NCBI RefSeq assembly: GCF_030816505.1
Contig: NZ_JAUSYB010000001.1
Span: 2,914,001-2,978,000, forward strand
Direction: 5' to 3'
From: Microbacterium sp. W4I20
GTDB lineage: Bacteria > Actinomycetota > Actinomycetes > Actinomycetales > Microbacteriaceae
DNA length: 64,000 bases
Made by a program: the position numbers and the translations under genes
Shown here: piece after piece, positions 1-64,000 of the stretch
How positions within the stretch are numbered: the first letter of the stretch is position 1
Layout of the letters: each line of letters begins with the position of its first letter
Notes under the pieces: generated by a model
Seen by the model: only the letters and a program-made list of their open reading frames with translations
Database searches by the model: none
What the model was told of the DNA's origin: nothing

Positions 1-509
1 TGAGCGCGACCACCGCCGGCGACCCGCGGGCAGAGGGCACGGGCTTCGGCCCGATGGCGACCGCGCAGGTGCGCGCCGACGCGCACGAGCTGGTGGCGGA
101 TGCCGTCGCCAAGGGCGTCACGGTGCGGACCGGTGGCGAGCTGCCCGACGGACCCGGCTGGTTCTACCCGGCGACGGTGCTCACCGACGTGACGCCCGAG
201 ATGCGCATCTTCCGCGAGGAGTGCTTCGGCCCTGTCGCGTGCGTGTACAAGGTCGCGTCGATCGATGAGGCCATCGCCGCGGCGAACGACTCGGACTTCG
301 GTCTCGCCGCGGGCGTCTGGTCGACGGATGCCGACGAGATCGCTCGGCTGCAGAAGGAGCTGGAGTTCGGCAGCGTCTTCGCGAACGGCAACTCCGCGTC
401 GTTCTTCGGGCTGCCGTTCGGCGGCGTGAAGGACTCCGGCTACGGGCGCGAGCTCGGCTCGTTCGGCATCCGCGAGTTCGTGAACGCGAAGACGGTGTGG
501 ACGGCCTGA
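1..509 (+). CDS. NAD(P)-dependent aldehyde dehydrogenase, C-terminal part
   Basis: Only the C-terminal ~169 residues are in the window; the reading frame is open from position 3 and the gene begins upstream. The visible part has the late catalytic and oligomerisation segments of the ALDH superfamily: an EECFGPVA motif (the conserved glutamate-phenylalanine of the cofactor site), FANGNSASFFGLPFGGVKDSGYGRE and the closing REFVNAKTVW. This ending is typical of the succinate-semialdehyde dehydrogenase (GabD) branch, which oxidises semialdehydes to acids in the cytosol. The catalytic cysteine would lie upstream, so the substrate cannot be confirmed. A strong hairpin follows the stop codon. Confidence 0.85.
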   Translation, partial: SATTAGDPRAEGTGFGPMATAQVRADAHELVADAVAKGVTVRTGGELPDGPGWFYPATVLTDVTPEMRIFREECFGPVACVYKVASIDEAIAAANDSDFGLAAGVWSTDADEIARLQKELEFGSVFANGNSASFFGLPFGGVKDSGYGRELGSFGIREFVNAKTVWTA

Positions 510-534
510 CGACCCTGGCGGCTGCTCCGGTGGC

Positions 535-568
535 GCCCGTTCGCGAGGGTTCGCCTTCGCGAACGGGC
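535..568 (+). terminator. hairpin after the aldehyde dehydrogenase gene
   Basis: A perfect 12-bp stem (GCCCGTTCGCGA / TCGCGAACGGGC) with a 10-nt loop sits 26 nt after the ALDH stop. There is no T-run, as usual in this GC-rich group. Its position argues that the next gene starts after it, at 581, rather than at the earlier in-frame ATG at 497. Confidence 0.6.
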
Positions 569-580
569 GTCGCCGTCCAT

Positions 581-1000
581 ATGGCGACGGCCGCGGGAAT
601 GCTGGCGCTCATGGTGCCGGTCCTGTTCGCCGGCCACGCCTCGCTGGCGGGTATCGGCGCGACGTTCGCGTACTTTGCGTGGGCGGCGGTGGCCGCGGGG
701 TGGGCGCGGCGCCGGGGAGGCGATGTCGTTCGTGGCGCCGTCGGTGACCCGTTCGCGATGGGACTGCTGATGGCCGTTCCGTATCTTGCACTCGCATTCG
801 GCGGGCACGCCCACGGCGGCGGGGAGACCGCGCAGAGCGGGCCCGTCTCGATGGTGATCATCGGCGTGCTGATCGTCGGGGGATGGGTGGCCCTGCGCGC
901 GGGCGGAGCGAGGGCGGACCGCGGGGGACGGGTCGGTTTCTGGTCGTGCCTGGTGATGTTGCTCGGGATGCTCGTCGCCATGGGCGTCTCTGCCGCCTAG
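581..1000 (+). CDS. small multi-pass membrane protein of unknown function
   Basis: 139 residues with about four hydrophobic segments (around residues 5-25, 30-45, 60-75 and 85-105, with a last one near the C terminus) and a short GGHAHGGGE loop. No family is recognised. The start at 581 was chosen because the longer frame from 497 would run through the ALDH stop and the hairpin at 535-568; ATG 599 is a further possibility. It is followed by a convergent gene ending at 1018. Confidence 0.6.
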   Translation: MATAAGMLALMVPVLFAGHASLAGIGATFAYFAWAAVAAGWARRRGGDVVRGAVGDPFAMGLLMAVPYLALAFGGHAHGGGETAQSGPVSMVIIGVLIVGGWVALRAGGARADRGGRVGFWSCLVMLLGMLVAMGVSAA

Positions 1001-1017
1001 GTGCGCTCCCTCCATCG

Positions 1018-1380
1018 TCACCGGGGTTGCTTGCGGAGTGCCACGGCGATACCGGCGTCGAGCACGAACAAGACGCACATGGCCATGGCGGAGCGCCGAT
1101 GATCGCCGCGCACGTACTCGCCTGCGAACACGAGGTGGAGCAGGCTTCGACATGCGACGGCACGCCACCTGGATCGTGACGATCGAGTGGCGATGATCGC
1201 GATGCCGAGGCTGAGATCTGCCGCTCCGAGGACTCGGGTGCGTGCCACGCCGGTGCCCGTGAGTCCGAGCCATCGTCGGCCCGTTTCCGGAGCGAAGGTC
1301 AGCAGGCCGCCGAGAACCGCCGATACAGTGCCGACTCCGTCGGCGGCGAGGCAGAGGAGAGCGTTCGAGGGAGCCCGCAT
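1018..1380 (-). CDS. small membrane protein, hypothetical
   Basis: 120 residues with four hydrophobic stretches (near residues 5-28, 48-65, 75-90 and 98-115), resembling small integral membrane proteins of the DoxX/DUF4267 size class, though no motif allows assignment. It starts 9 nt after the end of the HTH_42 gene on the same strand and is probably the last gene of the epoxide hydrolase operon. No obvious terminator follows. Confidence 0.6.
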   Translation of the reverse strand: MRAPSNALLCLAADGVGTVSAVLGGLLTFAPETGRRWLGLTGTGVARTRVLGAADLSLGIAIIATRSSRSRWRAVACRSLLHLVFAGEYVRGDHRRSAMAMCVLFVLDAGIAVALRKQPR

Positions 1381-1389
1381 GACAGAACT

Positions 1390-2497
1390 CTACGCTCGCG
1401 ACGTCGTGGAGTTTCGGGTGACCGACGCGATCTCCGCGTCGGAGCCTCCGAGGAATGCGGCGAGGCTTCTGCCTTCCGCGACGAGCGCGGGAGCGTCGTC
1501 ACCCAACTCCCCGTGGGGGCGGATGCGCACCACATCCCCCTCAAGGGTCCACGTGCCGCGGAAGTATCCATCACTCAGGAACGTCCCGGAACGCGCGCCC
1601 GTTCCCGGTGGCAGCGGCACACGCTGGGCGGAGTCGATGATGCGGCCGCGGTCGCGGTGCGACAGGAGCACATTGTCGTACTCGGGCAGGAGCCTCGGCG
1701 AGGCCGGATGATCGGCAGCGGGGCGCGGGGCGTCGGGAAGGTCATACAGCAGCTGCCCCTTCTCCGACGCGAACGTCATCAGTTCCGGCGCGAGACGGTC
1801 GAAGACTTCTCGAAGCCCGGTAAGACCCGACCAGGCCTGCGCATCGTTCACCGAACCCGGCCCGAATGCCGCCAGGTAGCGGAGCACGACGGCGTCGACC
1901 GAGGGTTCCGGATCGAGAGGGCTCCTCACCCATTCCTCCAGAAGCGCGAGCTGTGCTGCGCCCTGCGACACCCCCCAGAGGCCCCGCGGTGTCGGCTGCA
2001 CGGTGGGCAGCAGGTAGCTGACCGCATACGCCATGGCATCCGCATCGATCTCCGGCCAACGCTCGCGGAACAGCCCGCGAAGCTCCACGCGGGTGCGCGG
2101 CCGCTCGGCCAGCAGCTCACGGCCCCAGCGAGTCACCTCCGCCTCCTGCTCTGCCGTGATCATGCTGCGGAAGCCGCCGCAGAATCCTCGGATGATCGCC
2201 GGCTCCGTGAGCGGGCGGAGGCGCAGTGCGTCGTCCGCCGTGACCAGGTGCACGGTTCCTCGCATGAGGGTCGTTCGCACGAGGGTCCGATCCTCGATCG
2301 CCCGCGACAGGTCGTCGGGCGCGAAGTCGCGAAGGCGGGACCACAGGCCGACGTACGGCGCCAGCGGCGCCTGGCCCTGCATTCCGACCAGGTGCCGCAC
2401 CGTCTCGACCGTCGAGTGCGTCCCCCCGCTCGAGGAGCGACTGCCGTGCGAGCAGCGCCCTGTTCAGCGCGCGGTCGCTGAGGATCGGACCGGCCAT
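1390..2497 (-). pseudogene. HTH_42 winged-helix DNA-binding protein, single-base frameshift
   Basis: The protein belongs to the winged helix DNA-binding domain family HTH_42 (AlkX/YcaQ-like), about 365 residues. It starts at ATG 2497 (MAGPILSDRALNRALLAR), runs to a tract of six C on the + strand (2422-2427), and continues in another frame as TVETVRHLVGMQGQAPLAPY to the stop at 1390. Removing one C restores an uninterrupted, family-typical N terminus, so the break is one base in a homopolymer. It is either a real inactivating or phase-variable frameshift or a sequencing error. The start lies 2 nt after the epoxide hydrolase stop, indicating translational coupling. The family includes DNA-glycosylase-like proteins, but the role here is unknown. 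Confidence 0.8.
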
Positions 2498-2499
2498 GA

Positions 2500-3750
2500 T
2501 CAGCGGTGCCCGTCGAAGAAGCGGCGCATGTCCGCCACGAGGATCTCGGGCACCTCGAGCGCGGGGAAGTGCCCGCCCGAGTCGTGCTCCGTCCAGGATT
2601 CGAAAGCGGATGCCGGGTCCACCACGCTTCGCACGGAGAGATCGGCGGCGAAGATCGAGGCCGCCGCAGGCGGAGCCGGAGGAGCCTCCCACCCGCCGGA
2701 GGCCGCGGTGTCAGCCTCTGCGTATCCGTCATCGCCCGCGTGCTCGGCGCCCTCGCCGCTCGCGGCAGCATCCGCCATCGCCGCGAACTGCCGATACACC
2801 TGCATCCCTTCATACAGCGCGTGCGCAGAGGACCAGCCCGACTGCGTGAACCAGAAGATGCTCACGGTGGTCAGCAGGCGGTCGATGTCGACGGCGTCCT
2901 CCGGCAGTGCAGCGGCCGGGTCGGTCCATTCGCGGAACTTCTCGACGATCCACGCGAGCTGCGCCACCGGGGAGTCGTTCAGTCCGTAGGCCACCGTCTG
3001 CGGCCGCGTGGCCTGGATGTGCAGGTAGCCGGCGCCGTCATCGCGGAAGGTGTTGAATCGGGCAGCGCGCGCCTGCTCTCCTTCGGGCAGCGCGTCGACG
3101 GGAAGCGCGGGCCCCAGCGGGAACGGGCTGGGCCCGTTCACATGCGTCGCGATGATCCGGCCCGGTGCCACCATCGGCAGCATCCCCACGATCCCCGATC
3201 CGACATCGGTGCCGTGCGCCAGGAAACGCTCATAGCCGAGCCGACCCATGACCTCGGCCATCGCTCCGGCGACGCGCAGCAGGTCGCCCCATCCGGCATC
3301 CGCCAGAGGAGAGAAGCCGTAGCCCGGGAGGGAGGGGATGACGACGTGCACGGCATCCTCTGCCTTCCCGCCGTGGGCCACCGGATCGGTGAGCGGTCCG
3401 ATCAGGTCGACGAACTCGACGAAGGAGCTCGGCCAGCCGTGCAGGAGGAGGAGAGGCCGGGCCCCCGGCACCTCCGAGCGGACATGCACGAAATGGATCT
3501 GCTGGGCGTCGACCTCGGTGACGTAGTGCGGCAGCTCATTGAGGTGAGCCTCCTGCTTCCGCCAGTCGAATCGATCACGCCAGTACTCGGCGAGTGGGCG
3601 GAGATAGCTGGTGGGGATGCCTCGATCCCAGCCTGTACCACCGAGGTCGCGAGGCCAGCGGGTCAGCGTGATCCTCTGGTGGAGATCGGCGATCGCCTCG
3701 TCGGAGACCTCGATGCGGAAGGGGCGGATGCTGCGCGTGTCATTCGTCAT
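2500..3750 (-). CDS. epoxide hydrolase (EHN-domain alpha/beta hydrolase)
   Basis: 416 residues. An N-terminal EHN domain (about 1-110) is followed by an alpha/beta-hydrolase core with the HGWP oxyanion motif at 104-107, the nucleophile aspartate in HGTDVGSG (about D182) and a late GGHFPA histidine. This is the microsomal-type epoxide hydrolase layout, which opens epoxides to diols through an ester intermediate. Several earlier in-frame starts exist; ATG 3750 was chosen because the EHN domain begins there and the upstream part crosses the operator at 3769-3793. It heads an operon with the HTH_42 gene and is divergent from the WYL regulator, its likely controller. Confidence 0.88.
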   Translation of the reverse strand: MTNDTRSIRPFRIEVSDEAIADLHQRITLTRWPRDLGGTGWDRGIPTSYLRPLAEYWRDRFDWRKQEAHLNELPHYVTEVDAQQIHFVHVRSEVPGARPLLLLHGWPSSFVEFVDLIGPLTDPVAHGGKAEDAVHVVIPSLPGYGFSPLADAGWGDLLRVAGAMAEVMGRLGYERFLAHGTDVGSGIVGMLPMVAPGRIIATHVNGPSPFPLGPALPVDALPEGEQARAARFNTFRDDGAGYLHIQATRPQTVAYGLNDSPVAQLAWIVEKFREWTDPAAALPEDAVDIDRLLTTVSIFWFTQSGWSSAHALYEGMQVYRQFAAMADAAASGEGAEHAGDDGYAEADTAASGGWEAPPAPPAAASIFAADLSVRSVVDPASAFESWTEHDSGGHFPALEVPEILVADMRRFFDGHR

Positions 3751-3768
3751 GATCCGACGGTAGAATCT

Positions 3769-3793
3769 ATTGCGGAACGTTAGCTTCCGCAAT
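3769..3793. promoter_or_regulatory. palindromic operator between epoxide hydrolase and WYL regulator genes
   Basis: A perfect inverted repeat, ATTGCGGAA (3769-3777) and TTCCGCAAT (3785-3793), 7 nt apart. It is the only strong dyad in the 61-nt divergent intergenic region, so it is a good candidate binding site for the adjacent WYL-type regulator controlling both directions. Confidence 0.65.
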
Positions 3794-3811
3794 CCAGAAG
3801 ACACTGAGATC

Positions 3812-4771
3812 ATGTTGAAGACATCGGAACGACTCCTCCAGATCCTCTCCCTCCTGCAGGTCCGTCCCTTCTGGCCGGGGCGCGCGCTGGCCGAGCGGCT
3901 GGAGGTCTCGACCCGCACGATCCGGGCGGATGTCGAGAGGCTCCGTGAGCTCGGCTACCCGATCCAGAGCACCCCGGGGGTCGCCGGCGGTTATCAGCTC
4001 GGCGCCGGAGCCGCCCTGCCCCCTCTCCTTCTGGACGACGATGAGGCGATCGCCGTGGCGCTCGGGCTCAGCACCGCCGCCGCCGACGGATCGATCGCCG
4101 ACCTCGAGGAGGCCTCTCTTCGCGCCTTGGCCAAGATGTACCAGGTGCTTCCCTCGCACCTCCGGCATCGCATCTCGACAGTGCAGTCGACGGTCGTCCC
4201 GGTCCCCGCGCATGGACCCGCGGTCGAGCCCGATGTCCTCCTCACTCTCGCCTCGGCGTGCCGCGACGCTGTGCAACTGCGATTCGACTACCGCACGCAT
4301 TCGGACACGGCGTCGCGGCGGATCGTCGAGCCCTACCGGTTGGCACTGCGCGCCGGGCGCTGGTACCTGCTCGCCTTCGACCTCGAACGCGACGACTGGC
4401 GTACGTTCCGCGTGGACCGGCTGACCCCGCGCATCCCGATGGGTCGGCGGTTCACGCCTCGCGAGCTGCCCGCGGAAGGTGCCGCGGATCACGTGGATCG
4501 TGGGGTCGCCTCCGCGCCCTGGGGATTCCGGGCCAGCGTCGTGATCCACGCACCGGCCGCCGTGGTCGCAGAGCGGCTGCCGCGAGCGGCGGGCGTGGTC
4601 ACGGCTCGCGATGAAGAGTCCTGCGTTCTTGAGAGCGGGTCGGACGACCCCGCTGCCCTGCTGCGATACCTGAGCATGCTCGACCTCGACTTCTCGGTCG
4701 CCGACGACCCCGCGCTCGCCGCGGAGGCACGCCGACTGGCCGAGCGCTTCGCGCGCGCGGCCGGGGCCTGA
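3812..4771 (+). CDS. YafY-type HTH/WYL-domain transcriptional regulator
   Basis: 319 residues. An N-terminal winged helix (about 5-60, with STRTIRADVERL as recognition region) is followed by a WYL effector domain containing EPYRLALRAGRWYLLAFD and a C-terminal WCX-type extension. Proteins of this architecture sense small ligands or nucleic acids and act as repressors or activators of a neighbouring gene. ATG 3812 was preferred to the upstream frame because HTH/WYL proteins start with the MLKTSERLLQ-like sequence. It is divergent from the epoxide hydrolase operon with a palindrome between. Confidence 0.85.
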   Translation: MLKTSERLLQILSLLQVRPFWPGRALAERLEVSTRTIRADVERLRELGYPIQSTPGVAGGYQLGAGAALPPLLLDDDEAIAVALGLSTAAADGSIADLEEASLRALAKMYQVLPSHLRHRISTVQSTVVPVPAHGPAVEPDVLLTLASACRDAVQLRFDYRTHSDTASRRIVEPYRLALRAGRWYLLAFDLERDDWRTFRVDRLTPRIPMGRRFTPRELPAEGAADHVDRGVASAPWGFRASVVIHAPAAVVAERLPRAAGVVTARDEESCVLESGSDDPAALLRYLSMLDLDFSVADDPALAAEARRLAERFARAAGA

Positions 4772-4820
4772 CTCGCCGTCGCCTCACCGACAGCCGGTCC
4801 ACGCGGACGTACGCCAGTCG

Positions 4821-5138
4821 TCAGAGCGCCGTATCCGGCAGCAGCGGCCGCATGAACGTCCGTTCATAGCGCACGACGCATCCGCTCTCGTCGCGGATGC
4901 GATCGGCGGCGACGAATTCCGGGTCGACGCCGAAGCGCTCTCGGTAGATCTCGTACTCCGCGAAGGAGGGGAAGGTGAACAGTGCGAGGGCTTCGTCGCT
5001 CTTGCCCTCCGACGGCAGGAAGTAGCCGTGATGCATGCCGCCGTGCCGGGTGACGAGCTCCATCCAGGCTTGGGCGAACTCCTCGAACGCCTCGATCTTG
5101 TCGGGGTCGACCGTGTACGTCACGACGCAAGTGATCAC
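4821..5138 (-). CDS. NIPSNAP-family protein
   Basis: 105 residues, a complete single NIPSNAP/dimeric ferredoxin-like alpha-beta barrel: an N-terminal TCVVTYTVDPDK strand, the HGGMHHGYFLPSEG segment and YRERFGVDPEF. These small cytosolic proteins form dimers; a reaction is rarely known. It converges on the WYL gene and stands alone, ending just before the copper operon control region. Confidence 0.8.
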   Translation of the reverse strand: MITCVVTYTVDPDKIEAFEEFAQAWMELVTRHGGMHHGYFLPSEGKSDEALALFTFPSFAEYEIYRERFGVDPEFVAADRIRDESGCVVRYERTFMRPLLPDTAL

Positions 5139-5177
5139 GGGGCCACGATACTCGCGCCGCGGACAGGGGTTTCGGGA

Positions 5178-5227
5178 ATACCAGGGTGGGGTATACAGTT
5201 GTCTCAGATACCCCGGTGGGGTATCTC
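5178..5227 (+). promoter_or_regulatory. copper-operon promoter with two CsoR-like operators
   Basis: Operator 2 (5206-5226) is a perfect dyad, AGATACCCC-GGT-GGGGTATCT. Operator 1 (5178-5194) is ATACCAG-GGT-GGGGTAT, the same site with two changes, centred 30 bp upstream. The sequence matches the known CsoR class of operators (TACCC...GGGTA). TTGTCT (5199-5204) and TATCTC (5222-5227), 17 bp apart, can serve as -35 and -10, placing operator 2 across the promoter, as expected for Cu(I)-relieved repression. No csoR gene is in the window. Confidence 0.75.
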
Positions 5228-5244
5228 AAGATCGAGGAGATGAC

Positions 5245-5457
5245 ATGGCGACGAACGAGTACCAGGTGACGGGCATGACCTGCGGACACTGCGAGATGTC
5301 GGTCCGCGAAGAGGTCGGCCAGATCGCGGGAGTCGAAGACATCCGGGTGAGCGCCCAGAGCGGTCTGCTCTCCGTGACGTCGGCCGCGGACATCGACGAC
5401 GCGCAGATCCTCGCCGCTGTCGAAGAGGCGGGCTACTCGGCGGTCCGGGCGTCATGA
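5245..5457 (+). CDS. copZ: CopZ-like copper chaperone (HMA domain)
   Basis: 70 residues, a single heavy-metal-associated fold with the GMTCGHC metal site at residues 10-16. Such proteins carry Cu(I) in the cytosol and deliver it to the CopA ATPase or to CsoR. ATG 5245 follows GAGGAGATGAC, a good ribosome binding site. First gene of the copper operon; its stop overlaps the next start by 4 nt (ATGA). Confidence 0.93.
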   Translation: MATNEYQVTGMTCGHCEMSVREEVGQIAGVEDIRVSAQSGLLSVTSAADIDDAQILAAVEEAGYSAVRAS

Positions 5458-6374
5458 AGACCGGCGCGCGGCTGGCGCTCTTCGGAGCGGGATTGGCGGT
5501 GGCGTTCGGCGGAGCCTTCGGCATCGCCGCAGCCGTGGCGCCGGACGAGATCGTTGCAGCATCCGAGAACGGGAGCGACATGGACGAGCACGGAGAAGGA
5601 CACGAGACGGAGTCGGCGTCCTCGGCATCCGAACTGGCCGGCGCGTTGAAGGGTCTTGCGATCAGCATCGACGGATACGTGCTCTCTCCGATCACCGCCC
5701 CGGCGACTGTCGGCGAAGCCGGGGAGCTGAGCTTCCAGATCCAGGATGCGGACGGCGAGCCCGTGACCTCATACACGACCGCGCACGACAAGGACCTCCA
5801 CCTGATCGTGGCGCGATCCGACGGAAGCCGTTTCGAGCACGTGCACCCGGTGCTCGACACCGCCACCGGCACCTGGTCGGTGCCCTGGCAGTGGGCGGAT
5901 GCCGGAACCTACCGGGTGTTCGCCGACTTCACGACGGGCGGAGAGGATGCCGCGAACCTCACTCTTTCGCGTCTCGTCCAGGTCGCCGGTGCCTTCGCGC
6001 CGGTCGAGTCGCAGCCGAGCAAGATCGACGAGGTCGACGGCTTCACGGTCTCGCTCGAAGGTGACGTGGTGACCGGCTCCGCCAGCGAACTGGCGATCAC
6101 GATCTCTCGAGACGGCCAGCCCGTCACAGAGCTCGAGCCGTACCTCGGCGCCTTCGGACACCTCGTGGCTCTGCGCGAGGGCGATCTCGCCTTCCTGCAC
6201 GTGCACGCCGAGGGCGACGAACCCGCAGCCGGCGACACCGCAGGGCCCGAGATCGTCTTCTTCGCCGAGGCGCCGACAGCCGGACGCTACCTGTTGTACC
6301 AGGACTTCCAGGTCGACGGCGTGGTGCACACGGCCGAGTTCGTGGTCGACGCAGAGCACGGGGATCACTCATGA
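5454..6374 (+). CDS. exported protein of copper operon, heavy-metal-binding type
   Basis: 306 residues. An N-terminal hydrophobic segment (about 5-32) looks like a signal anchor or signal peptide, followed by a Met/Asp/His/Glu-rich linker (MDEHGEGHE). Two beta-sandwich-like repeats follow, each with a conserved His pair: [19 protein letters not shown] and [19 protein letters not shown]. This layout is seen in secreted proteins that accompany copZ-copA in actinobacteria, and the HVHP/HVHA pairs could bind copper outside the membrane. It overlaps copZ and copA by 4 nt each, so it is tightly coupled to them. The exact function is unproven. Confidence 0.75.
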
Positions 6375-8644
6375 CCACCTCCGTGCCCCCGGTGGTCGGA
6401 TCCGGTGTGGAGCTGGAGATCGGCGGGATGACCTGCGCCTCGTGCGCGATGCGGATCGAGAAGAAGCTCAACAAGCTCGACGGGGTCACGGCGACCGTGA
6501 ACTACGCGACCGAGAAGGCCAAGGTCATCGTGCCGGAGGGGTACGACCCGGCCGCGCTCATCGCCGAGGTCGAGAAGACGGGCTACACCGCGGTGATGCC
6601 CGCACCGAAGGGGCAGAAGCCCGAGGCGGGCGGCGGCGAGGGAGACCCGGAGCTGCGCTCGCTGCGCCACCGTCTGATCGGCTCGATCGTGCTGACGATC
6701 CCGGTCATCGCGATGGCGATGATCCCCGCGCTGCAGTTCACGTACTGGCAGTGGGCGTCGCTCGCGCTCGCCGCACCCGTGATCGTGTGGGCGGCATGGC
6801 CGTTCCACCGGGCGGCATGGATGAACCTGCGGCACGGTGCGGCGACGATGGACACGCTCATCTCGATGGGCACCTCGGCTGCGTTCCTCTGGTCGCTGTA
6901 CGCGCTGTTCCTCGGCACGGCCGGTATCCCGGGTATGACGCATCCGTTCGAGTTCTCGCTCGCGCCGTCCGACGGCGCCGCGAACATCTACCTCGAGGTC
7001 GGCGCGGGCGTGACGATGTTCATCCTCGCCGGGCGCTACTTCGAGAAGCGCTCGAAGAAGCAGGCGGGGGCCGCGCTGCGGGCATTGCTCGAACTCGGGG
7101 CGAAAGACGTGTCGGTCGTGCGCGACGGTGCTGATGGAAAGACCGTGGAGGGGAAGATCCCCGTCGAGGACCTGCGCGTCGGCGACGAGTTCATCGTGCG
7201 GCCGGGGGAGAAGATCGCGACCGACGGCACCGTGGTGTCGGGCACGTCGGCGGTCGACGCCTCGATGCTGACGGGGGAGTCGGTGCCGGTCGAGGTCGCA
7301 TCGGGCGACTCTGTCACCGGCGCCACCACGAACGTCGGCGGCCGGATCGTGGTGCGCGCGACGCGCATCGGATCCGACACGCAGCTGGCGCAGATGGCCC
7401 GGCTCGTCGAAGACGCCCAGACCGGCAAGGCCGAGGTGCAGCGTCTCGCCGACCGGATCTCCGGGGTCTTCGTGCCGATCGTGATCGTCATCGCGGTCGC
7501 CGCGCTCGGGGGCTGGTTGGGCGCGGGCTTCCCGGTCGCCGCCGCGTTCACCGCGGCCGTCGCGGTGCTCGTGATCGCGTGCCCGTGCGCGCTGGGTCTC
7601 GCGACCCCGACGGCGCTGCTGGTCGGCACCGGCCGCGGTGCGCAGCTCGGCATCCTGATCAAGGGACCCGAGGTGCTGGAATCCACCCGCACCGTCGACA
7701 CGGTCGTGCTCGACAAGACCGGCACGGTCACCTCGGGCAGGATGACGCTGGTCGATGTGGTGGTGGAGCCGGGCACCGCTCGTGCCGAGCTGTTGCGTCT
7801 GGCCGGTGCTCTGGAGGATGCATCCGAACACCCCATCGCTCAGGCGATCGCCAAGGGCGCGACGCAAGAGATCGGCGCGCGGCCGGCCGTCGAGGGCTTC
7901 ACGAACCTCGAGGGCAAGGGCGTGCAGGGCGTCGTCGACGGTCACGCGGTGCTCGTCGGCCGTGAATCGCTGCTCGCCGAGTGGTCGATTCGGCTCAGTC
8001 CCGAGGTCGCCCAGGCGAAGGCGGATGCCGAGGGCGAGGGCAAGACGGTCGTGGCGGTCGGCTGGGACGGCGAGGCCCGCGGCATCCTGATCGTGGCCGA
8101 CACGGTCAAGGCGACCAGCGCCGAGGCGATCGCGCAGCTCAAGGCGATCGGTCTGACCCCGGTGCTGCTCACGGGCGACAACGAGGCGGTCGCGCGGCGG
8201 ATCGCCGCGGAGGTGGGGATCGAGGAGGTCATCGCCGAGGTGCTCCCCGCCGACAAGGTCGACGTCGTCCGCCGCCTTCAGGAGGAGAGCAAGGTCGTCG
8301 CGATGGTCGGCGACGGCGTCAACGACGCTCCCGCCCTCGCGCAGGCCGACCTGGGCCTCGCGATGGGCACCGGGGCGGATGTCGCGATCGAAGCATCCGA
8401 CATCACCCTCGTCCGCGGGGATCTGCGGAGCGCGGTCGACGCGATCCGGTTGTCGCGCAAGACGCTCAGCACCATCAAGACGAACCTGTTCTGGGCCTTC
8501 GCCTACAACGTCGCGGCGATCCCGGTCGCGGCGCTGGGGATGCTGAACCCCATGCTCGCGGGCGCGGCGATGGCACTGTCGAGCGTCTTCGTGGTGGGGA
8601 ACAGCCTGAGGTTGCGCGGGTTCACGAGCATCGCGCGGGGTTGA
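6371..8644 (+). CDS. copA: Cu(I)-translocating P-type ATPase
   Basis: 757 residues. An N-terminal HMA domain has GMTCASC (Cys22, Cys25). The actuator-domain TGES is at 301-304, the membrane CPC metal-transport motif at 404-406, the phosphorylated aspartate in DKTGT at about 448, an SEHP motif (in ASEHPIA) and GDGVND near 647-652. The length and CPC/one HMA domain fit the P1B-1 copper-export group, which pumps cytosolic Cu(I) outward. Last gene of the copZ operon; a long inverted repeat follows. Confidence 0.95.
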
Positions 8645-8653
8645 TCGCGAGGC

Positions 8654-8729
8654 GAACTCCGCAGAACGACACGAACTTCGCAGGGATCCGCACGGAACTC
8701 TGCGAAGTTCGTGTTGTTATGCGAAGTTC
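8654..8729. repeat. long intergenic inverted repeat after copA
   Basis: Arms of about 29 bp (8654-8682 and 8701-8729, three mismatches plus one G-T pair) enclose an 18-nt loop; the inner 14 bp, ACACGAACTTCGCA against TGCGAAGTTCGTGT, are perfect. It could end copA transcription, or be a member of the long dyads found elsewhere in this window (55887, 62693, 63808). It lies 30 nt before the next start. Confidence 0.7.
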
Positions 8730-8758
8730 CGGCTTCGCTCGTGTGACAGATTGAAGCG

Positions 8759-9589
8759 GTGAACACTTCCGTCCCGCTGGCACCCCCCGCCCGCACGCTC
8801 CTCGTCGGCTTCGGCAAGCTCGGAGCCCGTCTCGCGCCGCGCCTGCTCGCGGACGGCGGCGAGGTCTTCGCGTTGCGGCGCAGTGAGGGCGAACTGCCCG
8901 AGGGAGTCACCGGCATCCAGGCCGATCTGGCCCGCCCGCTCCACGAGCCGCTTCCAGAAATCGACGCGATGGTCGTGACCCTCCCGCCGCCGGGTGGCGT
9001 CGACGGATACCGCATCGCTCTCACGCATCTCGCGGACGCCCTGCCCGCGGCCCCCGCGCGCACCGTGTTCGTCTCGTCGACCGGGGTCTTCGACAGCCCG
9101 GCGTCCGATCGCCCGATCACCGAGCAGGATGCTCCGGCGCCGGCATCCGATCGCTCCCGAGGTCTGTACGACGGGGAGCGCGCCGCCATCGAGCTGTTCG
9201 GCGCGGTCGTCGTGCGTCCGGCGGGCATCTACGGGCCGGGCCGGGAGTTCCTCCTCCGGCAGGTGCGCGAGCACAACCCCGTCAACCATCGCCGCCGCAC
9301 GAACCGCATCCACGAGGGGGATCTGGTGCGCGCACTCGACCTCCTGCTGCGGATGCCGGAGCCGCCCTCCCTCGTGCACGCGGTCGACCAGGCGCCCGCC
9401 CCGCTGGGCGAGGTCGTCGAGTACATCGCCCGCGAGCTCGGGCTGCCGACCCCGCCCGACGACCCTGCCGCCGCGGCGACGGGTCTCGTGCATGACGGCT
9501 CGCTGCTCCTCTCGCTCCTCGGGTACCTGGACTACCCGACGTACGTCGAGGGCTACGCCGAGATGATCGCGGGCGAGCCCGCTGTCTGA
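8759..9589 (+). CDS. NAD-dependent epimerase/dehydratase-like SDR protein
   Basis: 276 residues. The N-terminal Rossmann segment is TLLVGFGKLGARLAPRLL (GxGxxG), with VFVSSTGVFD and RPAGIYGPGREFL further on. It resembles the atypical SDRs annotated as YeeZ-like sugar-nucleotide epimerases, where the usual YxxxK is replaced by a Tyr (here in SRGLYDGERAAIE). The substrate is unknown. The start is GTG 8759; there is no clear Shine-Dalgarno sequence. Confidence 0.75.
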   Translation: MNTSVPLAPPARTLLVGFGKLGARLAPRLLADGGEVFALRRSEGELPEGVTGIQADLARPLHEPLPEIDAMVVTLPPPGGVDGYRIALTHLADALPAAPARTVFVSSTGVFDSPASDRPITEQDAPAPASDRSRGLYDGERAAIELFGAVVVRPAGIYGPGREFLLRQVREHNPVNHRRRTNRIHEGDLVRALDLLLRMPEPPSLVHAVDQAPAPLGEVVEYIARELGLPTPPDDPAAAATGLVHDGSLLLSLLGYLDYPTYVEGYAEMIAGEPAV

Positions 9590-9644
9590 GATCCGGGCGA
9601 AGATGGAGGAGCGCATCCCCACGCCCGCAACGACAGGAGCATCC

Positions 9645-10811
9645 ATGTCTCTCGCCTCAGACTTCGACGCCATCGAGGTCGAGCACCTTCGTCGCATCGG
9701 CGGCCTCAAGTGGTCGATGTTCCCCGAGGCGGTGGGCGCGTTCGTCGCCGAGATGGACTTCGGGGTCGCACCCGGAATCTCGCGCGCGCTGCACACGGCC
9801 GTGGATCAGGGAGTCTTCGGCTACCTGCCGACCGCGCTGGCGGACGACATGTCGACCGCGACGGCCGAGTGGTTGCGCGACATGTACGGCTGGAACGTGC
9901 CGGCATCCGACGTCCATCCGATCGCCGACGTGATCCAGGGGCTCGAGCTGGCGATGGAGCACTTCTCGCGCCCCGGCTCCCCGGTGATCGTCCCGACGCC
10001 GTCGTATATGCCGTTCCTCTCGGTGCCCCCGGCTGCCGGGCGCGAGGTCATCCAGGTGCCGATGACCGTGACCGACGGCCGCTACTCGCTCGACCTCGAG
10101 GGCATCGACGCCGCGTTCCGCGCCGGCGCGGGCCTGCTGATCCTCTGCAACCCCTACAACCCGGTCGGCCGGGTGTTCGAGCGCGACGAGTTGCTCTCCG
10201 TGAGCGAGGTCGTCGAACGCCACGGCGGCCGCGTGTTCTCCGACGAGATCCATGCGCCGCTCGTGTACGCGCCCGGCGTGCACGTTCCGTACGCCTCGAT
10301 CTCGGATGCCGCGGCCGCGCACACCGTCACCGCGACCTCCGCATCGAAGGCGTGGAACCTCCCGGGGCTGAAGACGGCGCAGATCATCCTGACCAATGAG
10401 GCCGACCGGGCGGTGTGGGAGCCGATCGGGATGATGGCGTCGCACGGTGCGAGCAACCTCGGCGTCATCGCGAACACCGCCGCCTACCGCGACGACCGCG
10501 CCTGGCTCGCCGACGTCGTGCAGTACCTCGACGGCAACCGCCGGTTCCTCGGGGAGGCGCTCGCCGCGCGGATCCCCGAGATCGCCTACCGTCAGCCCGA
10601 GGGCACGTACATCGGCTGGCTGGATGCCCGCGCGCTCGAACTCGGCCCTCAGCCCGCCGACTTCTTCCGCGAGAACGCGGGCGTCGCGCTCACCGACGGG
10701 TCGGCCACCGGGCTGGCCGGTGTCGGATTCCTCCGCTTCGTGTTCGCGACCCCGCGGCCGGTCATCGAGCAGGCCGTCGATCGGATGGCGGATGCCCTCG
10801 CCAAGCGCTGA
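9645..10811 (+). CDS. MalY/PatB-type aminotransferase, cystathionine beta-lyase family
   Basis: 388 residues, fold-type I PLP enzyme. CNPYNPVGRVF is the conserved Asn-Pro motif, SDEIHAPLVY carries the Asp that contacts PLP nitrogen, and TSASKAWNLPGLK holds the Schiff-base lysine (about K235). SDEIH and KAWNLPGLK are typical of the PatB/MalY branch, which cleaves C-S bonds of cystathionine and cysteine conjugates to pyruvate, ammonia and thiol. ATG 9645 follows a CAGGAG site; an upstream ATG at 9603 is less likely. Confidence 0.87.
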   Translation: MSLASDFDAIEVEHLRRIGGLKWSMFPEAVGAFVAEMDFGVAPGISRALHTAVDQGVFGYLPTALADDMSTATAEWLRDMYGWNVPASDVHPIADVIQGLELAMEHFSRPGSPVIVPTPSYMPFLSVPPAAGREVIQVPMTVTDGRYSLDLEGIDAAFRAGAGLLILCNPYNPVGRVFERDELLSVSEVVERHGGRVFSDEIHAPLVYAPGVHVPYASISDAAAAHTVTATSASKAWNLPGLKTAQIILTNEADRAVWEPIGMMASHGASNLGVIANTAAYRDDRAWLADVVQYLDGNRRFLGEALAARIPEIAYRQPEGTYIGWLDARALELGPQPADFFRENAGVALTDGSATGLAGVGFLRFVFATPRPVIEQAVDRMADALAKR

Positions 10812-10856
10812 GGCTGGAATAGTTGTACCCGTACCCCTCTCTGAGAAAGCAGAACA

Positions 10857-11858
10857 ATGACGTACATTGCTGAGCCCACCCGGTACGACACCATCCAGAC
10901 TGCGCGTTCCGGACGGAGCGGGCTGATCCTGCCGCGCGTCTCGCTCGGGCTGTGGAACAACTTCGGCGAGGACCGCACGCTCGAGACGCAGCGGGAGATC
11001 CTGCGCCGCGCGTTCGACCTGGGCGTGTTCCACTTCGATCTGGCGAACAACTACGGCCCGCCGGCGGGCAGCGCGGAGCGCAACTACGGGCGCATCCACC
11101 AGCTCGACTTCCGGCCGTACCGCGATGAGCTGGTCATCTCCACGAAGGCCGGCTACCAGATGTGGGACGGCCCGTTCGGCGAGTGGGGTTCGCGCAAGAC
11201 GATGATCGCGTCGCTGGACCAGTCGCTGCAGCGGCTCGGTCTCGACTACGTCGACATCTACTACTCGCACCGTCCCGACCCGGAGACTCCGATCGAGGAG
11301 ACCATGGGCGCTCTCGCGACGGCCGTGCGCCAGGGCAAGGCGCTCTACGTCGGCATCTCGAACTACTACACACCGGAGGAGACCCAGGCGGCGTCGGCTG
11401 CCCTGCGTGCCGAGGGGGTGCCGCTGACCATCCACCAGCCGCGCTACAACATGTTCGACCGGCGCATCGAGGAGGAGGGGCTGCTCGACACCCTGACCGA
11501 GCTCGGCGTCGGCGCGATCGCGTTCTCCCCGCTCGACCAGGGGCTGCTCACGGACCGCTACCTGAAGGGCATCCCGAGCGACTCCCGCGCGGCGACCGGC
11601 CGGTGGATGTCCGAGTCGAACATCACCGAGGAGTACCTCGACCGGGCGCGGGCTCTGAACGACATCGCCGCATCGCGCGGTCAGTCGCTGGCGCAGCTCG
11701 CGATTCAGTGGGTGCTGCGCGACCCCGCCGTCACGAGCGCGCTCATCGGCGCCTCGAGCGTGGCGCAGCTCGAGGACACGCTCCGTGCCCTCGACGGTGC
11801 TCCGTTCACCGACGACGAGCTCGCGAGCCTCGACCCGCTGGCGGCAAAGCCCGCGTGA
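10857..11858 (+). CDS. aldo/keto reductase, YghZ-like (AKR14)
   Basis: 333 residues. Family motifs in order: FHFDLANNYGPPAGSAE (catalytic Asp and Tyr), ISTKAGYQMWDGPFGEWGSRK (Lys), YYSHRPDPETPIEET (His) and GASSVAQLEDTL at the NADPH site. The WDGPFGEWGSRK insertion and length match E. coli YghZ, which reduces L-glyceraldehyde 3-phosphate and methylglyoxal. Its 3' end contains a 20-nt sequence identical to that at the end of leuA. Confidence 0.88.
   Translation: MTYIAEPTRYDTIQTARSGRSGLILPRVSLGLWNNFGEDRTLETQREILRRAFDLGVFHFDLANNYGPPAGSAERNYGRIHQLDFRPYRDELVISTKAGYQMWDGPFGEWGSRKTMIASLDQSLQRLGLDYVDIYYSHRPDPETPIEETMGALATAVRQGKALYVGISNYYTPEETQAASAALRAEGVPLTIHQPRYNMFDRRIEEEGLLDTLTELGVGAIAFSPLDQGLLTDRYLKGIPSDSRAATGRWMSESNITEEYLDRARALNDIAASRGQSLAQLAIQWVLRDPAVTSALIGASSVAQLEDTLRALDGAPFTDDELASLDPLAAKPA
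11835..11854 (+). repeat. 20-bp direct repeat, copy 1 (end of aldo/keto reductase gene)
   Basis: CCGCTGGCGGCAAAGCCCGC occurs here and at 14509-14528, in both cases as the last codons of a gene and followed by NTGAG, so both proteins end in PLAAKPA. Confidence 0.9.
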
Positions 11859-11872
11859 GGTCCGACCGCTCT

Positions 11873-11908
11873 CGCTGAAATCCGGTCAGAGAAGGCCGGA
11901 TTTCAGCG
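11873..11908. terminator. hairpin between convergent aldo/keto reductase and FadR-type genes
   Basis: A perfect 13-bp stem (CGCTGAAATCCGG / CCGGATTTCAGCG) with a 10-nt loop. It starts 15 nt after the reductase stop and its right arm lies in the last codons of the FadR-type gene, so it may serve both strands. Confidence 0.65.
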
Positions 11909-12554
11909 TGAGCAGGTGTTCCCGCGCGAGCCTCGCGGCCGATTCCGTGTCGCGGTCGGCGATGGCATCGACGATCCGATCGTGAACGCGCTGATCGTCG
12001 TCGCTGCCGTAATCGGAGTGAAGGCGAAGCATCGCGATCATCGCCTGCCTGCTCAGCGGGGTGAAGCTGTCGAACAGTTCGGTGAGCACGGGGTTGTGCG
12101 CGGCGGTGACGACGCTGCGGTGGAACGCGATGTCGGCGTCGACGTGCTCCTCGATGCTGGATCGCCGCACTCGCCGTTGCTCGGCGGCCCGCGTGATCGC
12201 CCGCATCTCCGCCGGCGTGCGGCGTTCGGCAGCGAGTGCTGAGGCCTCCACCTCGACCGCGACGCGCGCCTCGATCACCGACGCGATGTCCGCGCGCCGA
12301 AGCACGTCGCCCCAGTCCTCCGGCGGCTCGAGGGCGATGACGAACACGCCCGAGCCCTGACGGCTCGCGAGCACGCCACGCCCGGCGAGCTGTCGGATCG
12401 CCTCGCGGATCGTGGAGCGGCCGACGCCGAGCTGCGGGGCGAGCGTCGTCTCGCCCGGGAGCTTCTGCCCGAGCGCCCACTCGCCTCCGCGGATGCGCGC
12501 GAGCAATGCCTCGGCTGCCTGCTCGGCAAGAGGTTCGCGTCGCAACGATGTCAT
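11886..12554 (-). CDS. FadR-subfamily GntR transcriptional regulator
   Basis: 222 residues. The N-terminal winged helix has the GntR signature (LPGETTLAPQLGVGRSTIREAIRQLAGRGVL). The C-terminal all-alpha FCD ligand domain has the expected metal-binding Asp/His residues in EEHVDADIAFHRSVV and later His positions. Members respond to organic acids. ATG 12554 was chosen at the start of the HTH; longer frames cross the divergent leuA control region. TATAAG (12569-12574 on the minus strand) could be its -10. It is divergent from leuA and may control it. Confidence 0.87.
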   Translation of the reverse strand: MTSLRREPLAEQAAEALLARIRGGEWALGQKLPGETTLAPQLGVGRSTIREAIRQLAGRGVLASRQGSGVFVIALEPPEDWGDVLRRADIASVIEARVAVEVEASALAAERRTPAEMRAITRAAEQRRVRRSSIEEHVDADIAFHRSVVTAAHNPVLTELFDSFTPLSRQAMIAMLRLHSDYGSDDDQRVHDRIVDAIADRDTESAARLAREHLLTLKSGLL

Positions 12555-12619
12555 CCCGCCATCATCCCTTATAGCTGCAACTTCTCTACTTGTCTGAGGA
12601 GTTGTGTTACCGTTGCCCC

Positions 12620-12664
12620 ATGCTTCACGCGTTCCTCCTCCTTCGCTGCCACGGCGGGGCCTGA
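12620..12664 (+). CDS. leucine-rich leader peptide upstream of leuA
   Basis: A 14-codon reading frame, MLHAFLLLRCHGGA, with three consecutive Leu codons (CTC CTC CTT) plus CTT at codon 2, ends 77 nt before leuA. Leader peptides with Leu runs upstream of leuA are known from other actinobacteria, where ribosome stalling at Leu codons senses leucyl-tRNA supply. The stop codon lies inside the first of the alternative hairpins. No strong ribosome binding site is seen; GTTGCCCC precedes the ATG. Confidence 0.75.
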   Translation: MLHAFLLLRCHGGA

Positions 12665-12706
12665 TCAGACCGGCTCCCCGTCGTGGAGCCGCTCTGCGCG
12701 CCGGTC
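12649..12706 (+). promoter_or_regulatory. leuA attenuator-like alternative hairpins
   Basis: Three stems compete. Stem A pairs CCACGGCGGGG (12649-12659) with CCCCGTCGTGG (12676-12686), with one G-T pair. Stem B pairs GACCGGC (12668-12674) with GCCGGTC (12700-12706). Stem C pairs GGCTCC (12672-12677) with GGAGCC (12685-12690). A cannot form together with C. The Leu codons of the leader peptide end 6 nt before stem A, so a stalled ribosome would block A. No T-run follows, so control may be Rho-dependent or translational. Confidence 0.6.
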
Positions 12707-12741
12707 GTCTCACTGAGAACGATTGATGAGGAATCCCACCC

Positions 12742-14532
12742 ATGAACGACCCCGTAGTCTCCCGCTTCACCACGTCGACCGGAATGCTCCCCGACGGTGC
12801 GCCGATGTGGAACCGCCAACGCCACTCCTCGATGCCGTCGCATCGCTACCGAGACGTGTACTCGCGGGTCGAGGTGCCGCTCACCGACCGCGACTGGCCG
12901 TCACACCGGTTCACCGCGGCACCGCTGTGGGTGCCGGTGGATCTGCGTGACGGAAATCAGGCCCTGAGCGAGCCGATGGACCCTGCGCGAAAGCGCCGCT
13001 TCTTCGAGCTGATGGTGCGCATGGGCTACAAGGAGATCGAGGTCGGCTATCCCTCGGCCTCGCAAACCGACTACGACTTCGTGCGGCTGATCGCCGAGAC
13101 CGAGATCGCGCCCGAAGACGTCACCATCGTCGTGTTCACCCCCGCACGCCGCGACCTCATCGAACGCACGGTCGCCTCGGTGCGCGGCATCCGCAACGAG
13201 GTCGTCATCCACATGTACACCGCCACAGCGCCGACGTGGCGCGACGTGGTCCTAGGGCGGGACCGCGCCGCACTGACCGAGCTGATCCTCAGCGGCGGCC
13301 GCGACGTGCTCGAGCTCGCCGGGCATCTGCCGAACGTGCGCTTCGAGTTCTCACCCGAGGTCTTCAACCTCACCGAACCCGACTACGTGCTCGAGGTCTG
13401 CGACGCCATGACCGGGCTGTGGGACGCGACGCCCGAGCGCCCGGTGATCCTGAACCTGCCGGCGACGGTCGAGATCGCGACGCCGAACGTGTACGCCGAT
13501 CAGATCGAGTACATGCATCGGAACCTTGCCCGCCGTGACGGCGTGATCCTGTCGGTCCACCCGCACAACGACCGCGGTACGGGCATCGCCTGCGCGGAAC
13601 TGGCCGTTCTCGCCGGGGCGCAGCGCGTGGAAGGCTGCCTCTTCGGCAACGGCGAGCGCACCGGGAACGTCGATCTGGTCACGCTGGCCCTGAATCTGCA
13701 CGCCCAGGGAATCGATCCGATGATCGACTTCTCCGACATCGACGAGATCCGCCGCACCGTGGAGTACAGCAACAGGCTCGAGGTGCACCCGCGGCACCCG
13801 TATGTCGGAGACCTCGTCCACACCGCCTACAGCGGGACGCACCAGGACGCCATCAAGAAGGGATTCGCCGAGCATCGCGCCCGGGCACGTACGGAGGGCA
13901 GGCCGGAGAGTGAGATCGAATGGCGGGTGCCCTACCTGCCCATCGACCCCGCCGACCTCGGCCGCAGCTACGACGCCGTCATCCGCGTCAACTCCCAGTC
14001 GGGGAAGGGTGGCATCGCCTACCTCCTCGAAGCCGAGTACGGGATCGAGCTGCCGCGGCGCCTGCAGATCGACTTCGCCCGTCGCGTCCAGGAACGCGCC
14101 GACAGCACGGGGCTCGAGCTCGATGCCGCCCAGTTGCTCGAGCTGTTCGAGCACGAGTATGCGGCAGTCGGCGGCGAGGGCGGCGCGGAGCTGCTGACAC
14201 TGCAGACCGAGAGCTGCGACGGCATCGCGCGCACGAGCGTCAGCATCCGCGTCGATGGCGACGAACACAGCGGCACGTACGAGGATGTCGGTCCGGTGGA
14301 GGCGGTCACTGCCCTGCTGCGCGAGCGCGGCATCGACGTCGAGATCGTCTCGCTGCATCAGGCATCGATCGCGCGCGGGAACGACAGCGAGGCACTCACA
14401 CTCCTCGAGTTCCTCGACGAGACGGGCGCACGCTGGGTGTCGGGCAGAGACCGATCCGTGCTGACGGCGAGCGTGACCGCGGTGCTGCGAGCCGCTCGCA
14501 CGATCGCACCGCTGGCGGCAAAGCCCGCCTGA
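12742..14532 (+). CDS. leuA: 2-isopropylmalate synthase (divergent LeuA)
   Basis: 596 residues. The catalytic TIM barrel holds [10 protein letters not shown] (metal Asp and catalytic Arg) and HPHNDRGTG (metal His). The C-terminal LeuA dimer/allosteric domain (about 440-590) is complete, with [10 protein letters not shown] and related segments. It condenses acetyl-CoA with 2-oxoisovalerate, the first step to leucine, and is normally inhibited by leucine. GAGGAA at 12728-12733 is the ribosome binding site. The sequence departs from what I recall of typical actinobacterial LeuA in its N-terminal third ([19 protein letters not shown]), so it could be a second paralogue. The leader peptide supports leucine control. 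Confidence 0.88.
14509..14528 (+). repeat. 20-bp direct repeat, copy 2 (end of leuA)
   Basis: Identical to 11835-11854 and in the same orientation; the two copies bracket the fadR-type gene, leader and leuA. Confidence 0.9.
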
Positions 14533-14539
14533 GCCAGGC

Positions 14540-15223
14540 CTACAGCGGCGGGTCGAGCCGCTCGAGCGCAGCATCCATCTGCTCGGCCATGTGCGCATAG
14601 CCACGATCGGACGGATGCAGGCCGTCGGACGCCATCCAGCTGTCGGACGACCCGGCGTAGTGCCCGTCGAGCCAGTGGCTGGCGTCGGGGATCCAGTCCG
14701 CGCCGATCTCGGCGGCGGCCGCCTCGACCCAGCCGCTGATCACCGTGAGCGATTCAGGACGCTTCTCTGTGTACCAGAACGGCTCGACGACGATGATCCG
14801 CGCGGAGGGCAGGGCGTCGCGCAGTCGGACGAGATCCGCGGTGATCGTCTCGTGGATGAGCTCGGCGCGGGACTCGTAGCTGAAGTTGTCGTTCAACCCC
14901 ATCGTGACGAACACGATGTCGGGCTCCTGGGCGATGACGAGCGCGGGCAGATCGTCTTCACCGAAGTCGCTGCGGTGATTGACGAACCCGAGCCCGTTCA
15001 CGCTCGGGTTGAACTCGCGCCAGCCGCGGTCGGCGCTGATGACCGTCGACCAGCGCAGTGCGGAGTCGCTCGCGCCGGTACCCAGTGTGTACGAGTCGCC
15101 GTAGAAGGCGACGACCGGTCCGCTCCCCGGCGTCGGGGACGCATCGGGTGCCGGCGAGGCGGCGCAGGCACTGAGCCCCAGAGCGAGGGCGGCCACAGAG
15201 GCGAGCGATCGGAGACGGCGCAT
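14540..15223 (-). CDS. SGNH/GDSL-type hydrolase lipoprotein
   Basis: 227 residues. A lipoprotein signal peptide ends in LGLSAC (Cys20 lipidated), so it is anchored to the outer face of the membrane. SGNH blocks are clear: FYGDSYTLG (nucleophile Ser), GLGF (Gly), MGLNDNF (Asn) and DGLHPSDRGY (Asp and His). These enzymes cleave esters of lipids or cell-wall and capsular polymers. It is convergent with leuA (7 nt apart) and downstream of the DoxX gene. Confidence 0.87.
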   Translation of the reverse strand: MRRLRSLASVAALALGLSACAASPAPDASPTPGSGPVVAFYGDSYTLGTGASDSALRWSTVISADRGWREFNPSVNGLGFVNHRSDFGEDDLPALVIAQEPDIVFVTMGLNDNFSYESRAELIHETITADLVRLRDALPSARIIVVEPFWYTEKRPESLTVISGWVEAAAAEIGADWIPDASHWLDGHYAGSSDSWMASDGLHPSDRGYAHMAEQMDAALERLDPPL

Positions 15224-15281
15224 GCTGCTTGTTCGTCGCCGATCGCTCGCCGGATGGGACCGCCTGTCAGAGGAGACCGCC

Positions 15282-15833
15282 TCAGTACAGCCAGCGACGC
15301 TCGTTCACGAAGGGCAGGGACTGCCACCGCGCGCCGAGCCCGGCGACCGAACCGGCGCCGATCGCGGCGAGCAGCCAGCCGACGAGGATGTAGATCAGGT
15401 GGTCGTCGACGATCGGGTTGTTCGACAGGGGCAGCATGCTGAGGTAGATGCCGCCCATCACGAGGGTTCCCCCGACGGCGGCGAGGCGCAGGCCGATGCC
15501 GGTGATGAGGGCCACGCCGACCGCACCGAGGCCCAGCATGAAGAGGACGTCGACCACCGGGTTGCCCGCGAGCGAATGGAACAGCCCGGAGAGAGCGCCC
15601 TCGGTGCTGCCCAGGTAGCCCGCGCTCGGCGACTGACCGGCGAGCACCGATCCCTCGGGCGGCGTCGCGAGTCCGAAGCCGAAGAGCTTGTCGACGAACG
15701 CCCACAGGTAGACGAAGCCGAGGGCGATGCGGGTGAGCGTGATGAAGATGCGCGCCGCGGGCGAATCGCGGAGTGCGCGGTCGGGAGCGGTCGCACGGTC
15801 GGTCGCGCGGGCGGTCTGGGGTGATGCGGACAT
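15282..15833 (-). CDS. DoxX-family membrane protein
   Basis: 183 residues. Four transmembrane helices follow a polar N terminus (about residues 30-50, 90-112, 118-135 and 145-165), with the DoxX-type LGFVYLWAFVDKLFGFG segment and VMGGIYLSML. DoxX proteins of actinobacteria take part in membrane redox and thiol-stress functions, but no reaction is established here. It lies 56 nt downstream of the anti-sigma gene on the same strand and may be part of that ECF operon. GGAGGAAGAACC precedes the ATG. Confidence 0.8.
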   Translation of the reverse strand: MSASPQTARATDRATAPDRALRDSPAARIFITLTRIALGFVYLWAFVDKLFGFGLATPPEGSVLAGQSPSAGYLGSTEGALSGLFHSLAGNPVVDVLFMLGLGAVGVALITGIGLRLAAVGGTLVMGGIYLSMLPLSNNPIVDDHLIYILVGWLLAAIGAGSVAGLGARWQSLPFVNERRWLY

Positions 15834-15889
15834 GGTTCTTCCTCCGGTTGTGGTGCGGGATTGTGTTGCTGGGGATGGGTGGGGCGGGG

Positions 15890-16576
15890 TCAGTAGTCGA
15901 TGGCGGCGAGCAGGATGCCGGAGGGGGTGGCCGACAGCTCGACGCGGGCGATCTGGTCAAGCGACGTGGAGGTCGCCGCCGAGAGTCCGGTCGTGCGCGC
16001 TCCACCGTCGCCGGTCCAGGTCGCCACGACGTGCCGCATGCCGGCGCGATCGGTGACGGCGAGCACGTAGTCGTGCCCGGCCGAGATGCCGGCCGGGTAG
16101 GTGCAGGACCAGTCGAGGCGCGTGCCCCAGGTGCGTTCGGTCATGGCGAGGTCGGCGTACACGCCGCTCTCGCCGACCGGATCCAGTCGCACGGAGGCGT
16201 ACTCCGTCTCGGCGACCGTCGTCGGGGCGAAGCCCTGCGTGCCGAGGTAGCCGGCGGCTCCGCCGACGAACACCAGGCCGACCGCGGCGGCGGCGAGCAG
16301 CATCCGCGTCTTCCGCTTGCGGCCGCGCACCCGCGCCGCCAGCTGGGCCAGAGAGGCGGGATCGGATGCCGTCGCGTGCGCTCCCGCCGCAGCATCCGCC
16401 TGCCGAGGTGTGGCGGGCAGTGCAGCGAGCAGCCCGGGGAGCGGTGCCAGATCGCTCACCGCGCGCCGGCAGGACGAGCAGGCCGACAGGTGGCGCTCGA
16501 ACTCATGCCGCTCCGTGACGCTCAGGACCCCCATCACGTAGGCCGCATCCCACTGGCTGTACTGGTCGTGGTTCAT
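15890..16576 (-). CDS. RskA-type zinc-finger anti-sigma factor
   Basis: 228 residues. The N-terminal anti-sigma domain has the HxxxCxxC zinc motif (His29, Cys33, Cys36). One transmembrane helix lies at about 90-110. An extracytoplasmic RskA-like domain follows (FAPTTVAETEYASVRLDP to the C terminus). Such proteins hold an ECF sigma factor at the membrane until proteolysis releases it. Its ATG overlaps the sigma factor stop by 4 nt, the usual pairing. Confidence 0.88.
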   Translation of the reverse strand: MNHDQYSQWDAAYVMGVLSVTERHEFERHLSACSSCRRAVSDLAPLPGLLAALPATPRQADAAAGAHATASDPASLAQLAARVRGRKRKTRMLLAAAAVGLVFVGGAAGYLGTQGFAPTTVAETEYASVRLDPVGESGVYADLAMTERTWGTRLDWSCTYPAGISAGHDYVLAVTDRAGMRHVVATWTGDGGARTTGLSAATSTSLDQIARVELSATPSGILLAAIDY

Positions 16577-17085
16577 GAGACGACGCCTCTCTCCTGCAGG
16601 GCCAGGCGCAGCGCGCGCAAGCCGTAGTGCAGACGTGATTTGACGGTGCCGGCGGGGATGCCGAAGTCGACGGCGAGCTGGGCGATGCTCTTGCCGCCGT
16701 GGTACGCCCCGCTGATGACGGCCTGGTGGTCGGCGGGGAGCGTCGACAGAGCCTCGGCGATGACCCAGCGCTCGAAGAGGCGCTCGGTGTCGTCGTCGTG
16801 CGCCTCTTCGGGCATCGTCTCGACGGTGACCTCGCGTCGCCGCCGGGCGCTGCGCAGGTCGTCGGTGACGAGGTTCCGCGCCACCGTGCAGAGCCAGGCC
16901 CGCACCACGGGCTCGGGTCGGGTGAGGATGTCGGGGTTCTGCCAGGCGCGCAGCAGCGTCTCCTGCACGACGTCGTCGGCGAGCGCGACGTCGTAGGGCA
17001 GCGCGATCACGAAGCCGCGGAGCATCCCGGAATAGCGCTCGTGGATGCCGCGCAGCAGCGCGTCAGCATCCGTCGTCGTCTTCAC
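16573..17085 (-). CDS. ECF RNA polymerase sigma factor, SigK/SigL-like
   Basis: 170 residues. Region 2 (about 10-80) contains DVALADDVVQETLLRAW and region 4 (about 115-165) contains IAQLAVDFGIPAGTVKSRLHYGLRALR; the region 3 linker is short, as in ECF sigma factors. The GTG at 17085 was chosen because GGGGGGAGATCAC lies directly upstream; frames extending further have no site. It is followed by an RskA-type anti-sigma factor, which suggests the SigK/SigL (ECF19-like) group. An autoregulatory-looking promoter lies at 17125-17152. Confidence 0.9.
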   Translation of the reverse strand: MKTTTDADALLRGIHERYSGMLRGFVIALPYDVALADDVVQETLLRAWQNPDILTRPEPVVRAWLCTVARNLVTDDLRSARRRREVTVETMPEEAHDDDTERLFERWVIAEALSTLPADHQAVISGAYHGGKSIAQLAVDFGIPAGTVKSRLHYGLRALRLALQERGVVS

Positions 17086-17446
17086 GTGATCTCCCCCCGG
17101 TGCGTGGTGACGCACCTGTGAGAAGAGACGGGGGTGGGGGACGAAAGGTTCAGGCCGGCGTGCAGGATGCCGGAATACAGGTGGTGCGGAGTCTTCGAGG
17201 CCGGTGGGGGTCCGCTCAGCGCGCGCCGCACGAGCGGGACCCGGCATGCACACGCTGCGACATCGGCCCTCCCGCGATCGATGTAATCAGAGTGCGTTCC
17301 ACGCGCGGGCGCGAGGGTGTGAAGGATCCCGGCGGGGGCAGTGCGGGAGGGGGTCGGAGAACTGATCCACACGAATTCGTGACGAATCGTGCCGTGCACA
17401 CGTCATACCTGTAAGTCATGTTCACCACCGAAGAAAGGAGCTCCTC
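17086..17446. other. 361-nt intergenic region between sigma factor and CsbD genes
   Basis: It holds the candidate ECF promoter (17125-17152, minus strand) and, close to the CsbD gene, the perfect 12-bp palindrome CACGAATTCGTG (17370-17381). The middle (about 17160-17360) shows nothing I can assign; frames there lack family features. Confidence 0.5.
17125..17152 (-). promoter_or_regulatory. candidate ECF-type promoter of the sigma/anti-sigma operon
   Basis: On the minus strand TGAACC (17152-17147) is separated by exactly 16 nt from CGTCTC (17130-17125). This resembles the GAAC...CGTC promoters used by ECF sigma factors paired with RskA-like anti-sigmas. It would give a leader of about 30-35 nt, suggesting autoregulation. 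Confidence 0.5.
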
Positions 17447-17620
17447 ATGGGACTCGATGACAAGATCAAGAACGCCGCTCAGGACATCGCCGGCAAGGCG
17501 AAGGAAGCGATCGGCAACGCGACCGACAACGACAAGCTCGTCGCCGAGGGCAAGGCCGACCAGGCCAAGTCCGACGTCAAGCAGGCCGGCGAGAACGTCA
17601 AGGACGCCTTCAAGAAGTAA
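17447..17620 (+). CDS. CsbD-like general stress protein
   Basis: 57 residues, MGLDDKIKNAAQDIAGKAKE followed by a second Lys/Ala/Asp-rich helix and ending VKDAFKK. This is the CsbD family, small hydrophilic helical proteins often induced by general or alkaline stress. AAAGGAG lies 6 nt before the ATG, and the codon usage is highly biased (AAG/GAC/AAC only), as in strongly expressed genes. A hairpin follows the stop. Confidence 0.9.
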   Translation: MGLDDKIKNAAQDIAGKAKEAIGNATDNDKLVAEGKADQAKSDVKQAGENVKDAFKK

Positions 17621-17635
17621 TCGAAGGCCACCCGG

Positions 17636-17675
17636 ATCCGGGGTGGGGTTGGGGGAGGCCCTGCCCACCCCGGAT
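17636..17675. terminator. bidirectional hairpin after CsbD gene
   Basis: A perfect 12-bp stem, ATCCGGGGTGGG / CCCACCCCGGAT, with a 16-nt loop, sits between the CsbD gene and the convergent phosphatase gene that ends at 17684. Confidence 0.75.
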
Positions 17676-17683
17676 TCGTCGTG

Positions 17684-18364
17684 TCAGTCGATCTCGTCCG
17701 CGGTCATCGACCCCGTCGGGTCCTGCGTCGCGGCATCGCTGGGTGCGTCGAGCTCGGCGCCGCCGATCGGCATCGACTTCCACTCGAGCAGGTGCCAGAG
17801 GCCGGCGTCATCGCGCTCGACGACCGCCCCGCCGGTGTTGTGCAGCTCGATGTCGGCGCGGAACAGGTCGTCGACGTTGCGGCAGCGGCTGCCCACCCAG
17901 ACGCGGATCGCCGCCCCGTGGCTGACGATGACCGGATGCGGCCCGCCCGAGCTCATCGCCCGGTCGACGGCCCCGTCGAAGCGGTCGAAGAACTCGACGC
18001 CGTTCTCCGATCCCGGCATCCGCGCCTCCACATCGCCCTTCGCCCATGACCACGCGACGCCGATGTACCGCCGGAATGCGGCCATGCCCGACGCCATCTC
18101 GTCGTCACCGGCGTCGATCTCGCGCAGGCCCGCGTCGATCACCGGGGTCAGACCCCGATCTTCGGCGAGCGGCGCGGCAGTCAGTGACGTGCGCGTGAGG
18201 GTGGAGACGGAGATGCTGCTGATCTCCCAGTCCCTCAGAGCCTCAGGAAGAGCGAGCGCCTGGCGTTCTCCGAGCGCGGTCAGGCCGGGGCCCGGCGCCT
18301 GGGTGTCGAGCAGGCCGAGCTCGTTCGACGGGGTCTGGCCGTGACGGATGAGAAGCAGGCGCAT
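17684..18364 (-). CDS. histidine phosphatase family protein
   Basis: 226 residues. The RHG motif (Arg7-His8-Gly9 in LLLIRHGQT) provides the phosphorylated histidine. LTRTSLTAAPL, the GLREIDAG segment and IVSHGAAIRVWV (second catalytic His) complete the phosphoglycerate-mutase-like pocket. The substrate is unknown; many relatives are small-metabolite phosphatases. It is encoded 9 nt downstream of the SDR gene on the same strand, so they may be co-transcribed. Confidence 0.87.
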   Translation of the reverse strand: MRLLLIRHGQTPSNELGLLDTQAPGPGLTALGERQALALPEALRDWEISSISVSTLTRTSLTAAPLAEDRGLTPVIDAGLREIDAGDDEMASGMAAFRRYIGVAWSWAKGDVEARMPGSENGVEFFDRFDGAVDRAMSSGGPHPVIVSHGAAIRVWVGSRCRNVDDLFRADIELHNTGGAVVERDDAGLWHLLEWKSMPIGGAELDAPSDAATQDPTGSMTADEID

Positions 18365-18373
18365 CAGACCATC

Positions 18374-19318
18374 CTAGAAACCCGACGCGACACCCAGGGG
18401 AATGCGGACTCCGGCGATCTTCTCGAGCTGGCCCCACACGCTCTCCGCGAGGTCGGCGGGTGGAGTGCTGGTGCGGGCGAGGGGAGCGATCTTCACCGGC
18501 AGCCCCCGCAGGCGCCCGGTGGGGCTGTAGTAGTCACCGCCCTGCGCGGCGGGATCGGTGAGGGCGCGGACGGCTGACCACGCCGCGGTGTCCTTGCCCT
18601 GCGCCCATGGTGTGTACGGGTTGCGCTGGTAGGGAGTGGATCGATCGCGGATGCCGACCCGCTCCGGTGTCCTGGCGTCGACCCCGACGCCGGGTCGCAC
18701 GACGAGGGAGGCGACCGGGAGGCCCGCCGCGCGCAGTCGGCGGTCGAGCTCGAAGGCGAACACCTCGGTCACGGTCTTCGCCTTCGTGTAGGCGGCGATC
18801 GCCACGCGGGGAGCCGCGCCGACGTCGTCGACTCCCATCCGGAACTGCTCGACGAAGCCGGTCGAGGTGTGCACGATCCGGCTCGCCGATCCGTTCGACT
18901 CGCCGTTGGCCACGAGTGCCGGGAGGACGCCCGCGATCAGACGGACGTTCGCGACGACGTGCGTGCCGAGGAGCAGCGGGATGCCGTCGGCCGTGGTGCC
19001 GCGACCGCTGCTCATCGCCCCGCCGTTGAGCAGGATGCCGTCGATGCGCGGCAGGTCCTGGAGTTCGTCGGCGGCGCGCGCCACGGAGTCGAACGAGGCG
19101 AGATCGATCACCACAGTCCGCACTGCGGCACCGGGAACCTGCTGGAGGATCGCCGTCTTCGCCACTTGCAGCTTCGGTTCCGAGCGCGAAGCCAAGACGA
19201 CTTCGGCACCTGTCGCGGCGAGCTGTTCCGCGGCGAAGTAGCCGATACCCGCGGTGGCGCCGGTGACGACGATCGTGCGGCCGGTCTGGTCGGGCAGGTG
19301 TGCGGGGTCCCAGTTCAT
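18374..19318 (-). CDS. short-chain dehydrogenase/reductase
   Basis: 314 residues. TGATAGIGYFAAEQLAATGAEV is the NAD(P)-binding start, LLNGGAM replaces the usual NNAG, and IAAYTKAKTV contains the YxxxK catalytic pair. The layout fits the retinol dehydrogenase/WW-oxidoreductase-like SDRs. It is divergent from a TetR gene with two similar operators between them, so the TetR protein probably represses it. The phosphatase gene follows. Confidence 0.86.
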   Translation of the reverse strand: MNWDPAHLPDQTGRTIVVTGATAGIGYFAAEQLAATGAEVVLASRSEPKLQVAKTAILQQVPGAAVRTVVIDLASFDSVARAADELQDLPRIDGILLNGGAMSSGRGTTADGIPLLLGTHVVANVRLIAGVLPALVANGESNGSASRIVHTSTGFVEQFRMGVDDVGAAPRVAIAAYTKAKTVTEVFAFELDRRLRAAGLPVASLVVRPGVGVDARTPERVGIRDRSTPYQRNPYTPWAQGKDTAAWSAVRALTDPAAQGGDYYSPTGRLRGLPVKIAPLARTSTPPADLAESVWGQLEKIAGVRIPLGVASGF

Positions 19319-19337
19319 CTCGTCCCTCTGATCCTTT

Positions 19338-19392
19338 AAGCGGATTATCTATCCGTTTGAGACGGTAGCACAAACGGATGACCTATCCACTT
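19338..19392. promoter_or_regulatory. two TetR-type operators between SDR and TetR genes
   Basis: Site 1 (19338-19358) is AAGCGGAT-TATCT-ATCCGTTT; site 2 (19372-19392) is AAACGGAT-GACCT-ATCCACTT. Both are inverted repeats with 5-nt centres, 34 bp apart. They cover the divergent promoters, as expected for the neighbouring TetR repressor. Confidence 0.7.
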
Positions 19393-19410
19393 CACTGTTA
19401 GGATCGACAG

Positions 19411-19950
19411 ATGGCACAGATCCGATCGGATGCCGCGCGCAGTCGCGCACGGATCCTCGACATCGCACGGACGCACGATGCTGGCTCGCTGCGCCTGAAC
19501 GACGTCGCTCGGGAAGCCGGCGTCGGAGTCGGAACGGTCTACCGGCATTTTCCGACCGTTCACGCACTGGTCGAGGCGCTCTCCGCGGCGACGCTCGAGC
19601 GGATGTCGGTGATCGCGCGCACTGCGGTGCAGCATCCGAATCCGGAGGAAGCCCTCGTCGAGTTCCTCGACGCCGCCCTGGAGCTTCAGCTGCAGGACGG
19701 CGGACTGCAGGCGGTGCTGCTCTCTCCCGACGATGAGGACGAGTCCGTCCGCGCGATGAAGATCGAGATCTTCGCCACCTTCGACGGGGTGCTGCAGCGG
19801 GCCCGAGAGGCGGGACTGGTGCGCCCGGACCTGTCGATCGTGCAGATCGAGCACCTGATCTGCGGCGTCGAGCACGCCGTGCGCATCGGCGCCCCCGAAG
19901 ACCGCGCGCTCTTCCTCGACATCCTGATCGCCGGCATCCGCCCGCGCTGA
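19411..19950 (+). CDS. TetR-family regulator
   Basis: 179 residues. The N-terminal HTH (about 10-55) has LNDVAREAGVGVGTVYRHFPTVHALVEAL; the C-terminal helical domain is short but complete, of the SACE_7040-like type. TAGGAT (19399-19404) lies exactly 6 nt before the ATG with no ribosome binding site, so the mRNA is probably leaderless. It is divergent from the SDR gene with two operators in the gap. Confidence 0.88.
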   Translation: MAQIRSDAARSRARILDIARTHDAGSLRLNDVAREAGVGVGTVYRHFPTVHALVEALSAATLERMSVIARTAVQHPNPEEALVEFLDAALELQLQDGGLQAVLLSPDDEDESVRAMKIEIFATFDGVLQRAREAGLVRPDLSIVQIEHLICGVEHAVRIGAPEDRALFLDILIAGIRPR

Positions 19951-19980
19951 GGCGTTCCGGAGGACGTTCGCGTCGATCCC

Positions 19981-20020
19981 TCGACATCTGTCGAACGGAT
20001 GAGGCCGGCGGCGACCGTAG
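19981..20020 (+). promoter_or_regulatory. conserved palindrome plus -10 element upstream of the bicupin gene
   Basis: TCGACATCTGTCGA (19981-19994) is a perfect 6-2-6 dyad; 21 nt later comes CGTAG (20016-20020, reading on as TAGGCT). The same arrangement precedes the genes starting at 24320 (minus), 25722 and, weaker, 29210. Confidence 0.65.
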
Positions 20021-20069
20021 GCTCGGCCTCGCCGGCGGTCCGGTCCGCCGCAGACGAAGGAGCGCCGGA

Positions 20070-21284
20070 ATGGAATCGACGGACCCGACCGCACCGCATC
20101 ACGAGACGCCGACCCTCGGCAACCCCGACCTGCCGCCGGAGGGCGAGGGCAACACGCTCGCCGATCCGCAGAGCACCGCGATGACAGGACCGCGCAATCC
20201 CGTCATCGAGAGTCAGTTCCCCAGCCAGCTTCATGCGCCGGGGACCGACATCAGCACGCAGCCGATGTTCTGGTCGTCGTTCAACATCTCGCCGCGTCGG
20301 GTGCAGGCCGGCGGCTGGGCGCGGGAGCTCACACGTCAGGACTTCCACATCTCCGAGGAGATCGCGGGCGTCAACATGTACCTGCAGGCCGGCGGCATCC
20401 GCGAACTGCACTGGCATCAGACCGCGGAATGGGCGGTCATGACGCGGGGGAAGTGCCGGGTGACCACCCTCAGCCGCGACGGACGCCCCAGCGTGGAAGA
20501 CGTCGAGGAGGGCGATCTCTGGTTCTTCCCGGCCGGCACCCCGCACTCGCTTCAGGGGCTGGGACCGGACGGCGCCGAGTTCGTGCTCGCCTTCGACGAC
20601 GGGGATCAGTCCGAATCGAACACACTGCTGCTCACCGACTGGTTCGCGCACACTCCGCCCGATGTGCTGGCGAAGAACTTCGGGGTGGTGCAGGAGGCCT
20701 TCGCCGACATCCCGCTGCACAACCTGTGGATCTTCCCCGGTGACGAGCCCGGCGATCTCGCGCAGGACCAGGCGGATGCCGGAGTCGAGTGGGGCGCCGC
20801 GGAACCCATCATCTTCCGCCTCTCGCGCTCGCAGCCGCTGCACGAGAACAGCGGCGGCAGCATCCGGATCGCGGACAGCACCAATTTTCCGCTGTCGAAC
20901 ACGGTGGCCGCCGCGCTCGTCACCGTCGAGCCGGGCTCGATGCGCGAACTGCACTGGCACCCGAACGCCGACGAGTGGCAGTACTACCTGCGAGGATCGG
21001 CCCGGATGACCGTGTTCGACACCGGTCCGCACGCTAACACGACGGACTTCCGGCCGGGTGATGTGGGAGTGGTGCGCAAGAACCTCGGCCACTACGTCGA
21101 GAACACCGGCGACGACGTGCTCCAGTTCCTCGAGGTCTTCCGTACCGACCGGTATGAGGAGGTCTCACTGGCGAACTGGCTGGCGCACGTGCCCCCGTCG
21201 CTGGTCGCCGCGCACCTGAACATCGACGAGGCGACGCTCGCGACGTTCCCGCGGGCGGCGCAGGGGATCACCCCGCTGCGCTGA
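20070..21284 (+). CDS. bicupin, oxalate decarboxylase-like
   Basis: 404 residues with two cupin barrels. The first has GGIRELHWHQTAEWAVMTRG with the HxHxxxxE pattern and LWFFPAGTPHSLQG (fourth ligand His). The second has GSMRELHWHPNADEWQYYLRG and GDVGVVRKNLGHYVEN. These are the two Mn-binding sites of the oxalate decarboxylase family (oxalate to formate and CO2). No export signal is present, so it is probably cytosolic. Non-oxalate bicupins exist, so the substrate is an inference. It has its own promoter of the shared type at 19981. Confidence 0.87.
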   Translation: MESTDPTAPHHETPTLGNPDLPPEGEGNTLADPQSTAMTGPRNPVIESQFPSQLHAPGTDISTQPMFWSSFNISPRRVQAGGWARELTRQDFHISEEIAGVNMYLQAGGIRELHWHQTAEWAVMTRGKCRVTTLSRDGRPSVEDVEEGDLWFFPAGTPHSLQGLGPDGAEFVLAFDDGDQSESNTLLLTDWFAHTPPDVLAKNFGVVQEAFADIPLHNLWIFPGDEPGDLAQDQADAGVEWGAAEPIIFRLSRSQPLHENSGGSIRIADSTNFPLSNTVAAALVTVEPGSMRELHWHPNADEWQYYLRGSARMTVFDTGPHANTTDFRPGDVGVVRKNLGHYVENTGDDVLQFLEVFRTDRYEEVSLANWLAHVPPSLVAAHLNIDEATLATFPRAAQGITPLR

Positions 21285-21297
21285 CGCCTACGAACCA

Positions 21298-23532
21298 TCA
21301 CGGCTGTTCGAGTGGGACCAGCGCCTCGAGGATCTCCGCCGCCCACCAGTCGGGGCGCTCGTGCTCCTCGACCAGATCGAGGGCCTGCCGCAGGTCGAGG
21401 CGCGCCTTCTCGTGCTCGCCGAGGCCGAGGTGCGCGAAACCGCGATGCCGGTACGCGCGGGCGAGGAAATCCGACTCGTGCGGGAAGAACGACGCGTCGT
21501 CCATGATCCGATCGGCCACGTCGACGGCCTCGGCGTAGCGGCCCAGCGCGAGGAGCGCTTTCGCCGCGATGGCCGTCGTGACGCCGTTCGCCGTGTTCCA
21601 CTCCCGGAGAGGGAGGTCTGACTCGTGCTCGTCGAGCGTCCGGCGCATCTCGACGGCCTGTGCAAGAGCGCTCTCCGGGTCGTCCTCCATCAGAGTCATG
21701 GCGATCCAGTATCGGCTCTGCACCTGCGCCTCGGGGGACGCGTGGGCGATCGCCTCCGCGAGCGCGAGGCCGGCCGACTCCCGTGCTGCCGCAGTCTCTC
21801 CTCGCAGGGTCTCGCTCCACGCGACCGAGATGAGCGCCCACGACGCGGCTTCGGGGGCTCCTGCCGTCTCCGCCACCGCGCGCGCACGGACCGCGATCTC
21901 CTGCGCGAGGTCGGGATCGCCGTCGAAGAGCGCGAGCTCGAGGGCGGCCATCATCTGCAGCTGCTCGGCCAGCGCCACGCCGTCGCCCAGACGCTCGGCG
22001 GCGGTGACCGCGATCTGCGCGACCGTTCTCCAGTGCGGGAAGCTGAGCCATCGCTCGGCGAAGCGGATGAGCGCGCCGGCGGCCGCGAGAACCGGTTCCT
22101 GCGGGTCCGTCGGACTGGCCGCGGCGACCTTGAGAGCTTCGAGCCACGAATCGGATTCCGTGGTGAGCCAGTCTCGCGCCGATGCGAGAGTCACATCCCC
22201 GGCGCCGGCGGCGGCATCCATCTCCTCGGTGAACAGCGCCATCGTGCGAGTCGTATCGAGCGTCCACCGGCGAAGCCGAGCGCGCTGGGCGTCGATGTCG
22301 TCGGCCGACTGCGCCGCGACGAGCTGCTCCTCGGCGAAGATGCGGAGCAGATCGTGGATCCGGTATCGCTCACCGCTCAGCGGCTCGAGCAGAGCGAGGT
22401 CGGTCAGCTCGTCGAGGATCTCTGCGGTCGTCTCGTCCTCCAACGGATGCATCGACGCGACCATGTCGGCACGGAACGACGAACCGGTGATCAGCGGGAT
22501 GCTGCGGAAGACCAGCTGCGATCTCGGGGTGAGGGCGTCGAACGAGAGCGCGAACGTCGATGCGACACGCAGGTCTCCCGCGACCAGATGCCGGAGTCGA
22601 GTGGCCTCTGCGCGCAGGCGCGCCGTGTAGTCCTCGACGGTCCAGGCAGGTCGCGACGTGATGCGATTGCCCGCGATCCGGAGCGCGAGGGGAAGGTCGG
22701 AGCACAGCTGGGCGAGTTCGTCGAGGTCGCCGCGGGTGCGCTGGGGCTCAGGGATCATCCGGGTGAGGAACGCGATGCCGTCGGGCCGCGCGAGCGGGCC
22801 GAGCACGACGCGGCGGGAGCCTTCGAGCCCGGCCAGCGAGCGCCGCGAGGTGAGCACGACCCGCACCGGGTGCGACGCGGTCAGCACCGGTCGAACCTGC
22901 TCCTCGACCGTCACGTTGTCGAGGAGCACGGCGAGAGTCCCGGATGCGCTCGCTCGACGCCAGGCGGCGACGGCGTCGTCCATCGTGTCGGGTTCCTCAC
23001 GGGTGGCGGTCTGTCGGAGGAGTGCCTGGAGCACCTGCAGTGGAGAGAGGGGGAGCGTGTCGGGGCTGTGCACGTTGACGAACAGGACGTCGGTGCTGTC
23101 ACCCGTCGCGCGATGGAGGGCTTCGAGAGCGACCGTCGTCTTGCCGACCCCGCCCGTGCCGGTGATCAGGATCGGTGTCGACGTCGCGGTGTCCGCCGGT
23201 GACAGCATCGCGGCGATAACCCGCATCTGCTCCTCGCGCCCGCTGAAGTCCGGCAGTCGGAGCGGGCGGATCGCGGCGGAGGTGTGATCGCCCGTCGCTC
23301 CCCGACGACCGGGACGTGCGGCACCGAGGAACTCGGCCCGCTCTTGTCCGGTGAGCTCGAGACCGTCGGCGAGCGCGATGACCGTGCGTCGCTGCGGGCC
23401 GATGCTCTTCCCGCGCTCGATGTCGCCGATGGTTCGCGGGCTCACGCCGGATCGCTCCGACAGGCGCTCGATGGTGAGATCGGCATGCTGGCGTCGGCGG
23501 CGCAGGAGAGTACCGAACGGATGCTGCGACAC
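21298..23532 (-). CDS. XRE-HTH / NB-ARC ATPase / TPR-like regulator
   Basis: 744 residues. An XRE-type HTH lies at about 5-60 (LTIERLSERSGVSPRTIGDIERG). Then an NB-ARC/STAND ATPase follows: SGREEQ, P-loop GTGGVGKTT at 125-133, Walker B LAVLLDN, sensor VVLTSRR and LPLAL. A winged-helix region (YRIHDLLRIFAEEQL) and helical TPR-like repeats run to the C terminus. Such proteins in actinobacteria are signal-gated regulators; similar scaffolds also occur in STAND defence proteins. It converges with the bicupin gene (13 nt apart). Confidence 0.83.
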   Translation of the reverse strand: MSQHPFGTLLRRRRQHADLTIERLSERSGVSPRTIGDIERGKSIGPQRRTVIALADGLELTGQERAEFLGAARPGRRGATGDHTSAAIRPLRLPDFSGREEQMRVIAAMLSPADTATSTPILITGTGGVGKTTVALEALHRATGDSTDVLFVNVHSPDTLPLSPLQVLQALLRQTATREEPDTMDDAVAAWRRASASGTLAVLLDNVTVEEQVRPVLTASHPVRVVLTSRRSLAGLEGSRRVVLGPLARPDGIAFLTRMIPEPQRTRGDLDELAQLCSDLPLALRIAGNRITSRPAWTVEDYTARLRAEATRLRHLVAGDLRVASTFALSFDALTPRSQLVFRSIPLITGSSFRADMVASMHPLEDETTAEILDELTDLALLEPLSGERYRIHDLLRIFAEEQLVAAQSADDIDAQRARLRRWTLDTTRTMALFTEEMDAAAGAGDVTLASARDWLTTESDSWLEALKVAAASPTDPQEPVLAAAGALIRFAERWLSFPHWRTVAQIAVTAAERLGDGVALAEQLQMMAALELALFDGDPDLAQEIAVRARAVAETAGAPEAASWALISVAWSETLRGETAAARESAGLALAEAIAHASPEAQVQSRYWIAMTLMEDDPESALAQAVEMRRTLDEHESDLPLREWNTANGVTTAIAAKALLALGRYAEAVDVADRIMDDASFFPHESDFLARAYRHRGFAHLGLGEHEKARLDLRQALDLVEEHERPDWWAAEILEALVPLEQP

Positions 23533-23600
23533 GGGTCCCTCTTCTCCCTAGTCCTGATGAGGAGAGTGGCAGATCAGCAGATGCCGCGCAAAGCCGGACT

Positions 23601-24320
23601 CTACGGGATCAGATCGGCGGCGGCGTCGAGCAGGAGGTCGACGATCTCCGTCGGGTGGGTGCGCATGACCAGATGCGGCGCATCCAGTTCGAGGATTCGC
23701 CGGGCCTGCGCGCGCCGGCATCCGAAGCGCTGCAGGTCGGGATGGATGGTGCGGTCGCCGAGGGAGACGACTCCCCAGGTCGGTCGATGGCGCCAGGCGG
23801 CGGTCGGGGCGCGCTCCGACAGAGCGGCGACGGCGATCGGCCGCTGCGAGACCGCCAGCACCTGTGCCTCGTCGTCGGACAGGCCTTCGGCGACGAGGAA
23901 CGGGAACTGCGGGATGTCGATGCTGAGCTCGGTGCCGACCGTGTCGCGCTCGTCGCGGAAGAGGGCGGCAACCAGGTGACGAGCGATGTCGGCGCGCGGG
24001 AAGAGCTCGCGCAGCTCGGCGATGTTCTCGCCGGCGTCGAGCACGTAGCCGTCGATGAACACCAACCCGACGACCTGCGTCGAGGCCCCGGCGACCGCCG
24101 CGACGGCGCCGCCGTAGCCGTGACCGACGAGGATGACCGGTCCGTCGATCCGATCGACGACGCAACGGATGTACGCGCAGTCGCCGGCGAAGCTGCGCAT
24201 CATGATCGGCGGTGCGAGGACCCGATGCCCGCTGCCCAGGAGCCTGAGGGTGATCGGCCACCAGCAGGAGGCGTCGGTGAAAGCACCGTGCACGAGAACG
24301 TACGTGAGCGGGGGAGCCAT
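23601..24320 (-). CDS. alpha/beta-hydrolase fold protein lacking the nucleophile serine
   Basis: 239 residues, similar to the EstC/pyrethroid-hydrolase-like alpha/beta hydrolases: YVLVHGAFTDASCWWP, then ILVGHGYGGAVAA at the nucleophile elbow, and a late DAPHLVMRTHP histidine. The elbow reads G-H-G-Y-G instead of G-x-S-x-G, so the catalytic Ser is Gly68. It may be inactive, a binding protein, or use another residue. Its promoter (24358-24397, minus strand) shares the conserved palindrome architecture. The gene is divergent from the PucR-like regulator. Confidence 0.8.
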   Translation of the reverse strand: MAPPLTYVLVHGAFTDASCWWPITLRLLGSGHRVLAPPIMMRSFAGDCAYIRCVVDRIDGPVILVGHGYGGAVAAVAGASTQVVGLVFIDGYVLDAGENIAELRELFPRADIARHLVAALFRDERDTVGTELSIDIPQFPFLVAEGLSDDEAQVLAVSQRPIAVAALSERAPTAAWRHRPTWGVVSLGDRTIHPDLQRFGCRRAQARRILELDAPHLVMRTHPTEIVDLLLDAAADLIP

Positions 24321-24357
24321 TCGCCTGCCTCGGAACCGGGGAAACAACCCTCTGAAG

Positions 24358-24397
24358 CTACGTCCGAAGACCACGGGTGAGTTCCGACGGATGTCGT
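24358..24397 (-). promoter_or_regulatory. conserved palindrome plus -10 element upstream of the alpha/beta-hydrolase gene
   Basis: On the minus strand ACGACATCCGTCGG (24397-24384) is followed after exactly 21 nt by CGTAG (24362-24358), the same spacing and element as at 19981 and 25653. Confidence 0.65.
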
Positions 24398-24404
24398 GCA
24401 CGTC

Positions 24405-24418
24405 TCGACATCCGTCCG
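24405..24418 (+). promoter_or_regulatory. second copy of the shared motif upstream of the PucR-like gene
   Basis: TCGACATCCGTCCG matches the shared palindrome but is imperfect on its right arm, and no CGTAG occurs 21 nt later. With the copy at 24384-24397 it forms a larger inverted arrangement in the divergent region, which could allow autoregulation. Confidence 0.45.
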
Positions 24419-24530
24419 TTGACGCGACGAGCCGGGGCACACCTCCTCGATTTCTGCCTGCTTTCTGCCTGGTGCGCGGCGCCGCGACGCGGTTCAATCG
24501 CAGCAACACCACCGAGCAGGGGAGTGTCTG

Positions 24531-25646
24531 ATGACCGATGTCGCCCTCGCACCGCACGGAGACCGCGCAGCCTCTCTCCGGGGAGTCGTCGAGGAGTTGT
24601 CCGTGCTCCTCGACCGGACGGTGGTCGTCCACGACGAACAGCGCGCCCTCACGGTGCGCAGCGGCTCGCCGTCGGACGTCACCCGCCACCTGCGGATCCT
24701 GACCCCGGTCGAGGAGACGGCGAACGACGAGATCGACCTCGAGACGCCGGTCACCGGGCGCGCCGGGTTCCTCGGGCGCATCCTCGTGCTCGCCGACGAA
24801 CGACGCCCGCTGCCGCGCGGTCACCTCGATGCGCTGGATGCTGCCGTCTCGCTGGTGCGCGCGGTCCTCGACGATCGCGCCCTCCCCGCCGCACCCGGGC
24901 GCGACGAGGTGTTCGCCGATCTGCTCGCCGACCATGTCGCCGTGCGCCGCACGGCCTTCGCCGTCGCGACGGGGCAGCTATGGATTCGCGGCGGCGAGGG
25001 AACACGCATCCATGCCGTGCGCGTCGACTCCGCCGTCAGCACCGTCATGCTGGTGGCGATGGGTCGCCGCCTCGCGGCCGCCCGGCACCTTCCCTTCGCC
25101 TCTCTGGGCGTGAGCAGGGGCACGCTGTATCTGATGAGCGCACCCTCCGAGGTGCCACTCCACGACGAGATCATCGCGGACGCGGCCGCCCACGGCATTC
25201 GCGTTCTCGGCATCGGCACGGCGTCACCGTCGCCGGGCGCGGAAGACCTCTGGGCGGCGGCGCACGAGGCTTCGAGCGCCGCCGAGCTCTCGGCCACGTT
25301 CGAGGCGTTCCAGCCGGGCGTCGACGTCGCAGAGTTGGGCGGATGGCTCCTCCTGGCCTCGTCCACGGTCGAGCCCGCGCGGCTGCGAGTGATCTCGCCG
25401 GCCGCGCACGCCCTCTACTTCGAGGGCGGTGAGTCGCAGCGTCGCACGGTGGAGACCTATCTCGACGTGAGCGGCAATGTCGTGGCCGCCTGCGAGCTGC
25501 TCTTCGTGCATCGGACGACGCTCTACTACCGCCTCGAGAAGATGCCGTCTGTGGTGCGCGACGCACTCGCCGACGGCATGAAGCGCAGCACCCTGCACCT
25601 CTCGCTCAAGCTGATCCGGATGTGGGAAGCCACGGGACGCGTGTAG
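24531..25646 (+). CDS. PucR/CdaR-family helix-turn-helix regulator
   Basis: 371 residues. The N-terminal part (about 20-110) looks like a degenerate GAF/PucR sensor. The C terminus has the PucR-type HTH_30 domain: VETYLDVSGNVVAACELLFVHRTTLYYRLEKM. Such proteins usually activate catabolic genes in response to a substrate. It sits in the centre of the genes sharing the CGACATCYGTCG motif and is the best local candidate to bind it. GGGGAGTG precedes the ATG. Confidence 0.8.
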   Translation: MTDVALAPHGDRAASLRGVVEELSVLLDRTVVVHDEQRALTVRSGSPSDVTRHLRILTPVEETANDEIDLETPVTGRAGFLGRILVLADERRPLPRGHLDALDAAVSLVRAVLDDRALPAAPGRDEVFADLLADHVAVRRTAFAVATGQLWIRGGEGTRIHAVRVDSAVSTVMLVAMGRRLAAARHLPFASLGVSRGTLYLMSAPSEVPLHDEIIADAAAHGIRVLGIGTASPSPGAEDLWAAAHEASSAAELSATFEAFQPGVDVAELGGWLLLASSTVEPARLRVISPAAHALYFEGGESQRRTVETYLDVSGNVVAACELLFVHRTTLYYRLEKMPSVVRDALADGMKRSTLHLSLKLIRMWEATGRV

Positions 25647-25652
25647 CCATCC

Positions 25653-25692
25653 TCGACATCCGTCGAGTGCCGACGTGCCGCCGCCCTCGTAG
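25653..25692 (+). promoter_or_regulatory. conserved palindrome plus -10 element upstream of the DyP operon
   Basis: TCGACATCCGTCGA (25653-25666), 21 nt, then CGTAG (25688-25692, reading on as TAGAGT). It has the same spacing as the sites at 19981 and 24358. Confidence 0.65.
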
Positions 25693-25721
25693 AGTGGACG
25701 CCTCACCGATCGGAGGAAGAC

Positions 25722-26696
25722 GTGAGTTCATCTCCTGCGGCTTCGCGTCGCGTCCCCATCGAAGCCCAGACGGTCGATGCGCCGCTCAGCGGCTGCGCCG
25801 TGTTCCTCGTGCTGCGGGTGCATGACGACCAGGCGGCGCTCGACACCGTGCGCGACACCCTCGGCAGCCTGGGTGAGGTCGTCAAGAACGTCGCCTTCCG
25901 CGACCTGGATGCTGCGCTGTCGTGCATCGCCGGGATCGGGGCTCGCGTGTGGACGCCGCTCACCGGCCGACCGCTCCCGAGCGAGCTGCATCCGTTTCGT
26001 CCGGTCGTCGGCGCCCAGCACACGGCCATCGCGACGCCGGGGGACATCCTCTTCCACATCCGCTCGGACCGCCGGGATCTCGTGTTCGAACTGGAACGTC
26101 AGCTCCTCGACCTGCTCGCGGGTGCGGTCGACGTCGTCGACGAGACCGTGGGATTCCGATACTTCGACATCCGCGATCTGCTCGGCTTCGTCGACGGCAC
26201 CGCGAACCCTGTCGGCGCCGCGCTCCCCGAAGCGACGCTCGTGGGAGACGAAGACCCCGAGAACGCAGGCGGCAGTTACGTCGTCGTGCAGAAGTACACG
26301 CATCCGCTGCGCGCATGGCAGGCGCTGACCACCGAGCAGCAGGAGGCGATCATCGGCCGCACCAAGGCCGACAACATCGAGCTCGACGACGCCGTCTCCG
26401 GCCAGAAGTCGCACAAGACGCTCTCCACGATCGTCGTCGACGGGCAGGAGCACGACATCCTCCGCGACAACATGCCGTTCGGGAGCCCGGGCACCGACGA
26501 GTTCGGCACGTACTTCATCGGCTACACCCGTCACCTGTGGGTGATCGAGAAGATGCTCGAGCGCATGTTCATCGGCGACCCGCCGGGGGTGCACGACCGG
26601 CTCCTGGACTTCTCGGTGCCGCTCACCGGCTCGACCTTCTTCGCGCCGTCCGCGACGGTGCTCGAGTCGCTGGCGGATGCCGGCTCGGACGCATGA
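25722..26696 (+). CDS. DyP-type haem peroxidase (class B-like)
   Basis: 324 residues. The DyP signature GFVDGTANP holds the distal Asp158; the proximal haem His is probably His231 (QKSHKTL) and the distal Arg is Arg248 (DILRDNMPFG). Spacing of these three residues is close to that in DypB of Rhodococcus. There is no Tat or Sec signal, so it is cytosolic, and no encapsulin gene is nearby. It oxidises phenols, dyes or haem-related substrates with H2O2. GTG start after CGGAGGAAG. It overlaps the MFS gene by 4 nt. Confidence 0.9.
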   Translation: MSSSPAASRRVPIEAQTVDAPLSGCAVFLVLRVHDDQAALDTVRDTLGSLGEVVKNVAFRDLDAALSCIAGIGARVWTPLTGRPLPSELHPFRPVVGAQHTAIATPGDILFHIRSDRRDLVFELERQLLDLLAGAVDVVDETVGFRYFDIRDLLGFVDGTANPVGAALPEATLVGDEDPENAGGSYVVVQKYTHPLRAWQALTTEQQEAIIGRTKADNIELDDAVSGQKSHKTLSTIVVDGQEHDILRDNMPFGSPGTDEFGTYFIGYTRHLWVIEKMLERMFIGDPPGVHDRLLDFSVPLTGSTFFAPSATVLESLADAGSDA

Positions 26697-27928
26697 GCGG
26701 CGTCTCGCCGACGACCCCTCGGGCTCGCGCCTCGCACGGCGGCGGGTTCTGGATCGTCGCGACCACCTTTCTGCTGGTCATGGCGTACTCCACCGTGCCG
26801 ACCCCGCTGTACCCGCTGTACCAGGAGCGCGACGGTTTCCCGGTCTGGATGATCACGGTCATCTTCGCCGCCTATGCGGTCGGGGTCGTGTTCAGCCTGT
26901 TCTTCGTGGGGCACATCAGCGATTGGGCGGGGAGGCGACGGATGCTGCTCATCGCGGTCCTCGTCTCCGCGCTGTCCGCCGTGCTCTTCCTGCTGTGGAG
27001 GACCCCGGAGGGACTCATCGTCGCCCGCCTGATCAACGGCGTCAGCGTCGGGATCCTCACCGCGACGGCGACCGCCCATCTGGGTGAGCTGCGCGCGACG
27101 GCCCGACCCGATGAGAACGCCGTCGTCGCCGCCTCGGTCGCCGGCGCCGCGAACCTCGGCGGGCTCGCCCTCGGACCGCTCATCGGGGGACTGTTCGCCG
27201 AATTCCTTCCTGCCCCGCTCTTCACCCCGCACGTCGTGTTCCTCGTCATCCTGATCCTCGCCGGGATCGTCGTGACGGGCGTGCCGGAGACGGTGGACCC
27301 GCCCACCGACCGGGTGCACTACCGGCCGCAGCGACTCGCTCTTCCGGCCGGTTCGCGCGGTGCGTTCATCGCCGCCGGCTTCGGGGCGTTCGCGGCGTTC
27401 GCGCTGCTGGGACTGTTCACCTCTCTCGCCCCGTCGATCCTCGCCGGCACCTTCCAGGAGGGCGACCATCTGGTCGCGGGCGCGACGACGTTCGCCGTGT
27501 TCGGCGCGGCCGCGGTCGGTCAGCTGGCGCTCGCGAAGCTGCCGCTCGGGCGTCAGCTGATGATCGCGACCGTCAGTTGCGGCATCGGTCTCGCCGCGGT
27601 GGCTGCGGGCGCGCTGGTCCCGCAGTTGGCCGTCTTCCTCCTCGGCGGCATCGTCGCCGGGCTCGGCGTGGGAGTCCTGTTCAAGTCGTCCATCGCCACG
27701 GCATCCGGTCTCGCCGAGCCGACGAGGCATGGGGAGACCCTGGCTCTGATCTTCCTGATCGCCTACTGCGGCTTGGCGCTCCCTGTTCTCGCCGTCGGGG
27801 TCGCGCTGGTGTTCCTCCCCGAGAATCTCGTGCTCGTCGTCTTCGTCGCGCTGGTGCTGCTCTCGACGGTGGCGGCCGGCATCGCGATGACCCGACGAGC
27901 GAAGTCCGGCTCGGCCACCTCTCCGTGA
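26693..27928 (+). CDS. MFS transporter
   Basis: 411 residues with about 12 hydrophobic segments. The loop 2-3 motif GHISDWAGRRRMLL is typical of major facilitator superfamily proteins, and the N-terminal TVPTPLYPLYQ segment is common in actinobacterial drug/metabolite exporters. ATG 26693 overlaps the DyP stop (ATGA). Placed between a peroxidase and a monooxygenase, it probably moves their substrate or product across the membrane. Confidence 0.87.
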   Translation: MSGVSPTTPRARASHGGGFWIVATTFLLVMAYSTVPTPLYPLYQERDGFPVWMITVIFAAYAVGVVFSLFFVGHISDWAGRRRMLLIAVLVSALSAVLFLLWRTPEGLIVARLINGVSVGILTATATAHLGELRATARPDENAVVAASVAGAANLGGLALGPLIGGLFAEFLPAPLFTPHVVFLVILILAGIVVTGVPETVDPPTDRVHYRPQRLALPAGSRGAFIAAGFGAFAAFALLGLFTSLAPSILAGTFQEGDHLVAGATTFAVFGAAAVGQLALAKLPLGRQLMIATVSCGIGLAAVAAGALVPQLAVFLLGGIVAGLGVGVLFKSSIATASGLAEPTRHGETLALIFLIAYCGLALPVLAVGVALVFLPENLVLVVFVALVLLSTVAAGIAMTRRAKSGSATSP

Positions 27929-27946
27929 GGATGTGAGGAAGAACCC

Positions 27947-29098
27947 ATGCCTGCACGCTCCCGCTCCACTCTGAACATCGCCGTGATCGGCGGCTCGCTC
28001 GGCGGCCTCTTCGCCGCCGTTCTGCTGCACCAGGCGGGGCACACGGTGACGGTCTTCGAGCGATCGACCGAGGGGCTGTCCCGGCGGGGTGCGGGACTCG
28101 TGGCGCAGCAGGAGCTCTTCGAGGTGTCGCGTGCCGTCGGCATCCATGTCGACGACAGCTTCGGGGTGGAGGCGTACGAGCGCATCACCCTGGATCGTTC
28201 GGGTCGCGTGCTCTCCCGCGATGCCACGCCGCAGGTGCAGCTGTCGTGGGACGTGCTCTACGAGGAGTTCCGATCGCGACTGCCGCAGGAGGGGTATCGG
28301 TTGGGAGCAGCTGTGACCGCCGTGCGCACCGACGGCGAGGAGGCGGTGATCGCCTTCGCCGACGGCGCGGAGGCACGGTTCGATCTCGTTGTCGGGGCCG
28401 ATGGACTGCGCTCCGTCGTGCGCCGTGCCGTGGCCCCCGAGGCGCACGAGAACACCTACGTGGGCTACGTGACGTGGCGCGGCCTCGTGCCCGAGCTGTC
28501 GCTGCCGCCGACGTCGGCGCGGACCCTGCTCGAGCGCTTCGCGTTCTTCACCGCGCCGGGTGCGCACATGCTCGGCTACCTCGTCCCGGGGTCGGCCGGG
28601 GAGACCCGGCGGGGCGACCGCCGCTACAACTGGGTCTGGTATCGACCTCTCACCGCCGCTGATCTGGCCGCCCTCATGAGCGCGGTGGGTCGGAGTGCGG
28701 GGAGCGTGTCCACCGCCCCGGGAGAGCTTCCGCGCACCCTCCGCGACGAACTCGTGCGCGATGCGCACCGCGAGCTTCCGCCGCCGTTCGCCGAGGCGGT
28801 CGAGGCAGAGGGCTCACCGTTCCTGCAGGCCATCTTCGACTACGTTCCGCCGCGGATGACGCGGGGCCGGGTGGCCCTGATCGGCGACGCCGCCGCCGTG
28901 GTCCGGCCGCATACCGCGATGGGGGCGGCGAAGGCGGCCGGCGATGCGATGACGCTGGCCGCGCTGCTGGGCGAGCACGACGTCCCGCGCGCTCTCGCCG
29001 GTTTCGACGCCGACCGTCTGCCGATCGCCCGGGCGATCGCCGACTACGGACGGCGGCTCGGCGCCGGCATCCCCCTCCTCGCGCCGAGCCGCCGCTGA
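27947..29098 (+). CDS. FAD-dependent monooxygenase
   Basis: 383 residues, group A flavoprotein hydroxylase. IAVIGGSLGGLFAAVLL is the ADP-binding start (GxGxxG variant GGSLGG at 15-20), LVVGADGLRSVVR is the DG motif, and RVALIGDAAAVVRPHTAMG is the GD motif. The PHTAMGAAKAAGDA ending is like 2,6-dihydroxypyridine hydroxylases. It would hydroxylate an aromatic or N-heteroaromatic substrate using NAD(P)H. It follows the MFS gene by 18 nt in the DyP operon. Confidence 0.86.
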   Translation: MPARSRSTLNIAVIGGSLGGLFAAVLLHQAGHTVTVFERSTEGLSRRGAGLVAQQELFEVSRAVGIHVDDSFGVEAYERITLDRSGRVLSRDATPQVQLSWDVLYEEFRSRLPQEGYRLGAAVTAVRTDGEEAVIAFADGAEARFDLVVGADGLRSVVRRAVAPEAHENTYVGYVTWRGLVPELSLPPTSARTLLERFAFFTAPGAHMLGYLVPGSAGETRRGDRRYNWVWYRPLTAADLAALMSAVGRSAGSVSTAPGELPRTLRDELVRDAHRELPPPFAEAVEAEGSPFLQAIFDYVPPRMTRGRVALIGDAAAVVRPHTAMGAAKAAGDAMTLAALLGEHDVPRALAGFDADRLPIARAIADYGRRLGAGIPLLAPSRR

Positions 29099-29111
29099 TG
29101 TCGCCGATCAC

Positions 29112-29151
29112 GCGACAAATGTAGGAGCCTCTGCGACCGGTTCGAGCGTTA
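29112..29151 (+). promoter_or_regulatory. weak copy of the shared palindrome upstream of the chloroperoxidase-type gene
   Basis: GCGACAAATGTAGG (29112-29125) keeps CGACA-NN-TGT, and CGTTA (29147-29151) stands exactly 21 nt downstream, the spacing found at the three stronger sites. Confidence 0.4.
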
Positions 29152-29209
29152 CCGTGGGAGCGCTCCCCGCTCGAGAGCACACTCGAAACGACACGACTTG
29201 GAGACCCTC

Positions 29210-30046
29210 ATGGCTTTTGTGACCACGGATGACGGTGCGGAGATCTACTTCAAGGACTGGGGCGACCGCGACGCCCAGCCCATCATGTTCCACCACGGCT
29301 GGCCGCTGTCGGCCGACGACTGGGACGCGCAGATGCTGTTCTTCCTCGAGAAGGGCTTCCGTGTCATCGCCAGCGACCGGCGCGGGCACGGCCGGTCCTC
29401 GCAGATCAGCACCGGGCACGACATGGACCACTACGCCAGCGACGCGAACGCGGTGGTCGAGCACCTCGACCTGCGCAATGCGATTCACATCGGTCACTCG
29501 ACCGGCGGCGGCCAGGTCGCCCGCTACGTCGCGCAGTACGGAGAGCCGCAGGGGCGGGTGGCGAAGGCCATCCTCGTGTCGTCGGTTCCGCCGTTGATGG
29601 TGCAGACCGAGGCGAACCCCGACGGCACTCCCGTCTCGGTCTTCGACGGATTCCGCAGCGCGCTCGCCGCGAACCGGGCCGAGTTCTACCAGGCCGTGGC
29701 ATCCGGGCCCTTCTACGGCTTCAACCGCGAGGGTGCCGCCGTGTCGGAGCCGGTGATCGCCAACTGGTGGCGCCAGGGGATGATGGGCAGCGCGCTGGCT
29801 CACTACGAGGGCATCAAGGCGTTCTCCGAGACCGACCAGACCGAGGATCTGAAGGCCATCTCCGTGCCGGTCCTGGTCACGCAGGGCGACGACGATCAGG
29901 TCGTCCCCTACCGCGACGCGTCGGTCAAGCAGCACGAGCTGCTCAGCGACTCCACCCTCAAGATCTACGAGGGCTACCCGCACGGGATGCTGACGGTGCA
30001 CGCCGACGTCATCAACCCCGACCTGCTGGCGTTCATCCAGCAGTAG
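29210..30046 (+). CDS. non-haem chloroperoxidase/esterase-type alpha/beta hydrolase
   Basis: 278 residues. HHGWPLSADDWDAQ (oxyanion hole), SDRRGHGRSSQ, IGHSTGGGQVARY (nucleophile Ser97), QGDDDQVVPY (Asp) and EGYPHGM (His) match the cofactor-free haloperoxidase/perhydrolase/arylesterase family. Such enzymes hydrolyse esters and can form peracids from H2O2. Cytosolic. ATG 29210 follows TTGGAG; an earlier ATG at 29198 precedes that site and is less likely. A strong terminator follows. Confidence 0.89.
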   Translation: MAFVTTDDGAEIYFKDWGDRDAQPIMFHHGWPLSADDWDAQMLFFLEKGFRVIASDRRGHGRSSQISTGHDMDHYASDANAVVEHLDLRNAIHIGHSTGGGQVARYVAQYGEPQGRVAKAILVSSVPPLMVQTEANPDGTPVSVFDGFRSALAANRAEFYQAVASGPFYGFNREGAAVSEPVIANWWRQGMMGSALAHYEGIKAFSETDQTEDLKAISVPVLVTQGDDDQVVPYRDASVKQHELLSDSTLKIYEGYPHGMLTVHADVINPDLLAFIQQ

Positions 30047-30067
30047 CGGTTTCGGACCTCGCGGCCG

Positions 30068-30102
30068 AACGGCGCGCCTCGGGAGACCGGGGCGCGCCGT
30101 TT
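30068..30102 (+). terminator. intrinsic terminator after the chloroperoxidase-type gene
   Basis: A perfect 11-bp stem AACGGCGCGCC / GGCGCGCCGTT, 12-nt loop, followed by TTC. Confidence 0.8.
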
Positions 30103-30117
30103 CTGAGCGATCGGAGA

Positions 30118-30150
30118 GGTGGCGGGCGGCCCGAGAGGCCGCCCGCCACC
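30118..30150 (-). terminator. hairpin terminator after the GH27 gene
   Basis: A perfect 14-bp stem (GGTGGCGGGCGGCC / GGCCGCCCGCCACC) with a 5-nt loop, 6 nt past the GH27 stop codon on the minus strand. Confidence 0.75.
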
Positions 30151-30155
30151 GACCA

Positions 30156-32639
30156 TCAGCGGGTCACATACGACAGGCCGTCGATGCGGAGCACGTCGCC
30201 CGAGGCCTTGACGATCCGGATCGTGTGCTCGCCCTTGCGCAGGTCGGCGCTCGTGAAGAGCGTCTGTCGGCTGAGTCGTGCGTCGCCGTGCAGGTCGATC
30301 GTGTCGACCAGCTTGTCGTCGATGTAGATCTCGGCCGTGCCCTGGTCGGGGCCGATGGCACCCGTGAGCGTGACCTTCGATCCCGTGAAGGCGAGCGAGA
30401 CGGAGGCGCCGTCCGTGCCCGTCCAGTGCACGTCGTCGCGCAGGTCACCGCGGAAGCGGAAGTCCAGCGCCGTGTCACCGTCCGGCAGGGTGGCGAGCAG
30501 CGTGCTGCCGATCGTCACCTCGCGGCCGTCGACCGTGTAGTCCGTTCCCGCCGTCAGCGCCTTGCCGCCCCGGAACACCCCGAGGAACTCGCCCGGATCG
30601 CGGCCGAGCGTCACGACGGCATCCGCCGGCTGTGCCCGATCGAATGCCACGTGGTCGATGTCGAGCACGCCCTCCTGCACGACGTCGAGCTTGTCGATCA
30701 GCATGAACTGCCCCGACTTCTTCACGACCCGCAGGGTGTGGCTGCCGTTCGGCAGATCCCGCACGCCGTAGACGACCTGCTGCACACCCCGCCCCTCGGC
30801 CTGGAAGGTGTCGACCGTGTCGACCAGCACGCCGTCGAGGAAGACCTCGGCCTCGCCCTGGGACGAGTGCGTCTCGGTCACCCAGTCGATGCCGGTGCCG
30901 ACGAACGAGTACTCGAACGCCGAACCGTCGGCCTCGCTGTACTGCACGTCGTCCTGGTAGTCGCCCATGCCGCGGCCGCCGCTACGGCTCCAGGTGCCGC
31001 TGTAGACGATGCCGGGGCCGTCGTTGTTGATGCTGACGATGTTCGAGGCGCCGGTCTCGGGTGCTTCTCCACCATCCGACGAGTCGAAGCTCGACACGGT
31101 GAGCGCCTGCGTGCGCGCCGGGACCTCCTTGCCGCCGTTGCGGGCCCAGTCCCCGTCGTAGACGAGGCGAGCGTCGTCGTCGTTGAGCGTGATGGTGCTC
31201 TTCTTCGCCGGCGTGAAGGTGAACAGGCGGGTGCCGTGGAGCGGCACGTCCTCGGCGACGAACTCCCCGTTCGCGGTGCCGAGGTTCTTCTTGCGCCACA
31301 GGTCGCGCACCTTCGCGGAGCCGTCGATGCCGAGGTCGGCGAGCGGGACGGTGATGTCGGCGTCGGTCCGCCCGAGGTTGAACACGGCGACCGTGACCGA
31401 CCCGTCGGCGTTGACCGCGAACCAGGTCTGTCGCGGGGTGGCCGTCGAGACGGGGTGCGCGGGGCGCCCGGCCTGGTTCACCGCGATGACCTCCTTGTTG
31501 GTCAGCAGCTCCAGCCCGTACTCGTCGAGGTTGGTCATGTCGTTGCCGACGTACATCGGTGCGGCTCCCACGGCCCAGAAGGTCGCAGCCGTGCGACGCT
31601 CGTCCTTGGTGAGGCCGTCCATCGCGCCGTTGCCGACGTTCAGCGAGTCGAAGTCGTTCCAGCCCGTGCCGGGACCGGCGTGCCGCCACCAGTCGGCGGC
31701 CTTGGGGAACAGTCGCGAGATGTTGTCCCACGTGGTGAGCGCCTCGTTCTCGCAGTAGCACTCGACGTCCCAGTCGACGCGCCAGCCGTTCGCGTGTTCC
31801 TTCCAGAAGTCGGCGTAGCGGATGTCGAGCGCCCAGGAGAGCTCGAACCAGATGTCGTTGCGCTCGAGCGCCGTCGACCAGGCGGCGACGTCGTCACGGG
31901 CATCGATCGACAGGTCGCCGATCCCGGATCCCGGCGTCACACTGTCGAACTTCACGAAGTCGACGCCCCACTCGCCGAGCATGTCGGCGATCGAGTCGAT
32001 GTAGGCCTGCCCGCACGGGGTCGAGAAATCGATGCGATGCCCGATGCCCCAGTAGTCCGCCTGCTGCAGGGGTCGCTTGACGACGTCGCCCGTGGTGCAT
32101 TCGGGGGCGCCGGCGATCGGCAGCTCGGCCTCGTAGACTTCGGCCGAGATGCCCGGGATGAAGTACAGCCCCACCTTCTGGCCGTTGTCGTGCACGTGGT
32201 CGATCACGGCCTGCAGGCCGTCGGGGTAGAGGGTCTCGCTGGGAACCGGGCGACCGTTGGCGTCGACGCCGCCGTTCCAGCCGGCATCGATGTTGATGTA
32301 CTCGTATCCGAACTTCTGCAGCTTGTCGTGCATCGCATCGGACTGCGCGATGATCTGCTCGGCGCTGATCCACTTCTTGCCGTCACCGGCGTAGACCTGC
32401 ATGCTGTAGCTGCTCCAGCCCATGTACGGGCGCGCGCCGAGCGGCTCGTCCGGCCTCGCCGCGGCCGCGGCGAGCGTCGTGGCGGATGCCGTTGCGGCGG
32501 ACGGCGCTGACGGCGAGGCGGATGCGGCGGGCGCCTCGGAGGCCTGGGCGGACGCGGCTCCCATGCCGAGCGCGAGGGTGGCGGCGGCCAGGGCGGCAGG
32601 CCATCTCAGCCTCGGGGTCGGGCGGTCGTTGTGGAACAT
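30156..32639 (-). CDS. secreted GH27 alpha-galactosidase-like glycoside hydrolase
   Basis: 827 residues. A Sec signal peptide with an Ala-rich tail (about 1-60) precedes the GH27 barrel, which starts at PLGARPYMGWSSYS. The nucleophile is probably Asp232 in WGVDFVKFDS, and RVDWDVECYCEN and MYVGNDMTNL carry further active-site features. Behind the barrel are a beta domain, two sugar-binding-like repeats (INNDGPGIVYSGTWSRSGGRG and a second DFRFRGDLRDDVHW copy) and a CBM_X2-like Ig module (FRGGKALTAGTDYTV). Extracellular release of terminal alpha-D-galactose (or beta-L-arabinopyranose) from plant glycans is likely. It is divergent from the GH95 gene. Confidence 0.85.
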   Translation of the reverse strand: MFHNDRPTPRLRWPAALAAATLALGMGAASAQASEAPAASASPSAPSAATASATTLAAAAARPDEPLGARPYMGWSSYSMQVYAGDGKKWISAEQIIAQSDAMHDKLQKFGYEYINIDAGWNGGVDANGRPVPSETLYPDGLQAVIDHVHDNGQKVGLYFIPGISAEVYEAELPIAGAPECTTGDVVKRPLQQADYWGIGHRIDFSTPCGQAYIDSIADMLGEWGVDFVKFDSVTPGSGIGDLSIDARDDVAAWSTALERNDIWFELSWALDIRYADFWKEHANGWRVDWDVECYCENEALTTWDNISRLFPKAADWWRHAGPGTGWNDFDSLNVGNGAMDGLTKDERRTAATFWAVGAAPMYVGNDMTNLDEYGLELLTNKEVIAVNQAGRPAHPVSTATPRQTWFAVNADGSVTVAVFNLGRTDADITVPLADLGIDGSAKVRDLWRKKNLGTANGEFVAEDVPLHGTRLFTFTPAKKSTITLNDDDARLVYDGDWARNGGKEVPARTQALTVSSFDSSDGGEAPETGASNIVSINNDGPGIVYSGTWSRSGGRGMGDYQDDVQYSEADGSAFEYSFVGTGIDWVTETHSSQGEAEVFLDGVLVDTVDTFQAEGRGVQQVVYGVRDLPNGSHTLRVVKKSGQFMLIDKLDVVQEGVLDIDHVAFDRAQPADAVVTLGRDPGEFLGVFRGGKALTAGTDYTVDGREVTIGSTLLATLPDGDTALDFRFRGDLRDDVHWTGTDGASVSLAFTGSKVTLTGAIGPDQGTAEIYIDDKLVDTIDLHGDARLSRQTLFTSADLRKGEHTIRIVKASGDVLRIDGLSYVTR

Positions 32640-32703
32640 GTCTTCCTCTCATGGTGGTTCGACGGTGAACCCCGCGCTTCTTCGCACGGTCCCCAGGTGC
32701 CCA

Positions 32704-32722
32704 ATTACTTGACACCGGTAAT
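32704..32722. promoter_or_regulatory. operator-like dyad between GH27 and GH95 genes
   Basis: ATTACTTGACACCGGTAAT is an ATTAC/GTAAT inverted repeat containing TTGACA (32709-32714), a -35 for GH95 with TAGGTT 18 nt later (32733-32738). A close relative stands at 41222-41239 before the ABC transporter genes. The ROK regulator is a likely binder. Confidence 0.55.
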
Positions 32723-32772
32723 TAATCACGATTAGGTTGATACCGCAAGCAGCCATCTCGTCAAGGAAGACC

Positions 32773-35199
32773 ATGCCGCGTCCCCACCCTGAGACCCGTC
32801 CTCGCCCCGTCGAAACGCTGCGTCTGGCGTGGAATTCGCCCGCATCGAGCTGGAACGAGGCCACCCCGTTGGGCAACGGCCGCATCGGCGCGATGCTGTT
32901 CGGCGGTGCATCCGGTCGCTATGCCCTCAACGACGCGACTGTCTGGTCGGGCACTCCCGACGGACCCGCCGACGCCCTCCGCGATGTGCGCGCCGCCGGT
33001 GCGGGACCCGAGCGCCTGGCCCGCATCCGCGCCGCTCTCGACGACGGCCGCGTCCGCGAGGCGGAAGAGCTGCTGATGGCCTTCGAGGGTCCGTACTCCC
33101 AGGAGTTCCTGCCGCTCGCAGACCTCGACGTGCGCATCGAGGATGCCGAGGCGATCGAGCCCGCCCGGGTGCTCGACCTCGACGAGGCCGTGAACACCGA
33201 GGAGCTCTCGGTCCCCGGTGGCACTGTGCGTCGCCGCTCGTGGATCTCGGCACCCGCCCAGGCGCTGATCGTGGAGATCACCGCGGATGCCGCGTTCACG
33301 GCATCCGTCGGCCTGCGCACTCCGTTGCGCGAGGTGGGATCGACCGTGTTGCCCGACCTGTCCGGCATGACGCTCGACGTCGTGGCGCCGATCGATGGCG
33401 CGCCGCTGCACGAGACCGCGGTCGAACCGCCCCTGACCTACGCCGACGACGACTCCGAGGCGTTCGACGCCTTCGCGGCCGTCGCCGTCGCCTGGAGCAC
33501 CGATGGACTCGCGGAGCGGACGCCCGACGGCGTGACGTTCCGCGGAGCCCGCCGGCTGCTGATCGCCCTCTCCTCTTCGTCCCGCGCCGCGTCGTGGTGG
33601 GCCGGCGAAGACGAAGGAGCACGGATCGCCTCTCGCGAGGCGATCCGGAACCACGCCACAGTGCAGTCGGATGCCGCGGTTCGCCGCGGTGCATCGGCAC
33701 TGCTCGAGGAGCACATCGCCGACTTCCGGCGTGCGACTCCGGCGAGGTTCGCGATCGGCGGCCGGCGGGAAGGCACCTGGGATGTCGATCGCGACATCCT
33801 CCACGGCGCCGACCTGCCGTTGAAGGCGACCGTGATCGCCGAGTTCGGCGCGTACCTGCTCGCCTCGTGCTCGCGTGCGGGGAGCCCGGCGGCGAACCTG
33901 CAGGGCATCTGGAACGACGAGCTGCAACCCGCGTGGTCGTCGAACTACACGGTCAACATCAACACTGAGATGAACTACTGGGCCGCTCCCGTCCTGGGCA
34001 TGGATGACGCGTTCGAACCGCTGCTCGCCATGGTCGAGAAGCTCGCCGGGAACGGCGCCGATGTGGCCCGCGACCTGTACGGCGCCCGCGGCTGGGTCGG
34101 GCATCACAACTCCGACGTGTGGGGCTGGGCGCTCCCGGTCGGTGGTGGTCACGGCGCTCCGAGCTGGGCGATCTGGATGATGGGGGGCGTCTGGCTCACG
34201 CACAACCTCTGGGACGCGTACGAGTTCGGCGGCGACCGCGAGCTGCTGCGCACGCGCATCTGGCCGCTGCTGCGCGGCGCCGTCGAGTTCGGGCTCGACT
34301 GGCTCGTGCCCGACGGGGAGGGGCGGCTCCGCACCTCGCCCTCGACGTCGCCCGAGAACTCGTTCTTCGCCCCGGACGGCGAGGGCACCGCGATCGGCCT
34401 CACCTCGGCATCCGATCTGCTGCTCCTGCAGAGCCTGTTCGAGCGCGCGCGCACGGCGATCGAGGTGCTGCAGCTCGACGACGACCCGCTCGTCGCCGAG
34501 CTCGACGATGCACTCGCCCGTCTCGCCCCCGTCATCATCCGCGCCGACGGCCGCATCGGCGAATGGTCGGCCGACGTCGTGGAGGTCGAACCGCTGCACC
34601 GGCACATGACCCCGCTGGTCGGCATCCATCCCCTCGACGTGACGACTCGTGAGCGCACGCCCGAGCTCTTCGATGCCGGCATCCGCCTGCTCGACGCCCG
34701 CGGACCGGGTGCCATGGGCTGGTCGTGGGCGTGGAAGATCGCGCTGCGCGCCCGCATCGGCGACGGCGACACCGCGGCGTCGCTGCTCGACGAGGCGCTC
34801 ACTGCCTTCGACGGCGACGCGATGCGGCACGGGCCGGTCGACGGGTCGGAGTGGGGCGGCCTGCTGCCCAACCTGTTCAGCACGCACCCGCCGTTCCAGA
34901 TCGACGCGAACCTCGGGTTCCCCGCGTCGATCGCCGAGCTGCTGGTGCAGAGCCACGGCGGCGTCATCCGGCTGCTGCCCGCCCTGCCGTCGGACTGGCG
35001 CGAGGGCGACGTGCAGGGCATCCGCGCCCGCACCGGCATCGCGGTCGACCTCGCCTGGAGCGACGGACGTGTGCGCGACGCGCAGCTGCGCAACCTCCTC
35101 GACGAGGATCGCGACGTGGTCGTCGAACACGACGGCCGCCGCATCTCGCTCACGGTGCCGGCCGGGGCCACGGTGGAAGTGCTCGCCGATGCCCGCTGA
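32773..35199 (+). CDS. GH95 alpha-L-fucosidase / alpha-L-galactosidase-like enzyme
   Basis: 808 residues. N-terminal beta domain (PLGNGRIGAMLFGGASGRYALNDATVWSG), linker and (alpha/alpha)6 barrel. NLQGIWNDELQPAWSSNYTVNINTEMNYW contains the GH95 Asn residues that assist the base, TSPSTSPENSF a candidate acid, and QIDANLGFPASIAELL a conserved Asp. No signal peptide, so it acts in the cytosol on imported oligosaccharides. ATG 32773 follows AAGGAAG; an upstream TTG has no site. It is probably co-transcribed with the esterase. Confidence 0.86.
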   Translation: MPRPHPETRPRPVETLRLAWNSPASSWNEATPLGNGRIGAMLFGGASGRYALNDATVWSGTPDGPADALRDVRAAGAGPERLARIRAALDDGRVREAEELLMAFEGPYSQEFLPLADLDVRIEDAEAIEPARVLDLDEAVNTEELSVPGGTVRRRSWISAPAQALIVEITADAAFTASVGLRTPLREVGSTVLPDLSGMTLDVVAPIDGAPLHETAVEPPLTYADDDSEAFDAFAAVAVAWSTDGLAERTPDGVTFRGARRLLIALSSSSRAASWWAGEDEGARIASREAIRNHATVQSDAAVRRGASALLEEHIADFRRATPARFAIGGRREGTWDVDRDILHGADLPLKATVIAEFGAYLLASCSRAGSPAANLQGIWNDELQPAWSSNYTVNINTEMNYWAAPVLGMDDAFEPLLAMVEKLAGNGADVARDLYGARGWVGHHNSDVWGWALPVGGGHGAPSWAIWMMGGVWLTHNLWDAYEFGGDRELLRTRIWPLLRGAVEFGLDWLVPDGEGRLRTSPSTSPENSFFAPDGEGTAIGLTSASDLLLLQSLFERARTAIEVLQLDDDPLVAELDDALARLAPVIIRADGRIGEWSADVVEVEPLHRHMTPLVGIHPLDVTTRERTPELFDAGIRLLDARGPGAMGWSWAWKIALRARIGDGDTAASLLDEALTAFDGDAMRHGPVDGSEWGGLLPNLFSTHPPFQIDANLGFPASIAELLVQSHGGVIRLLPALPSDWREGDVQGIRARTGIAVDLAWSDGRVRDAQLRNLLDEDRDVVVEHDGRRISLTVPAGATVEVLADAR

Positions 35200-36199
35200 G
35201 ATCACAATGCCCACTGAGATCCCGCTGCACGGGGAGACGGTGATGGTCGACATGCCGACCACCCAGACCGAACCCGACGACTTCGACGCCTTCTGGGCCG
35301 AGACCCTCGCCGAGACCCGGCGCTTCCCGCTCGACGTGACGATCGAGCCGTATGAGACCCGGCTCACCGTGATCGACGTCTTCGAGGTGACGTTCCGCGG
35401 ATTCGGCGGCACACGCATCCGCGCCTGGCTTCGGATGCCGCGCGGTGCGACCGGGCCGCTACCGGGTCTCGTGCAGCTCTTCGGCTACGGCAACGGGCGG
35501 GGCCATGCCCTGCGCGACCTCCGCTGGGCCGCAGCGGGCTACGCCCACCTGGTGGTGGACGCCCGCGGGCAGGGCCACGGCGACACCGACGACGACCACC
35601 CCGAGGGCGGTCCCTCGGCCGGCGGCTTCCTCACCCGGGGGCTGCGCTCGCCGCGGGAGTACTACTACCGACGGGTCTATGCCGACGCCGTCCGCGCCGT
35701 CGAGGCGCTGCGGTCGCTGGATGCGGTCGATGCCTCTCGCGTCGGGACGGTCGGGGCGAGCCAGGGCGGCGGCATCGCGCTCGCGATCGCAGGGCTCGTG
35801 CCGGATCTCGCGGTCGCGATCATCCAGGCTCCGTTCCTCTGCGAGCTCAACCGCGCCGCCGACCTGAGCACCGAGGCGCCCTACGCGCTCCTCACCCAGT
35901 ACTTCGCCGACCGCCGGCTCGACACCGCCACAGCGCTCGACACCCTGCGCTACTTCGACGGGGTGAACCACGCCAAGCGGGCCACCGCCCCCGCGCTGCT
36001 AAGCACCGGGCTGCACGACGGCATCACGCCACCGGCATCCGTCCTCCCCGCCTTCACGGCGTACGCGGGTGCGAAGCGCACGGTGCTCTGGCCGTACAAC
36101 GGGCACGAAGCCGGCGGCGACCTCGACGAGGAGAACGCCCTCGAGTTCGCGGCGACGCACCTGGGGCCGGTCGACTCCTCCTCCGCACGGCGGGCCTGA
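35189..36199 (+). CDS. CE7 acetyl esterase (acetylxylan esterase/cephalosporin-C deacetylase)
   Basis: 336 residues from ATG 35189. The CE7 features are the RxxxW-type RIRAWLRMP segment, LFGYGNGRGH, RGQGHGDTDDDHPEG, GTVGASQGGGIAL (nucleophile Ser191), and late Asp and His (GLHDGITPPAS, YNGHEAGGD). It removes acetyl groups from oligosaccharides inside the cell. The start overlaps the GH95 stop by 11 nt. Two near-identical start regions lie 18 nt apart (ATGCCCGCTGAGATCAC and ATGCCCACTGAGATCCC), so ATG 35207 is a real alternative. Confidence 0.88.
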   Translation: MPAEITMPTEIPLHGETVMVDMPTTQTEPDDFDAFWAETLAETRRFPLDVTIEPYETRLTVIDVFEVTFRGFGGTRIRAWLRMPRGATGPLPGLVQLFGYGNGRGHALRDLRWAAAGYAHLVVDARGQGHGDTDDDHPEGGPSAGGFLTRGLRSPREYYYRRVYADAVRAVEALRSLDAVDASRVGTVGASQGGGIALAIAGLVPDLAVAIIQAPFLCELNRAADLSTEAPYALLTQYFADRRLDTATALDTLRYFDGVNHAKRATAPALLSTGLHDGITPPASVLPAFTAYAGAKRTVLWPYNGHEAGGDLDEENALEFAATHLGPVDSSSARRA

Positions 36200-36237
36200 G
36201 GATTCGCTACCGTAGCCGATAACGACTGAGGAATTCG

Positions 36238-37404
36238 ATGGACCACGACACCGCCGCACGCACCTCCCTGATCCGCTCCGCCTCGGATGCCGGGTCGAAG
36301 GTGTTCGCGACGATCCTCACGCGCAGCCCGATCAGCCGCATCGACATCGCGCGGCACACCGGTCTCTCGCAGGCCGCCGTGACGAAGGCCGTCTCGCCCC
36401 TCGTGGCCGCCGGGCTCGTCGATGCCCCGCCCGCAGCGCATCGCGACGGCAACCCCGGGCGGCCGGTGGCCCCGGTCTCGATCGTGCCGGAGGCCATGAT
36501 CATGCTCGGCGTGAAGGTCAACGTCGACGAGATCATCGCGGTCGCCACCGACCTCGGCACCGCCGTGCTCGCGGTGGAACGGCGGATGCTCCCGCAGCAT
36601 GACCCGGATGCCGCGCTCGAGGCCATCGTCGATGTCGTCAGCGTGCTCGAGGCTGCCCTCGGCGACCGCTCCACCGCGATCGCCGGTCTCGGCGTCTCCG
36701 TCTCGGGCGATGTCGACACGCAGGCGGGTGTCGTGCGCGAATCGGCGATCATGGGGTGGCGCGACGAGCCGTTCGGAGCGCGTCTGCAGGAGCGGCTCGG
36801 CCGCCCGGTGACCCTCGAGAACGACGTGCACGCGTTGACCGTCGGCGAGCACTGGTTCGGTGTCGGTCTCGGCACGGCGTCGTTCGCGATCGTCACGATC
36901 GGCCGCGGCATCGGCAGCGGCCTGCACCTGAACGGCCAGGTCGTCACCGGCGCATACGGCGTGGCCGGCGAGATCGGGCACCTGCCCCTCGCCGACCCGC
37001 AGCGGATCTGCCCGTGCGGTCGGCAGGGCTGCGTCGAGGCGGTCGCATCGACCGCCGCGATCGAAGCCGCCGTCTCAGCCGCGCATGGCCGACCGGTCAC
37101 GATCGACGAGGCCGTGCAGCTCGCGCACAGCGGCGATCGGGCCGCGGAGGCCGCCTTCCAAGAGGCCTCCGCGATCATCGGCACCGCGATCGCGACCCTC
37201 GTGAACCTCACGGGACCCGAACTGGTCATCATCGGCGGTGAAGGGGTGTCGAACTTCGACCTCTACGACGCCACGCTGCGCCGTGCCTTCGAGGCGCACG
37301 CCTTCGGGGCGGCCGCGCGCTGCCGCATCGTGGTGCGTCCGCACACCTTCGAGGACTGGGCCCGCGGCGCTGCCGCGGCCGCGATCCAGTCCCTCGTGCT
37401 CTGA
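36238..37404 (+). CDS. ROK-family transcriptional regulator
   Basis: 388 residues. The N-terminal winged helix (about 15-75: SPISRIDIARHTGLSQAAVTKAVSPLVAAGLV) is joined to a ROK sugar-kinase-like domain with DLGTAVLAV, GIGSGLHLNG, GVAGEIGHLPL and the zinc motif CPCGRQGCVEA. ROK repressors (NagC, XylR, Mlc types) release DNA on binding a sugar. Position inside the glycan locus suggests it controls the neighbouring genes. GAGGAA precedes the ATG, and the CTACCGTAG palindrome nearby could be an operator. Confidence 0.9.
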   Translation: MDHDTAARTSLIRSASDAGSKVFATILTRSPISRIDIARHTGLSQAAVTKAVSPLVAAGLVDAPPAAHRDGNPGRPVAPVSIVPEAMIMLGVKVNVDEIIAVATDLGTAVLAVERRMLPQHDPDAALEAIVDVVSVLEAALGDRSTAIAGLGVSVSGDVDTQAGVVRESAIMGWRDEPFGARLQERLGRPVTLENDVHALTVGEHWFGVGLGTASFAIVTIGRGIGSGLHLNGQVVTGAYGVAGEIGHLPLADPQRICPCGRQGCVEAVASTAAIEAAVSAAHGRPVTIDEAVQLAHSGDRAAEAAFQEASAIIGTAIATLVNLTGPELVIIGGEGVSNFDLYDATLRRAFEAHAFGAAARCRIVVRPHTFEDWARGAAAAAIQSLVL

Positions 37405-37440
37405 CGCGCAGCATCCGCTTTCTCGCCTGTCGGCCTCGAT

Positions 37441-37499
37441 TGGGTCGCTGAGCCGGTCGAAGCGTCGTGTGCGGCACCTTCGACAGGCTCAGGGACCCA
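37441..37499. repeat. intergenic inverted repeat of the CTTCGACAGGCTCAGGGACC type
   Basis: Arms TGGGTCGCTGAGCCGGTCGA.. (37441 on) and CTTCGACAGGCTCAGGGACC (ending at 37499) pair with few mismatches. Very similar palindromic units are scattered through many high-GC genomes as REP-like elements; only one copy is in this window. Confidence 0.6.
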
Positions 37500-37525
37500 T
37501 GTTCCGGCATCCGCCCCAGACACGG

Positions 37526-37558
37526 AACTGCCCGGCGGGAGCATCCCGCCGGGCAGTT
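37526..37558. terminator. bidirectional terminator between ROK and binding-protein genes
   Basis: A perfect 15-bp stem, AACTGCCCGGCGGGA / TCCCGCCGGGCAGTT, with a 3-nt loop, between convergent genes. Confidence 0.85.
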
Positions 37559-37570
37559 CTCCTCTGCTGA

Positions 37571-39202
37571 TCAGAGTGCGTCGTAGAGCTTCTGCTGCAG
37601 CTCCAGGTAGCGCTCGACGCCGAGACCGTTCAGGTCGTCGATGTACGCCTGCCACGTGCCGTCGTCGTCGATGTCGCGCTGACCGGTGGCGAACTCCGCC
37701 TGCGCCTGCGTGATGTAGGTGGCGATGTTCGTCTGCAGCTCGGCGATCTCGGCCGAGGTGTCGGGGTCGGGCCACAGCTTCCCGTCGGGGAAGATGAGGT
37801 CCTCGTCGGGTGCGAACGGCTCGTACAGCTGCGTCGCCTCGAGCAGACGCCGCTCGTAGCCGGCGGGCGAGTAGACGTCCTCCGGCACGACCTGCGAGTT
37901 GCGGTACTCGAGCGAGTCCCAGTACTGACCCATCGAGCGCCACGAGGCGTTCGAGGTCTCGTCGTAGGTCAGCGGCTTGAACGTCGGGTCCAGCTCGGGG
38001 TCGAGCGCGACGTCGCCCTCCTCGGCCGGGACCCAGGCCTCGCCTTCCGGTCCCATCGCGCCGAGCCGGTCGCCCTCCTCGGTCACCAGGTAGTCGATGA
38101 GCTTGATCGCCTTGACGCGCTCGTCTTCGGACGACTTGTTCGTGAGCGCGAACATGCCCAGCGGGCTGACCTGAGACCGGTAGGTCGCGAACTGCGTGCC
38201 GTCGGGGCCCTTGACCGGGGCGACGGCGTCGTAGTGCTTGTCTCGTCCGTCAGGGGAGTCTGCGGTCACGATCTCGTACGGGTGCAGCACGGCGGCGGCG
38301 CCGAGGATCTCGGCATCCGCGTTGTCGCCGAGTGCACGCAGCGCTTCGCCGTTCTGCGTGAAGGATGCCGTGTCGATCAGCCCTTCGTCGGCGAGCGAGG
38401 CGATGTACTGCAGGCCCGCGCGCCAGCCGTCGGAGGTCGCCGAGAGCTCGACCTTGCCGCCGTCCATGACCATCGGCGGCGGGCTCGACGGGCTGCCGTA
38501 CGGCGCGTACGCGAATGCGTTCATGAGGTAGTTGATGATCGGTTCGGATGCCGAGGCGCTGAGTGCCACCTCGTCGGCCTTGCCGTTGCCGTTCGGGTCG
38601 TCGTTCTTGAACGCCCGCAGCACCTCGCGGAGCTCCTCGGTGGTCGTCGGCTGCTCCAGGCCGAGGTTGTCGAGCCAGGTGGTGTTCATCCACAGCTTCG
38701 AGGGGTAGCTGCAGTGATAGCACTCGGTGAACTGCGTGATCGCGTAGATGTGTCCGTCGGGCGCGGTCACCGACTGCTCCCAGTCGGGCTTCTCCTCGAA
38801 GCGCTTCTTGAGGTTCGGCGCGTACTCGTCGATCAGGTCCTCGAGGGGGACGAGTACGCCCTGCTGCCCGTACTTGAGCACCTCGCTGCGCGAGAAGGCG
38901 TCGACCCACGGCACGAGGAAGTACGCGTCTGGGTAGTCGCCGCTCGCGAGCGAGACCTGCCGCTTCTCGCCCGCGACGCTTCCGTCGTAGGTGGTGGTCT
39001 GCCAGTCGAAGTCGATGTCGAACTTCTTCTCGACCAGCTCGGTGAACGCGTTGTCCTTGAGTGAACCGTTGTCGCCCTGGGGGCCGAACGCGACCAGTTG
39101 ACCGTTGTCTTCGTCACTCGGCGACGTGCAGGCGGCCAGCGCCGCCGTCGCCAGGGCCAGCACGCCTGCGGCGGCCACCCCTCGGATGATGCTGTGTCTC
39201 AT
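37571..39202 (-). CDS. LplA-type sugar ABC transporter solute-binding lipoprotein
   Basis: 543 residues. The lipoprotein signal ends in ALAAC (Cys25). The large two-lobed binding protein of the LplA/LipO (CUT1, YtcQ-like) type includes NPNGNGKADEVALSASA, a Ca-binding-like Asn/Asp loop, and LGMFALTNKSSEDERVKAIKLIDYL. It captures oligosaccharide outside the membrane for the two permeases encoded upstream. Last gene of the operon, followed by a strong terminator. Confidence 0.9.
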   Translation of the reverse strand: MRHSIIRGVAAAGVLALATAALAACTSPSDEDNGQLVAFGPQGDNGSLKDNAFTELVEKKFDIDFDWQTTTYDGSVAGEKRQVSLASGDYPDAYFLVPWVDAFSRSEVLKYGQQGVLVPLEDLIDEYAPNLKKRFEEKPDWEQSVTAPDGHIYAITQFTECYHCSYPSKLWMNTTWLDNLGLEQPTTTEELREVLRAFKNDDPNGNGKADEVALSASASEPIINYLMNAFAYAPYGSPSSPPPMVMDGGKVELSATSDGWRAGLQYIASLADEGLIDTASFTQNGEALRALGDNADAEILGAAAVLHPYEIVTADSPDGRDKHYDAVAPVKGPDGTQFATYRSQVSPLGMFALTNKSSEDERVKAIKLIDYLVTEEGDRLGAMGPEGEAWVPAEEGDVALDPELDPTFKPLTYDETSNASWRSMGQYWDSLEYRNSQVVPEDVYSPAGYERRLLEATQLYEPFAPDEDLIFPDGKLWPDPDTSAEIAELQTNIATYITQAQAEFATGQRDIDDDGTWQAYIDDLNGLGVERYLELQQKLYDAL

Positions 39203-39253
39203 TGCCGGAATCTCCTTTGCCCGGTTAATGGTGATGTGGTGGGTCTGTGGGGG

Positions 39254-40234
39254 TCAGCCCTTGACGGCGCCGACCATGATGCCCTTGTTGAAGTACTTCG
39301 CCACGAACGGGTAGGCGACGAGCATCGGGATGGTCGCGATCACGACCGTGGAGTACTTGAGCAGGTCGGCGAGCTCACGGCGTCGCAGCTGCTCGGCGAC
39401 GTCGCCTCCGCCTCCGGAGTCGTTCAGGATGAGCAGCCCGCGCAGCACGAGCTGCAGCGGCTGCAGGTCGGCGTCGCGCAGGTAGAGCAGGGCGTCGAAG
39501 TAGGAGTTCCACTGCATGATCGCGTACATCAGGGCGATTACGGCGATCAGCGGCTTGGCGAGCGGAAGCACCACGGTCCAGAGGATCCGCAGCTCGCTGG
39601 CGCCGTCGAGCTGCGCCGCCTCGTAGACCTCGTCGGGAACGGCCGAGCGGAAGTAGACGATGGCGATGATGACCTGCCAGACGCCGATGGCGTTCGGCAG
39701 CAGCATCGACCAGCGGGTGTCGAGCAGACCGAGCGACTGCACCACGAGGTACATCGGGATGACGCCGCCGCTGAACAGCATCGTGAAGACGACGCCGCCG
39801 GTGATGACCTTGCGTCCGAAGAGCTGCATGCGTGACAGCGGGTAGGCGACCGCGACCGTGCCGAGCACGCTGATGGCGGTGCCGGCCACGGTGTAGAAGA
39901 TCGAGTTGCCGAATCCGCGGAGGATCGCCGGGTTGCCGAGCGCCTCCGCGTAGCCGCGGAACGTGAAGTCGACCGGCCAGAACAGCACCCGACCCGACGA
40001 CACGGCCTGGGGACTCGACAGTGAGCTGGCGATGATGTTCAGGAGCGGCATCAGCACGACGAGCAGGAAGACCGAGAGCAGGATGTACGCGGCGACGATG
40101 AACACGCGGTCGGCCCTGGTCTCCTTGACCTTCACGCCGCGCGCGAGCGGGTCGCGCCGGCGGCGGGGCTTCTTGTTCTTCGCGACGACGATCTCCTCGG
40201 TGAGGAGCGCCTCAGTGTTGATCGTGGTCACCAC
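39254..40234 (-). CDS. sugar ABC transporter permease (YtcP/LplC-like)
   Basis: 326 residues with six membrane helices after a Lys/Arg-rich N terminus; the EAA loop EAAQLDGASELRILWTVVLPLAKP binds the ATPase. It pairs with the permease encoded just upstream. The GTG start at 40234 overlaps that gene by 7 nt. No ATP-binding gene is nearby, so a shared MsiK-like ATPase elsewhere is likely, as is usual in actinobacteria. Confidence 0.9.
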   Translation of the reverse strand: MVTTINTEALLTEEIVVAKNKKPRRRRDPLARGVKVKETRADRVFIVAAYILLSVFLLVVLMPLLNIIASSLSSPQAVSSGRVLFWPVDFTFRGYAEALGNPAILRGFGNSIFYTVAGTAISVLGTVAVAYPLSRMQLFGRKVITGGVVFTMLFSGGVIPMYLVVQSLGLLDTRWSMLLPNAIGVWQVIIAIVYFRSAVPDEVYEAAQLDGASELRILWTVVLPLAKPLIAVIALMYAIMQWNSYFDALLYLRDADLQPLQLVLRGLLILNDSGGGGDVAEQLRRRELADLLKYSTVVIATIPMLVAYPFVAKYFNKGIMVGAVKG

Positions 40235-41202
40235 AGTCCGTTCCCCGTCACTCGCTTGGAGATGCCGTTGACCACGAGCAGCAGCACGAGGCTGATCACG
40301 GCGTTGAAGAGTCCGATCGTGGCTCCCAGACTGAAGTTCGCGTTCAGGATGCCGGTCTTGTAGACGTACGTCGGGATGATCTCGGACGTCGAGAGGTTGA
40401 GGGCGTTCTGCAGCAGGAACGCTTTCTCGAAGCCGATCGCCATGATGTTGCCGACGCCGAGGATCAGGATGATGGTCGCGGTCGGCAGCAGGGCGGGGAT
40501 GTCGACGTTCCAGATCTTCTGCAGGCGGCTCGCGCCGTCGATCTTGGCTGCTTCGTAGAGGGAGGTGTCGACCGAGGCGAGGGCGGCGAGGTAGATGACC
40601 GCGGAGTATCCGGTCGTGGTCCAGATGTCGGTCGCGACGTAGATGTGCCGGAAGAAGTCTGCATCGGCCAGCAGGTCGACCTGGCCGGCACCGAAGAAGC
40701 TGAAGGTGCGGCCCAGCAGCCCGACCCGCGGGGAGAGCAGCAGGATCGTCATCGACACGACGACGACGGTGGAGATGAAGTACGGCGCGTAGGTGACCAG
40801 CTGCACGGTGCGGGTGAAGAACCGCAGCCGCACCTCGTTCAGCGCCAGCGCGAGGATGATCGGCAGGGGGAAGCTGGCGATCAGGGTGTAGGCGGCCAGC
40901 AGGAAGGTGTTGCCGACGAGCCGCGGGAACACCGGGTTGCGGAAGAGGTTCGCGAAGTTGTCGAAGCCGACCCAGGGGCTGCCCCAGACGCCGTCGATCG
41001 GGTTGTAGTTCTTGAACGCGATCACGGCGTTGGCCATGGGGATGTAGCGGAAGACGATGAACCAGATGATGGGGATGAGCAGCAGGAGGTAGAGCTGCCA
41101 GTAGCGACGCAGGCTCCGCACGAATCGCGACGGGCGCCGGGTCGCTGCCGCAGGTGTCTCCGCCGCTGTGGCGGGGAGGTCTTGCTCGACACTGAGCGTC
41201 AT
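40228..41202 (-). CDS. sugar ABC transporter permease (LplB-like)
   Basis: 324 residues with six membrane helices and the EAA motif EAAKIDGASRLQKIWNVDIP. RYIPMANAVIAFKNYNPIDG is typical of the LplB/YtcP-partner permeases of the CUT1 group. ATG 41202 was chosen by the upstream GAGAAGG; the longer frame has no site. First gene of the transporter operon, behind an operator-like dyad. Confidence 0.9.
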   Translation of the reverse strand: MTLSVEQDLPATAAETPAAATRRPSRFVRSLRRYWQLYLLLLIPIIWFIVFRYIPMANAVIAFKNYNPIDGVWGSPWVGFDNFANLFRNPVFPRLVGNTFLLAAYTLIASFPLPIILALALNEVRLRFFTRTVQLVTYAPYFISTVVVVSMTILLLSPRVGLLGRTFSFFGAGQVDLLADADFFRHIYVATDIWTTTGYSAVIYLAALASVDTSLYEAAKIDGASRLQKIWNVDIPALLPTATIILILGVGNIMAIGFEKAFLLQNALNLSTSEIIPTYVYKTGILNANFSLGATIGLFNAVISLVLLLVVNGISKRVTGNGLW

Positions 41203-41221
41203 GGCTACCTTCTCGAGGTGG

Positions 41222-41239
41222 ATTACTTTACACCGTAAT
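41222..41239. promoter_or_regulatory. operator-like dyad upstream of ABC transporter operon
   Basis: ATTACTTTACACCGTAAT matches the site at 32704-32722 with one spacer base missing and one substitution (ATTACTT-K-ACACC-GTAAT). It points to joint control of GH27/GH95 and the importer. Confidence 0.55.
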
Positions 41240-41279
41240 ATAACTCTGGCTCGGGGATTGCGCAACCCTGAGCGGGGCC

Positions 41280-43445
41280 TCAGTCCTCGACGGCCGTGAG
41301 GTGCAGGAGCATCGCCTGGCTGGGGTTGAGCACCGGCAGCGGCAAGCCCTGCTCGAGCACGGCTCCTGTGCAGACGAGGTCGTCCGTCTGCCGCAGCCAG
41401 GACGGGTCTTCGACCTGGTGCCGGCTCGCCGCACCGACCTCGTCGCGCACCCGTACGCGGTAGAGCGTCCGGGGGTCGAGCCCCGGGATGGGCACGCGTG
41501 GAGTCTGGGCGACGCCGCTGGTCTCGGTGCGGACCCAGGCGAACAGCGCCTCGCGTCGGTCATGCGCGACGATGCCGTGCAGCAGCGCGCCGTCGTCGAC
41601 AGCGTCTGCGCGAACCGTGACGCCGGAATGGATGAGACCCCGCAGCTCCTTGTACAGCGCGGCCCAGGCGGCGATCCCGCGACGCTCGTCCGCGGTCGCC
41701 GCATCGATGTCCCACTCCAGGCCCGCGTGGCCGAACAGGGCGGTGATCGCCCGGAACGAGAACGACGCATGGCGATGCGTGGTGTGGGACTCGGCGGCGC
41801 CGATGTGCGAGCCGATCAGCTCGGGTGGCAGCAGGGTCTGTGTCCAGCGCTGGATGCTCTGCCGCTCGACGGGGTCGTTGCAGTCCGAGGCCCAGACGCG
41901 GTCGGTGCGCGCGAGGATGCCGAGATCGACTCGCGCGCCCCCGCTCGCGCACGACTCGATCTCGAGCAGCGGATGCCGTCGCCGGAGCTCGTCGAGCACG
42001 CGGTAGACGGCCTCAGTGTGTGCCCGTACTCGCCGGTCGCCGCGCACCCCCAGGGCGGCGTGGAGGTCGCGGTTGTGATCCCACTTCACGAAGTCGACGG
42101 CGGCCTCGGTGATCACCGCGTCGAGGCGTTCGATCACGTGGGCGGCCACCTCCTCGCTGGAGAAGTCGAGCACGAACTGATGGCGCGACTCGAGCCGGTG
42201 GTCTTCGCCCAGGAGCCAGTCCGGATGCTCGCGGGCGAGATCCGAGTCGGGATTGACCATCTCGGGTTCGAACCAGAGGCCGAACTGCATGCCCAGGTCG
42301 TGCACCCGGTCGGACAGTGGCCGGAGCCCGCCGGGCCAGACGTCGTCGTCGACGAACCAGTCGCCGAGGCCGGCATGGTCGTCGCGGCGCCCGCGGAACC
42401 AGCCGTCGTCGAGCACGAACCGCTCGATCCCGAGCTCGGCGGCTGAGGCGGCCAGGCCGGTCAGGGTGTCGAGGTCATGCTCGAAGTAGACCGCCTCCCA
42501 TGTGTTCAGGAGCAGTGGCCGCGGTGAGCGGGGGTGGCCGGCGCGGGCACGGATGGAGGAGTGCAGACGCGCGGTGACGCCGTCGATGCCCTCGTCGCTC
42601 CAGATGAACAGGGCGTCCGGCGATCGGTGCGTCTCGCCCGGCTGCAGGCGGACCTCGCCGGCGTCGATGAGCTCGCCCGTACCCAGCACGGCGCGATGCA
42701 CGCCGGCACCCTCGGGGAGGCGTTCGACGAGGGTCTCCTGGTTGCCGCTCCACGCGAGGTGCGCGGCCCAGATCTCGCCGGCGCGGAATCGGAAGCCCGC
42801 GGTTCCCGCCATCGTCAGCAGTGACGCGTCGTGTCCGGGGCGGCCGCGCCGGGAGGAGCGCAGCCAGGTGCCGTCGTGGATCGTCGTGCGCTGGGGGCGG
42901 CGCTCGTTGGTCCAGCGCCCGGAGAAGTCCAGCACCTCCTCGGCGCGGCCGGGCAGGGGGAGGAGGGCGCGGGCGGCGCGGATGTCGATCTGCCGGTCGG
43001 TCGTGTTGCGGATCTCGATCGCGGCGTGCAGGATGCCGGCAGCGTCGAGACGGTAGGCGAACGCCACCTCGGCGAATGATGAGGCGTCACGGAGCGTGAA
43101 GCGCACGTCCGACTCCGCGGCATCCGTGGCGATCAGCGTGAAGCCGTCGATGACGGCATCCGCGCTGTCCGCCTCGATCGCCGGCGTTCCCGACCAGCCG
43201 TGCGCGCGTCCGGCGGCGATCGAGAACGACCGCGGGATGTCGAGCGAGCTGTTCATCACGGCAGGCGTGGCGGTGGCGAGCATGCCGGCGACGTCATCGT
43301 CGCCGAGTGCGCGGCCCCAGTGCACGAGGGAGGGCGTGCCGAAGGAGTCGGCGGCGAACACCACGCTGACCCCCGCGCGGCGAAGGTGCGCGAGAGCGGG
43401 CGACCCGAGCGCATCGATGCGCGGAAGGGCGATACTTGACGTCAT
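41280..43445 (-). CDS. GH36 alpha-galactosidase
   Basis: 721 residues. N-terminal beta-supersandwich, then the catalytic barrel with LLLNTWEAVYFEHD, FVLDDGWFRGRRDD, GLWFEPEMVNPDSDL, FVKWDHNRD (nucleophile Asp456), ESCASGGARVDLG and RVWASDCNDPVERQSIQ (acid/base Asp). This is the complete signature of GH36 subgroup I enzymes. No signal peptide; it acts in the cytosol on imported galactosides. It lies upstream of the ABC operon on the same strand, with its own promoter region at 43446-43500. Confidence 0.93.
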   Translation of the reverse strand: MTSSIALPRIDALGSPALAHLRRAGVSVVFAADSFGTPSLVHWGRALGDDDVAGMLATATPAVMNSSLDIPRSFSIAAGRAHGWSGTPAIEADSADAVIDGFTLIATDAAESDVRFTLRDASSFAEVAFAYRLDAAGILHAAIEIRNTTDRQIDIRAARALLPLPGRAEEVLDFSGRWTNERRPQRTTIHDGTWLRSSRRGRPGHDASLLTMAGTAGFRFRAGEIWAAHLAWSGNQETLVERLPEGAGVHRAVLGTGELIDAGEVRLQPGETHRSPDALFIWSDEGIDGVTARLHSSIRARAGHPRSPRPLLLNTWEAVYFEHDLDTLTGLAASAAELGIERFVLDDGWFRGRRDDHAGLGDWFVDDDVWPGGLRPLSDRVHDLGMQFGLWFEPEMVNPDSDLAREHPDWLLGEDHRLESRHQFVLDFSSEEVAAHVIERLDAVITEAAVDFVKWDHNRDLHAALGVRGDRRVRAHTEAVYRVLDELRRRHPLLEIESCASGGARVDLGILARTDRVWASDCNDPVERQSIQRWTQTLLPPELIGSHIGAAESHTTHRHASFSFRAITALFGHAGLEWDIDAATADERRGIAAWAALYKELRGLIHSGVTVRADAVDDGALLHGIVAHDRREALFAWVRTETSGVAQTPRVPIPGLDPRTLYRVRVRDEVGAASRHQVEDPSWLRQTDDLVCTGAVLEQGLPLPVLNPSQAMLLHLTAVED

Positions 43446-43505
43446 AAATTAATCATCCGGGTTCGCGCGAGCGCGCGCAAGCCGGAGAGCCGTTCGAGTG
43501 ATGGA

Positions 43506-43542
43506 TTGACAGTATTATTGTCCTAAAGCAATAATACTGTCA
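43506..43542 (+). promoter_or_regulatory. consensus promoter embedded in a 14-bp-arm palindrome
   Basis: TGACAGTATTATTG (43507-43520) and CAATAATACTGTCA (43529-43542) form a perfect dyad with an 8-nt centre, strikingly AT-rich for this genome. TTGACA (43506-43511) and AATAAT (43530-43535), 18 bp apart, are near-consensus -35 and -10. The right arm ends on the A of the start codon 6 nt after the -10, so the mRNA should be leaderless and blocked when the dyad is occupied. Confidence 0.7.
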
Positions 43543-44228
43543 TGGTCAAGCTCAGCGTTCCGCAGACTGCCGAACAACTCGGGGTGTCGCAGCAGCGTGT
43601 GCGCGCGATGATCGCCGCCGGACAGATCGACGCCGAACGTGTGGCGGGTCGCTGGTTCGTCGAAGCTGCCAGTCTCTCGATGGGACGGCGGCGGCCGGGG
43701 CAGCCGTACAGTTCGCGCATCGCGTGGGCGCTCATCGGCGTGGCGGAGGGCGAGCAGCCCTCTCTCTTGTCGCAGTCGGAGCGTTCTCGAGTTCGTTCGC
43801 GCTGGCGGAAGCTGATCGAGGATCCCCATGCGGTGGCGTCACTGCCGACTCTCCTGTCCCGCCGTGGTCGCCGGATGCGGTTGTCCGCGCCCGAACCCCT
43901 GGGACTGCTCGATGATCCACGCTTCGTCCGTTCGGGCAGAAGCGACACGCGATCGGGCGTGGCCGTCCGCGGCTATGCCGAGGGGTACCTCAGCGAGCGA
44001 GACCTGAGCGCTTTCGAAGTCGAGCACTTCCTGGTGCCCGCAGAAGGACTGGAGAACGTGTTGCTGCGGGTCGTCCCGGAGCGCGTCAGTGCACCGATGG
44101 TCAACTCCACAGCGCCGTGGCTCGCGGTCACCGCTGACCTCGCCGACGCGGGAGCCCGAGAGCGGCAGCAGGCGCAAGCCTTGTGGGATGGGCAGATCTC
44201 CCGAATGGATGCCGGCGACCATGCCTGA
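43542..44228 (+). CDS. HTH-domain protein, probable antitoxin of an AbiE-like (type IV) pair
   Basis: 228 residues. The N-terminal excisionase/MerR-like helix-turn-helix (VPQTAEQLGVSQQRVRAMIA, about 6-30) is followed by WFVEAASL. The remainder is a basic, helical domain with no recognised motif. In actinobacteria such proteins are often encoded directly before AbiEii-type nucleotidyltransferases, as here, so it is probably the antitoxin and its own repressor at the overlapping palindrome. This is inference from context. Its stop overlaps the next start by 8 nt. Confidence 0.65.
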   Translation: MVKLSVPQTAEQLGVSQQRVRAMIAAGQIDAERVAGRWFVEAASLSMGRRRPGQPYSSRIAWALIGVAEGEQPSLLSQSERSRVRSRWRKLIEDPHAVASLPTLLSRRGRRMRLSAPEPLGLLDDPRFVRSGRSDTRSGVAVRGYAEGYLSERDLSAFEVEHFLVPAEGLENVLLRVVPERVSAPMVNSTAPWLAVTADLADAGARERQQAQALWDGQISRMDAGDHA

Positions 44229-44756
44229 CATCGTCGTGTTGCCACCCATGACCTCGGCGCAAGAAGCGGGTTCGTGCCGGTCTTCAGTGCTGACAATGTG
44301 CAACACAGATGGGTGCGCGGAGATGCTGTCATCGACGTCCTGATTCCCCGTCATCTCGGACTTCGCGCCTCTCGACGCCGCGGTGCGCTCGGTGGGCGAA
44401 CCATCGAGACTCCTGGCGCACAGAAGGTACTCAATCGGACCGAGAAGATCGCTGTCCGCGCGGGCGACCGCGAGAGCGACGTGCTCCGTCCGAGCCTGGT
44501 GGGCGCCATCATCGGCAAGGCTGCCGCTTTCACCGTCATGCTCGATCGGGACCGCGACAGGCACCTCGGGGATCTCGTCGTGCTCGCCAGTCTGCTGCGC
44601 TCGTCGGATCTGCGCGGCGCTTCTCTCGATACACGCGAGCGCGCGCTCGTGATCAACGCTGTCGGCGCGGCCCGTGCGAACCCTGCGGCATGGGCATATG
44701 TGGCAAACGGTTCGGAGGCTCTCTCGAGGGCCTTGCTACTCACGCGGCGCTCGTGA
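44221..44756 (+). pseudogene. remnant of an AbiEii-like nucleotidyltransferase toxin
   Basis: From ATG 44221 the frame reads MPDIVVLPPMTSAQEAGS and then ends early. From about 44268 another frame reads GFVPVFSADNVQHRWVRGDA, VIDVLIPRHLG, GAQKVLNRTEKIAV and RPSLVGAIIGKAAA, which matches the C-terminal half of actinobacterial AbiEii-like proteins. The piece expected between, with the nucleotidyltransferase signature, is missing in all frames. An internal deletion at about 44263-44275 would explain both the loss and the frame change. The toxin is therefore probably inactive. Confidence 0.7.
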
Positions 44757-44792
44757 TGACACTGCATCGCGCAGAGGTCGAAGCGTTGATCA

Positions 44793-44868
44793 GGTGGAGG
44801 GGCTGACGGGAATCGAACCCGCGCTATCTGCTTGGGAAGCAGAAGTTCTGCCATTGAACTACAGCCCC
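44793..44868 (-). tRNA. tRNA-Gly (anticodon CCC)
   Basis: A 76-nt cloverleaf on the minus strand: acceptor GGGGCTG/CAGCCCC, D-arm with AGTTCAATGGCAGA, anticodon stem TCTGC/GCAGA with loop TTCCCAA (anticodon CCC, reads GGG), T-arm GCGGGTTCGATTCCCGT, discriminator T and encoded CCA (44793-44795 on the + strand as TGG). Confidence 0.95.
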
Positions 44869-44950
44869 GTACCCGCTCGAGGAGCAGGTGCACGCAAGCC
44901 TACCCGCCCGCCGCCCGATGGCAAAAGCACGTCGGGCGGCGGGGGATGGC

Positions 44951-46213
44951 TCAGGCGATGGTGTCCAGCGGATGCTCGAGCAGCTCGGTGAGCCGCGCGA
45001 GGAACCGCGCGGCGAGGGCTCCGTCGATGATGCGGTGGTCGGCGGAGAGCGTGTACCGCATGCGGTGCCGCACCTCCACCGTGCCGTCGACCACGGTCGG
45101 CTCGGCGCGGGCGGCCCCGACCGCGAGGATCGCGCCCTCCGGCGGGTTGATGATCGCAGTGAACTGCTCGACCCCGAACATGCCCAGGTTGCTGATCGTG
45201 AACGTGCCGCCGGACATGTCGTCCGGCGTGAGGCTGCGCTCCTTTGCACGTGTCGCGAGATCGCGGACCTCGCCGGCGATCTGCGAGGCGGGCTTCGCGT
45301 CGGCATCCGAGATCACGGGCACGACGAGTCCGGCATCCGAGGCGATCGCGACGCCGATGTTCACCCGCCCATGCTGGAGCGTCTCGCCGCGACCCTCGGG
45401 CGAGTACGAGGCGTTCACACCCGGAAAGGCGCGGAGCGCGATCGCGCACGCACGGACCACCAGGTCGTTCACGCTGATCCGCGGACGATCGGACGCGTCG
45501 AGCCGGGCGTTGAGCTGCGCGCGCAGCGCGAGGAGGTCGTCGACCATCGCCCCGGACGTCACCATGAAGTGCGGGATGCTCGCCGCACTCTCGGTGAGGC
45601 GTCGACTGATCACCTGCCGGGTCTTGTCGAACGGCACGGCGGTCGACTCCCGACGGTCGCCAGGGCCCGATCGCGGCGCGCGCTCCGCGGCGCTCTTGTC
45701 GGAATCGGATGCTGCGCCCTGGGGTGTCTCGTCCTGCGACGCGACCTGCTCCAGGTCGGCGCGGATGATCCGTCCGCCCGGGCCGGAACCCGCGATCTGT
45801 GTCAGGTCGATCGCGTGCTCCTTGGCGAGTCGGCGCACCAGGGGTGTGGCGAGTGTGCGCGCTTCGGGTTCCACCCGTCGCTCTGCGGGAGCGCGCTCCT
45901 CGTCGGCCGGCAATGTGTCCGGCCCGGCCGGCGACGCCTCTGGCTCGGCCGCGACCTCCGCCGCGGGTGTCGACGGCTTCCCGTCATCGAGGTGCGCGAT
46001 GACCATGCCGATCGTGGCCTGGTCGCCCTCCGGCACCAGGATGTCCTTCAGGATCCCGGCCTCGTAGGCCTCGTATTCCATGGTGGCCTTGTCGGTCTCG
46101 ATCTCGACGAGGATGTCGCCGATCGCGACCGGGTCGCCGGGCTTCTTGTGCCAGGCGGCGATCGCCCCCTCTTCCATGGTGTCGGAGAGGCGGGGCATGA
46201 GGATGTCGATCAT
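44951..46213 (-). CDS. dihydrolipoamide acyltransferase (E2) of a 2-oxoacid dehydrogenase complex
   Basis: 420 residues. The N-terminal lipoyl domain has ETDKATMEYEA (lipoylated Lys42). A Pro/Ala/Glu linker is followed by the peripheral-subunit-binding domain (ATPLVRRLAKEHAIDLTQIAGSGPGGRI) and the catalytic domain with LSADHRIIDGA (His393, Asp397). It transfers the acyl group from E1 to CoA. Last gene of the E1alpha-E1beta-E2 operon, 12 nt after E1beta. E3 is not encoded here. Confidence 0.93.
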   Translation of the reverse strand: MIDILMPRLSDTMEEGAIAAWHKKPGDPVAIGDILVEIETDKATMEYEAYEAGILKDILVPEGDQATIGMVIAHLDDGKPSTPAAEVAAEPEASPAGPDTLPADEERAPAERRVEPEARTLATPLVRRLAKEHAIDLTQIAGSGPGGRIIRADLEQVASQDETPQGAASDSDKSAAERAPRSGPGDRRESTAVPFDKTRQVISRRLTESAASIPHFMVTSGAMVDDLLALRAQLNARLDASDRPRISVNDLVVRACAIALRAFPGVNASYSPEGRGETLQHGRVNIGVAIASDAGLVVPVISDADAKPASQIAGEVRDLATRAKERSLTPDDMSGGTFTISNLGMFGVEQFTAIINPPEGAILAVGAARAEPTVVDGTVEVRHRMRYTLSADHRIIDGALAARFLARLTELLEHPLDTIA

Positions 46214-46225
46214 CGGAAGGTCCTT

Positions 46226-47221
46226 CTACGCGCGGTGGTCGACGGCGGCGAGGGTCTGCCGGATGGCGGCGACCACGTCGTCGGATGAGGGGAGCGCCGC
46301 GGTCTCCAGCGGCTTGGAGTAGGGGAGCGGCACCTCGGCCATGGCGACGCGACGGACTGGAGCATCCAGCCAGTCGAACGCGCCGTCCGAGATCGTCGCG
46401 GCGATCTCGGCGCCGATGCCGTACGTGAGCCAGTCGTCCTCGAGCACGACGGCGCAGTGCGTCTTCCGCACGGAGGCGACGACCGTCTCGCGGTCGAGCG
46501 GGCGGAGGCTCCGGAGGTCGACGACTTCGACCGAGATGCCGTCGCTCGCGGCCAGACGCTCCGCGACCTCGAGGGCCACGGCCGCCATCCGCGAGTAGGC
46601 GACGACCGTGATGTCGGCGCCTTCTCTGGTGACCGCGGCGCGGCCGATCTCGGCGGGGGTGTCGTCGTCGGGCACCTCGCCCTTCGTGTTGTACAGCGCC
46701 AGGTTCTCGAGGAAGAGCACGGGGTCGTCGTCGCGGATCGCCGCGAGCAGCAGGGCTTTGGCGTCGGCCGGGCTCGAGGGTGCGACGACCTTCATGCCCG
46801 GCACGAATGCGTAGTACAGCTCGATGTTCTGCGAGTGCGTCGCGCCGAGCTGCTGCCCGCCGCCGCCGGGGGTGCGGATGACGAGCGGCACGCGCGCCTG
46901 GCCGCCGAACATGCCGTAGATCTTGGCGGCATGGTTCACGATCTGGTCGAGCGCGAGCAGCGAGAAGTTGATGGTCATGATCTCGACGACGGGTCGAAGA
47001 CCGAGCATGGCGGCGCCGATCGCGGCACCGGTGAAGCCCTCCTCGGCTATGGGGGTGTCGCGTACCCGCTTCTCGCCGAACTCCTCGAGCAGCCCCGCGG
47101 TGATCTTGTAGGAGCCTTCGAAGACGCCGATCTCCTCGCCGAGCAGCAGCACGTCGGAGTCGCGCTGCATCTCCGCGCGCAGAGTGTCGTGCAGGGCCTG
47201 GCGGTAGGACATGATGCTCAT
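46226..47221 (-). CDS. 2-oxoacid/acetoin dehydrogenase E1 beta subunit
   Basis: 331 residues, transketolase-like pyrimidine-binding domain and C-terminal domain: LLGEEIGVFEGSYKITAGL (conserved Glu that activates ThDP), DTPIAEEGFTGAAIGAAM, PGGGGQQLGATHSQ and VDLRSLRPLD. It forms an alpha2beta2 E1 with the upstream gene. The start at 47221 overlaps the E1alpha stop by 4 nt; ATG 47212 is also possible. The sequence does not decide between pyruvate, branched-chain acid and acetoin. Confidence 0.92.
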   Translation of the reverse strand: MSIMSYRQALHDTLRAEMQRDSDVLLLGEEIGVFEGSYKITAGLLEEFGEKRVRDTPIAEEGFTGAAIGAAMLGLRPVVEIMTINFSLLALDQIVNHAAKIYGMFGGQARVPLVIRTPGGGGQQLGATHSQNIELYYAFVPGMKVVAPSSPADAKALLLAAIRDDDPVLFLENLALYNTKGEVPDDDTPAEIGRAAVTREGADITVVAYSRMAAVALEVAERLAASDGISVEVVDLRSLRPLDRETVVASVRKTHCAVVLEDDWLTYGIGAEIAATISDGAFDWLDAPVRRVAMAEVPLPYSKPLETAALPSSDDVVAAIRQTLAAVDHRA

Positions 47222-48342
47222 GCGGATGCTCCGTTCGGGGCGAAGGGTGCGGTGGGCGCGGAGGCGAAGGGTGCGGGGTCGAACAGCGGCTCCCCGGGGA
47301 GGCGCCGCGAGTCGTTCGGCACCGGCGTGGCGTAGGTGTAGTCGAAGAGGGTGTCGACCGACGGGTGCGGGCTGGCCTCGGCGAACGCGACGGCGGCGGC
47401 CACGGCATCCATCGCCTCCGCGTCGATCTCGGCGATCATCGCGTCGGTGAGAATCCCCTGGCCCGCCAGGCGGGCGGCGAAGGCCGCGACGGGATCGGCG
47501 GCCTTGAGCGCTTCGGCCTCCTCCCGCGTGCGGTACTTGGCGGGGTCGACGACCGAGTGGCCTTTCAGCCGTTCGCTGACCGTCTCCAGCAGGAACGGCT
47601 TGCCCGCCCGCGCCGACGACAGCGCGGCGGCGGCAGCCTCGCGCACGGCGACCGGGTCGTTGCCGTCGACGCGGGCCGACGCCATCCGGTACGACGCCGC
47701 GCGCTTGTAGAGCTCCGGTTCGCCGGAGGCCTTCTCGACGGTCGTGCCCATGCCGAGCCCGTTGTTGACGACCACGTAGACGATCGGGAGGTCCCAGAGC
47801 GCGGCGATGTTGAGCGATTCGTGGAAGGCGCCGATGTTCGTGGTGCCGTCGCCCATCACGCAGACGACGGCCTCGGTCCCCGCGCGGTAGTCGATCGCGA
47901 GTGCGGCGCCGGTGGCGAGTGGAACCTGCCCGCCCACGATGCCGTAGCCGCCGAGCAGCCGGGCCTCGAGGTCGAACAGGTGCATCGAGCCGCCCCATCC
48001 CTTCGAGACGCCGTCGCGGCGGCCGTAGAGCTCCGCCATGATGCGCCCGGGATCGATGCCGCGGCCGATCGCGTAGCCGTGCTCGCGGTAGTTCGTGAAC
48101 AGGTAGTCGGTCGGCTCCATCGCCGCCATGAGGCCGGTGACCGTGGCCTCCTCGCCGAGGTTCAGGTGGCAGTAGCCGCCGATCTCGGCCTGCGTATAGG
48201 CGCGTGCTGCGCGCTCCTCGAATCGACGGATCAGCACCATCTGGCGGTAGAAGTCGAGGAGGTCGCCGGACGCGGTCTCGATCGGTTCTGGGGTGGACGG
48301 GGCGGTGGTGCGCTTCCGGGGCGCTGATGTGCGCGCGGCCAT
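47218..48342 (-). CDS. 2-oxoacid/acetoin dehydrogenase E1 alpha subunit
   Basis: 374 residues. ThDP-binding fold with RRFEERAARAYTQAEIGGYCHLNLGEEA, NYREHGYAIGRG and the motif VMGDGTTNIGAFHESLNIAALWDLPIVYVVVNN, which binds the diphosphate and Mg. SKGWGGSMHLFD and YGIVGGQVPLA fit the acetoin/pyruvate E1 branch. ATG 48342 follows GAGGAG. First gene of the complex operon, divergent from a TetR gene with a dyad between. Confidence 0.92.
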   Translation of the reverse strand: MAARTSAPRKRTTAPSTPEPIETASGDLLDFYRQMVLIRRFEERAARAYTQAEIGGYCHLNLGEEATVTGLMAAMEPTDYLFTNYREHGYAIGRGIDPGRIMAELYGRRDGVSKGWGGSMHLFDLEARLLGGYGIVGGQVPLATGAALAIDYRAGTEAVVCVMGDGTTNIGAFHESLNIAALWDLPIVYVVVNNGLGMGTTVEKASGEPELYKRAASYRMASARVDGNDPVAVREAAAAALSSARAGKPFLLETVSERLKGHSVVDPAKYRTREEAEALKAADPVAAFAARLAGQGILTDAMIAEIDAEAMDAVAAAVAFAEASPHPSVDTLFDYTYATPVPNDSRRLPGEPLFDPAPFASAPTAPFAPNGASA

Positions 48343-48403
48343 TCGGAACTCCTCTCGCCGTGCTCGGGTGGAGCACGCTGCGGGTCGATCGGGCATCGGG
48401 TAA

Positions 48404-48427
48404 TAATGACACGATACCGTCTCATTA
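48404..48427. promoter_or_regulatory. TetR-type operator between E1alpha and TetR genes
   Basis: TAATGACACG (48404-48413) and CGTCTCATTA (48418-48427) form an inverted repeat with one mismatch and a 4-nt centre, the only strong dyad in the 131-nt divergent region. Confidence 0.65.
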
Positions 48428-48473
48428 TAGAATGGGAGCCGCTGCGGATCACGCAGCGTGATGCGGAGGGATC

Positions 48474-49088
48474 ATGACGGCCACGTCACCGAGCACGCCG
48501 CGCAAGCGCGGGCGTCCGACGGCTGCGGAACAGGCAGAGCGTCAGGATCAGATCCTGGATGCCGCCACGGCGCTGTTCGTCGCGCGCGGGCTCGGTCAGG
48601 TGACGATCGACGAGATCGCCGCCGCGGCACAGGTCACGAAGCGCACGATCTACACCTACTTCGGTGACAAGGCGGAGGTGTTCACCGCCGTGATCGAGCG
48701 GTTCCGAGGCCGTGCGCTCTCGGAACAGGATGCCGAGCATACGAGCCTGCTCGATGTCGCGGCGCATCTGGTGCTCGTGCTGCACGCCGACGACGCCGTC
48801 GGCATGCATCGGCTCATGATCGGCGAATCCGCGCAGTTCCCCGAGCTCGCGGCAGCCTTCTACTCCAGCGGTCCGCAGGGATACATCGCGAGCCTGGAGA
48901 CGTATCTCGACGGTCGAGCAGCGTCGGCCGAGGCGCTCTTCGGGCTCCTGCTCGGCGAGGCGCACCGTCGTCGGCTGCTCGGTCTCGACCCGGCGCCGAC
49001 CGAAGCGGCGGCACGGGCTCACGCGCAGAGTGTTCTCGAGGTCTTCAGGCTCGAGGGGGACGGGACCGCGAGCGAGCGCCCGCACTAG
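48474..49088 (+). CDS. TetR-family regulator of the dehydrogenase operon
   Basis: 204 residues. KRGRPTAAEQAERQDQILDAATALF begins the HTH (about 20-65), with VTIDEIAAAAQVTKRTIYTYFGDKAEVF as recognition part. The C-terminal domain is of the AefR-like type (TetR_C). GGAGG lies 7 nt before the ATG. It is divergent from the E1alpha-E1beta-E2 operon and probably represses it at 48404-48427. Confidence 0.88.
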   Translation: MTATSPSTPRKRGRPTAAEQAERQDQILDAATALFVARGLGQVTIDEIAAAAQVTKRTIYTYFGDKAEVFTAVIERFRGRALSEQDAEHTSLLDVAAHLVLVLHADDAVGMHRLMIGESAQFPELAAAFYSSGPQGYIASLETYLDGRAASAEALFGLLLGEAHRRRLLGLDPAPTEAAARAHAQSVLEVFRLEGDGTASERPH

Positions 49089-49091
49089 GCT
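49086..49091 (+). promoter_or_regulatory. -10 element of leaderless dcd
   Basis: TAGGCT ends exactly 6 nt before the GTG start, with no ribosome binding site, so transcription should begin on the start codon. Confidence 0.55.
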
Positions 49092-49097
49092 GAACCC

Positions 49098-49703
49098 GTG
49101 CTTCTCAGCGATCGCGACATCAGGGCAGAACTCGCATCCGGCCGCGTCGGCCTCGACCCGCACGAGCCGGAGATGATCCAGCCGTCGAGCATCGACGTGC
49201 GCCTCGACCGGTACTTCCGGCTGTTCGACAACCACAAGTATCCGTTCATCGATCCCGCGGAGGATCAGCCGGAGCTCACGCGTCTCATCGAGGTGAAGCC
49301 GGATGAGCCCTTCATCCTGCACCCCGGGGAGTTCGCGCTCGGAGCGACGTTCGAGCAGGTCAGTCTTCCCGACGACGTCGCCGCCCGGCTCGAGGGCAAG
49401 TCATCACTCGGACGCCTGGGACTGATCACCCACTCCACCGCCGGCTTCATCGACCCCGGCTTCACCGGCCACGTCACCCTCGAGCTGGCGAATGTCGCGA
49501 CCCTGCCGATCAAGCTCTGGCCCGGGATGAAGATCGGGCAACTGTGCTTCTTCCGGCTCACCTCGCCGGCGGAGACCCCGTACGGATCGGGCCCGTACGG
49601 CAACCGGTACCAGGGGCAGCGGGGGCCGACGGCATCCCGCTCCTTCCAGAATTTCCACAAGACGGACGTCGGCATCACCGACGTCGGAGCAGTCGGAGGC
49701 TGA
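49098..49703 (+). CDS. dcd: dCTP deaminase
   Basis: 201 residues, nearly the usual actinobacterial length. [25 protein letters not shown] (KSSLGR at 101-106), [18 protein letters not shown] (catalytic Glu129) and [12 protein letters not shown] identify it. Deaminates dCTP, supplying dUTP or, in the bifunctional mycobacterial type, dUMP directly; the sequence does not separate these here. GTG start, leaderless promoter. The next gene starts 1 nt after the stop. Confidence 0.94.
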
Positions 49704-49704
49704 G

Positions 49705-50232
49705 ATGAGCGACGTCAGCGGCACCAACCCGGACCCGCCGGTCACCCCGGATGAGCCGGAGATCGCGCCCGCCGACGTCGTGATCCCTGCCTACCCGGAC
49801 GCGCCTGTCACCTCGGAAGAACCGGAGATCGCGCCCGCCGACGTCGTGATCCCTCCGCCTCCGCCCGAGATCCCGATCCCGGAGGGCCTGCTGAACCCGC
49901 CGCCCTCGGAGATCCCGGTCGCGGATGCGGTCATCCCGCCTCCGCCACCCGAGACGCTGCGCCGCTCCGACCGGCCGCGCCCGACCCCCGCCATCCTCGA
50001 AGGCGACCAGCCGGCCGCCGCCGCCGACGACTGGTCGCAGCCGTCCGTCGCTCCCGAGGTTCCGACGTCCGGCGGCTACCGCGGACTCACGGTCGCGATC
50101 TTCGCCTTCCTGTTCGCGCTGCTCGTCGTCGCGATCGTGCTGCTCGCCTATCTCCTGGGCACCGGACGGTATCCGTTCTTCGTCTTCGACGACGCGGCCG
50201 CGCTGTCGGTCGTGCTCACGCCGCTGTTCTGA
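49705..50232 (+). CDS. Pro-rich single-pass membrane protein with internal repeats
   Basis: 175 residues. The first 120 are Pro/Glu/Ala-rich with two 22-residue repeats carrying EPEIAPADVVIP and a third degenerate one (PPSEIPVADAVIPPPPPE). One hydrophobic helix (about 128-152) is near the C terminus, so the Pro-rich part would be on one side of the membrane as an extended stalk. No family is recognised. It is probably co-transcribed with dcd. Confidence 0.7.
   Translation: MSDVSGTNPDPPVTPDEPEIAPADVVIPAYPDAPVTSEEPEIAPADVVIPPPPPEIPIPEGLLNPPPSEIPVADAVIPPPPPETLRRSDRPRPTPAILEGDQPAAAADDWSQPSVAPEVPTSGGYRGLTVAIFAFLFALLVVAIVLLAYLLGTGRYPFFVFDDAAALSVVLTPLF
49756..49854 (+). repeat. 33-bp direct repeat inside the Pro-rich gene
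   Basis: Positions 49756-49788 and 49822-49854 are identical and 66 bp apart, encoding the repeated EPEIAPADVVIP segment in frame. Confidence 0.9.
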
Positions 50233-51154
50233 CGTCGGCCTTGCCGTCCGGCGCGCTCTCCGCGGGCCGGGTCGGCGGGGTCGTGCCGAGCCGGTCGACG
50301 GCCGCGGGGCCGCCGGTCACCATTGCGACGACGGCGTCGAGCGTGGCATCCGCCGACAGCACGCGGGTGTGACCGAAGCCGTCGGTGCGCAGCAGGCGGG
50401 AGCGCTCGCCGTGGGCGGCATGGAGGCGCAGCGAGTCGGCATCCGGCATCCGCTGATCGGCGCGATCGTGCACGACCAGCAGTGCGGTGCCGGCGGGGAG
50501 CGGATGCTGCGCCGCGTCGTACCGCGCCTGCGCCGTGGTCTCATCGATGCCGAGCCGGCGGTGGAACCGCGCCGTGAGGTTCTCGGCGGTGGCGCGGTCG
50601 AGCCGGAACTCGCGGGCGAACTCGCCGAGGAAGGCGGCGGGCCCCGCGGCTCCGGCGATCACCGTGACGGCCGGAGTCGGAACGGTCGAGCGAGCGGCCG
50701 CCAGCGCGGCGAGGGCGCCGAACGAGTGGCCGACGATCATCGCGAACGGCCCGTGGATGGCCTGCAGCTGTTCGGCGAGCATCGCCCAGTCGCGGACGTC
50801 GGTGCGGCGTCCCTTCGAGACTCCGTGCGCGGGAGCGTCGAACGAGACCACGCGGTAGCCCTCGTAGACGAGTTCGCGCACCAGCGGGGCGAACTGCGAG
50901 GCGCGGCCCCGCCAGCCGTGCAGGAGCAGCACGGTCTTCGGGCCGGACCCCCACTCGTAGCCGGTGATCTCGATGCCGCGGACCGTCAGGCTCCGGTGCC
51001 GAGCCTCGCTGTGCGTCGTGGCATCCCACTCCCGCACCCGCATACGCGGACCGGGCGCGAAGAACGCGCGGTACGAGAGGTAGCCGGCGAGCGAGGGGGA
51101 AAGGCGGGCGGTGGTGAGGATGCTGCGGCCGACCAGTGCGGGCAGGGATGGCAT
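50216..51154 (-). CDS. alpha/beta hydrolase
   Basis: 312 residues. LLLHGWRGRASQFAPLV (oxyanion hole), VSFDAPAHGVSKG, IVGHSFGGLAAL (nucleophile Ser144), VVHDRADQRMPDAD (Asp) and GFGHTRVL (His) give a complete triad. It resembles esterase/lysophospholipase-type proteins; the substrate is unknown. ATG 51154 follows GGAGTTCCC. Divergent from a TetR gene with two operators, so it is probably repressed by it. Its 3' end overlaps the Pro-rich gene by 17 nt on the opposite strand. Confidence 0.86.
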   Translation of the reverse strand: MPSLPALVGRSILTTARLSPSLAGYLSYRAFFAPGPRMRVREWDATTHSEARHRSLTVRGIEITGYEWGSGPKTVLLLHGWRGRASQFAPLVRELVYEGYRVVSFDAPAHGVSKGRRTDVRDWAMLAEQLQAIHGPFAMIVGHSFGALAALAAARSTVPTPAVTVIAGAAGPAAFLGEFAREFRLDRATAENLTARFHRRLGIDETTAQARYDAAQHPLPAGTALLVVHDRADQRMPDADSLRLHAAHGERSRLLRTDGFGHTRVLSADATLDAVVAMVTGGPAAVDRLGTTPPTRPAESAPDGKADVRTAA

Positions 51155-51175
51155 GGGAACTCCTTCGCCGAAAGA

Positions 51176-51221
51176 ATACGAACGATCATACGTATAGTAG
51201 GCGAACGATCGTTCGTATACT
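51176..51221. promoter_or_regulatory. double TetR operator and leaderless promoter
   Basis: Site 1 (51176-51195) is ATACGAACGATCATACGTAT; site 2 contains the perfect palindrome CGAACGATCGTTCG (51202-51215). Their centres are 23 bp apart. TATACT (51216-51221) lies exactly 6 nt before the TetR ATG at 51228, so that mRNA is probably leaderless. Confidence 0.7.
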
Positions 51222-51227
51222 AGAGGG

Positions 51228-51875
51228 ATGTCGGATACCGCGGTCGTGGACGGGCGAAGGGCGCGAGGGGATGCTTCGCGCCGCGTGGTGCTGCAGAGCG
51301 CGACGGACCTGGCGTCGGTCGACGGACTCGACGGCCTGACCATCGGGCGGCTCTCCGAGGCGTCGGGTTACAGCAAGAGCAGCATTGCGACGCTCTTCCA
51401 GAGCAAGGAGGGGCTGCAGCTCGCGACGGTCGCGGCCGCCCGGGAGATCTTCGTGGCGCAGATCGTCGAGCCGGCGAGGCAGCAGCCGCGCGGTGCGCGC
51501 CGGCTGGCGGCACTCATGCGCAACGGGCTGATCTACTCGCGGGACCGCGTGTTCAGCGGCGGATGCTTCTTCGCGGCGACCGCGGCCGACGTCGACTCGA
51601 AGCCCGGGACGGTGAGCGATGCCGTACGAGCCGGGTTGGCGGACTGGTATGCCTATGTCGGAGTGCAGATCGGCTACGCGGTCGAGGCCGGCGAGCTCGA
51701 GGTCGACGACATCGAGGTGCTGGCCTTCGAGCTCATCGCGCTCGACGATCAGGCGAACTCGCGCTCGCTGCTGATGCGCGACGATCGACCGTACGCGCTC
51801 GCCGCCGCGGCCATGCGGGGTCGGCTGCGCGCCGCGGGTGCCGATGAGGAGACGATCGCGCTGCTGGAGCTGTGA
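51228..51875 (+). CDS. TetR-family regulator
   Basis: 215 residues. The HTH (about 20-65) has GLTIGRLSEASGYSKSSIATLFQSKEGLQLA; the C-terminal domain (TetR_C_6-like) contains RDRVFSGGCFFAATAADVDSKPG. Divergent from the alpha/beta hydrolase with two matching operators in the gap, which indicates local repression and autoregulation. Confidence 0.88.
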   Translation: MSDTAVVDGRRARGDASRRVVLQSATDLASVDGLDGLTIGRLSEASGYSKSSIATLFQSKEGLQLATVAAAREIFVAQIVEPARQQPRGARRLAALMRNGLIYSRDRVFSGGCFFAATAADVDSKPGTVSDAVRAGLADWYAYVGVQIGYAVEAGELEVDDIEVLAFELIALDDQANSRSLLMRDDRPYALAAAAMRGRLRAAGADEETIALLEL

Positions 51876-51931
51876 GGATCCTTCGTCTTTTCGCTTCGCT
51901 CCTCACTCAGGAGCTGGAACGCACGACGAAA

Positions 51932-51964
51932 CGCCCCACCTGACGTGATGTCGGGTGGGGCGTC
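51932..51964. terminator. hairpin between convergent TetR and MarR-like genes
   Basis: ACGCCCCACC (51932-51941) pairs with GGTGGGGCGT (51955-51964), with inner GAC/GTC pairs; it can end transcription from either side. Confidence 0.7.
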
Positions 51965-51981
51965 TCGCGTTGTGTCGAGTG

Positions 51982-52791
51982 TCAGGCGTCGCGACCGCGG
52001 GTGAACCCGGCGTCGAAGCCGCGCTCGTACGCGTGCTGCGCGTGACGCGCGGCGCGGTGCGGGCCGTGACCGCGGTGGCCGTGGTCGTCGTGGCCGTGGT
52101 CGCCGCGGCCGTGCTCGCCGTCCGCGTGGCGGCAGTCGCCGTCGCGCTCGTCGGCGTCAGGGCCGAAGCCGTGACCCGGGCCGAAACCGGGGCCGAAGCC
52201 GCGACCCGGACCGAAGCCGCGACCCGGACCGAAGCCGCGACCCGGACCGAAGCCGCGACCGAACGGCCGGCCGAAGCGGCGCGGGAAGCCGTCGCCTTCG
52301 CCGCGCTCGCCGAAGCCGCGCTCGCCGCGCTCGCCGAATCCGTGTCCGCGCCGGTGTCCGCGGGGGAGAGGTGTCTCCTCGTCCCAGCCGAAGGCGCGGG
52401 CGATCTTCTCGAGGGAGGCGAGGGTGGTGGCCATCTCCTCCTCGGAGACCGCGTCGGTCACCTTGGCGCGGATGCCGTCGACGATGGCGCCGAGGCGTTC
52501 CTTCGCGGCACGGCCTTCGTCGGTGAGCGTCCAGCCGTCGCCGTCGGCGGCGATCCAGCCGCGCTCGACGAGGCGGTGCAGCTTCGGGCCGTGCAGCTTG
52601 TGGCCGTGGAGCTGACGGTGCGCCGGGACGGTGCCGTCGATGATGTTGAGGATCCGCCAGTCGCGGCGGCTGGCGTGCTCGTTCTCGAAGGCGCGAGCGA
52701 AGTCGGCAGCCATCAGGCGGTCGGCGGCCTTCAGCCAGTAGCCGAAGGGGCGGGAGGTGTGGTCTGTGGTGTCAGTGTCAGAGGTGTTCAC
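51982..52791 (-). CDS. MarR-like winged-helix protein with Gly/Phe/Arg/His-rich tail
   Basis: 269 residues. The N-terminal ~130 residues form a MarR/PadR-like winged helix (GYWLKAADRLMAADFARAFE, LVERGWIAADGDGWTLTDEGRAAKERL). The C-terminal half is low complexity: repeated FGERGERG and four or more FGPGRG units, then a His/Asp-rich stretch (HGRGDHGHDDHGHRGHG) that could bind metal. Divergent from another MarR-like gene whose Gly/His-rich part is N-terminal. Confidence 0.75.
   Translation of the reverse strand: MNTSDTDTTDHTSRPFGYWLKAADRLMAADFARAFENEHASRRDWRILNIIDGTVPAHRQLHGHKLHGPKLHRLVERGWIAADGDGWTLTDEGRAAKERLGAIVDGIRAKVTDAVSEEEMATTLASLEKIARAFGWDEETPLPRGHRRGHGFGERGERGFGERGEGDGFPRRFGRPFGRGFGPGRGFGPGRGFGPGRGFGPGFGPGHGFGPDADERDGDCRHADGEHGRGDHGHDDHGHRGHGPHRAARHAQHAYERGFDAGFTRGRDA
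52191..52260 (-). repeat. 18-bp tandem repeat in the Gly-rich tail
   Basis: The unit GACCCGGACCGAAGCCGC (+ strand) occurs at least three times in tandem, encoding FGPGRG units in frame; 18 bp keeps the frame when copy number changes. Confidence 0.85.
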
Positions 52792-52894
52792 GGAGTGTCC
52801 TTAGATGTCAGAGTGCATGTGGTTGTCACATGTCATGTATATGTAGTGTGACATGCAGTGCGGATGCATGTCAAGTCGCATGTAAAATCGAATC
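52792..52894. promoter_or_regulatory. divergent control region with repeated CATGT/ACATG half-sites
   Basis: The 103-nt gap contains at least six CATGT or ACATG half-sites, including TGTCACA...TGTGACA and CATGTCA...TGACATG inverted repeats (52824-52855) and CATGTCA at about 52867. TAAAAT (52883-52888) lies 6 nt before the GTG of the rightward gene, predicting a leaderless mRNA. Confidence 0.6.
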
Positions 52895-53461
52895 GTGACC
52901 TCCGAGACGAACGACCCCGCCGAAGCCATCGCCCAGGCCCTGTCCCGACTGCGCGGTCGACGTCTCGGCGGCGGCCCGGGCGGGCGCGGCCATGGCGGCC
53001 CCCACGGCTGGCCCGGCGGCCCGCACGGCGGGGGAGATCACGGCGACCACGGCGAGCACGGCCCGTTCGGGCAGCGCGGCCGTCCCGGCATGCCCCCGTG
53101 GATGGCCGACCCGTCTGGTCGCATCGCGGGTCCGGCGCGCATGCGGATGCTCGAGGCGCTCGCCGCGGCATCCGCTCCTCTCAGCGTCAGCGCGCTGGGG
53201 GAGGCGATCGGCGTCGATCAGCCGCGCGCGTCGAGGCTCGTGCAGCAGGGGGTCGAACGGGGCTTCGTGCGTCGCGAGGCCGACCCCGACGACGCGCGCC
53301 GCACGCGCATCGCCCTCACCGACGAGGGACGCCGAGTCGCGCGCGGCATGCGCGGGGAGCGCCGAGAGATGCTCGCCGGAGCCCTGGCTGCGTTCACCGA
53401 GGACGAGCGGGCCGAGCTCGCCCGGCTGCTGAACAAGCTCGCCGACAACTGGCAGCGCTGA
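52895..53461 (+). CDS. MarR-family regulator with N-terminal Gly/His-rich segment
   Basis: 188 residues. After a short helix (DPAEAIAQALSRLRGRR), residues about 25-70 are Gly/His/Pro-rich (GRGHGGPHGWPGGPHGGGDH, then GDHGEHG). The MarR winged helix follows: RMRMLEALAAASAPLSVSALGEAIGVDQPRASRLVQQG, then FVRREADPDDARRTRIALTDEG, the classic wing motif. The His-rich part suggests metal sensing. GTG start, leaderless promoter. The CDF metal transporter gene follows convergently. Confidence 0.82.
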   Translation: MTSETNDPAEAIAQALSRLRGRRLGGGPGGRGHGGPHGWPGGPHGGGDHGDHGEHGPFGQRGRPGMPPWMADPSGRIAGPARMRMLEALAAASAPLSVSALGEAIGVDQPRASRLVQQGVERGFVRREADPDDARRTRIALTDEGRRVARGMRGERREMLAGALAAFTEDERAELARLLNKLADNWQR

Positions 53462-53468
53462 CCGCCGT

Positions 53469-54386
53469 CTACGCCCCGGCGAACTCCAGCGACGGCTCGT
53501 CGTCGACCGACAGTGACAGCACCACCGTCTCGACCGCGTCGTGCGCCTCGATGCGCCGCTCGACATCGCGCAGCGACCGCGCCACATCGTGCTCCTGCGC
53601 GTCGCCGGCGAGGTCGATCTCGGCGACGATGAAGAGTCGGTTCGGTCCGACGTACTCGATGTGCAGGTAGGTGACACGCTCGATCTGCGGCAGCGCGAGC
53701 AGTGCGGTGCCGACGCGCGCCCGCAGCTTCGGCGCCGCCGTCGCGCCGACGAGGAACGCGATGTTCCGCCGGATCAGGATGATCGCGACCACGCCGAGCA
53801 GCACGCCGACGAGGATGGAGCCGACGGCATCCCACGCGGCGACGCCGGTGATCTGGTGCAGGAAGATCGCGCCGCCCGCGAGCACCAGGCCGATCAGCGC
53901 GGCGGAGTCCTCGAAGAACACGGCGCGCAGGGTCGTGTCGCTGGTCTCGAGCACGAAGTCCCACGTCGACGATCCGCGCTCCTTCGCCAGACGCCGCGAC
54001 TTCAGCATCGCCTGGGTGAACGACGCTCCCTCGAGCACGAACGAGACGCCCAGCACGATGTACGCGATCGTCGGGCTCTCGACCGGTCCGGTCTCGCCGA
54101 GCTCCTGGATGCCGTGCATGATCGACACGATCGACCCGGCCGTGAAGATCCCGAAGGCGGCGATGAGCGACCAGACGAACGCGTTGCGTCCGTAGCCGAG
54201 CGGATGCCGGGCGTCCTTCGTCTGCGCGCCTCGGCGGTCGGCGATGAGCAGGAAGATCTCGTTGCCGGCATCCGCCCACGAATGCGCGGCCTCGGCGACC
54301 ATGGATGCCGACGAGGTGATGATCGCCGCGATCGTCTTGGCGACCGCGACCAGGATGTTGGCGACGAAGGCGAGGATCACGGTCAC
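53469..54386 (-). CDS. cation diffusion facilitator metal transporter
   Basis: 305 residues. Six transmembrane helices with the metal site HSWAD (His35, Asp39) in helix 2 and the partner in helix 5 (FFEDSAALIG). A cytosolic C-terminal domain (about 215-300) follows. CDF proteins export Zn(II), Fe(II), Mn(II) or Co(II) by proton antiport; the metal is not clear here. GTG start, 19 nt after the UMF1 gene stop on the same strand. Confidence 0.9.
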   Translation of the reverse strand: MTVILAFVANILVAVAKTIAAIITSSASMVAEAAHSWADAGNEIFLLIADRRGAQTKDARHPLGYGRNAFVWSLIAAFGIFTAGSIVSIMHGIQELGETGPVESPTIAYIVLGVSFVLEGASFTQAMLKSRRLAKERGSSTWDFVLETSDTTLRAVFFEDSAALIGLVLAGGAIFLHQITGVAAWDAVGSILVGVLLGVVAIILIRRNIAFLVGATAAPKLRARVGTALLALPQIERVTYLHIEYVGPNRLFIVAEIDLAGDAQEHDVARSLRDVERRIEAHDAVETVVLSLSVDDEPSLEFAGA

Positions 54387-54405
54387 GCGGTCAGGTTACT
54401 CCCGA

Positions 54406-55812
54406 TCAGCGCGGCGCCTTCACGGGGAGGAGCAGCAGGAATCCGGCGATCAGGACGATCACGATGCCGAGGATGCCGAATGCGGTCTGGCTGGTCAGCA
54501 CGATGAGCACCGTCCAGGCGCCCGACGCCATCCAGCTCGCGGCGCGGCCGGTCGTCGCGTACAGGCCGAAGATCTCGCCCTCGCGGCCCGCCGGGGTGAC
54601 CCGGGCGAGGAACGAGCGGGCGGCGGCCTGCGCCGGACCCACGAACGCGCAGAGGATGAGCCCGCCGATCCAGAAGACCATCGTCCCGCCGTCGCGCAGG
54701 AAGAAGACCGCGAGGCCGGCGACCACCATCGAGCCGATCGAGGCGAGGATGATGCGCTTCGGCCCGACCCGGTCGTCGAGTCGACCGGCGAGGATGGTGG
54801 AGACACCGGCGATGAGGTTGGCCGCGATGCCGAACACGATGATGTCCTGCGTGCCGAACTTGAACACGGCCGTGCCGATGATCGCCCCGAAGGCGAAGAC
54901 CCCGCCGAGCCCGTCGCGGAACACGGCGCTCGACAGCAGGTACCAGAACGTCGGACGGGTCTCGGGGTCGCGGTAGAGACCGGCGACGTCCTTCACCAGC
55001 AGCACGTATGACTGGAAGAAGCCGACTTTGCGCTCGGGACGCCCGAGGGACGGCTCGGGCACGTTCAGGAAGATCGGGATGCTGAAGATGATGGTCCAGA
55101 CGGCGCATCCGACCGCGATCAGGCGGTACGCGAGGCCGTTGTCGGTCGACATTCCGAACCAGTCGAACGTGTCGAGGACGACGACGATCACCAGGGCGAG
55201 GATGCCGCCGATGTAGCCGAAGCCCCAGCCGAGACCGGAGATGCGGCCGACGTTCTTCGGGTTCGCGATGCCGATGAGCATCGCGTTGGAGTTCACGGCG
55301 GCGATCTCCCCGAACACGGATCCGGCGGAGATCAGCGCCACGCCGAGCCAGAACAGCGTCGGCGTCGGTTCGACGAACCACAGGCCGAGCATGCAGATCA
55401 CCAGGGCGCCGGTGCCGATGCCGAGCCAGAGCTTCTGGCGGCCCGCGGCATCCGCTCGCTGGCCGAGCACGGGAGCGAGCAGCAGGATGCCGAAGGCGGC
55501 GATCGTGGAACCCAGGCCCAGCCCCGAGGCGAGGTCGGCCTCGGCGGCCATGCGTGCGGGGTCCGACGGGTCGAGCGCGGCGATGTCGGCGGGGAGGAAG
55601 CCCTCGCCCACCAGGTACAGCGCCGTGAACACGAACGTGAGGATCACCGTGTTGAAGGGCTGCGTCGCCCAGTCCCACAGCGCCCACGAGTAGACCTGCT
55701 TCTTCGGGGCGGGGGTCTCGCCACGCAGGTCGAGGCCGATCACTCCGACGGCCCCGCTGTTCGCGGTCGCCACGGGCTCGGGCACACCGGGACGCGAGTC
55801 AGGTTCGCTCAT
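54406..55812 (-). CDS. UMF1/Atg22-like MFS transporter
   Basis: 468 residues, about 12 helices. KKQVYSWALWDWATQPFNTVILTFVFTALYL at the N terminus and NPKNVGRISGLGWGFGYIGGI are diagnostic of the UMF1 family related to fungal vacuolar effluxer Atg22, which exports amino acids. The bacterial substrate is unknown. ATG 55812 was chosen ahead of MSEPDSRPG; the longer frame has no site. Probably in one operon with the CDF gene. Confidence 0.87.
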   Translation of the reverse strand: MSEPDSRPGVPEPVATANSGAVGVIGLDLRGETPAPKKQVYSWALWDWATQPFNTVILTFVFTALYLVGEGFLPADIAALDPSDPARMAAEADLASGLGLGSTIAAFGILLLAPVLGQRADAAGRQKLWLGIGTGALVICMLGLWFVEPTPTLFWLGVALISAGSVFGEIAAVNSNAMLIGIANPKNVGRISGLGWGFGYIGGILALVIVVVLDTFDWFGMSTDNGLAYRLIAVGCAVWTIIFSIPIFLNVPEPSLGRPERKVGFFQSYVLLVKDVAGLYRDPETRPTFWYLLSSAVFRDGLGGVFAFGAIIGTAVFKFGTQDIIVFGIAANLIAGVSTILAGRLDDRVGPKRIILASIGSMVVAGLAVFFLRDGGTMVFWIGGLILCAFVGPAQAAARSFLARVTPAGREGEIFGLYATTGRAASWMASGAWTVLIVLTSQTAFGILGIVIVLIAGFLLLLPVKAPR

Positions 55813-55886
55813 GCTCGAAGTCTGGCGCTGCCCGGTGAACGGGCGGTGACGGCGCGCCGCACGTGGATGCCGAAGCCGAAAGACCC

Positions 55887-55947
55887 GCTCCGGTCGCAAT
55901 ATGTCAGCGATCCTGTCCGGTTATCGCTGACATATTGCGACCGGAGC
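55887..55947. repeat. perfect 25-bp inverted repeat (left member of a pair)
   Basis: Arms 55887-55911 and 55923-55947 are exact complements with an 11-nt loop; core GGTCGCAATATGTCA / TGACATATTGCGACC. A relative with one mismatch lies at 62693-62753. It can serve as terminator of the Lrp-type gene. Confidence 0.9.
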
Positions 55948-55955
55948 TGAGTGGA

Positions 55956-56852
55956 TCAGTCCGTCCGGAGTGGCCGCAGCGTGCGGGCGTAGTCCTCCTT
56001 CAGCACGGCCAGGTGCAGCCACGCCTCGATGCGCGTGACGCCGGGGAGCGCCCGCAGCCGCTCGAGGCTCGCGTACAGCGCACCGGCCGACGGTTCGACG
56101 AGCGTCGCGACCGCATCGAACCGACCGAGCGTGCGCGCGGCGAAGTCGACGCCGCGTCCCCTCCGCAGCTCCGCGATCACGGCCTCGTCGTCGTCGCCGA
56201 GCGTCATGCCGACCCCCATCGACAGCTGCCGGTGCGCGAGCCCGCGGGCCTCGACGGCGCTGATCTTGATGACGCCCGCGTCGATGAGCCGCTGCACCCG
56301 GGTCGCCACCGCCGAGGGCGACAGCCGCACCTCTTCCCCGAGCGCGCGGAAGCTCTTGCGTCCGTCGGCCTGCAGCTGCTCGATCAGCGCCTCGTCGATC
56401 CTGTCGAGCGTCACCCCGCCCCGGTACTCCGAGACGAAGAAGCCCTTGATCACGGTCGAGTAGATGATCGTGCTGATGTCGAGCACGCCGCTGATGGCAC
56501 GGATCTGCGCGAGCAGGTCATGCAGCTCCGACATCGACCCGACGCGGATCTCGGTGACGACGTCGTGCGCCCCGCCGACCGCCGAGACGAGCACCGTCTC
56601 GTCGAGGTCGCGCAGGTGCTCGGCGACGAGCTCGACGGTGCCGTCGGTGCGGATCGAGACATGGGCGAGCACGTGCTGCCCGAGGAACACCGGATCGACG
56701 GCGGCCACGACCCGCACGGTGCGGTCGTCGAGCATCGCCTTCAGCCGGCCGGCGACAGCAGCGCGCGATTGCCCGAGTCTCATCGAGAGGGAGCGGATGC
56801 TGGCGCGTCCGTCCTCTTGCAGAGCTCGGATGAGTTCGGCGTCGAAATCCAT
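55956..56852 (-). CDS. double-domain Lrp/AsnC-type regulator
   Basis: 298 residues, about twice the usual Lrp length. Two HTH-AsnC units (about 3-50: DAELIRALQEDGRASIRSLSMRLGQSRAAVAGRLK; about 150-200: RIDEALIEQLQADGRKSFRALGEEVRLSPSAVATRVQRL) each precede a RAM ligand domain. Such tandem Lrp proteins are common in actinobacteria and control amino-acid catabolism and transport. Divergent from the MHS transporter operon, its probable target. Confidence 0.88.
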   Translation of the reverse strand: MDFDAELIRALQEDGRASIRSLSMRLGQSRAAVAGRLKAMLDDRTVRVVAAVDPVFLGQHVLAHVSIRTDGTVELVAEHLRDLDETVLVSAVGGAHDVVTEIRVGSMSELHDLLAQIRAISGVLDISTIIYSTVIKGFFVSEYRGGVTLDRIDEALIEQLQADGRKSFRALGEEVRLSPSAVATRVQRLIDAGVIKISAVEARGLAHRQLSMGVGMTLGDDDEAVIAELRRGRGVDFAARTLGRFDAVATLVEPSAGALYASLERLRALPGVTRIEAWLHLAVLKEDYARTLRPLRTD

Positions 56853-57005
56853 GGGCCTCCGTCCGATCCGTCGATTTCCCGGGAAGGCTCACCGTGGGCG
56901 ACAGATCTCCAGCCTAGGAGGTCTTCGGGAAGACGGGAAGACCACAACTGCACAGCGGACAAACCAATACTCCAGTGAATGCTCTCTTCCGCTGGAGTTC
57001 TGCCC

Positions 57006-57034
57006 TTGCCCGCGGGGCCGCACGGTCGTAGCAT
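57006..57034 (+). promoter_or_regulatory. candidate promoter of the guanidino-compound operon
   Basis: TTGCCC (57006-57011), 17 nt, TAGCAT (57029-57034). Upstream, ACTCCAG and CTGGAGT (about 56970-57000) form a dyad that could bind the divergent Lrp-type regulator. Confidence 0.45.
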
Positions 57035-57075
57035 CCTCCGGTACCCGACATCTTCCGCAAAGGAGCGGCACACCC

Positions 57076-58413
57076 ATGACTTCCCCCACCACCAAAGGCA
57101 CGCACAGCCGTGCGCGTCGCGCCGGCATCGCCGCCTTCGTCGGCACCACGATCGAGTGGTACGACTTCTACGTCTACGCGACCGCGGCCGCCCTCGTCTT
57201 CGGTCCACTGTTCTTCCCCTCCGGCGACCGCCTCGCCGAGACCGCCGCGGCGTTCGCCACCTTCGCCGTCGCGTTCCTCGTCCGCCCGCTCGGCGGCATC
57301 ATCTTCGGCCACATCGGCGACAAGCTCGGCCGCCGCACCTCGCTCGTGATCACCCTGCTGCTGATGGGCGCCGCCACCGTGCTCGTCGGCTGCCTGCCGA
57401 CGTACGAGAACATCGGCATCGTCGCCCCGATCCTGCTGATCCTGCTCCGCGCGATCCAGGGCCTCGCGGTCGGCGGCGAGTGGGGCGGCGCGGTGCTGAT
57501 GAGCGTCGAGCACGCACCTGAGAAGTCGAAGACGTTCTACGGCGGCTTCACGCAGCTCGGCAACCCGGCCGGCGCCCTGCTCGCCTCGGGCATCTTCGCG
57601 ATCATGACGCGCATGGGTGACGACTTCATCATCGACGGCGGCTGGCGCATCCCGTTCCTGCTCTCGATCGTGCTGGTCGGCGTCGGGTTCTGGGTGCGCT
57701 ATCGGGTCGAGGAGACCCCGGTCTTCGAGTCCAAGGTCGAGGGCCGCAAGCAGTCGATGCCGCTGGCCTACGCCCTGCGCACGAACTGGAAGCCGATCCT
57801 CCTGGGTATCGGCATCCTCCCGATCTCGACCGGTGGCTACTACCTGGCGACGACGTTCGTCACCGCCTACGCCACCGGGGAGCCGATCTCGGTCAGCGAG
57901 CAGGTCATCCTCGACGCGATGACGATCGCCTCGTTCGTGGAGTTCGTCGTGACGCTGCCGGTCGCCTGGCTGGGCGACAAGTGGGGCCGGAAGAACGTGA
58001 TGTACATCGGTCTCGCCACCTCGGTGCTCACCTTCGTGCCGTTCCTGCTGATCATGCCCGGACGCGTCGAACCGCTGATCTTCCTCTTCGCCTCGCTGGT
58101 GCGCATCGCACTGAGCGCGACCTACGCCCCGATCGCGGCGCTGCTCGCGCAGATGTTCCGCCCGCAGGCGCGGTACACCTCCCTCGCTCTGACGTACGGC
58201 GTCGGCGCGGCGATCTGGGCCGGATTCTCGCCCTGGTTCGCGACGCAGCTCATCGCCTGGACGGGCAGCATCTGGTCCGTCATCGCGATGTTCATCGGCA
58301 TGGCCGTGATCGCGGGCATCTGCACGAAGCTCGCGCCGCAGCATTCGGACGAGGCGCCGGTCACCGCATCGTTCACCGCCCGCACCGACACGACCGCGAA
58401 CAGGCTCCCATGA
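57076..58413 (+). CDS. MHS-family MFS transporter
   Basis: 445 residues, 12 helices. GTTIEWYDFYVYATAAALVFG and GGIIFGHIGDKLGRRTSL are hallmarks of the metabolite:H+ symporter family (as in ShiA, ProP, KgtP). It probably imports the substrate for the three enzymes encoded downstream. CAAAGGAG provides the ribosome binding site. Its stop overlaps the amidohydrolase start by 4 nt. Confidence 0.92.
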   Translation: MTSPTTKGTHSRARRAGIAAFVGTTIEWYDFYVYATAAALVFGPLFFPSGDRLAETAAAFATFAVAFLVRPLGGIIFGHIGDKLGRRTSLVITLLLMGAATVLVGCLPTYENIGIVAPILLILLRAIQGLAVGGEWGGAVLMSVEHAPEKSKTFYGGFTQLGNPAGALLASGIFAIMTRMGDDFIIDGGWRIPFLLSIVLVGVGFWVRYRVEETPVFESKVEGRKQSMPLAYALRTNWKPILLGIGILPISTGGYYLATTFVTAYATGEPISVSEQVILDAMTIASFVEFVVTLPVAWLGDKWGRKNVMYIGLATSVLTFVPFLLIMPGRVEPLIFLFASLVRIALSATYAPIAALLAQMFRPQARYTSLALTYGVGAAIWAGFSPWFATQLIAWTGSIWSVIAMFIGMAVIAGICTKLAPQHSDEAPVTASFTARTDTTANRLP

Positions 58414-60077
58414 GAAAGCTCACTCCCTTCGACCGTTCGGCCCAGCAGACGCCTCGGCTGGTCATCGCTCGCGCGATCCACACGGCGGATGCTGCGGCCA
58501 CCACCGCCACGGCGATGCTGACCGACCGGGGTCGGATCGTCGCGATCGGCAGCGTCGACGAGTGCGAGGCCGCCGCCCACCGTGCCGGCCTCGCACCCGA
58601 ACGGGTCGACCTCGGCGACGCGGTCGTCGTCCCCGGCTTCGTCGACGCGCACGCCCACCCGCTGATGTACGGGCAGCTGATGACGTGGGTCGACTGCGGG
58701 CCCGAGAAGGCCGGCAGCATCCCGGAGATCGTCGCGCTGCTGCAGGCCGCCGCGGCCGAGACGCCCGAGGGGCGGCCGGTGCGCGGCTACGGCTACGAGC
58801 AGCGCAACCTCGCCGAGAAGCGGCATCCGTCCCGGTTCGAACTCGACGAGGTCGCCACAGACCGCGAGGTGTATCTGATGAACGCCTCCGGCCACGGCGG
58901 CGTCGTCAACTCGCACACGGTCTCGGTGAACGGCGTCGACCGCGACACCCCGAACCCCGACGGCGGCGAGTTCTTCCGCGACGCCGACGGCGAGCTGACG
59001 GGAGAGCTGTCGGATGCCGCGTGCAACATCCTCACCGGCGTGCACGGCGTGAAGATCGGCCACCACGGCCCGAACTTCCACCTCGCCGACGAGCCCGAGG
59101 AGCACCTTCGCCAGCTGGATGCCGCCACACAGCGCTTTCTCGCGGGCGGGGTCACCTCGATCGGCGACTGCCAGGTCACGCGCCGCGAGTTCGACATGTA
59201 CCTGCGTCTCGCCGAGGCCGGGCGCCTCGAGCTGCGCGTCTCGATGTACCTGCTGTCGCACCTGCTCGACGAGGCGCTCGAGATGGGGCTCGTCGGCCAG
59301 TTCGGCAACGCCCACCTCAGCTTTGCCGGCATCAAGCTCTACGCCGACGGCACGCTCGGCGGCTGGACCGCGTACTTCCCCGACGGCTACGTGGGCGACC
59401 CGTGCCGCACGGGTCAGCTCTACCACGAGCCCGCCGAGTACACGGCGCTGATCAGCAAGGCGCACGCCGCGGGCCTCCAGACCGCGACCCACGCGCAGTC
59501 GCCGACCGCGATCGAGATGGTTGTCTCGGCGATCGAGGCCGCGCTCGCCGAGCGTCCGGACGCCGACGCCCGACACCGCATCGAGCACTGCGGCCTGCCG
59601 ACTCCCGAGCAGATCGAGCGGATGGCCGCCGCCGGCATCCGTCCGGTGAACCAGACGCAGCACTACTTCAACTGGGGCGAAGGCGTCGAAGAGGCCATCG
59701 GCACGCCGGGCGAGCGCTTCAACCCGCTCGGCGAGTTCGAGCGCGCCGGCGTGCCGTTCACGATCTCGTCGGATGCTCCGGTCGCCGAGCCCATCCCGCT
59801 CGAGGCCATCCAGACCGCGGTCACCCGCGTCACGCGTCGCGGGCACAAGCTCGGACCCGACGACCTGCGGGTCTCCGCGCTCGCCGCGCTCCGCGCCCAC
59901 ACGATCGAGGGCGCGATCTCGATCGGCCGCGAAGACGACCTGGGCTCGCTCGAGGTCGGCAAGTACGCCGACTTCGCCGTGTTGTCGGATGACCCGCTGG
60001 CGGTCGCCGCCGAGGACATCGCGGCGATCTCCGTGCGCGAGACCTGGGTCGACGGGGAGCGTCGCCATCGTGCCTGA
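58410..60077 (+). CDS. YtcJ-like metal-dependent amidohydrolase
   Basis: 555 residues. FVDAHAHP (His81, His83) is the first metal site, FAGIKLYADGTLGGWTAYF carries the Lys region, THAQSPTAIE and RIEHCGLP the later His ligands, and TISSDAPVAEPIP the catalytic Asp. This is the amidohydrolase_3/YtcJ group; substrates are mostly unknown (amides, cyclic ureides). It overlaps the MHS and ThDP genes, so its substrate is probably linked to guanidino compound breakdown. Confidence 0.87.
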   Translation: MRKLTPFDRSAQQTPRLVIARAIHTADAAATTATAMLTDRGRIVAIGSVDECEAAAHRAGLAPERVDLGDAVVVPGFVDAHAHPLMYGQLMTWVDCGPEKAGSIPEIVALLQAAAAETPEGRPVRGYGYEQRNLAEKRHPSRFELDEVATDREVYLMNASGHGGVVNSHTVSVNGVDRDTPNPDGGEFFRDADGELTGELSDAACNILTGVHGVKIGHHGPNFHLADEPEEHLRQLDAATQRFLAGGVTSIGDCQVTRREFDMYLRLAEAGRLELRVSMYLLSHLLDEALEMGLVGQFGNAHLSFAGIKLYADGTLGGWTAYFPDGYVGDPCRTGQLYHEPAEYTALISKAHAAGLQTATHAQSPTAIEMVVSAIEAALAERPDADARHRIEHCGLPTPEQIERMAAAGIRPVNQTQHYFNWGEGVEEAIGTPGERFNPLGEFERAGVPFTISSDAPVAEPIPLEAIQTAVTRVTRRGHKLGPDDLRVSALAALRAHTIEGAISIGREDDLGSLEVGKYADFAVLSDDPLAVAAEDIAAISVRETWVDGERRHRA

Positions 60078-61680
60078 TCTCGCCGACGACTTCACCGACA
60101 CCGCGGGCCGCGCGGTGCTCGAGACCATCCGCGCCTATGGTGTGACCGCGATCTTCGGCATCCCCGGCACGCACAACCTCGAGCTGTACCGACCACTCGC
60201 CGATCTCGGCATCCGCGCGGTGACGAACCGCCACGAGCAGGGCTCGGGGTACGGCGCCGACGGTTGGGCGCAGCAGACCGGGCTGCCGGGTGTCGTCATC
60301 ACGACGTCGGGTCCGGGGCTGCAGAACGCGATGAGTGCCATCGGCACCGCGTTCTGCGAGTCGCGTCCGCTGATCGTGCTGTCGCCGGGAGTGCCGCGCG
60401 GCGCGGAGTTCGCCGACGTCGGCACCCTGCACGAGACGAAGGATGCCACGGCCATGGTCGGCGCGATCGCCGAGTGGTCGCGCCGCGTGCAGTCCGCGGC
60501 CGAAGCCGTCGAGGCCGTGCACGACGCCTTCACGCTCTTCCGAACCGGTCGCCCGCGGCCCGTGCATATCGAGATCCCCCTCGATGTTCTCGAAGCCCCC
60601 GCCGATGTGCCGGCCGAGGCACGTCGATCGCGGGCGGTGCCGGCCCGAGTTTCGGGCGACGCTGACGCGCTGGCGGAGGCCGCGCGCCTGCTGACGGGTG
60701 CGCGCACCCCGGTGATCGTCGCTGGCGGCGGAGCGACGGATGCCGCGCACGAGGTCACTTCCCTTGCTGAGCGCCTGGGTGCTCCCGTGCTCACGACGCT
60801 CAACGGCAAGGGTGTGGTCGACGAGCGGCATCCGCTCTCCCTCGGCTCGAACCTGCGTCTCGCGGCTGCGCGCGCCGTCGCGGAAGACGCCGACGTGCTG
60901 CTCGTGATCGGGTCGAAGCTGGGCGAGGCCGAACTCTGGGCGCCGCGGCTGGAGGCGCGCGGTGCGGTGATCCGCATCGACATCTCGCCGTCGCAGCGCG
61001 ACAAGAACCTGGCGGCGACCGTCGGGATCACCGGCGATGCCGCGGCCGTCGGCGAGGCGCTGCTCGCGGCTCTCCCCACCGAGATCCGCTCGCCGCGCGA
61101 CCTGGCTGCGGAGCGCATCGCGATCGCCACCGAGATGCGCGAGACCGCACCGGATGCCGTCGCTCTCGCCGAGCTCATCGTCGAGGCCCTGCCCGACGAC
61201 GCGATCGTCGCGGGCGACTCCTCGCAGATCGTGTACCTGGCGCTGGGCAGTGTGCTGCAGGCGCAGCATCCGCACTCCCTGCTCTACACGCCGACCTACG
61301 CGACCCTCGGTTACGGCCTGCCCGCCGCGATCGGCGCACGCGTCGCGAGCGCCTCGCATCCGGTCGTCACGGTGATCGGCGACGGCGCGCTCATGTTCTG
61401 CGTGAACGAGATCGTGACCGCGGTCGAGCAGCGCCTCGACGTCACCATCGTGTGCGTCGACAATGGCGGGTACGCCGAGATCCGGCAGAACGAGGTCGAT
61501 CGCGGGATGACGCCCGTGGGTGTCGACCTCGTGCAGCCCGACTGGGCAGCATTGGCCACCGCGTTCGGGGCCACCGGCCGCCGCGTCGACCGCCGCGAAG
61601 ACATCGTGCCGAGCATCCGGGAAGCGATCGCCGAAGGCGGCGTGCAGCTCGTCCACATCCCCGCCGGAAGACAGGACTGA
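60070..61680 (+). CDS. ThDP-dependent decarboxylase, 5-guanidino-2-oxopentanoate decarboxylase-like
   Basis: 536 residues with three ThDP-enzyme domains. NRHEQGSGYGADGWAQ holds the activating Glu56; VITTSGPGLQNAMSAIGTAF and VGTLHETKDATAMV follow; the diphosphate motif is GDGALMFCVNEIVTAVEQRLDVTIVCVDNGGYAEIR (GDG at 437-439). Similar proteins are annotated as AruI, which decarboxylates 2-ketoarginine to 4-guanidinobutyraldehyde; the ureohydrolase gene next door supports this. GTG start overlaps the amidohydrolase by 8 nt. Acetolactate-synthase-like alternatives cannot be excluded. Confidence 0.8.
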   Translation: MPDLADDFTDTAGRAVLETIRAYGVTAIFGIPGTHNLELYRPLADLGIRAVTNRHEQGSGYGADGWAQQTGLPGVVITTSGPGLQNAMSAIGTAFCESRPLIVLSPGVPRGAEFADVGTLHETKDATAMVGAIAEWSRRVQSAAEAVEAVHDAFTLFRTGRPRPVHIEIPLDVLEAPADVPAEARRSRAVPARVSGDADALAEAARLLTGARTPVIVAGGGATDAAHEVTSLAERLGAPVLTTLNGKGVVDERHPLSLGSNLRLAAARAVAEDADVLLVIGSKLGEAELWAPRLEARGAVIRIDISPSQRDKNLAATVGITGDAAAVGEALLAALPTEIRSPRDLAAERIAIATEMRETAPDAVALAELIVEALPDDAIVAGDSSQIVYLALGSVLQAQHPHSLLYTPTYATLGYGLPAAIGARVASASHPVVTVIGDGALMFCVNEIVTAVEQRLDVTIVCVDNGGYAEIRQNEVDRGMTPVGVDLVQPDWAALATAFGATGRRVDRREDIVPSIREAIAEGGVQLVHIPAGRQD

Positions 61681-61683
61681 CAC

Positions 61684-62634
61684 ATGACCGAGAACATCGG
61701 ACCCATCGACGCCTCCGTGAACCCCCGGTACTCGGGCATCGCGACGTTCGCGCGCCTGCCGCGCATCGAAGACGTGCCTCGTGCTGACATCGCCGTCGTC
61801 GGCATCCCCTTCGACTCCGGCGTGAGCTACCGGCCGGGCACGCGCTTCGGCCCGTCGCACGTGCGTGAGTCGTCGCGCCTGCTTCGTCCGTACAACCCGG
61901 CGCAGGATGTCTCGCCCTTCGCGATCGCGCAGGTGGTGGATGCCGGTGACATCCCGGTCAACCCGTTCGACCTGACCGAGGCGGTGTCCGAGGTCGAGAG
62001 CGCCGCGATCGCGCTCGGCGAGCAGGTGCAGCGCATCGTCACGATCGGCGGCGACCACACGGTCGCGCTTCCGCTGCTGCGCGCCGTCGCGGCGAAGCAC
62101 GGCCCGGTCGCGGTGCTGCATTTCGACGCGCACCTCGACACCTGGGACACGTACTTCGGCGCCCCGATCACCCACGGCACGCCGTTCCGCCGGGCGAGTG
62201 AGGAAGGGCTGATCGACCTCACCGCGAGCTGCCACGTCGGCACCCGCGGGCCGCTCTACTCGAAGCAGGATCTCGAGGACGACGAGCGTCTCGGCTTCTC
62301 GATCGTGTCGAGCGAGTACATCGAGGAGCACGGCGTCGAGGCTGCGATCGCGCGGATCCTGCAGCGCATCGGCGACAAGCCGCTGTACGTCTCGATCGAC
62401 ATCGACGTGCTCGACCCCGCGCACGCCCCCGGCACCGGCACCCCCGAGGCCGGTGGGCTCACGAGCCGCGAGCTGCTGCGCATCCTCCGCGCGCTCGGGT
62501 CGCAGAACATCGTCGGCGCCGACGTCGTCGAGGTCTCGCCCGCGTACGACCACGCGCAGATCACCGGCATTGCCGCGAGCCACGTGGTCTACGAGCTCGT
62601 CAGCCTGCTGGCCGCGCAGGTCGCGCGGCCGTAG
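61684..62634 (+). CDS. agmatinase/guanidinobutyrase-type ureohydrolase
   Basis: 316 residues. All Mn ligands of the ureohydrolase family are visible: GGDHT (His125), HFDAHLDT (Asp148, His150, Asp152) and [19 protein letters not shown] (Asp239, Asp241). It removes urea from a guanidino group. With the AruI-like enzyme upstream, 4-guanidinobutyrate to GABA plus urea is the most natural reaction, but agmatine is possible. It starts 3 nt after the ThDP gene. Confidence 0.9.
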
Positions 62635-62692
62635 CGCCCGGCATCCGTCGTTCGGCAGGGCCCCCGCCCCTGCTCGGGAACCGCCCCCTCCT

Positions 62693-62753
62693 GCTCGGGT
62701 CGCGATATGTCACCCATTTCGGCCTCGGATGCCTGACATATCGCGACCGGAGC
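62693..62753. repeat. 20-bp-arm inverted repeat (right member of the pair)
   Basis: Arms 62693-62712 and 62734-62753 with one mismatch and a 21-nt loop; the core GGTCGCGATATGTCA / TGACATATCGCGACC differs from the copy at 55887 mainly by A-G and T-C changes. It lies just after the ureohydrolase gene and before the convergent RIO gene. Confidence 0.85.
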
Positions 62754-62771
62754 CTCACCCGGAACCCGTGC

Positions 62772-63617
62772 TCACGTATACGAGGCGGCCAGCAGCTCGG
62801 CGAAGAGCTCCTCGGCGTCGCACGCGACCCGCCGCCGCGTGAACCAGTCGCAGATATTGACGCAGTCGCGGTGCAGCAGGTCGAGGCCCTGCGGGTTCGC
62901 GATGATGTCGACGATCTGCGGCAGGTCGATCACCCGCACGCGCCCCTCGTGCACGAGCAGGTTGTACGCCGACAGGTCGCCGTGCGCGAACCCGGCGGCG
63001 GCGAAGATCCGCATGATGTCGACGATCTGCTCGTAGAACCCGGCGAGCTCGGCACGGTCGCTGCGCACCTGGGCGAGCCGCGGCGCGGCCGTCCCGTCGG
63101 CATCACCGAGGAACTCCATCAGCACCTCGGTGCCGTTGACCTGCACCGGGTAGGGCACGGGTGCGCCCAGCTCCCACATGCGGCAGAGCGCCTCGAACTC
63201 CGCGAACGACCACTGGGCGGCGGCGACCTCACGGCCGTGGCTCGACTTCTTGGCGAGTGCTCGGGTGTCGCGGGTGTTCCGCGTGCTGCGGCCCTCGGTG
63301 TAGACCGCTGAGCGGTGGAAGCTGCTGTGCTCGGCAGACCGGTAGCGCTTCGCCGCGAGCAGCGTGCGCTGCGCCGGGTCGTCGGGCACGGCACGCTCGA
63401 GCAGGAAGACGTCGGCCTCCTTGCCGGTCTTGAGGATGCCGAGCTCGGTGTCGAGCGCGCCGGCCGAGGTCACGACCCAGTCGGGCCAGGGTTCGGGGCC
63501 GCGTTCGGAGGGGGTGACGGCCGGCCAGGTGGACCAGCGCTGGTTCTCGCCGGGCTCGACGTCGGCGAAGAAGAGTTCTGTGTCGAAAGGGGAGGAGGCG
63601 TTGCGAGGATCAGACAA
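62772..63617 (-). CDS. RIO-type serine/threonine kinase
   Basis: 281 residues from TTG 63617. LDTELGILKTGKEADVFLLER is the RIO nucleotide loop, LLAAKRYRS the Lys, HGDLSAYNLLVHEG the catalytic Asp and Asn, and VIDLPQIVDI the metal Asp. RIO kinases are atypical kinases/ATPases; the bacterial role is not known. TTG 63617 was chosen because GGAG lies 7 nt upstream and the protein then starts with SDPRNAS; a longer frame to TTG 63701 is possible. Confidence 0.85.
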   Translation of the reverse strand: MSDPRNASSPFDTELFFADVEPGENQRWSTWPAVTPSERGPEPWPDWVVTSAGALDTELGILKTGKEADVFLLERAVPDDPAQRTLLAAKRYRSAEHSSFHRSAVYTEGRSTRNTRDTRALAKKSSHGREVAAAQWSFAEFEALCRMWELGAPVPYPVQVNGTEVLMEFLGDADGTAAPRLAQVRSDRAELAGFYEQIVDIMRIFAAAGFAHGDLSAYNLLVHEGRVRVIDLPQIVDIIANPQGLDLLHRDCVNICDWFTRRRVACDAEELFAELLAASYT

Positions 63618-63944
63618 GATGTGGCTCCGGAAGAGGAGGCCACGCCAGGGATCAGGAGCGGGTGGCCTCGAAGGGAAGGTGGTCGGCGGTGAGCGCGACA
63701 AAGACGGTGTTCATGCCTTCAGCTCCTTCCGCTCGGCCTTCCGGGTGCATCCCGGTGCGCCGTCGAGCCTAGGCCCCTCCGCCGCCCGCGTCCACCCTTC
63801 CTTCCGCTCCCGTGGCAGTTGCTGCGGGTTCGAAGCCGAAATGGCCGCAGAAACTGCCACGGGAACGAAAGCGCTCGGACGAATGGTCGGATGCGGCGGA
63901 CGACCGGTCGGGCACCGGCATCCGGATGCTGCGAAAGTGGAACC
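63618..63944. other. intergenic region between RIO kinase and the truncated gene
   Basis: 327 nt. It holds a possible 5' extension of the RIO frame (to 63701) and the inverted repeat at 63808-63864. I see no further gene. Confidence 0.5.
63808..63864. repeat. 20-bp-arm intergenic inverted repeat
   Basis: Arms 63808-63827 (TCCCGTGGCAGTTGCTGCGG) and 63845-63864 (CCGCAGAAACTGCCACGGGA), one mismatch, 17-nt loop. Confidence 0.8.
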
Positions 63945-64000
63945 ATGACCACGACAGCGCCCATCCCGACGACCGCGTCCGCTCGACCAGGGCGGATGCC
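63945..64000 (+). CDS. start of a gene truncated by the window end
   Basis: An ATG at 63945 opens a frame (MTTTAPIPTTASARPGRM) that runs off the window. Too short to identify. The start follows GTGGAACC, a poor ribosome binding site, so it is tentative. Confidence 0.4.
   Translation, partial: MTTTAPIPTTASARPGRM

Follow-up and report, generated by a model that had tools for sequence, protein, structure and literature searches.

Conserved operator-to-promoter spacing in a Microbacterium gene cluster points to one PucR-type activator

The cluster lies in a 64-kb window, the whole stretch of DNA analyzed here, from the genome of Microbacterium sp. W4I20. A gene for a TetR-like protein, assigned by domain search (19411–19950), stands just before a plus-strand gene for a bicupin of the oxalate decarboxylase family (20070–21284), which matched Pfam Cupin_1 and scored 520.9 bits against TIGR03404, where the cutoff is 254.2. 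On the minus strand are Abh6 (23601–24320), an alpha/beta hydrolase by domain search and motif alignment in which GHGYGG replaces GHSYGG, and, after it, an XRE-NB-ARC-TPR protein (21298–23532) characterized by its HTH_31 domain and its neighborhood. Divergent from Abh6, the plus strand encodes the HTH_30 (PucR-type) regulator that we propose as the activator (24531–25646; Pfam HTH_30, 1.9e-13), followed by a DyP-type peroxidase (25722–26696; domain and family searches), an MFS transporter (26693–27928; family searches), and an FAD monooxygenase (27947–29098; FAD_binding_3, PRK07236 subfamily, from domain and family searches). The last gene, also on the plus strand, is Abh1 (29210–30046), an alpha/beta hydrolase by domain search, whose chloroperoxidase-type label comes from the original prediction. 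Judged from these gene families, the redox or detoxification content envisaged there is plausible.

Reading the sequence directly, we recovered all four of the palindromes predicted beforehand, with the layout from operator to CGTA or CGTT exact at every site. Ahead of the bicupin gene, TCGACATCTGTCGA (19981–19994, plus strand) is followed after 21 nt by CGTAG (20016–20020), so placed that a −10-like TAGGCT (20018–20023) begins 23 nt past the palindrome. Between the divergent Abh6 and PucR-type genes, ACGACATCCGTCGG runs on the minus strand from 24397 to 24384, with CGTAG 21 nt on (24362–24358) and a −10-like TAGCTT for Abh6 (24355–24360). Before the DyP-MFS-monooxygenase unit, TCGACATCCGTCGA (25653–25666, plus strand) precedes CGTAG by the same 21 nt (25688–25692), and the −10-like element is TAGAGT (25690–25695). 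These three operators are also supported by the motif scans described below, the DyP site further by the comparison of DyP promoters; the three −10 assignments rest on sequence and spacing statistics. The fourth site, before Abh1, had been called degenerate. There, GCGACAAATGTAGG (29112–29125, plus strand) is likewise followed after 21 nt by CGTTA (29147–29151), yet the TA of the −10-like TACCGT (29150–29155) is shifted by one base, to 24 instead of 23. Promoter alignment placed this element inside GTTAnCGTG, which is present in eight of nine aligned Abh1 promoters, with GATATCGTG in locus L100. Orthology thus supports 29112 as a promoter position, but the box itself is a variant. The extra palindrome that had been predicted at 24405 is present as well: CGACATCCGTCC (24405–24418, plus strand) carries one mismatch and lies 21 bp from the first copy, and no −10 at the standard spacing was seen from it in either direction. 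The same pairing occurs in a related genome, G054 (9214 and 9235 of its locus L099), where the second copy also showed no −10 at that spacing in either direction.

We then considered how specific the motif is. In the 4.31-Mb genome, CGACATCYGTCG matched nine times, three of them within the 5.7-kb stretch, compared with none for the control, and CGACATCYGTCG-N22-CGTAG had exactly three exact matches, all in this cluster. The full motif is therefore not scattered through coding DNA, a distribution that the original prediction had named as counting against it. The next best full-motif matches carried two mismatches (four in the genome), and at up to three mismatches there were 85, while the reversed control gave 47; these loose matches are therefore mostly noise. 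Within the window, TCGACRNNYGTCGA at up to three mismatches with TAnnnT 22–24 nt later gave exactly four matches, the four sites already predicted; since the same rule found a mean of 2.75 matches in order-1 Markov copies of the window (four copies, maximum five), this count alone is unconvincing, and the case is carried by comparative evidence. Across the genus, the literal full motif had no exact match in any of 294 other Microbacterium genomes. With up to one mismatch, 58 of 295 genus genomes matched, only the window's own genome exactly, and many of the one-mismatch matches were a single near-identical shared sequence that appears to be a conserved coding stretch.

A close PucR-like protein was found in 13 of 366 genus genomes, including that of the window, and in these genomes genes for DyP peroxidase, bicupin, alpha/beta hydrolases, MFS transporter, monooxygenase and XRE-NB-ARC protein lie reshuffled beside the regulator. 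Across 14 loci of the 13 genomes, 83 intergenic palindrome-and-direction cases were counted at up to two mismatches, and 36 of them had TAnnnT 22–24 nt downstream, compared with 0 of 14 in 20 unselected 20-kb stretches (400 kb; 1 of 97 at up to three mismatches) drawn from 10 genomes of the genus in which no PucR was matched at 1e-20. These stretches replaced another control (5 of 108 at spacing 23), which was biased because most of its loci had been chosen by the spaced pattern itself. No spaced palindromes were found at 20 loci that have DyP or XRE but no PucR gene nearby (0 of 7) or in window DNA outside the cluster (0 of 12), while in the first 11 loci, at up to three mismatches, they made up 36 of 152 intergenic cases versus 5 of 1165 coding ones. 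Two held-out genomes, G299 and G305, each had four of four sites before all of the expected genes (MFS, Abh6, DyP, and Abh1). A box lay directly upstream of DyP in 11 of 13 genomes, of Abh6 in 9 of 10, and of MFS and Abh1 in 8 of 12 each, and the bicupin had its own box in one of eight. All 10 close-PucR loci with Abh6 had a palindrome between the divergent Abh6 and PucR genes, nine of them with a −10. G272 had no correctly spaced box at DyP or Abh6, and G192, whose PucR protein was called at only 245 aa, had none in its cluster. When the consensus pattern was searched at up to one mismatch across 11 whole close-PucR genomes, it matched 32 times, against three for the reversed control; by a count of the listed places, 14 matches fell inside cluster loci and 18 elsewhere, four of which we followed up. 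In these relatives, either boxes also occur outside the cluster or some of the off-cluster matches are due to chance.

The spacing also bears on how the palindrome would act. With the T of TAnnnT taken as −12 and the start site predicted accordingly, a distance of 22–24 nt centers the palindrome at −41.5 to −43.5. No TTGACA-like columns appeared at −35 in 36 aligned sites from the relatives and the window, an alignment in which the constancy of TAnnnT is partly by construction, that element having been required when sites were selected. As far as sequence can tell, an operator centered near −41.5 together with the absence of a −35 would make these class-II activator promoters. An alternative sigma factor had been offered as another reader of all four sites; one of the ECF type would read the palindrome as the −35 and CGTAG as the −10. 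CGTA or CGTT does stand at a fixed distance in this genome, but the CG preceding the TA is not conserved across the 36 sites, and a two-fold palindrome that ends 22–24 nt before the TA, with no −35 consensus, is too far away: sigma −35/−10 spacers are about 15–19 nt, and ECF −35 elements are nonpalindromic. We consider this reading highly improbable. Palindromes near promoters also serve as repressor sites, and an operator for a repressor acting on a normal promoter, either the PucR-type protein or a local one such as the TetR-like protein encoded just before the bicupin gene, would be another explanation. It is distinctly unlikely, since the missing −35 makes the promoters look activator-dependent, the distance of the palindrome is held near −42, and the TetR gene occurs in the examined loci of only one of 13 genomes.

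We next looked at whether the box follows the regulator. Among the 30 best-scoring DyP matches of a longer list, DyP promoters had a box (up to two mismatches) with a −10 in 9 of 11 genomes with a close regulator versus 0 of 12 without a regulator match (Fisher p 6.7e-5, with p-values treating related sites as independent, although a 75% identity cut leaves 21 of the 36 sites). In the same set, distant-PucR genomes had box and −10 in none of seven DyP promoters, and at L111 and L115 the DyP palindromes were present with the −10 missing. The best DyP match outside the window's genome, at 85% identity with MFS still adjoining, is in G005, where no box was found in 19 kb and no regulator at 1e-20. 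In G054, by comparison, the regulator lies at 0.74 Mb; a DyP-MFS unit with a box is 1.76 Mb away, at 2.50 Mb. The box letters resemble the actinobacterial SOS box, which would speak for LexA or another genome-wide factor, but the full motif has exact matches at this locus only and a universal factor would not explain why the box before DyP tracks the PucR gene; such a reader is scarcely credible.

The XRE-NB-ARC-TPR protein, also put forward beforehand as a possible reader of the boxes, would leave the PucR-type protein a mere neighbor. It has an HTH_31 domain and is encoded in all 13 close-PucR genomes, so the two proteins are not separated within that set. Outside it, where a close PucR is missing, the surroundings of XRE relatives at seven loci had no palindrome (up to two mismatches) with a correctly spaced −10, whereas 10 distant-PucR loci without an XRE match (in the locus, or in the genome at E 1e-70) kept the spacing peak (15 of 113), with spaced boxes in nine of 10 at up to three mismatches and six of 10 at up to two. 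Herbiconiux daphne, in which no XRE protein was found, has two boxes. Moreover, the XRE gene had no box directly upstream in any of the 13 genomes and, in 11 of them, sat just downstream of Abh6 (two) or MFS (nine), as a target would, G272 and G192 being the exceptions. This reading is thus quite improbable, and the XRE protein is probably a regulon member rather than the box reader. The available text of the MmyB-like paper (PMC3406030) gives no box sequence.

Together, a layout conserved in related bacteria despite the shuffling and scattering of genes points to one PucR-type activator. From the spacing peak, the distant boxed locus and the co-occurrence with the regulator, we regard it as likely that the four sites are operators of a single activator, for which the HTH_30 (PucR-type) protein encoded at 24531 is the best candidate, as had been proposed. 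A dimer would bind TCGACA-NN-TGTCGA, its half-sites about one helical turn apart; the palindrome would span about −49 to −36, centered near −42, with TAnnnT as the −10, and the bound dimer would stand in for the −35 contact and recruit the housekeeping holoenzyme in class-II fashion. The predicted targets in this genome are the bicupin, Abh6-XRE, and DyP-MFS-monooxygenase units and, weakly, Abh1. We infer PucR-type binding, activation rather than repression, and the operons and start sites, as well as the sensing of a redox or toxic-compound signal through the N-terminal region of the regulator. Outside the genus, loci L172–L178 (39–47% identity, mostly Microbacteriaceae) had 5 of 59 palindromes at 22–24 nt and at most one at any other offset, while PucR-HTH loci of more distant actinobacteria (L179–L195) had 3 of 145 without a peak. 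The box is therefore not a common property of HTH_30 regulators.

As for the protein itself, the C-terminal PucR helix-turn-helix PF13556 scored 50.4 bits (cutoff 27) and was found in all 10 aligned close-PucR proteins. The N-terminal PucR domain PF07905 was absent both from the three families matched by the window protein and from the seven listed for 10 close-PucR members at E up to 1, and we therefore class it as an HTH_30 regulator only. GGDEF-like PF17853 was matched in four of the 10 members, with a best E of only 0.021, and not in the window protein; Foldseek matches to the whole regulator model were mainly GAF and GGDEF structures, at large rmsd, and served for domain layout only. The regulator (24531–25646) may accordingly consist of GAF-like and GGDEF-like regions before the C-terminal helix-turn-helix, the latter modeled at low confidence. 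A sequence search against solved structures found no match for protein P0001. The first transcription regulator listed for the model, at rank 4, was a weak match (E 2.7e-3, prob 1.00, TM 0.30/0.42, 20% identity) to 9f80, a C-terminal fragment of MabR (Rv2242) from Mycobacterium tuberculosis.

In the MabR dimer the recognition helices are described as about 34 Å apart, which suits half-sites one turn apart as proposed here (PMC11617747), although MabR has a globin-like N-terminus, controls mycolic acid synthesis, and has another DNA target. GabR of Corynebacterium glutamicum is described as a local PucR-type activator of gabTDP that binds inverted repeats immediately upstream of the −35 (PMC7652997). 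The arrangement is similar, with a regulator divergent from its target and the operator between (PMC7652997), but here there are several dispersed units, with a distant locus in one relative, the repeat is different, the window regulator has no PF07905 match, and the targets are redox and hydrolase genes rather than those of GABA catabolism. For geometry alone, a likeness is found in Mor, an unrelated phage protein described as a dimer that acts with sigma-70 holoenzyme at the phage Mu promoter Pm, its short inverted repeats lying within a 16-bp element centered at −43.5 (PMC4390567). Among the papers searched, none named both PucR and DyP-type peroxidase. By title or start of abstract, the regulon was not described among the papers listed on DyP together with Microbacterium and regulons or gene clusters, and none of the PucR-family papers listed dealt with such genes. 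The palindrome, its constant spacing, and the candidate regulator named here would thus define, at operator level, a regulon that we did not find described, placing a DyP peroxidase, a serine-less hydrolase, and a bicupin of the oxalate decarboxylase family under one proposed switch. The geometry from operator to promoter has been kept through gene shuffling and inversion and, in one genome, a split into two loci, which offers a natural experiment on promoter evolution.

The serine-less hydrolase is Abh6, made from a promoter divergent from the regulator gene. Its catalytic serine is gone in every one of the 10 close-PucR loci where it occurs (Gly in eight, Ala in one, Asp in one), while its relatives in distant-PucR loci kept the serine in seven of seven checked. 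Plant GID1 is a hydrolase-derived receptor. By analogy, Abh6 might be a nonenzyme that binds a ligand and signals the presence of the inducing toxic compound, either to the PucR-type activator or to the XRE-NB-ARC protein, a rather unlikely idea that, if true, would place a GID1-like receptor within a bacterial redox regulon. In Abh1, GHSTGG was intact in all 14 relatives checked. In-frame stops flagged in DyP homologues (16 rows) proved to be no such thing at the nine loci checked, where the first stop, at residues 312–322 of the match, is the ordinary gene end.

The four palindromes predicted for the W4I20 window, together with the 21-nt gaps and the CGTAG or CGTTA elements that follow them, were all found at their claimed positions by direct reading of the sequence (19981, before a bicupin gene, 20070-21284, +; 24397, before the serine-less alpha/beta hydrolase Abh6, 23601-24320, −; 25653, before DyP, 25722-26696, +; and 29112, before the chloroperoxidase-type hydrolase Abh1, 29210-30046, +), as was the extra palindrome copy at 24405. 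Genome-wide (4,310,960 bases, 2 contigs), CGACATCYGTCG occurs nine times, three of them within the 5.7-kb cluster stretch, and CGACATCYGTCG-N22-CGTAG has three exact matches, all in the cluster, the next best being four with 2 mismatches. When up to 3 mismatches were allowed, 85 matches were obtained, compared to 47 with the reversed pattern. For the exact motif, this outcome favors the prediction over random scatter in coding DNA. A looser rule applied to the 64-kb window returned precisely the four reported sites; since Markov copies of the window averaged 2.75 matches (four copies), the window by itself leaves the degenerate fourth site unproven. The window and genome G054 both contain a further palindrome 21 bp away from the first, a distance of roughly two helical turns that would allow paired binding.

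To judge from sequence comparison, this architecture is conserved while its letters drift. The exact motif was absent from every other genome of the 295 Microbacterium genomes scanned. Matches to the PucR-type (HTH_30) protein encoded in the cluster (24531-25646, +) were found in 39/295 genus genomes at E up to 1e-20 and, at E up to 1e-60 (hereafter, close PucR), in 13/366, W4I20 among them. We scanned for TCGACRNNYGTCGA and recorded the position of the downstream TAnnnT, scoring each palindrome once per direction having a called gene start within 250 bp. At up to 3 mismatches in 11 loci, TAnnnT lay at 22-24 nt in 36/152 intergenic cases, a sharp peak that kinship among sites inflates (a 75% identity threshold leaves 21 of the 36); every other offset between 5 and 37 had at most 3 cases, and coding sequence gave 5/1165. 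At up to 2 mismatches, the count was 36/83 intergenic cases in 14 loci of the 13 close-PucR genomes, 0/14 in control DNA (20 unselected 20-kb stretches drawn from ten genus genomes), and 0/7 in 20 loci in which DyP or XRE is not near a PucR gene, including one (L151) from G224, whose PucR cluster sits elsewhere. HTH_30 loci from more distant actinobacteria showed no spacing peak (3/145). The 36 sites of the 11-locus set gave the consensus yTCGACAnnyGTCGrrG, ~20 nt, TAGnnTCG, in which TA and T were demanded by site selection. Two held-out genomes, G299 and G305, neither used to build the rule, each carried exactly four sites per 20-kb locus, before MFS, Abh6, DyP and Abh1, while order-1 Markov copies of these loci averaged 0.7 and 0.3 sites, respectively (10 copies each). 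Because the sites in G299 are very similar to those in G127, G305 is the more independent test.

We then asked which protein reads the box. Among the 30 best-scoring DyP loci, a box with its −10 element preceded DyP in 9/11 genomes with a close regulator and in 0/12 without a regulator match. G005, a genome without a regulator match, had no box in 19 kb; its DyP is 85% identical and MFS still adjoins it. The G054 regulator is located at 0.74 Mb; at 2.50 Mb, this genome has another boxed locus, comprising DyP-MFS, an MFS_3-type transporter and a reading frame resembling a MOSC protein (by eye); the box reader can thus act at a distance. Together, the spacing peak, the co-occurrence with the regulator and the distant G054 locus support well the original prediction of one activator for all sites, while its other proposal, an alternative sigma factor, was not supported. 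Nor was a role as box reader supported for the XRE-NB-ARC protein (21298-23532, −). This protein was found in 13/13 close-PucR genomes; however, seven XRE loci from genomes lacking close PucR had no correctly spaced box, and the peak persisted in ten loci that lack an XRE match and have only a more distant PucR (15/113, or 8/39 at up to 2 mismatches), boxes being present in 9/10 of these loci, or 6/10 at a stricter cut. Likewise, in Herbiconiux daphne, of another genus, spaced boxes precede a monooxygenase and an Abh1 homologue, with no XRE match in 21 kb. The XRE gene has no box directly upstream and, in 11/13 close-PucR genomes, lies downstream of Abh6 (2) or MFS (9), in the same orientation; it is therefore likely a regulon member.

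If TAnnnT is taken as the −10 element, the palindrome would span about −49 to −36, with its center at −41.5 to −43.5. No TTGACA-like columns were seen between palindrome and −10 in the 36-site consensus, and this position without a −35 corresponds to a class-II activator site layout. HTH_30 forms the C-terminus of the proposed activator, whose structural model contains one GAF-like region and one with GGDEF-like strand order (mean pLDDT 71; HTH below 50); GAF and GGDEF_2 were detected in 3/10 and 4/10 close-PucR members, respectively, with weak E-values, and a fold search matched the model weakly to a MabR C-terminal fragment. According to PMC7652997, the PucR regulators studied are activators, save B. 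subtilis PucR, which does both, and GabR, which lacks a GGDEF domain, is a PucR-type activator divergent from its targets that binds two inverted repeats at a site immediately upstream of −35. In this likeness to GabR as described there, the regulator here is divergent from its proposed target Abh6, with a palindrome between them, in 10/10 close-PucR loci having Abh6.

DyP, bicupin, Abh6, XRE-NB-ARC, MFS (26693-27928, +), monooxygenase (27947-29098, +) and Abh1 recur near close PucR in varying order and orientation, and the set is incomplete in some genomes. Across the 13 close-PucR genomes, boxes preceded DyP, Abh6, MFS and Abh1, as well as MFS_3 (3/9), monooxygenase (2/3), a peroxiredoxin-like protein (2/2; named by eye) and, in L104, an aquaporin-like gene (one box; named by eye). 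Together with the bicupin, of the oxalate-decarboxylase family, the boxed set reads as peroxide- or toxin-linked detoxification. The bicupin had its own box in only 1/8 genomes, making that site a feature of W4I20. No spaced box was found in the cluster of G192, whose called PucR is only 245 aa long, or before DyP or Abh6 in G272. In distant-PucR genomes, DyP carried box and −10 in 0/7, one of the seven having a loose palindrome; the DyP palindromes of L111 and L115 lack a −10. In G224, a second PucR-like gene stands immediately before DyP (L104, 16205-17110).

Abh6 lacks the nucleophile serine in 10/10 close-PucR loci having it (the window, 23601-24320, plus L099-L104, L107, L206 and L207), with Gly in 8, Ala in 1 and Asp in 1, and GHSYG is retained in 7/7 distant-PucR relatives checked. 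We describe a probable new regulon under a known kind of regulator, plus an odd serine-less hydrolase. In L112 (13374-14085), the Abh6 homologue match is split in two pieces, possibly by a frameshift. Abh6 had no match in the loci examined from G134 and G125, where a promoter of the typical Abh6 kind, complete with box and −10, is retained (L106 9213, L108 9298), now preceding an MFS_3 transporter.

For the degenerate site at 29112, alignment of the Abh1 promoters of nine genomes supports an orthologous promoter position, with GTTAnCGTG kept in 8/9 (L100 has GATATCGTG); the box itself is not a good palindrome and may be of low affinity. The variant ACAAAnGTAGGAG is common to the window, L101, L104 and L100, a clear TGGACAGATGTCGAG is present in L102, L103, L106 and L107, and L105 has neither.

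Over 11 close-PucR genomes, the consensus pattern gave 32 matches, compared to 3 in the control; by our count, 14 of the 32 fall in cluster loci and 18 elsewhere. Four off-cluster places were inspected. L202 held nothing at a stricter rule, L198 a box with 2 mismatches, and L197 (4940-4953; G054:C1:348908) a perfect palindrome with a −10 at 23 nt and no clear gene downstream. Far from the cluster, L200 (4646; G192:C1:1119646) has a clear box with a −10 at spacing 23, located 75 bp before a frame resembling a luciferase-type monooxygenase (by eye). Eight boxes in close-PucR loci were not upstream of any listed gene family. In two distant-PucR loci (L117 7798, L118 7903), the box upstream of a molybdopterin oxidoreductase-domain gene has the variant sequence TCCGTCAGACGTCGAA and retains the spacing.
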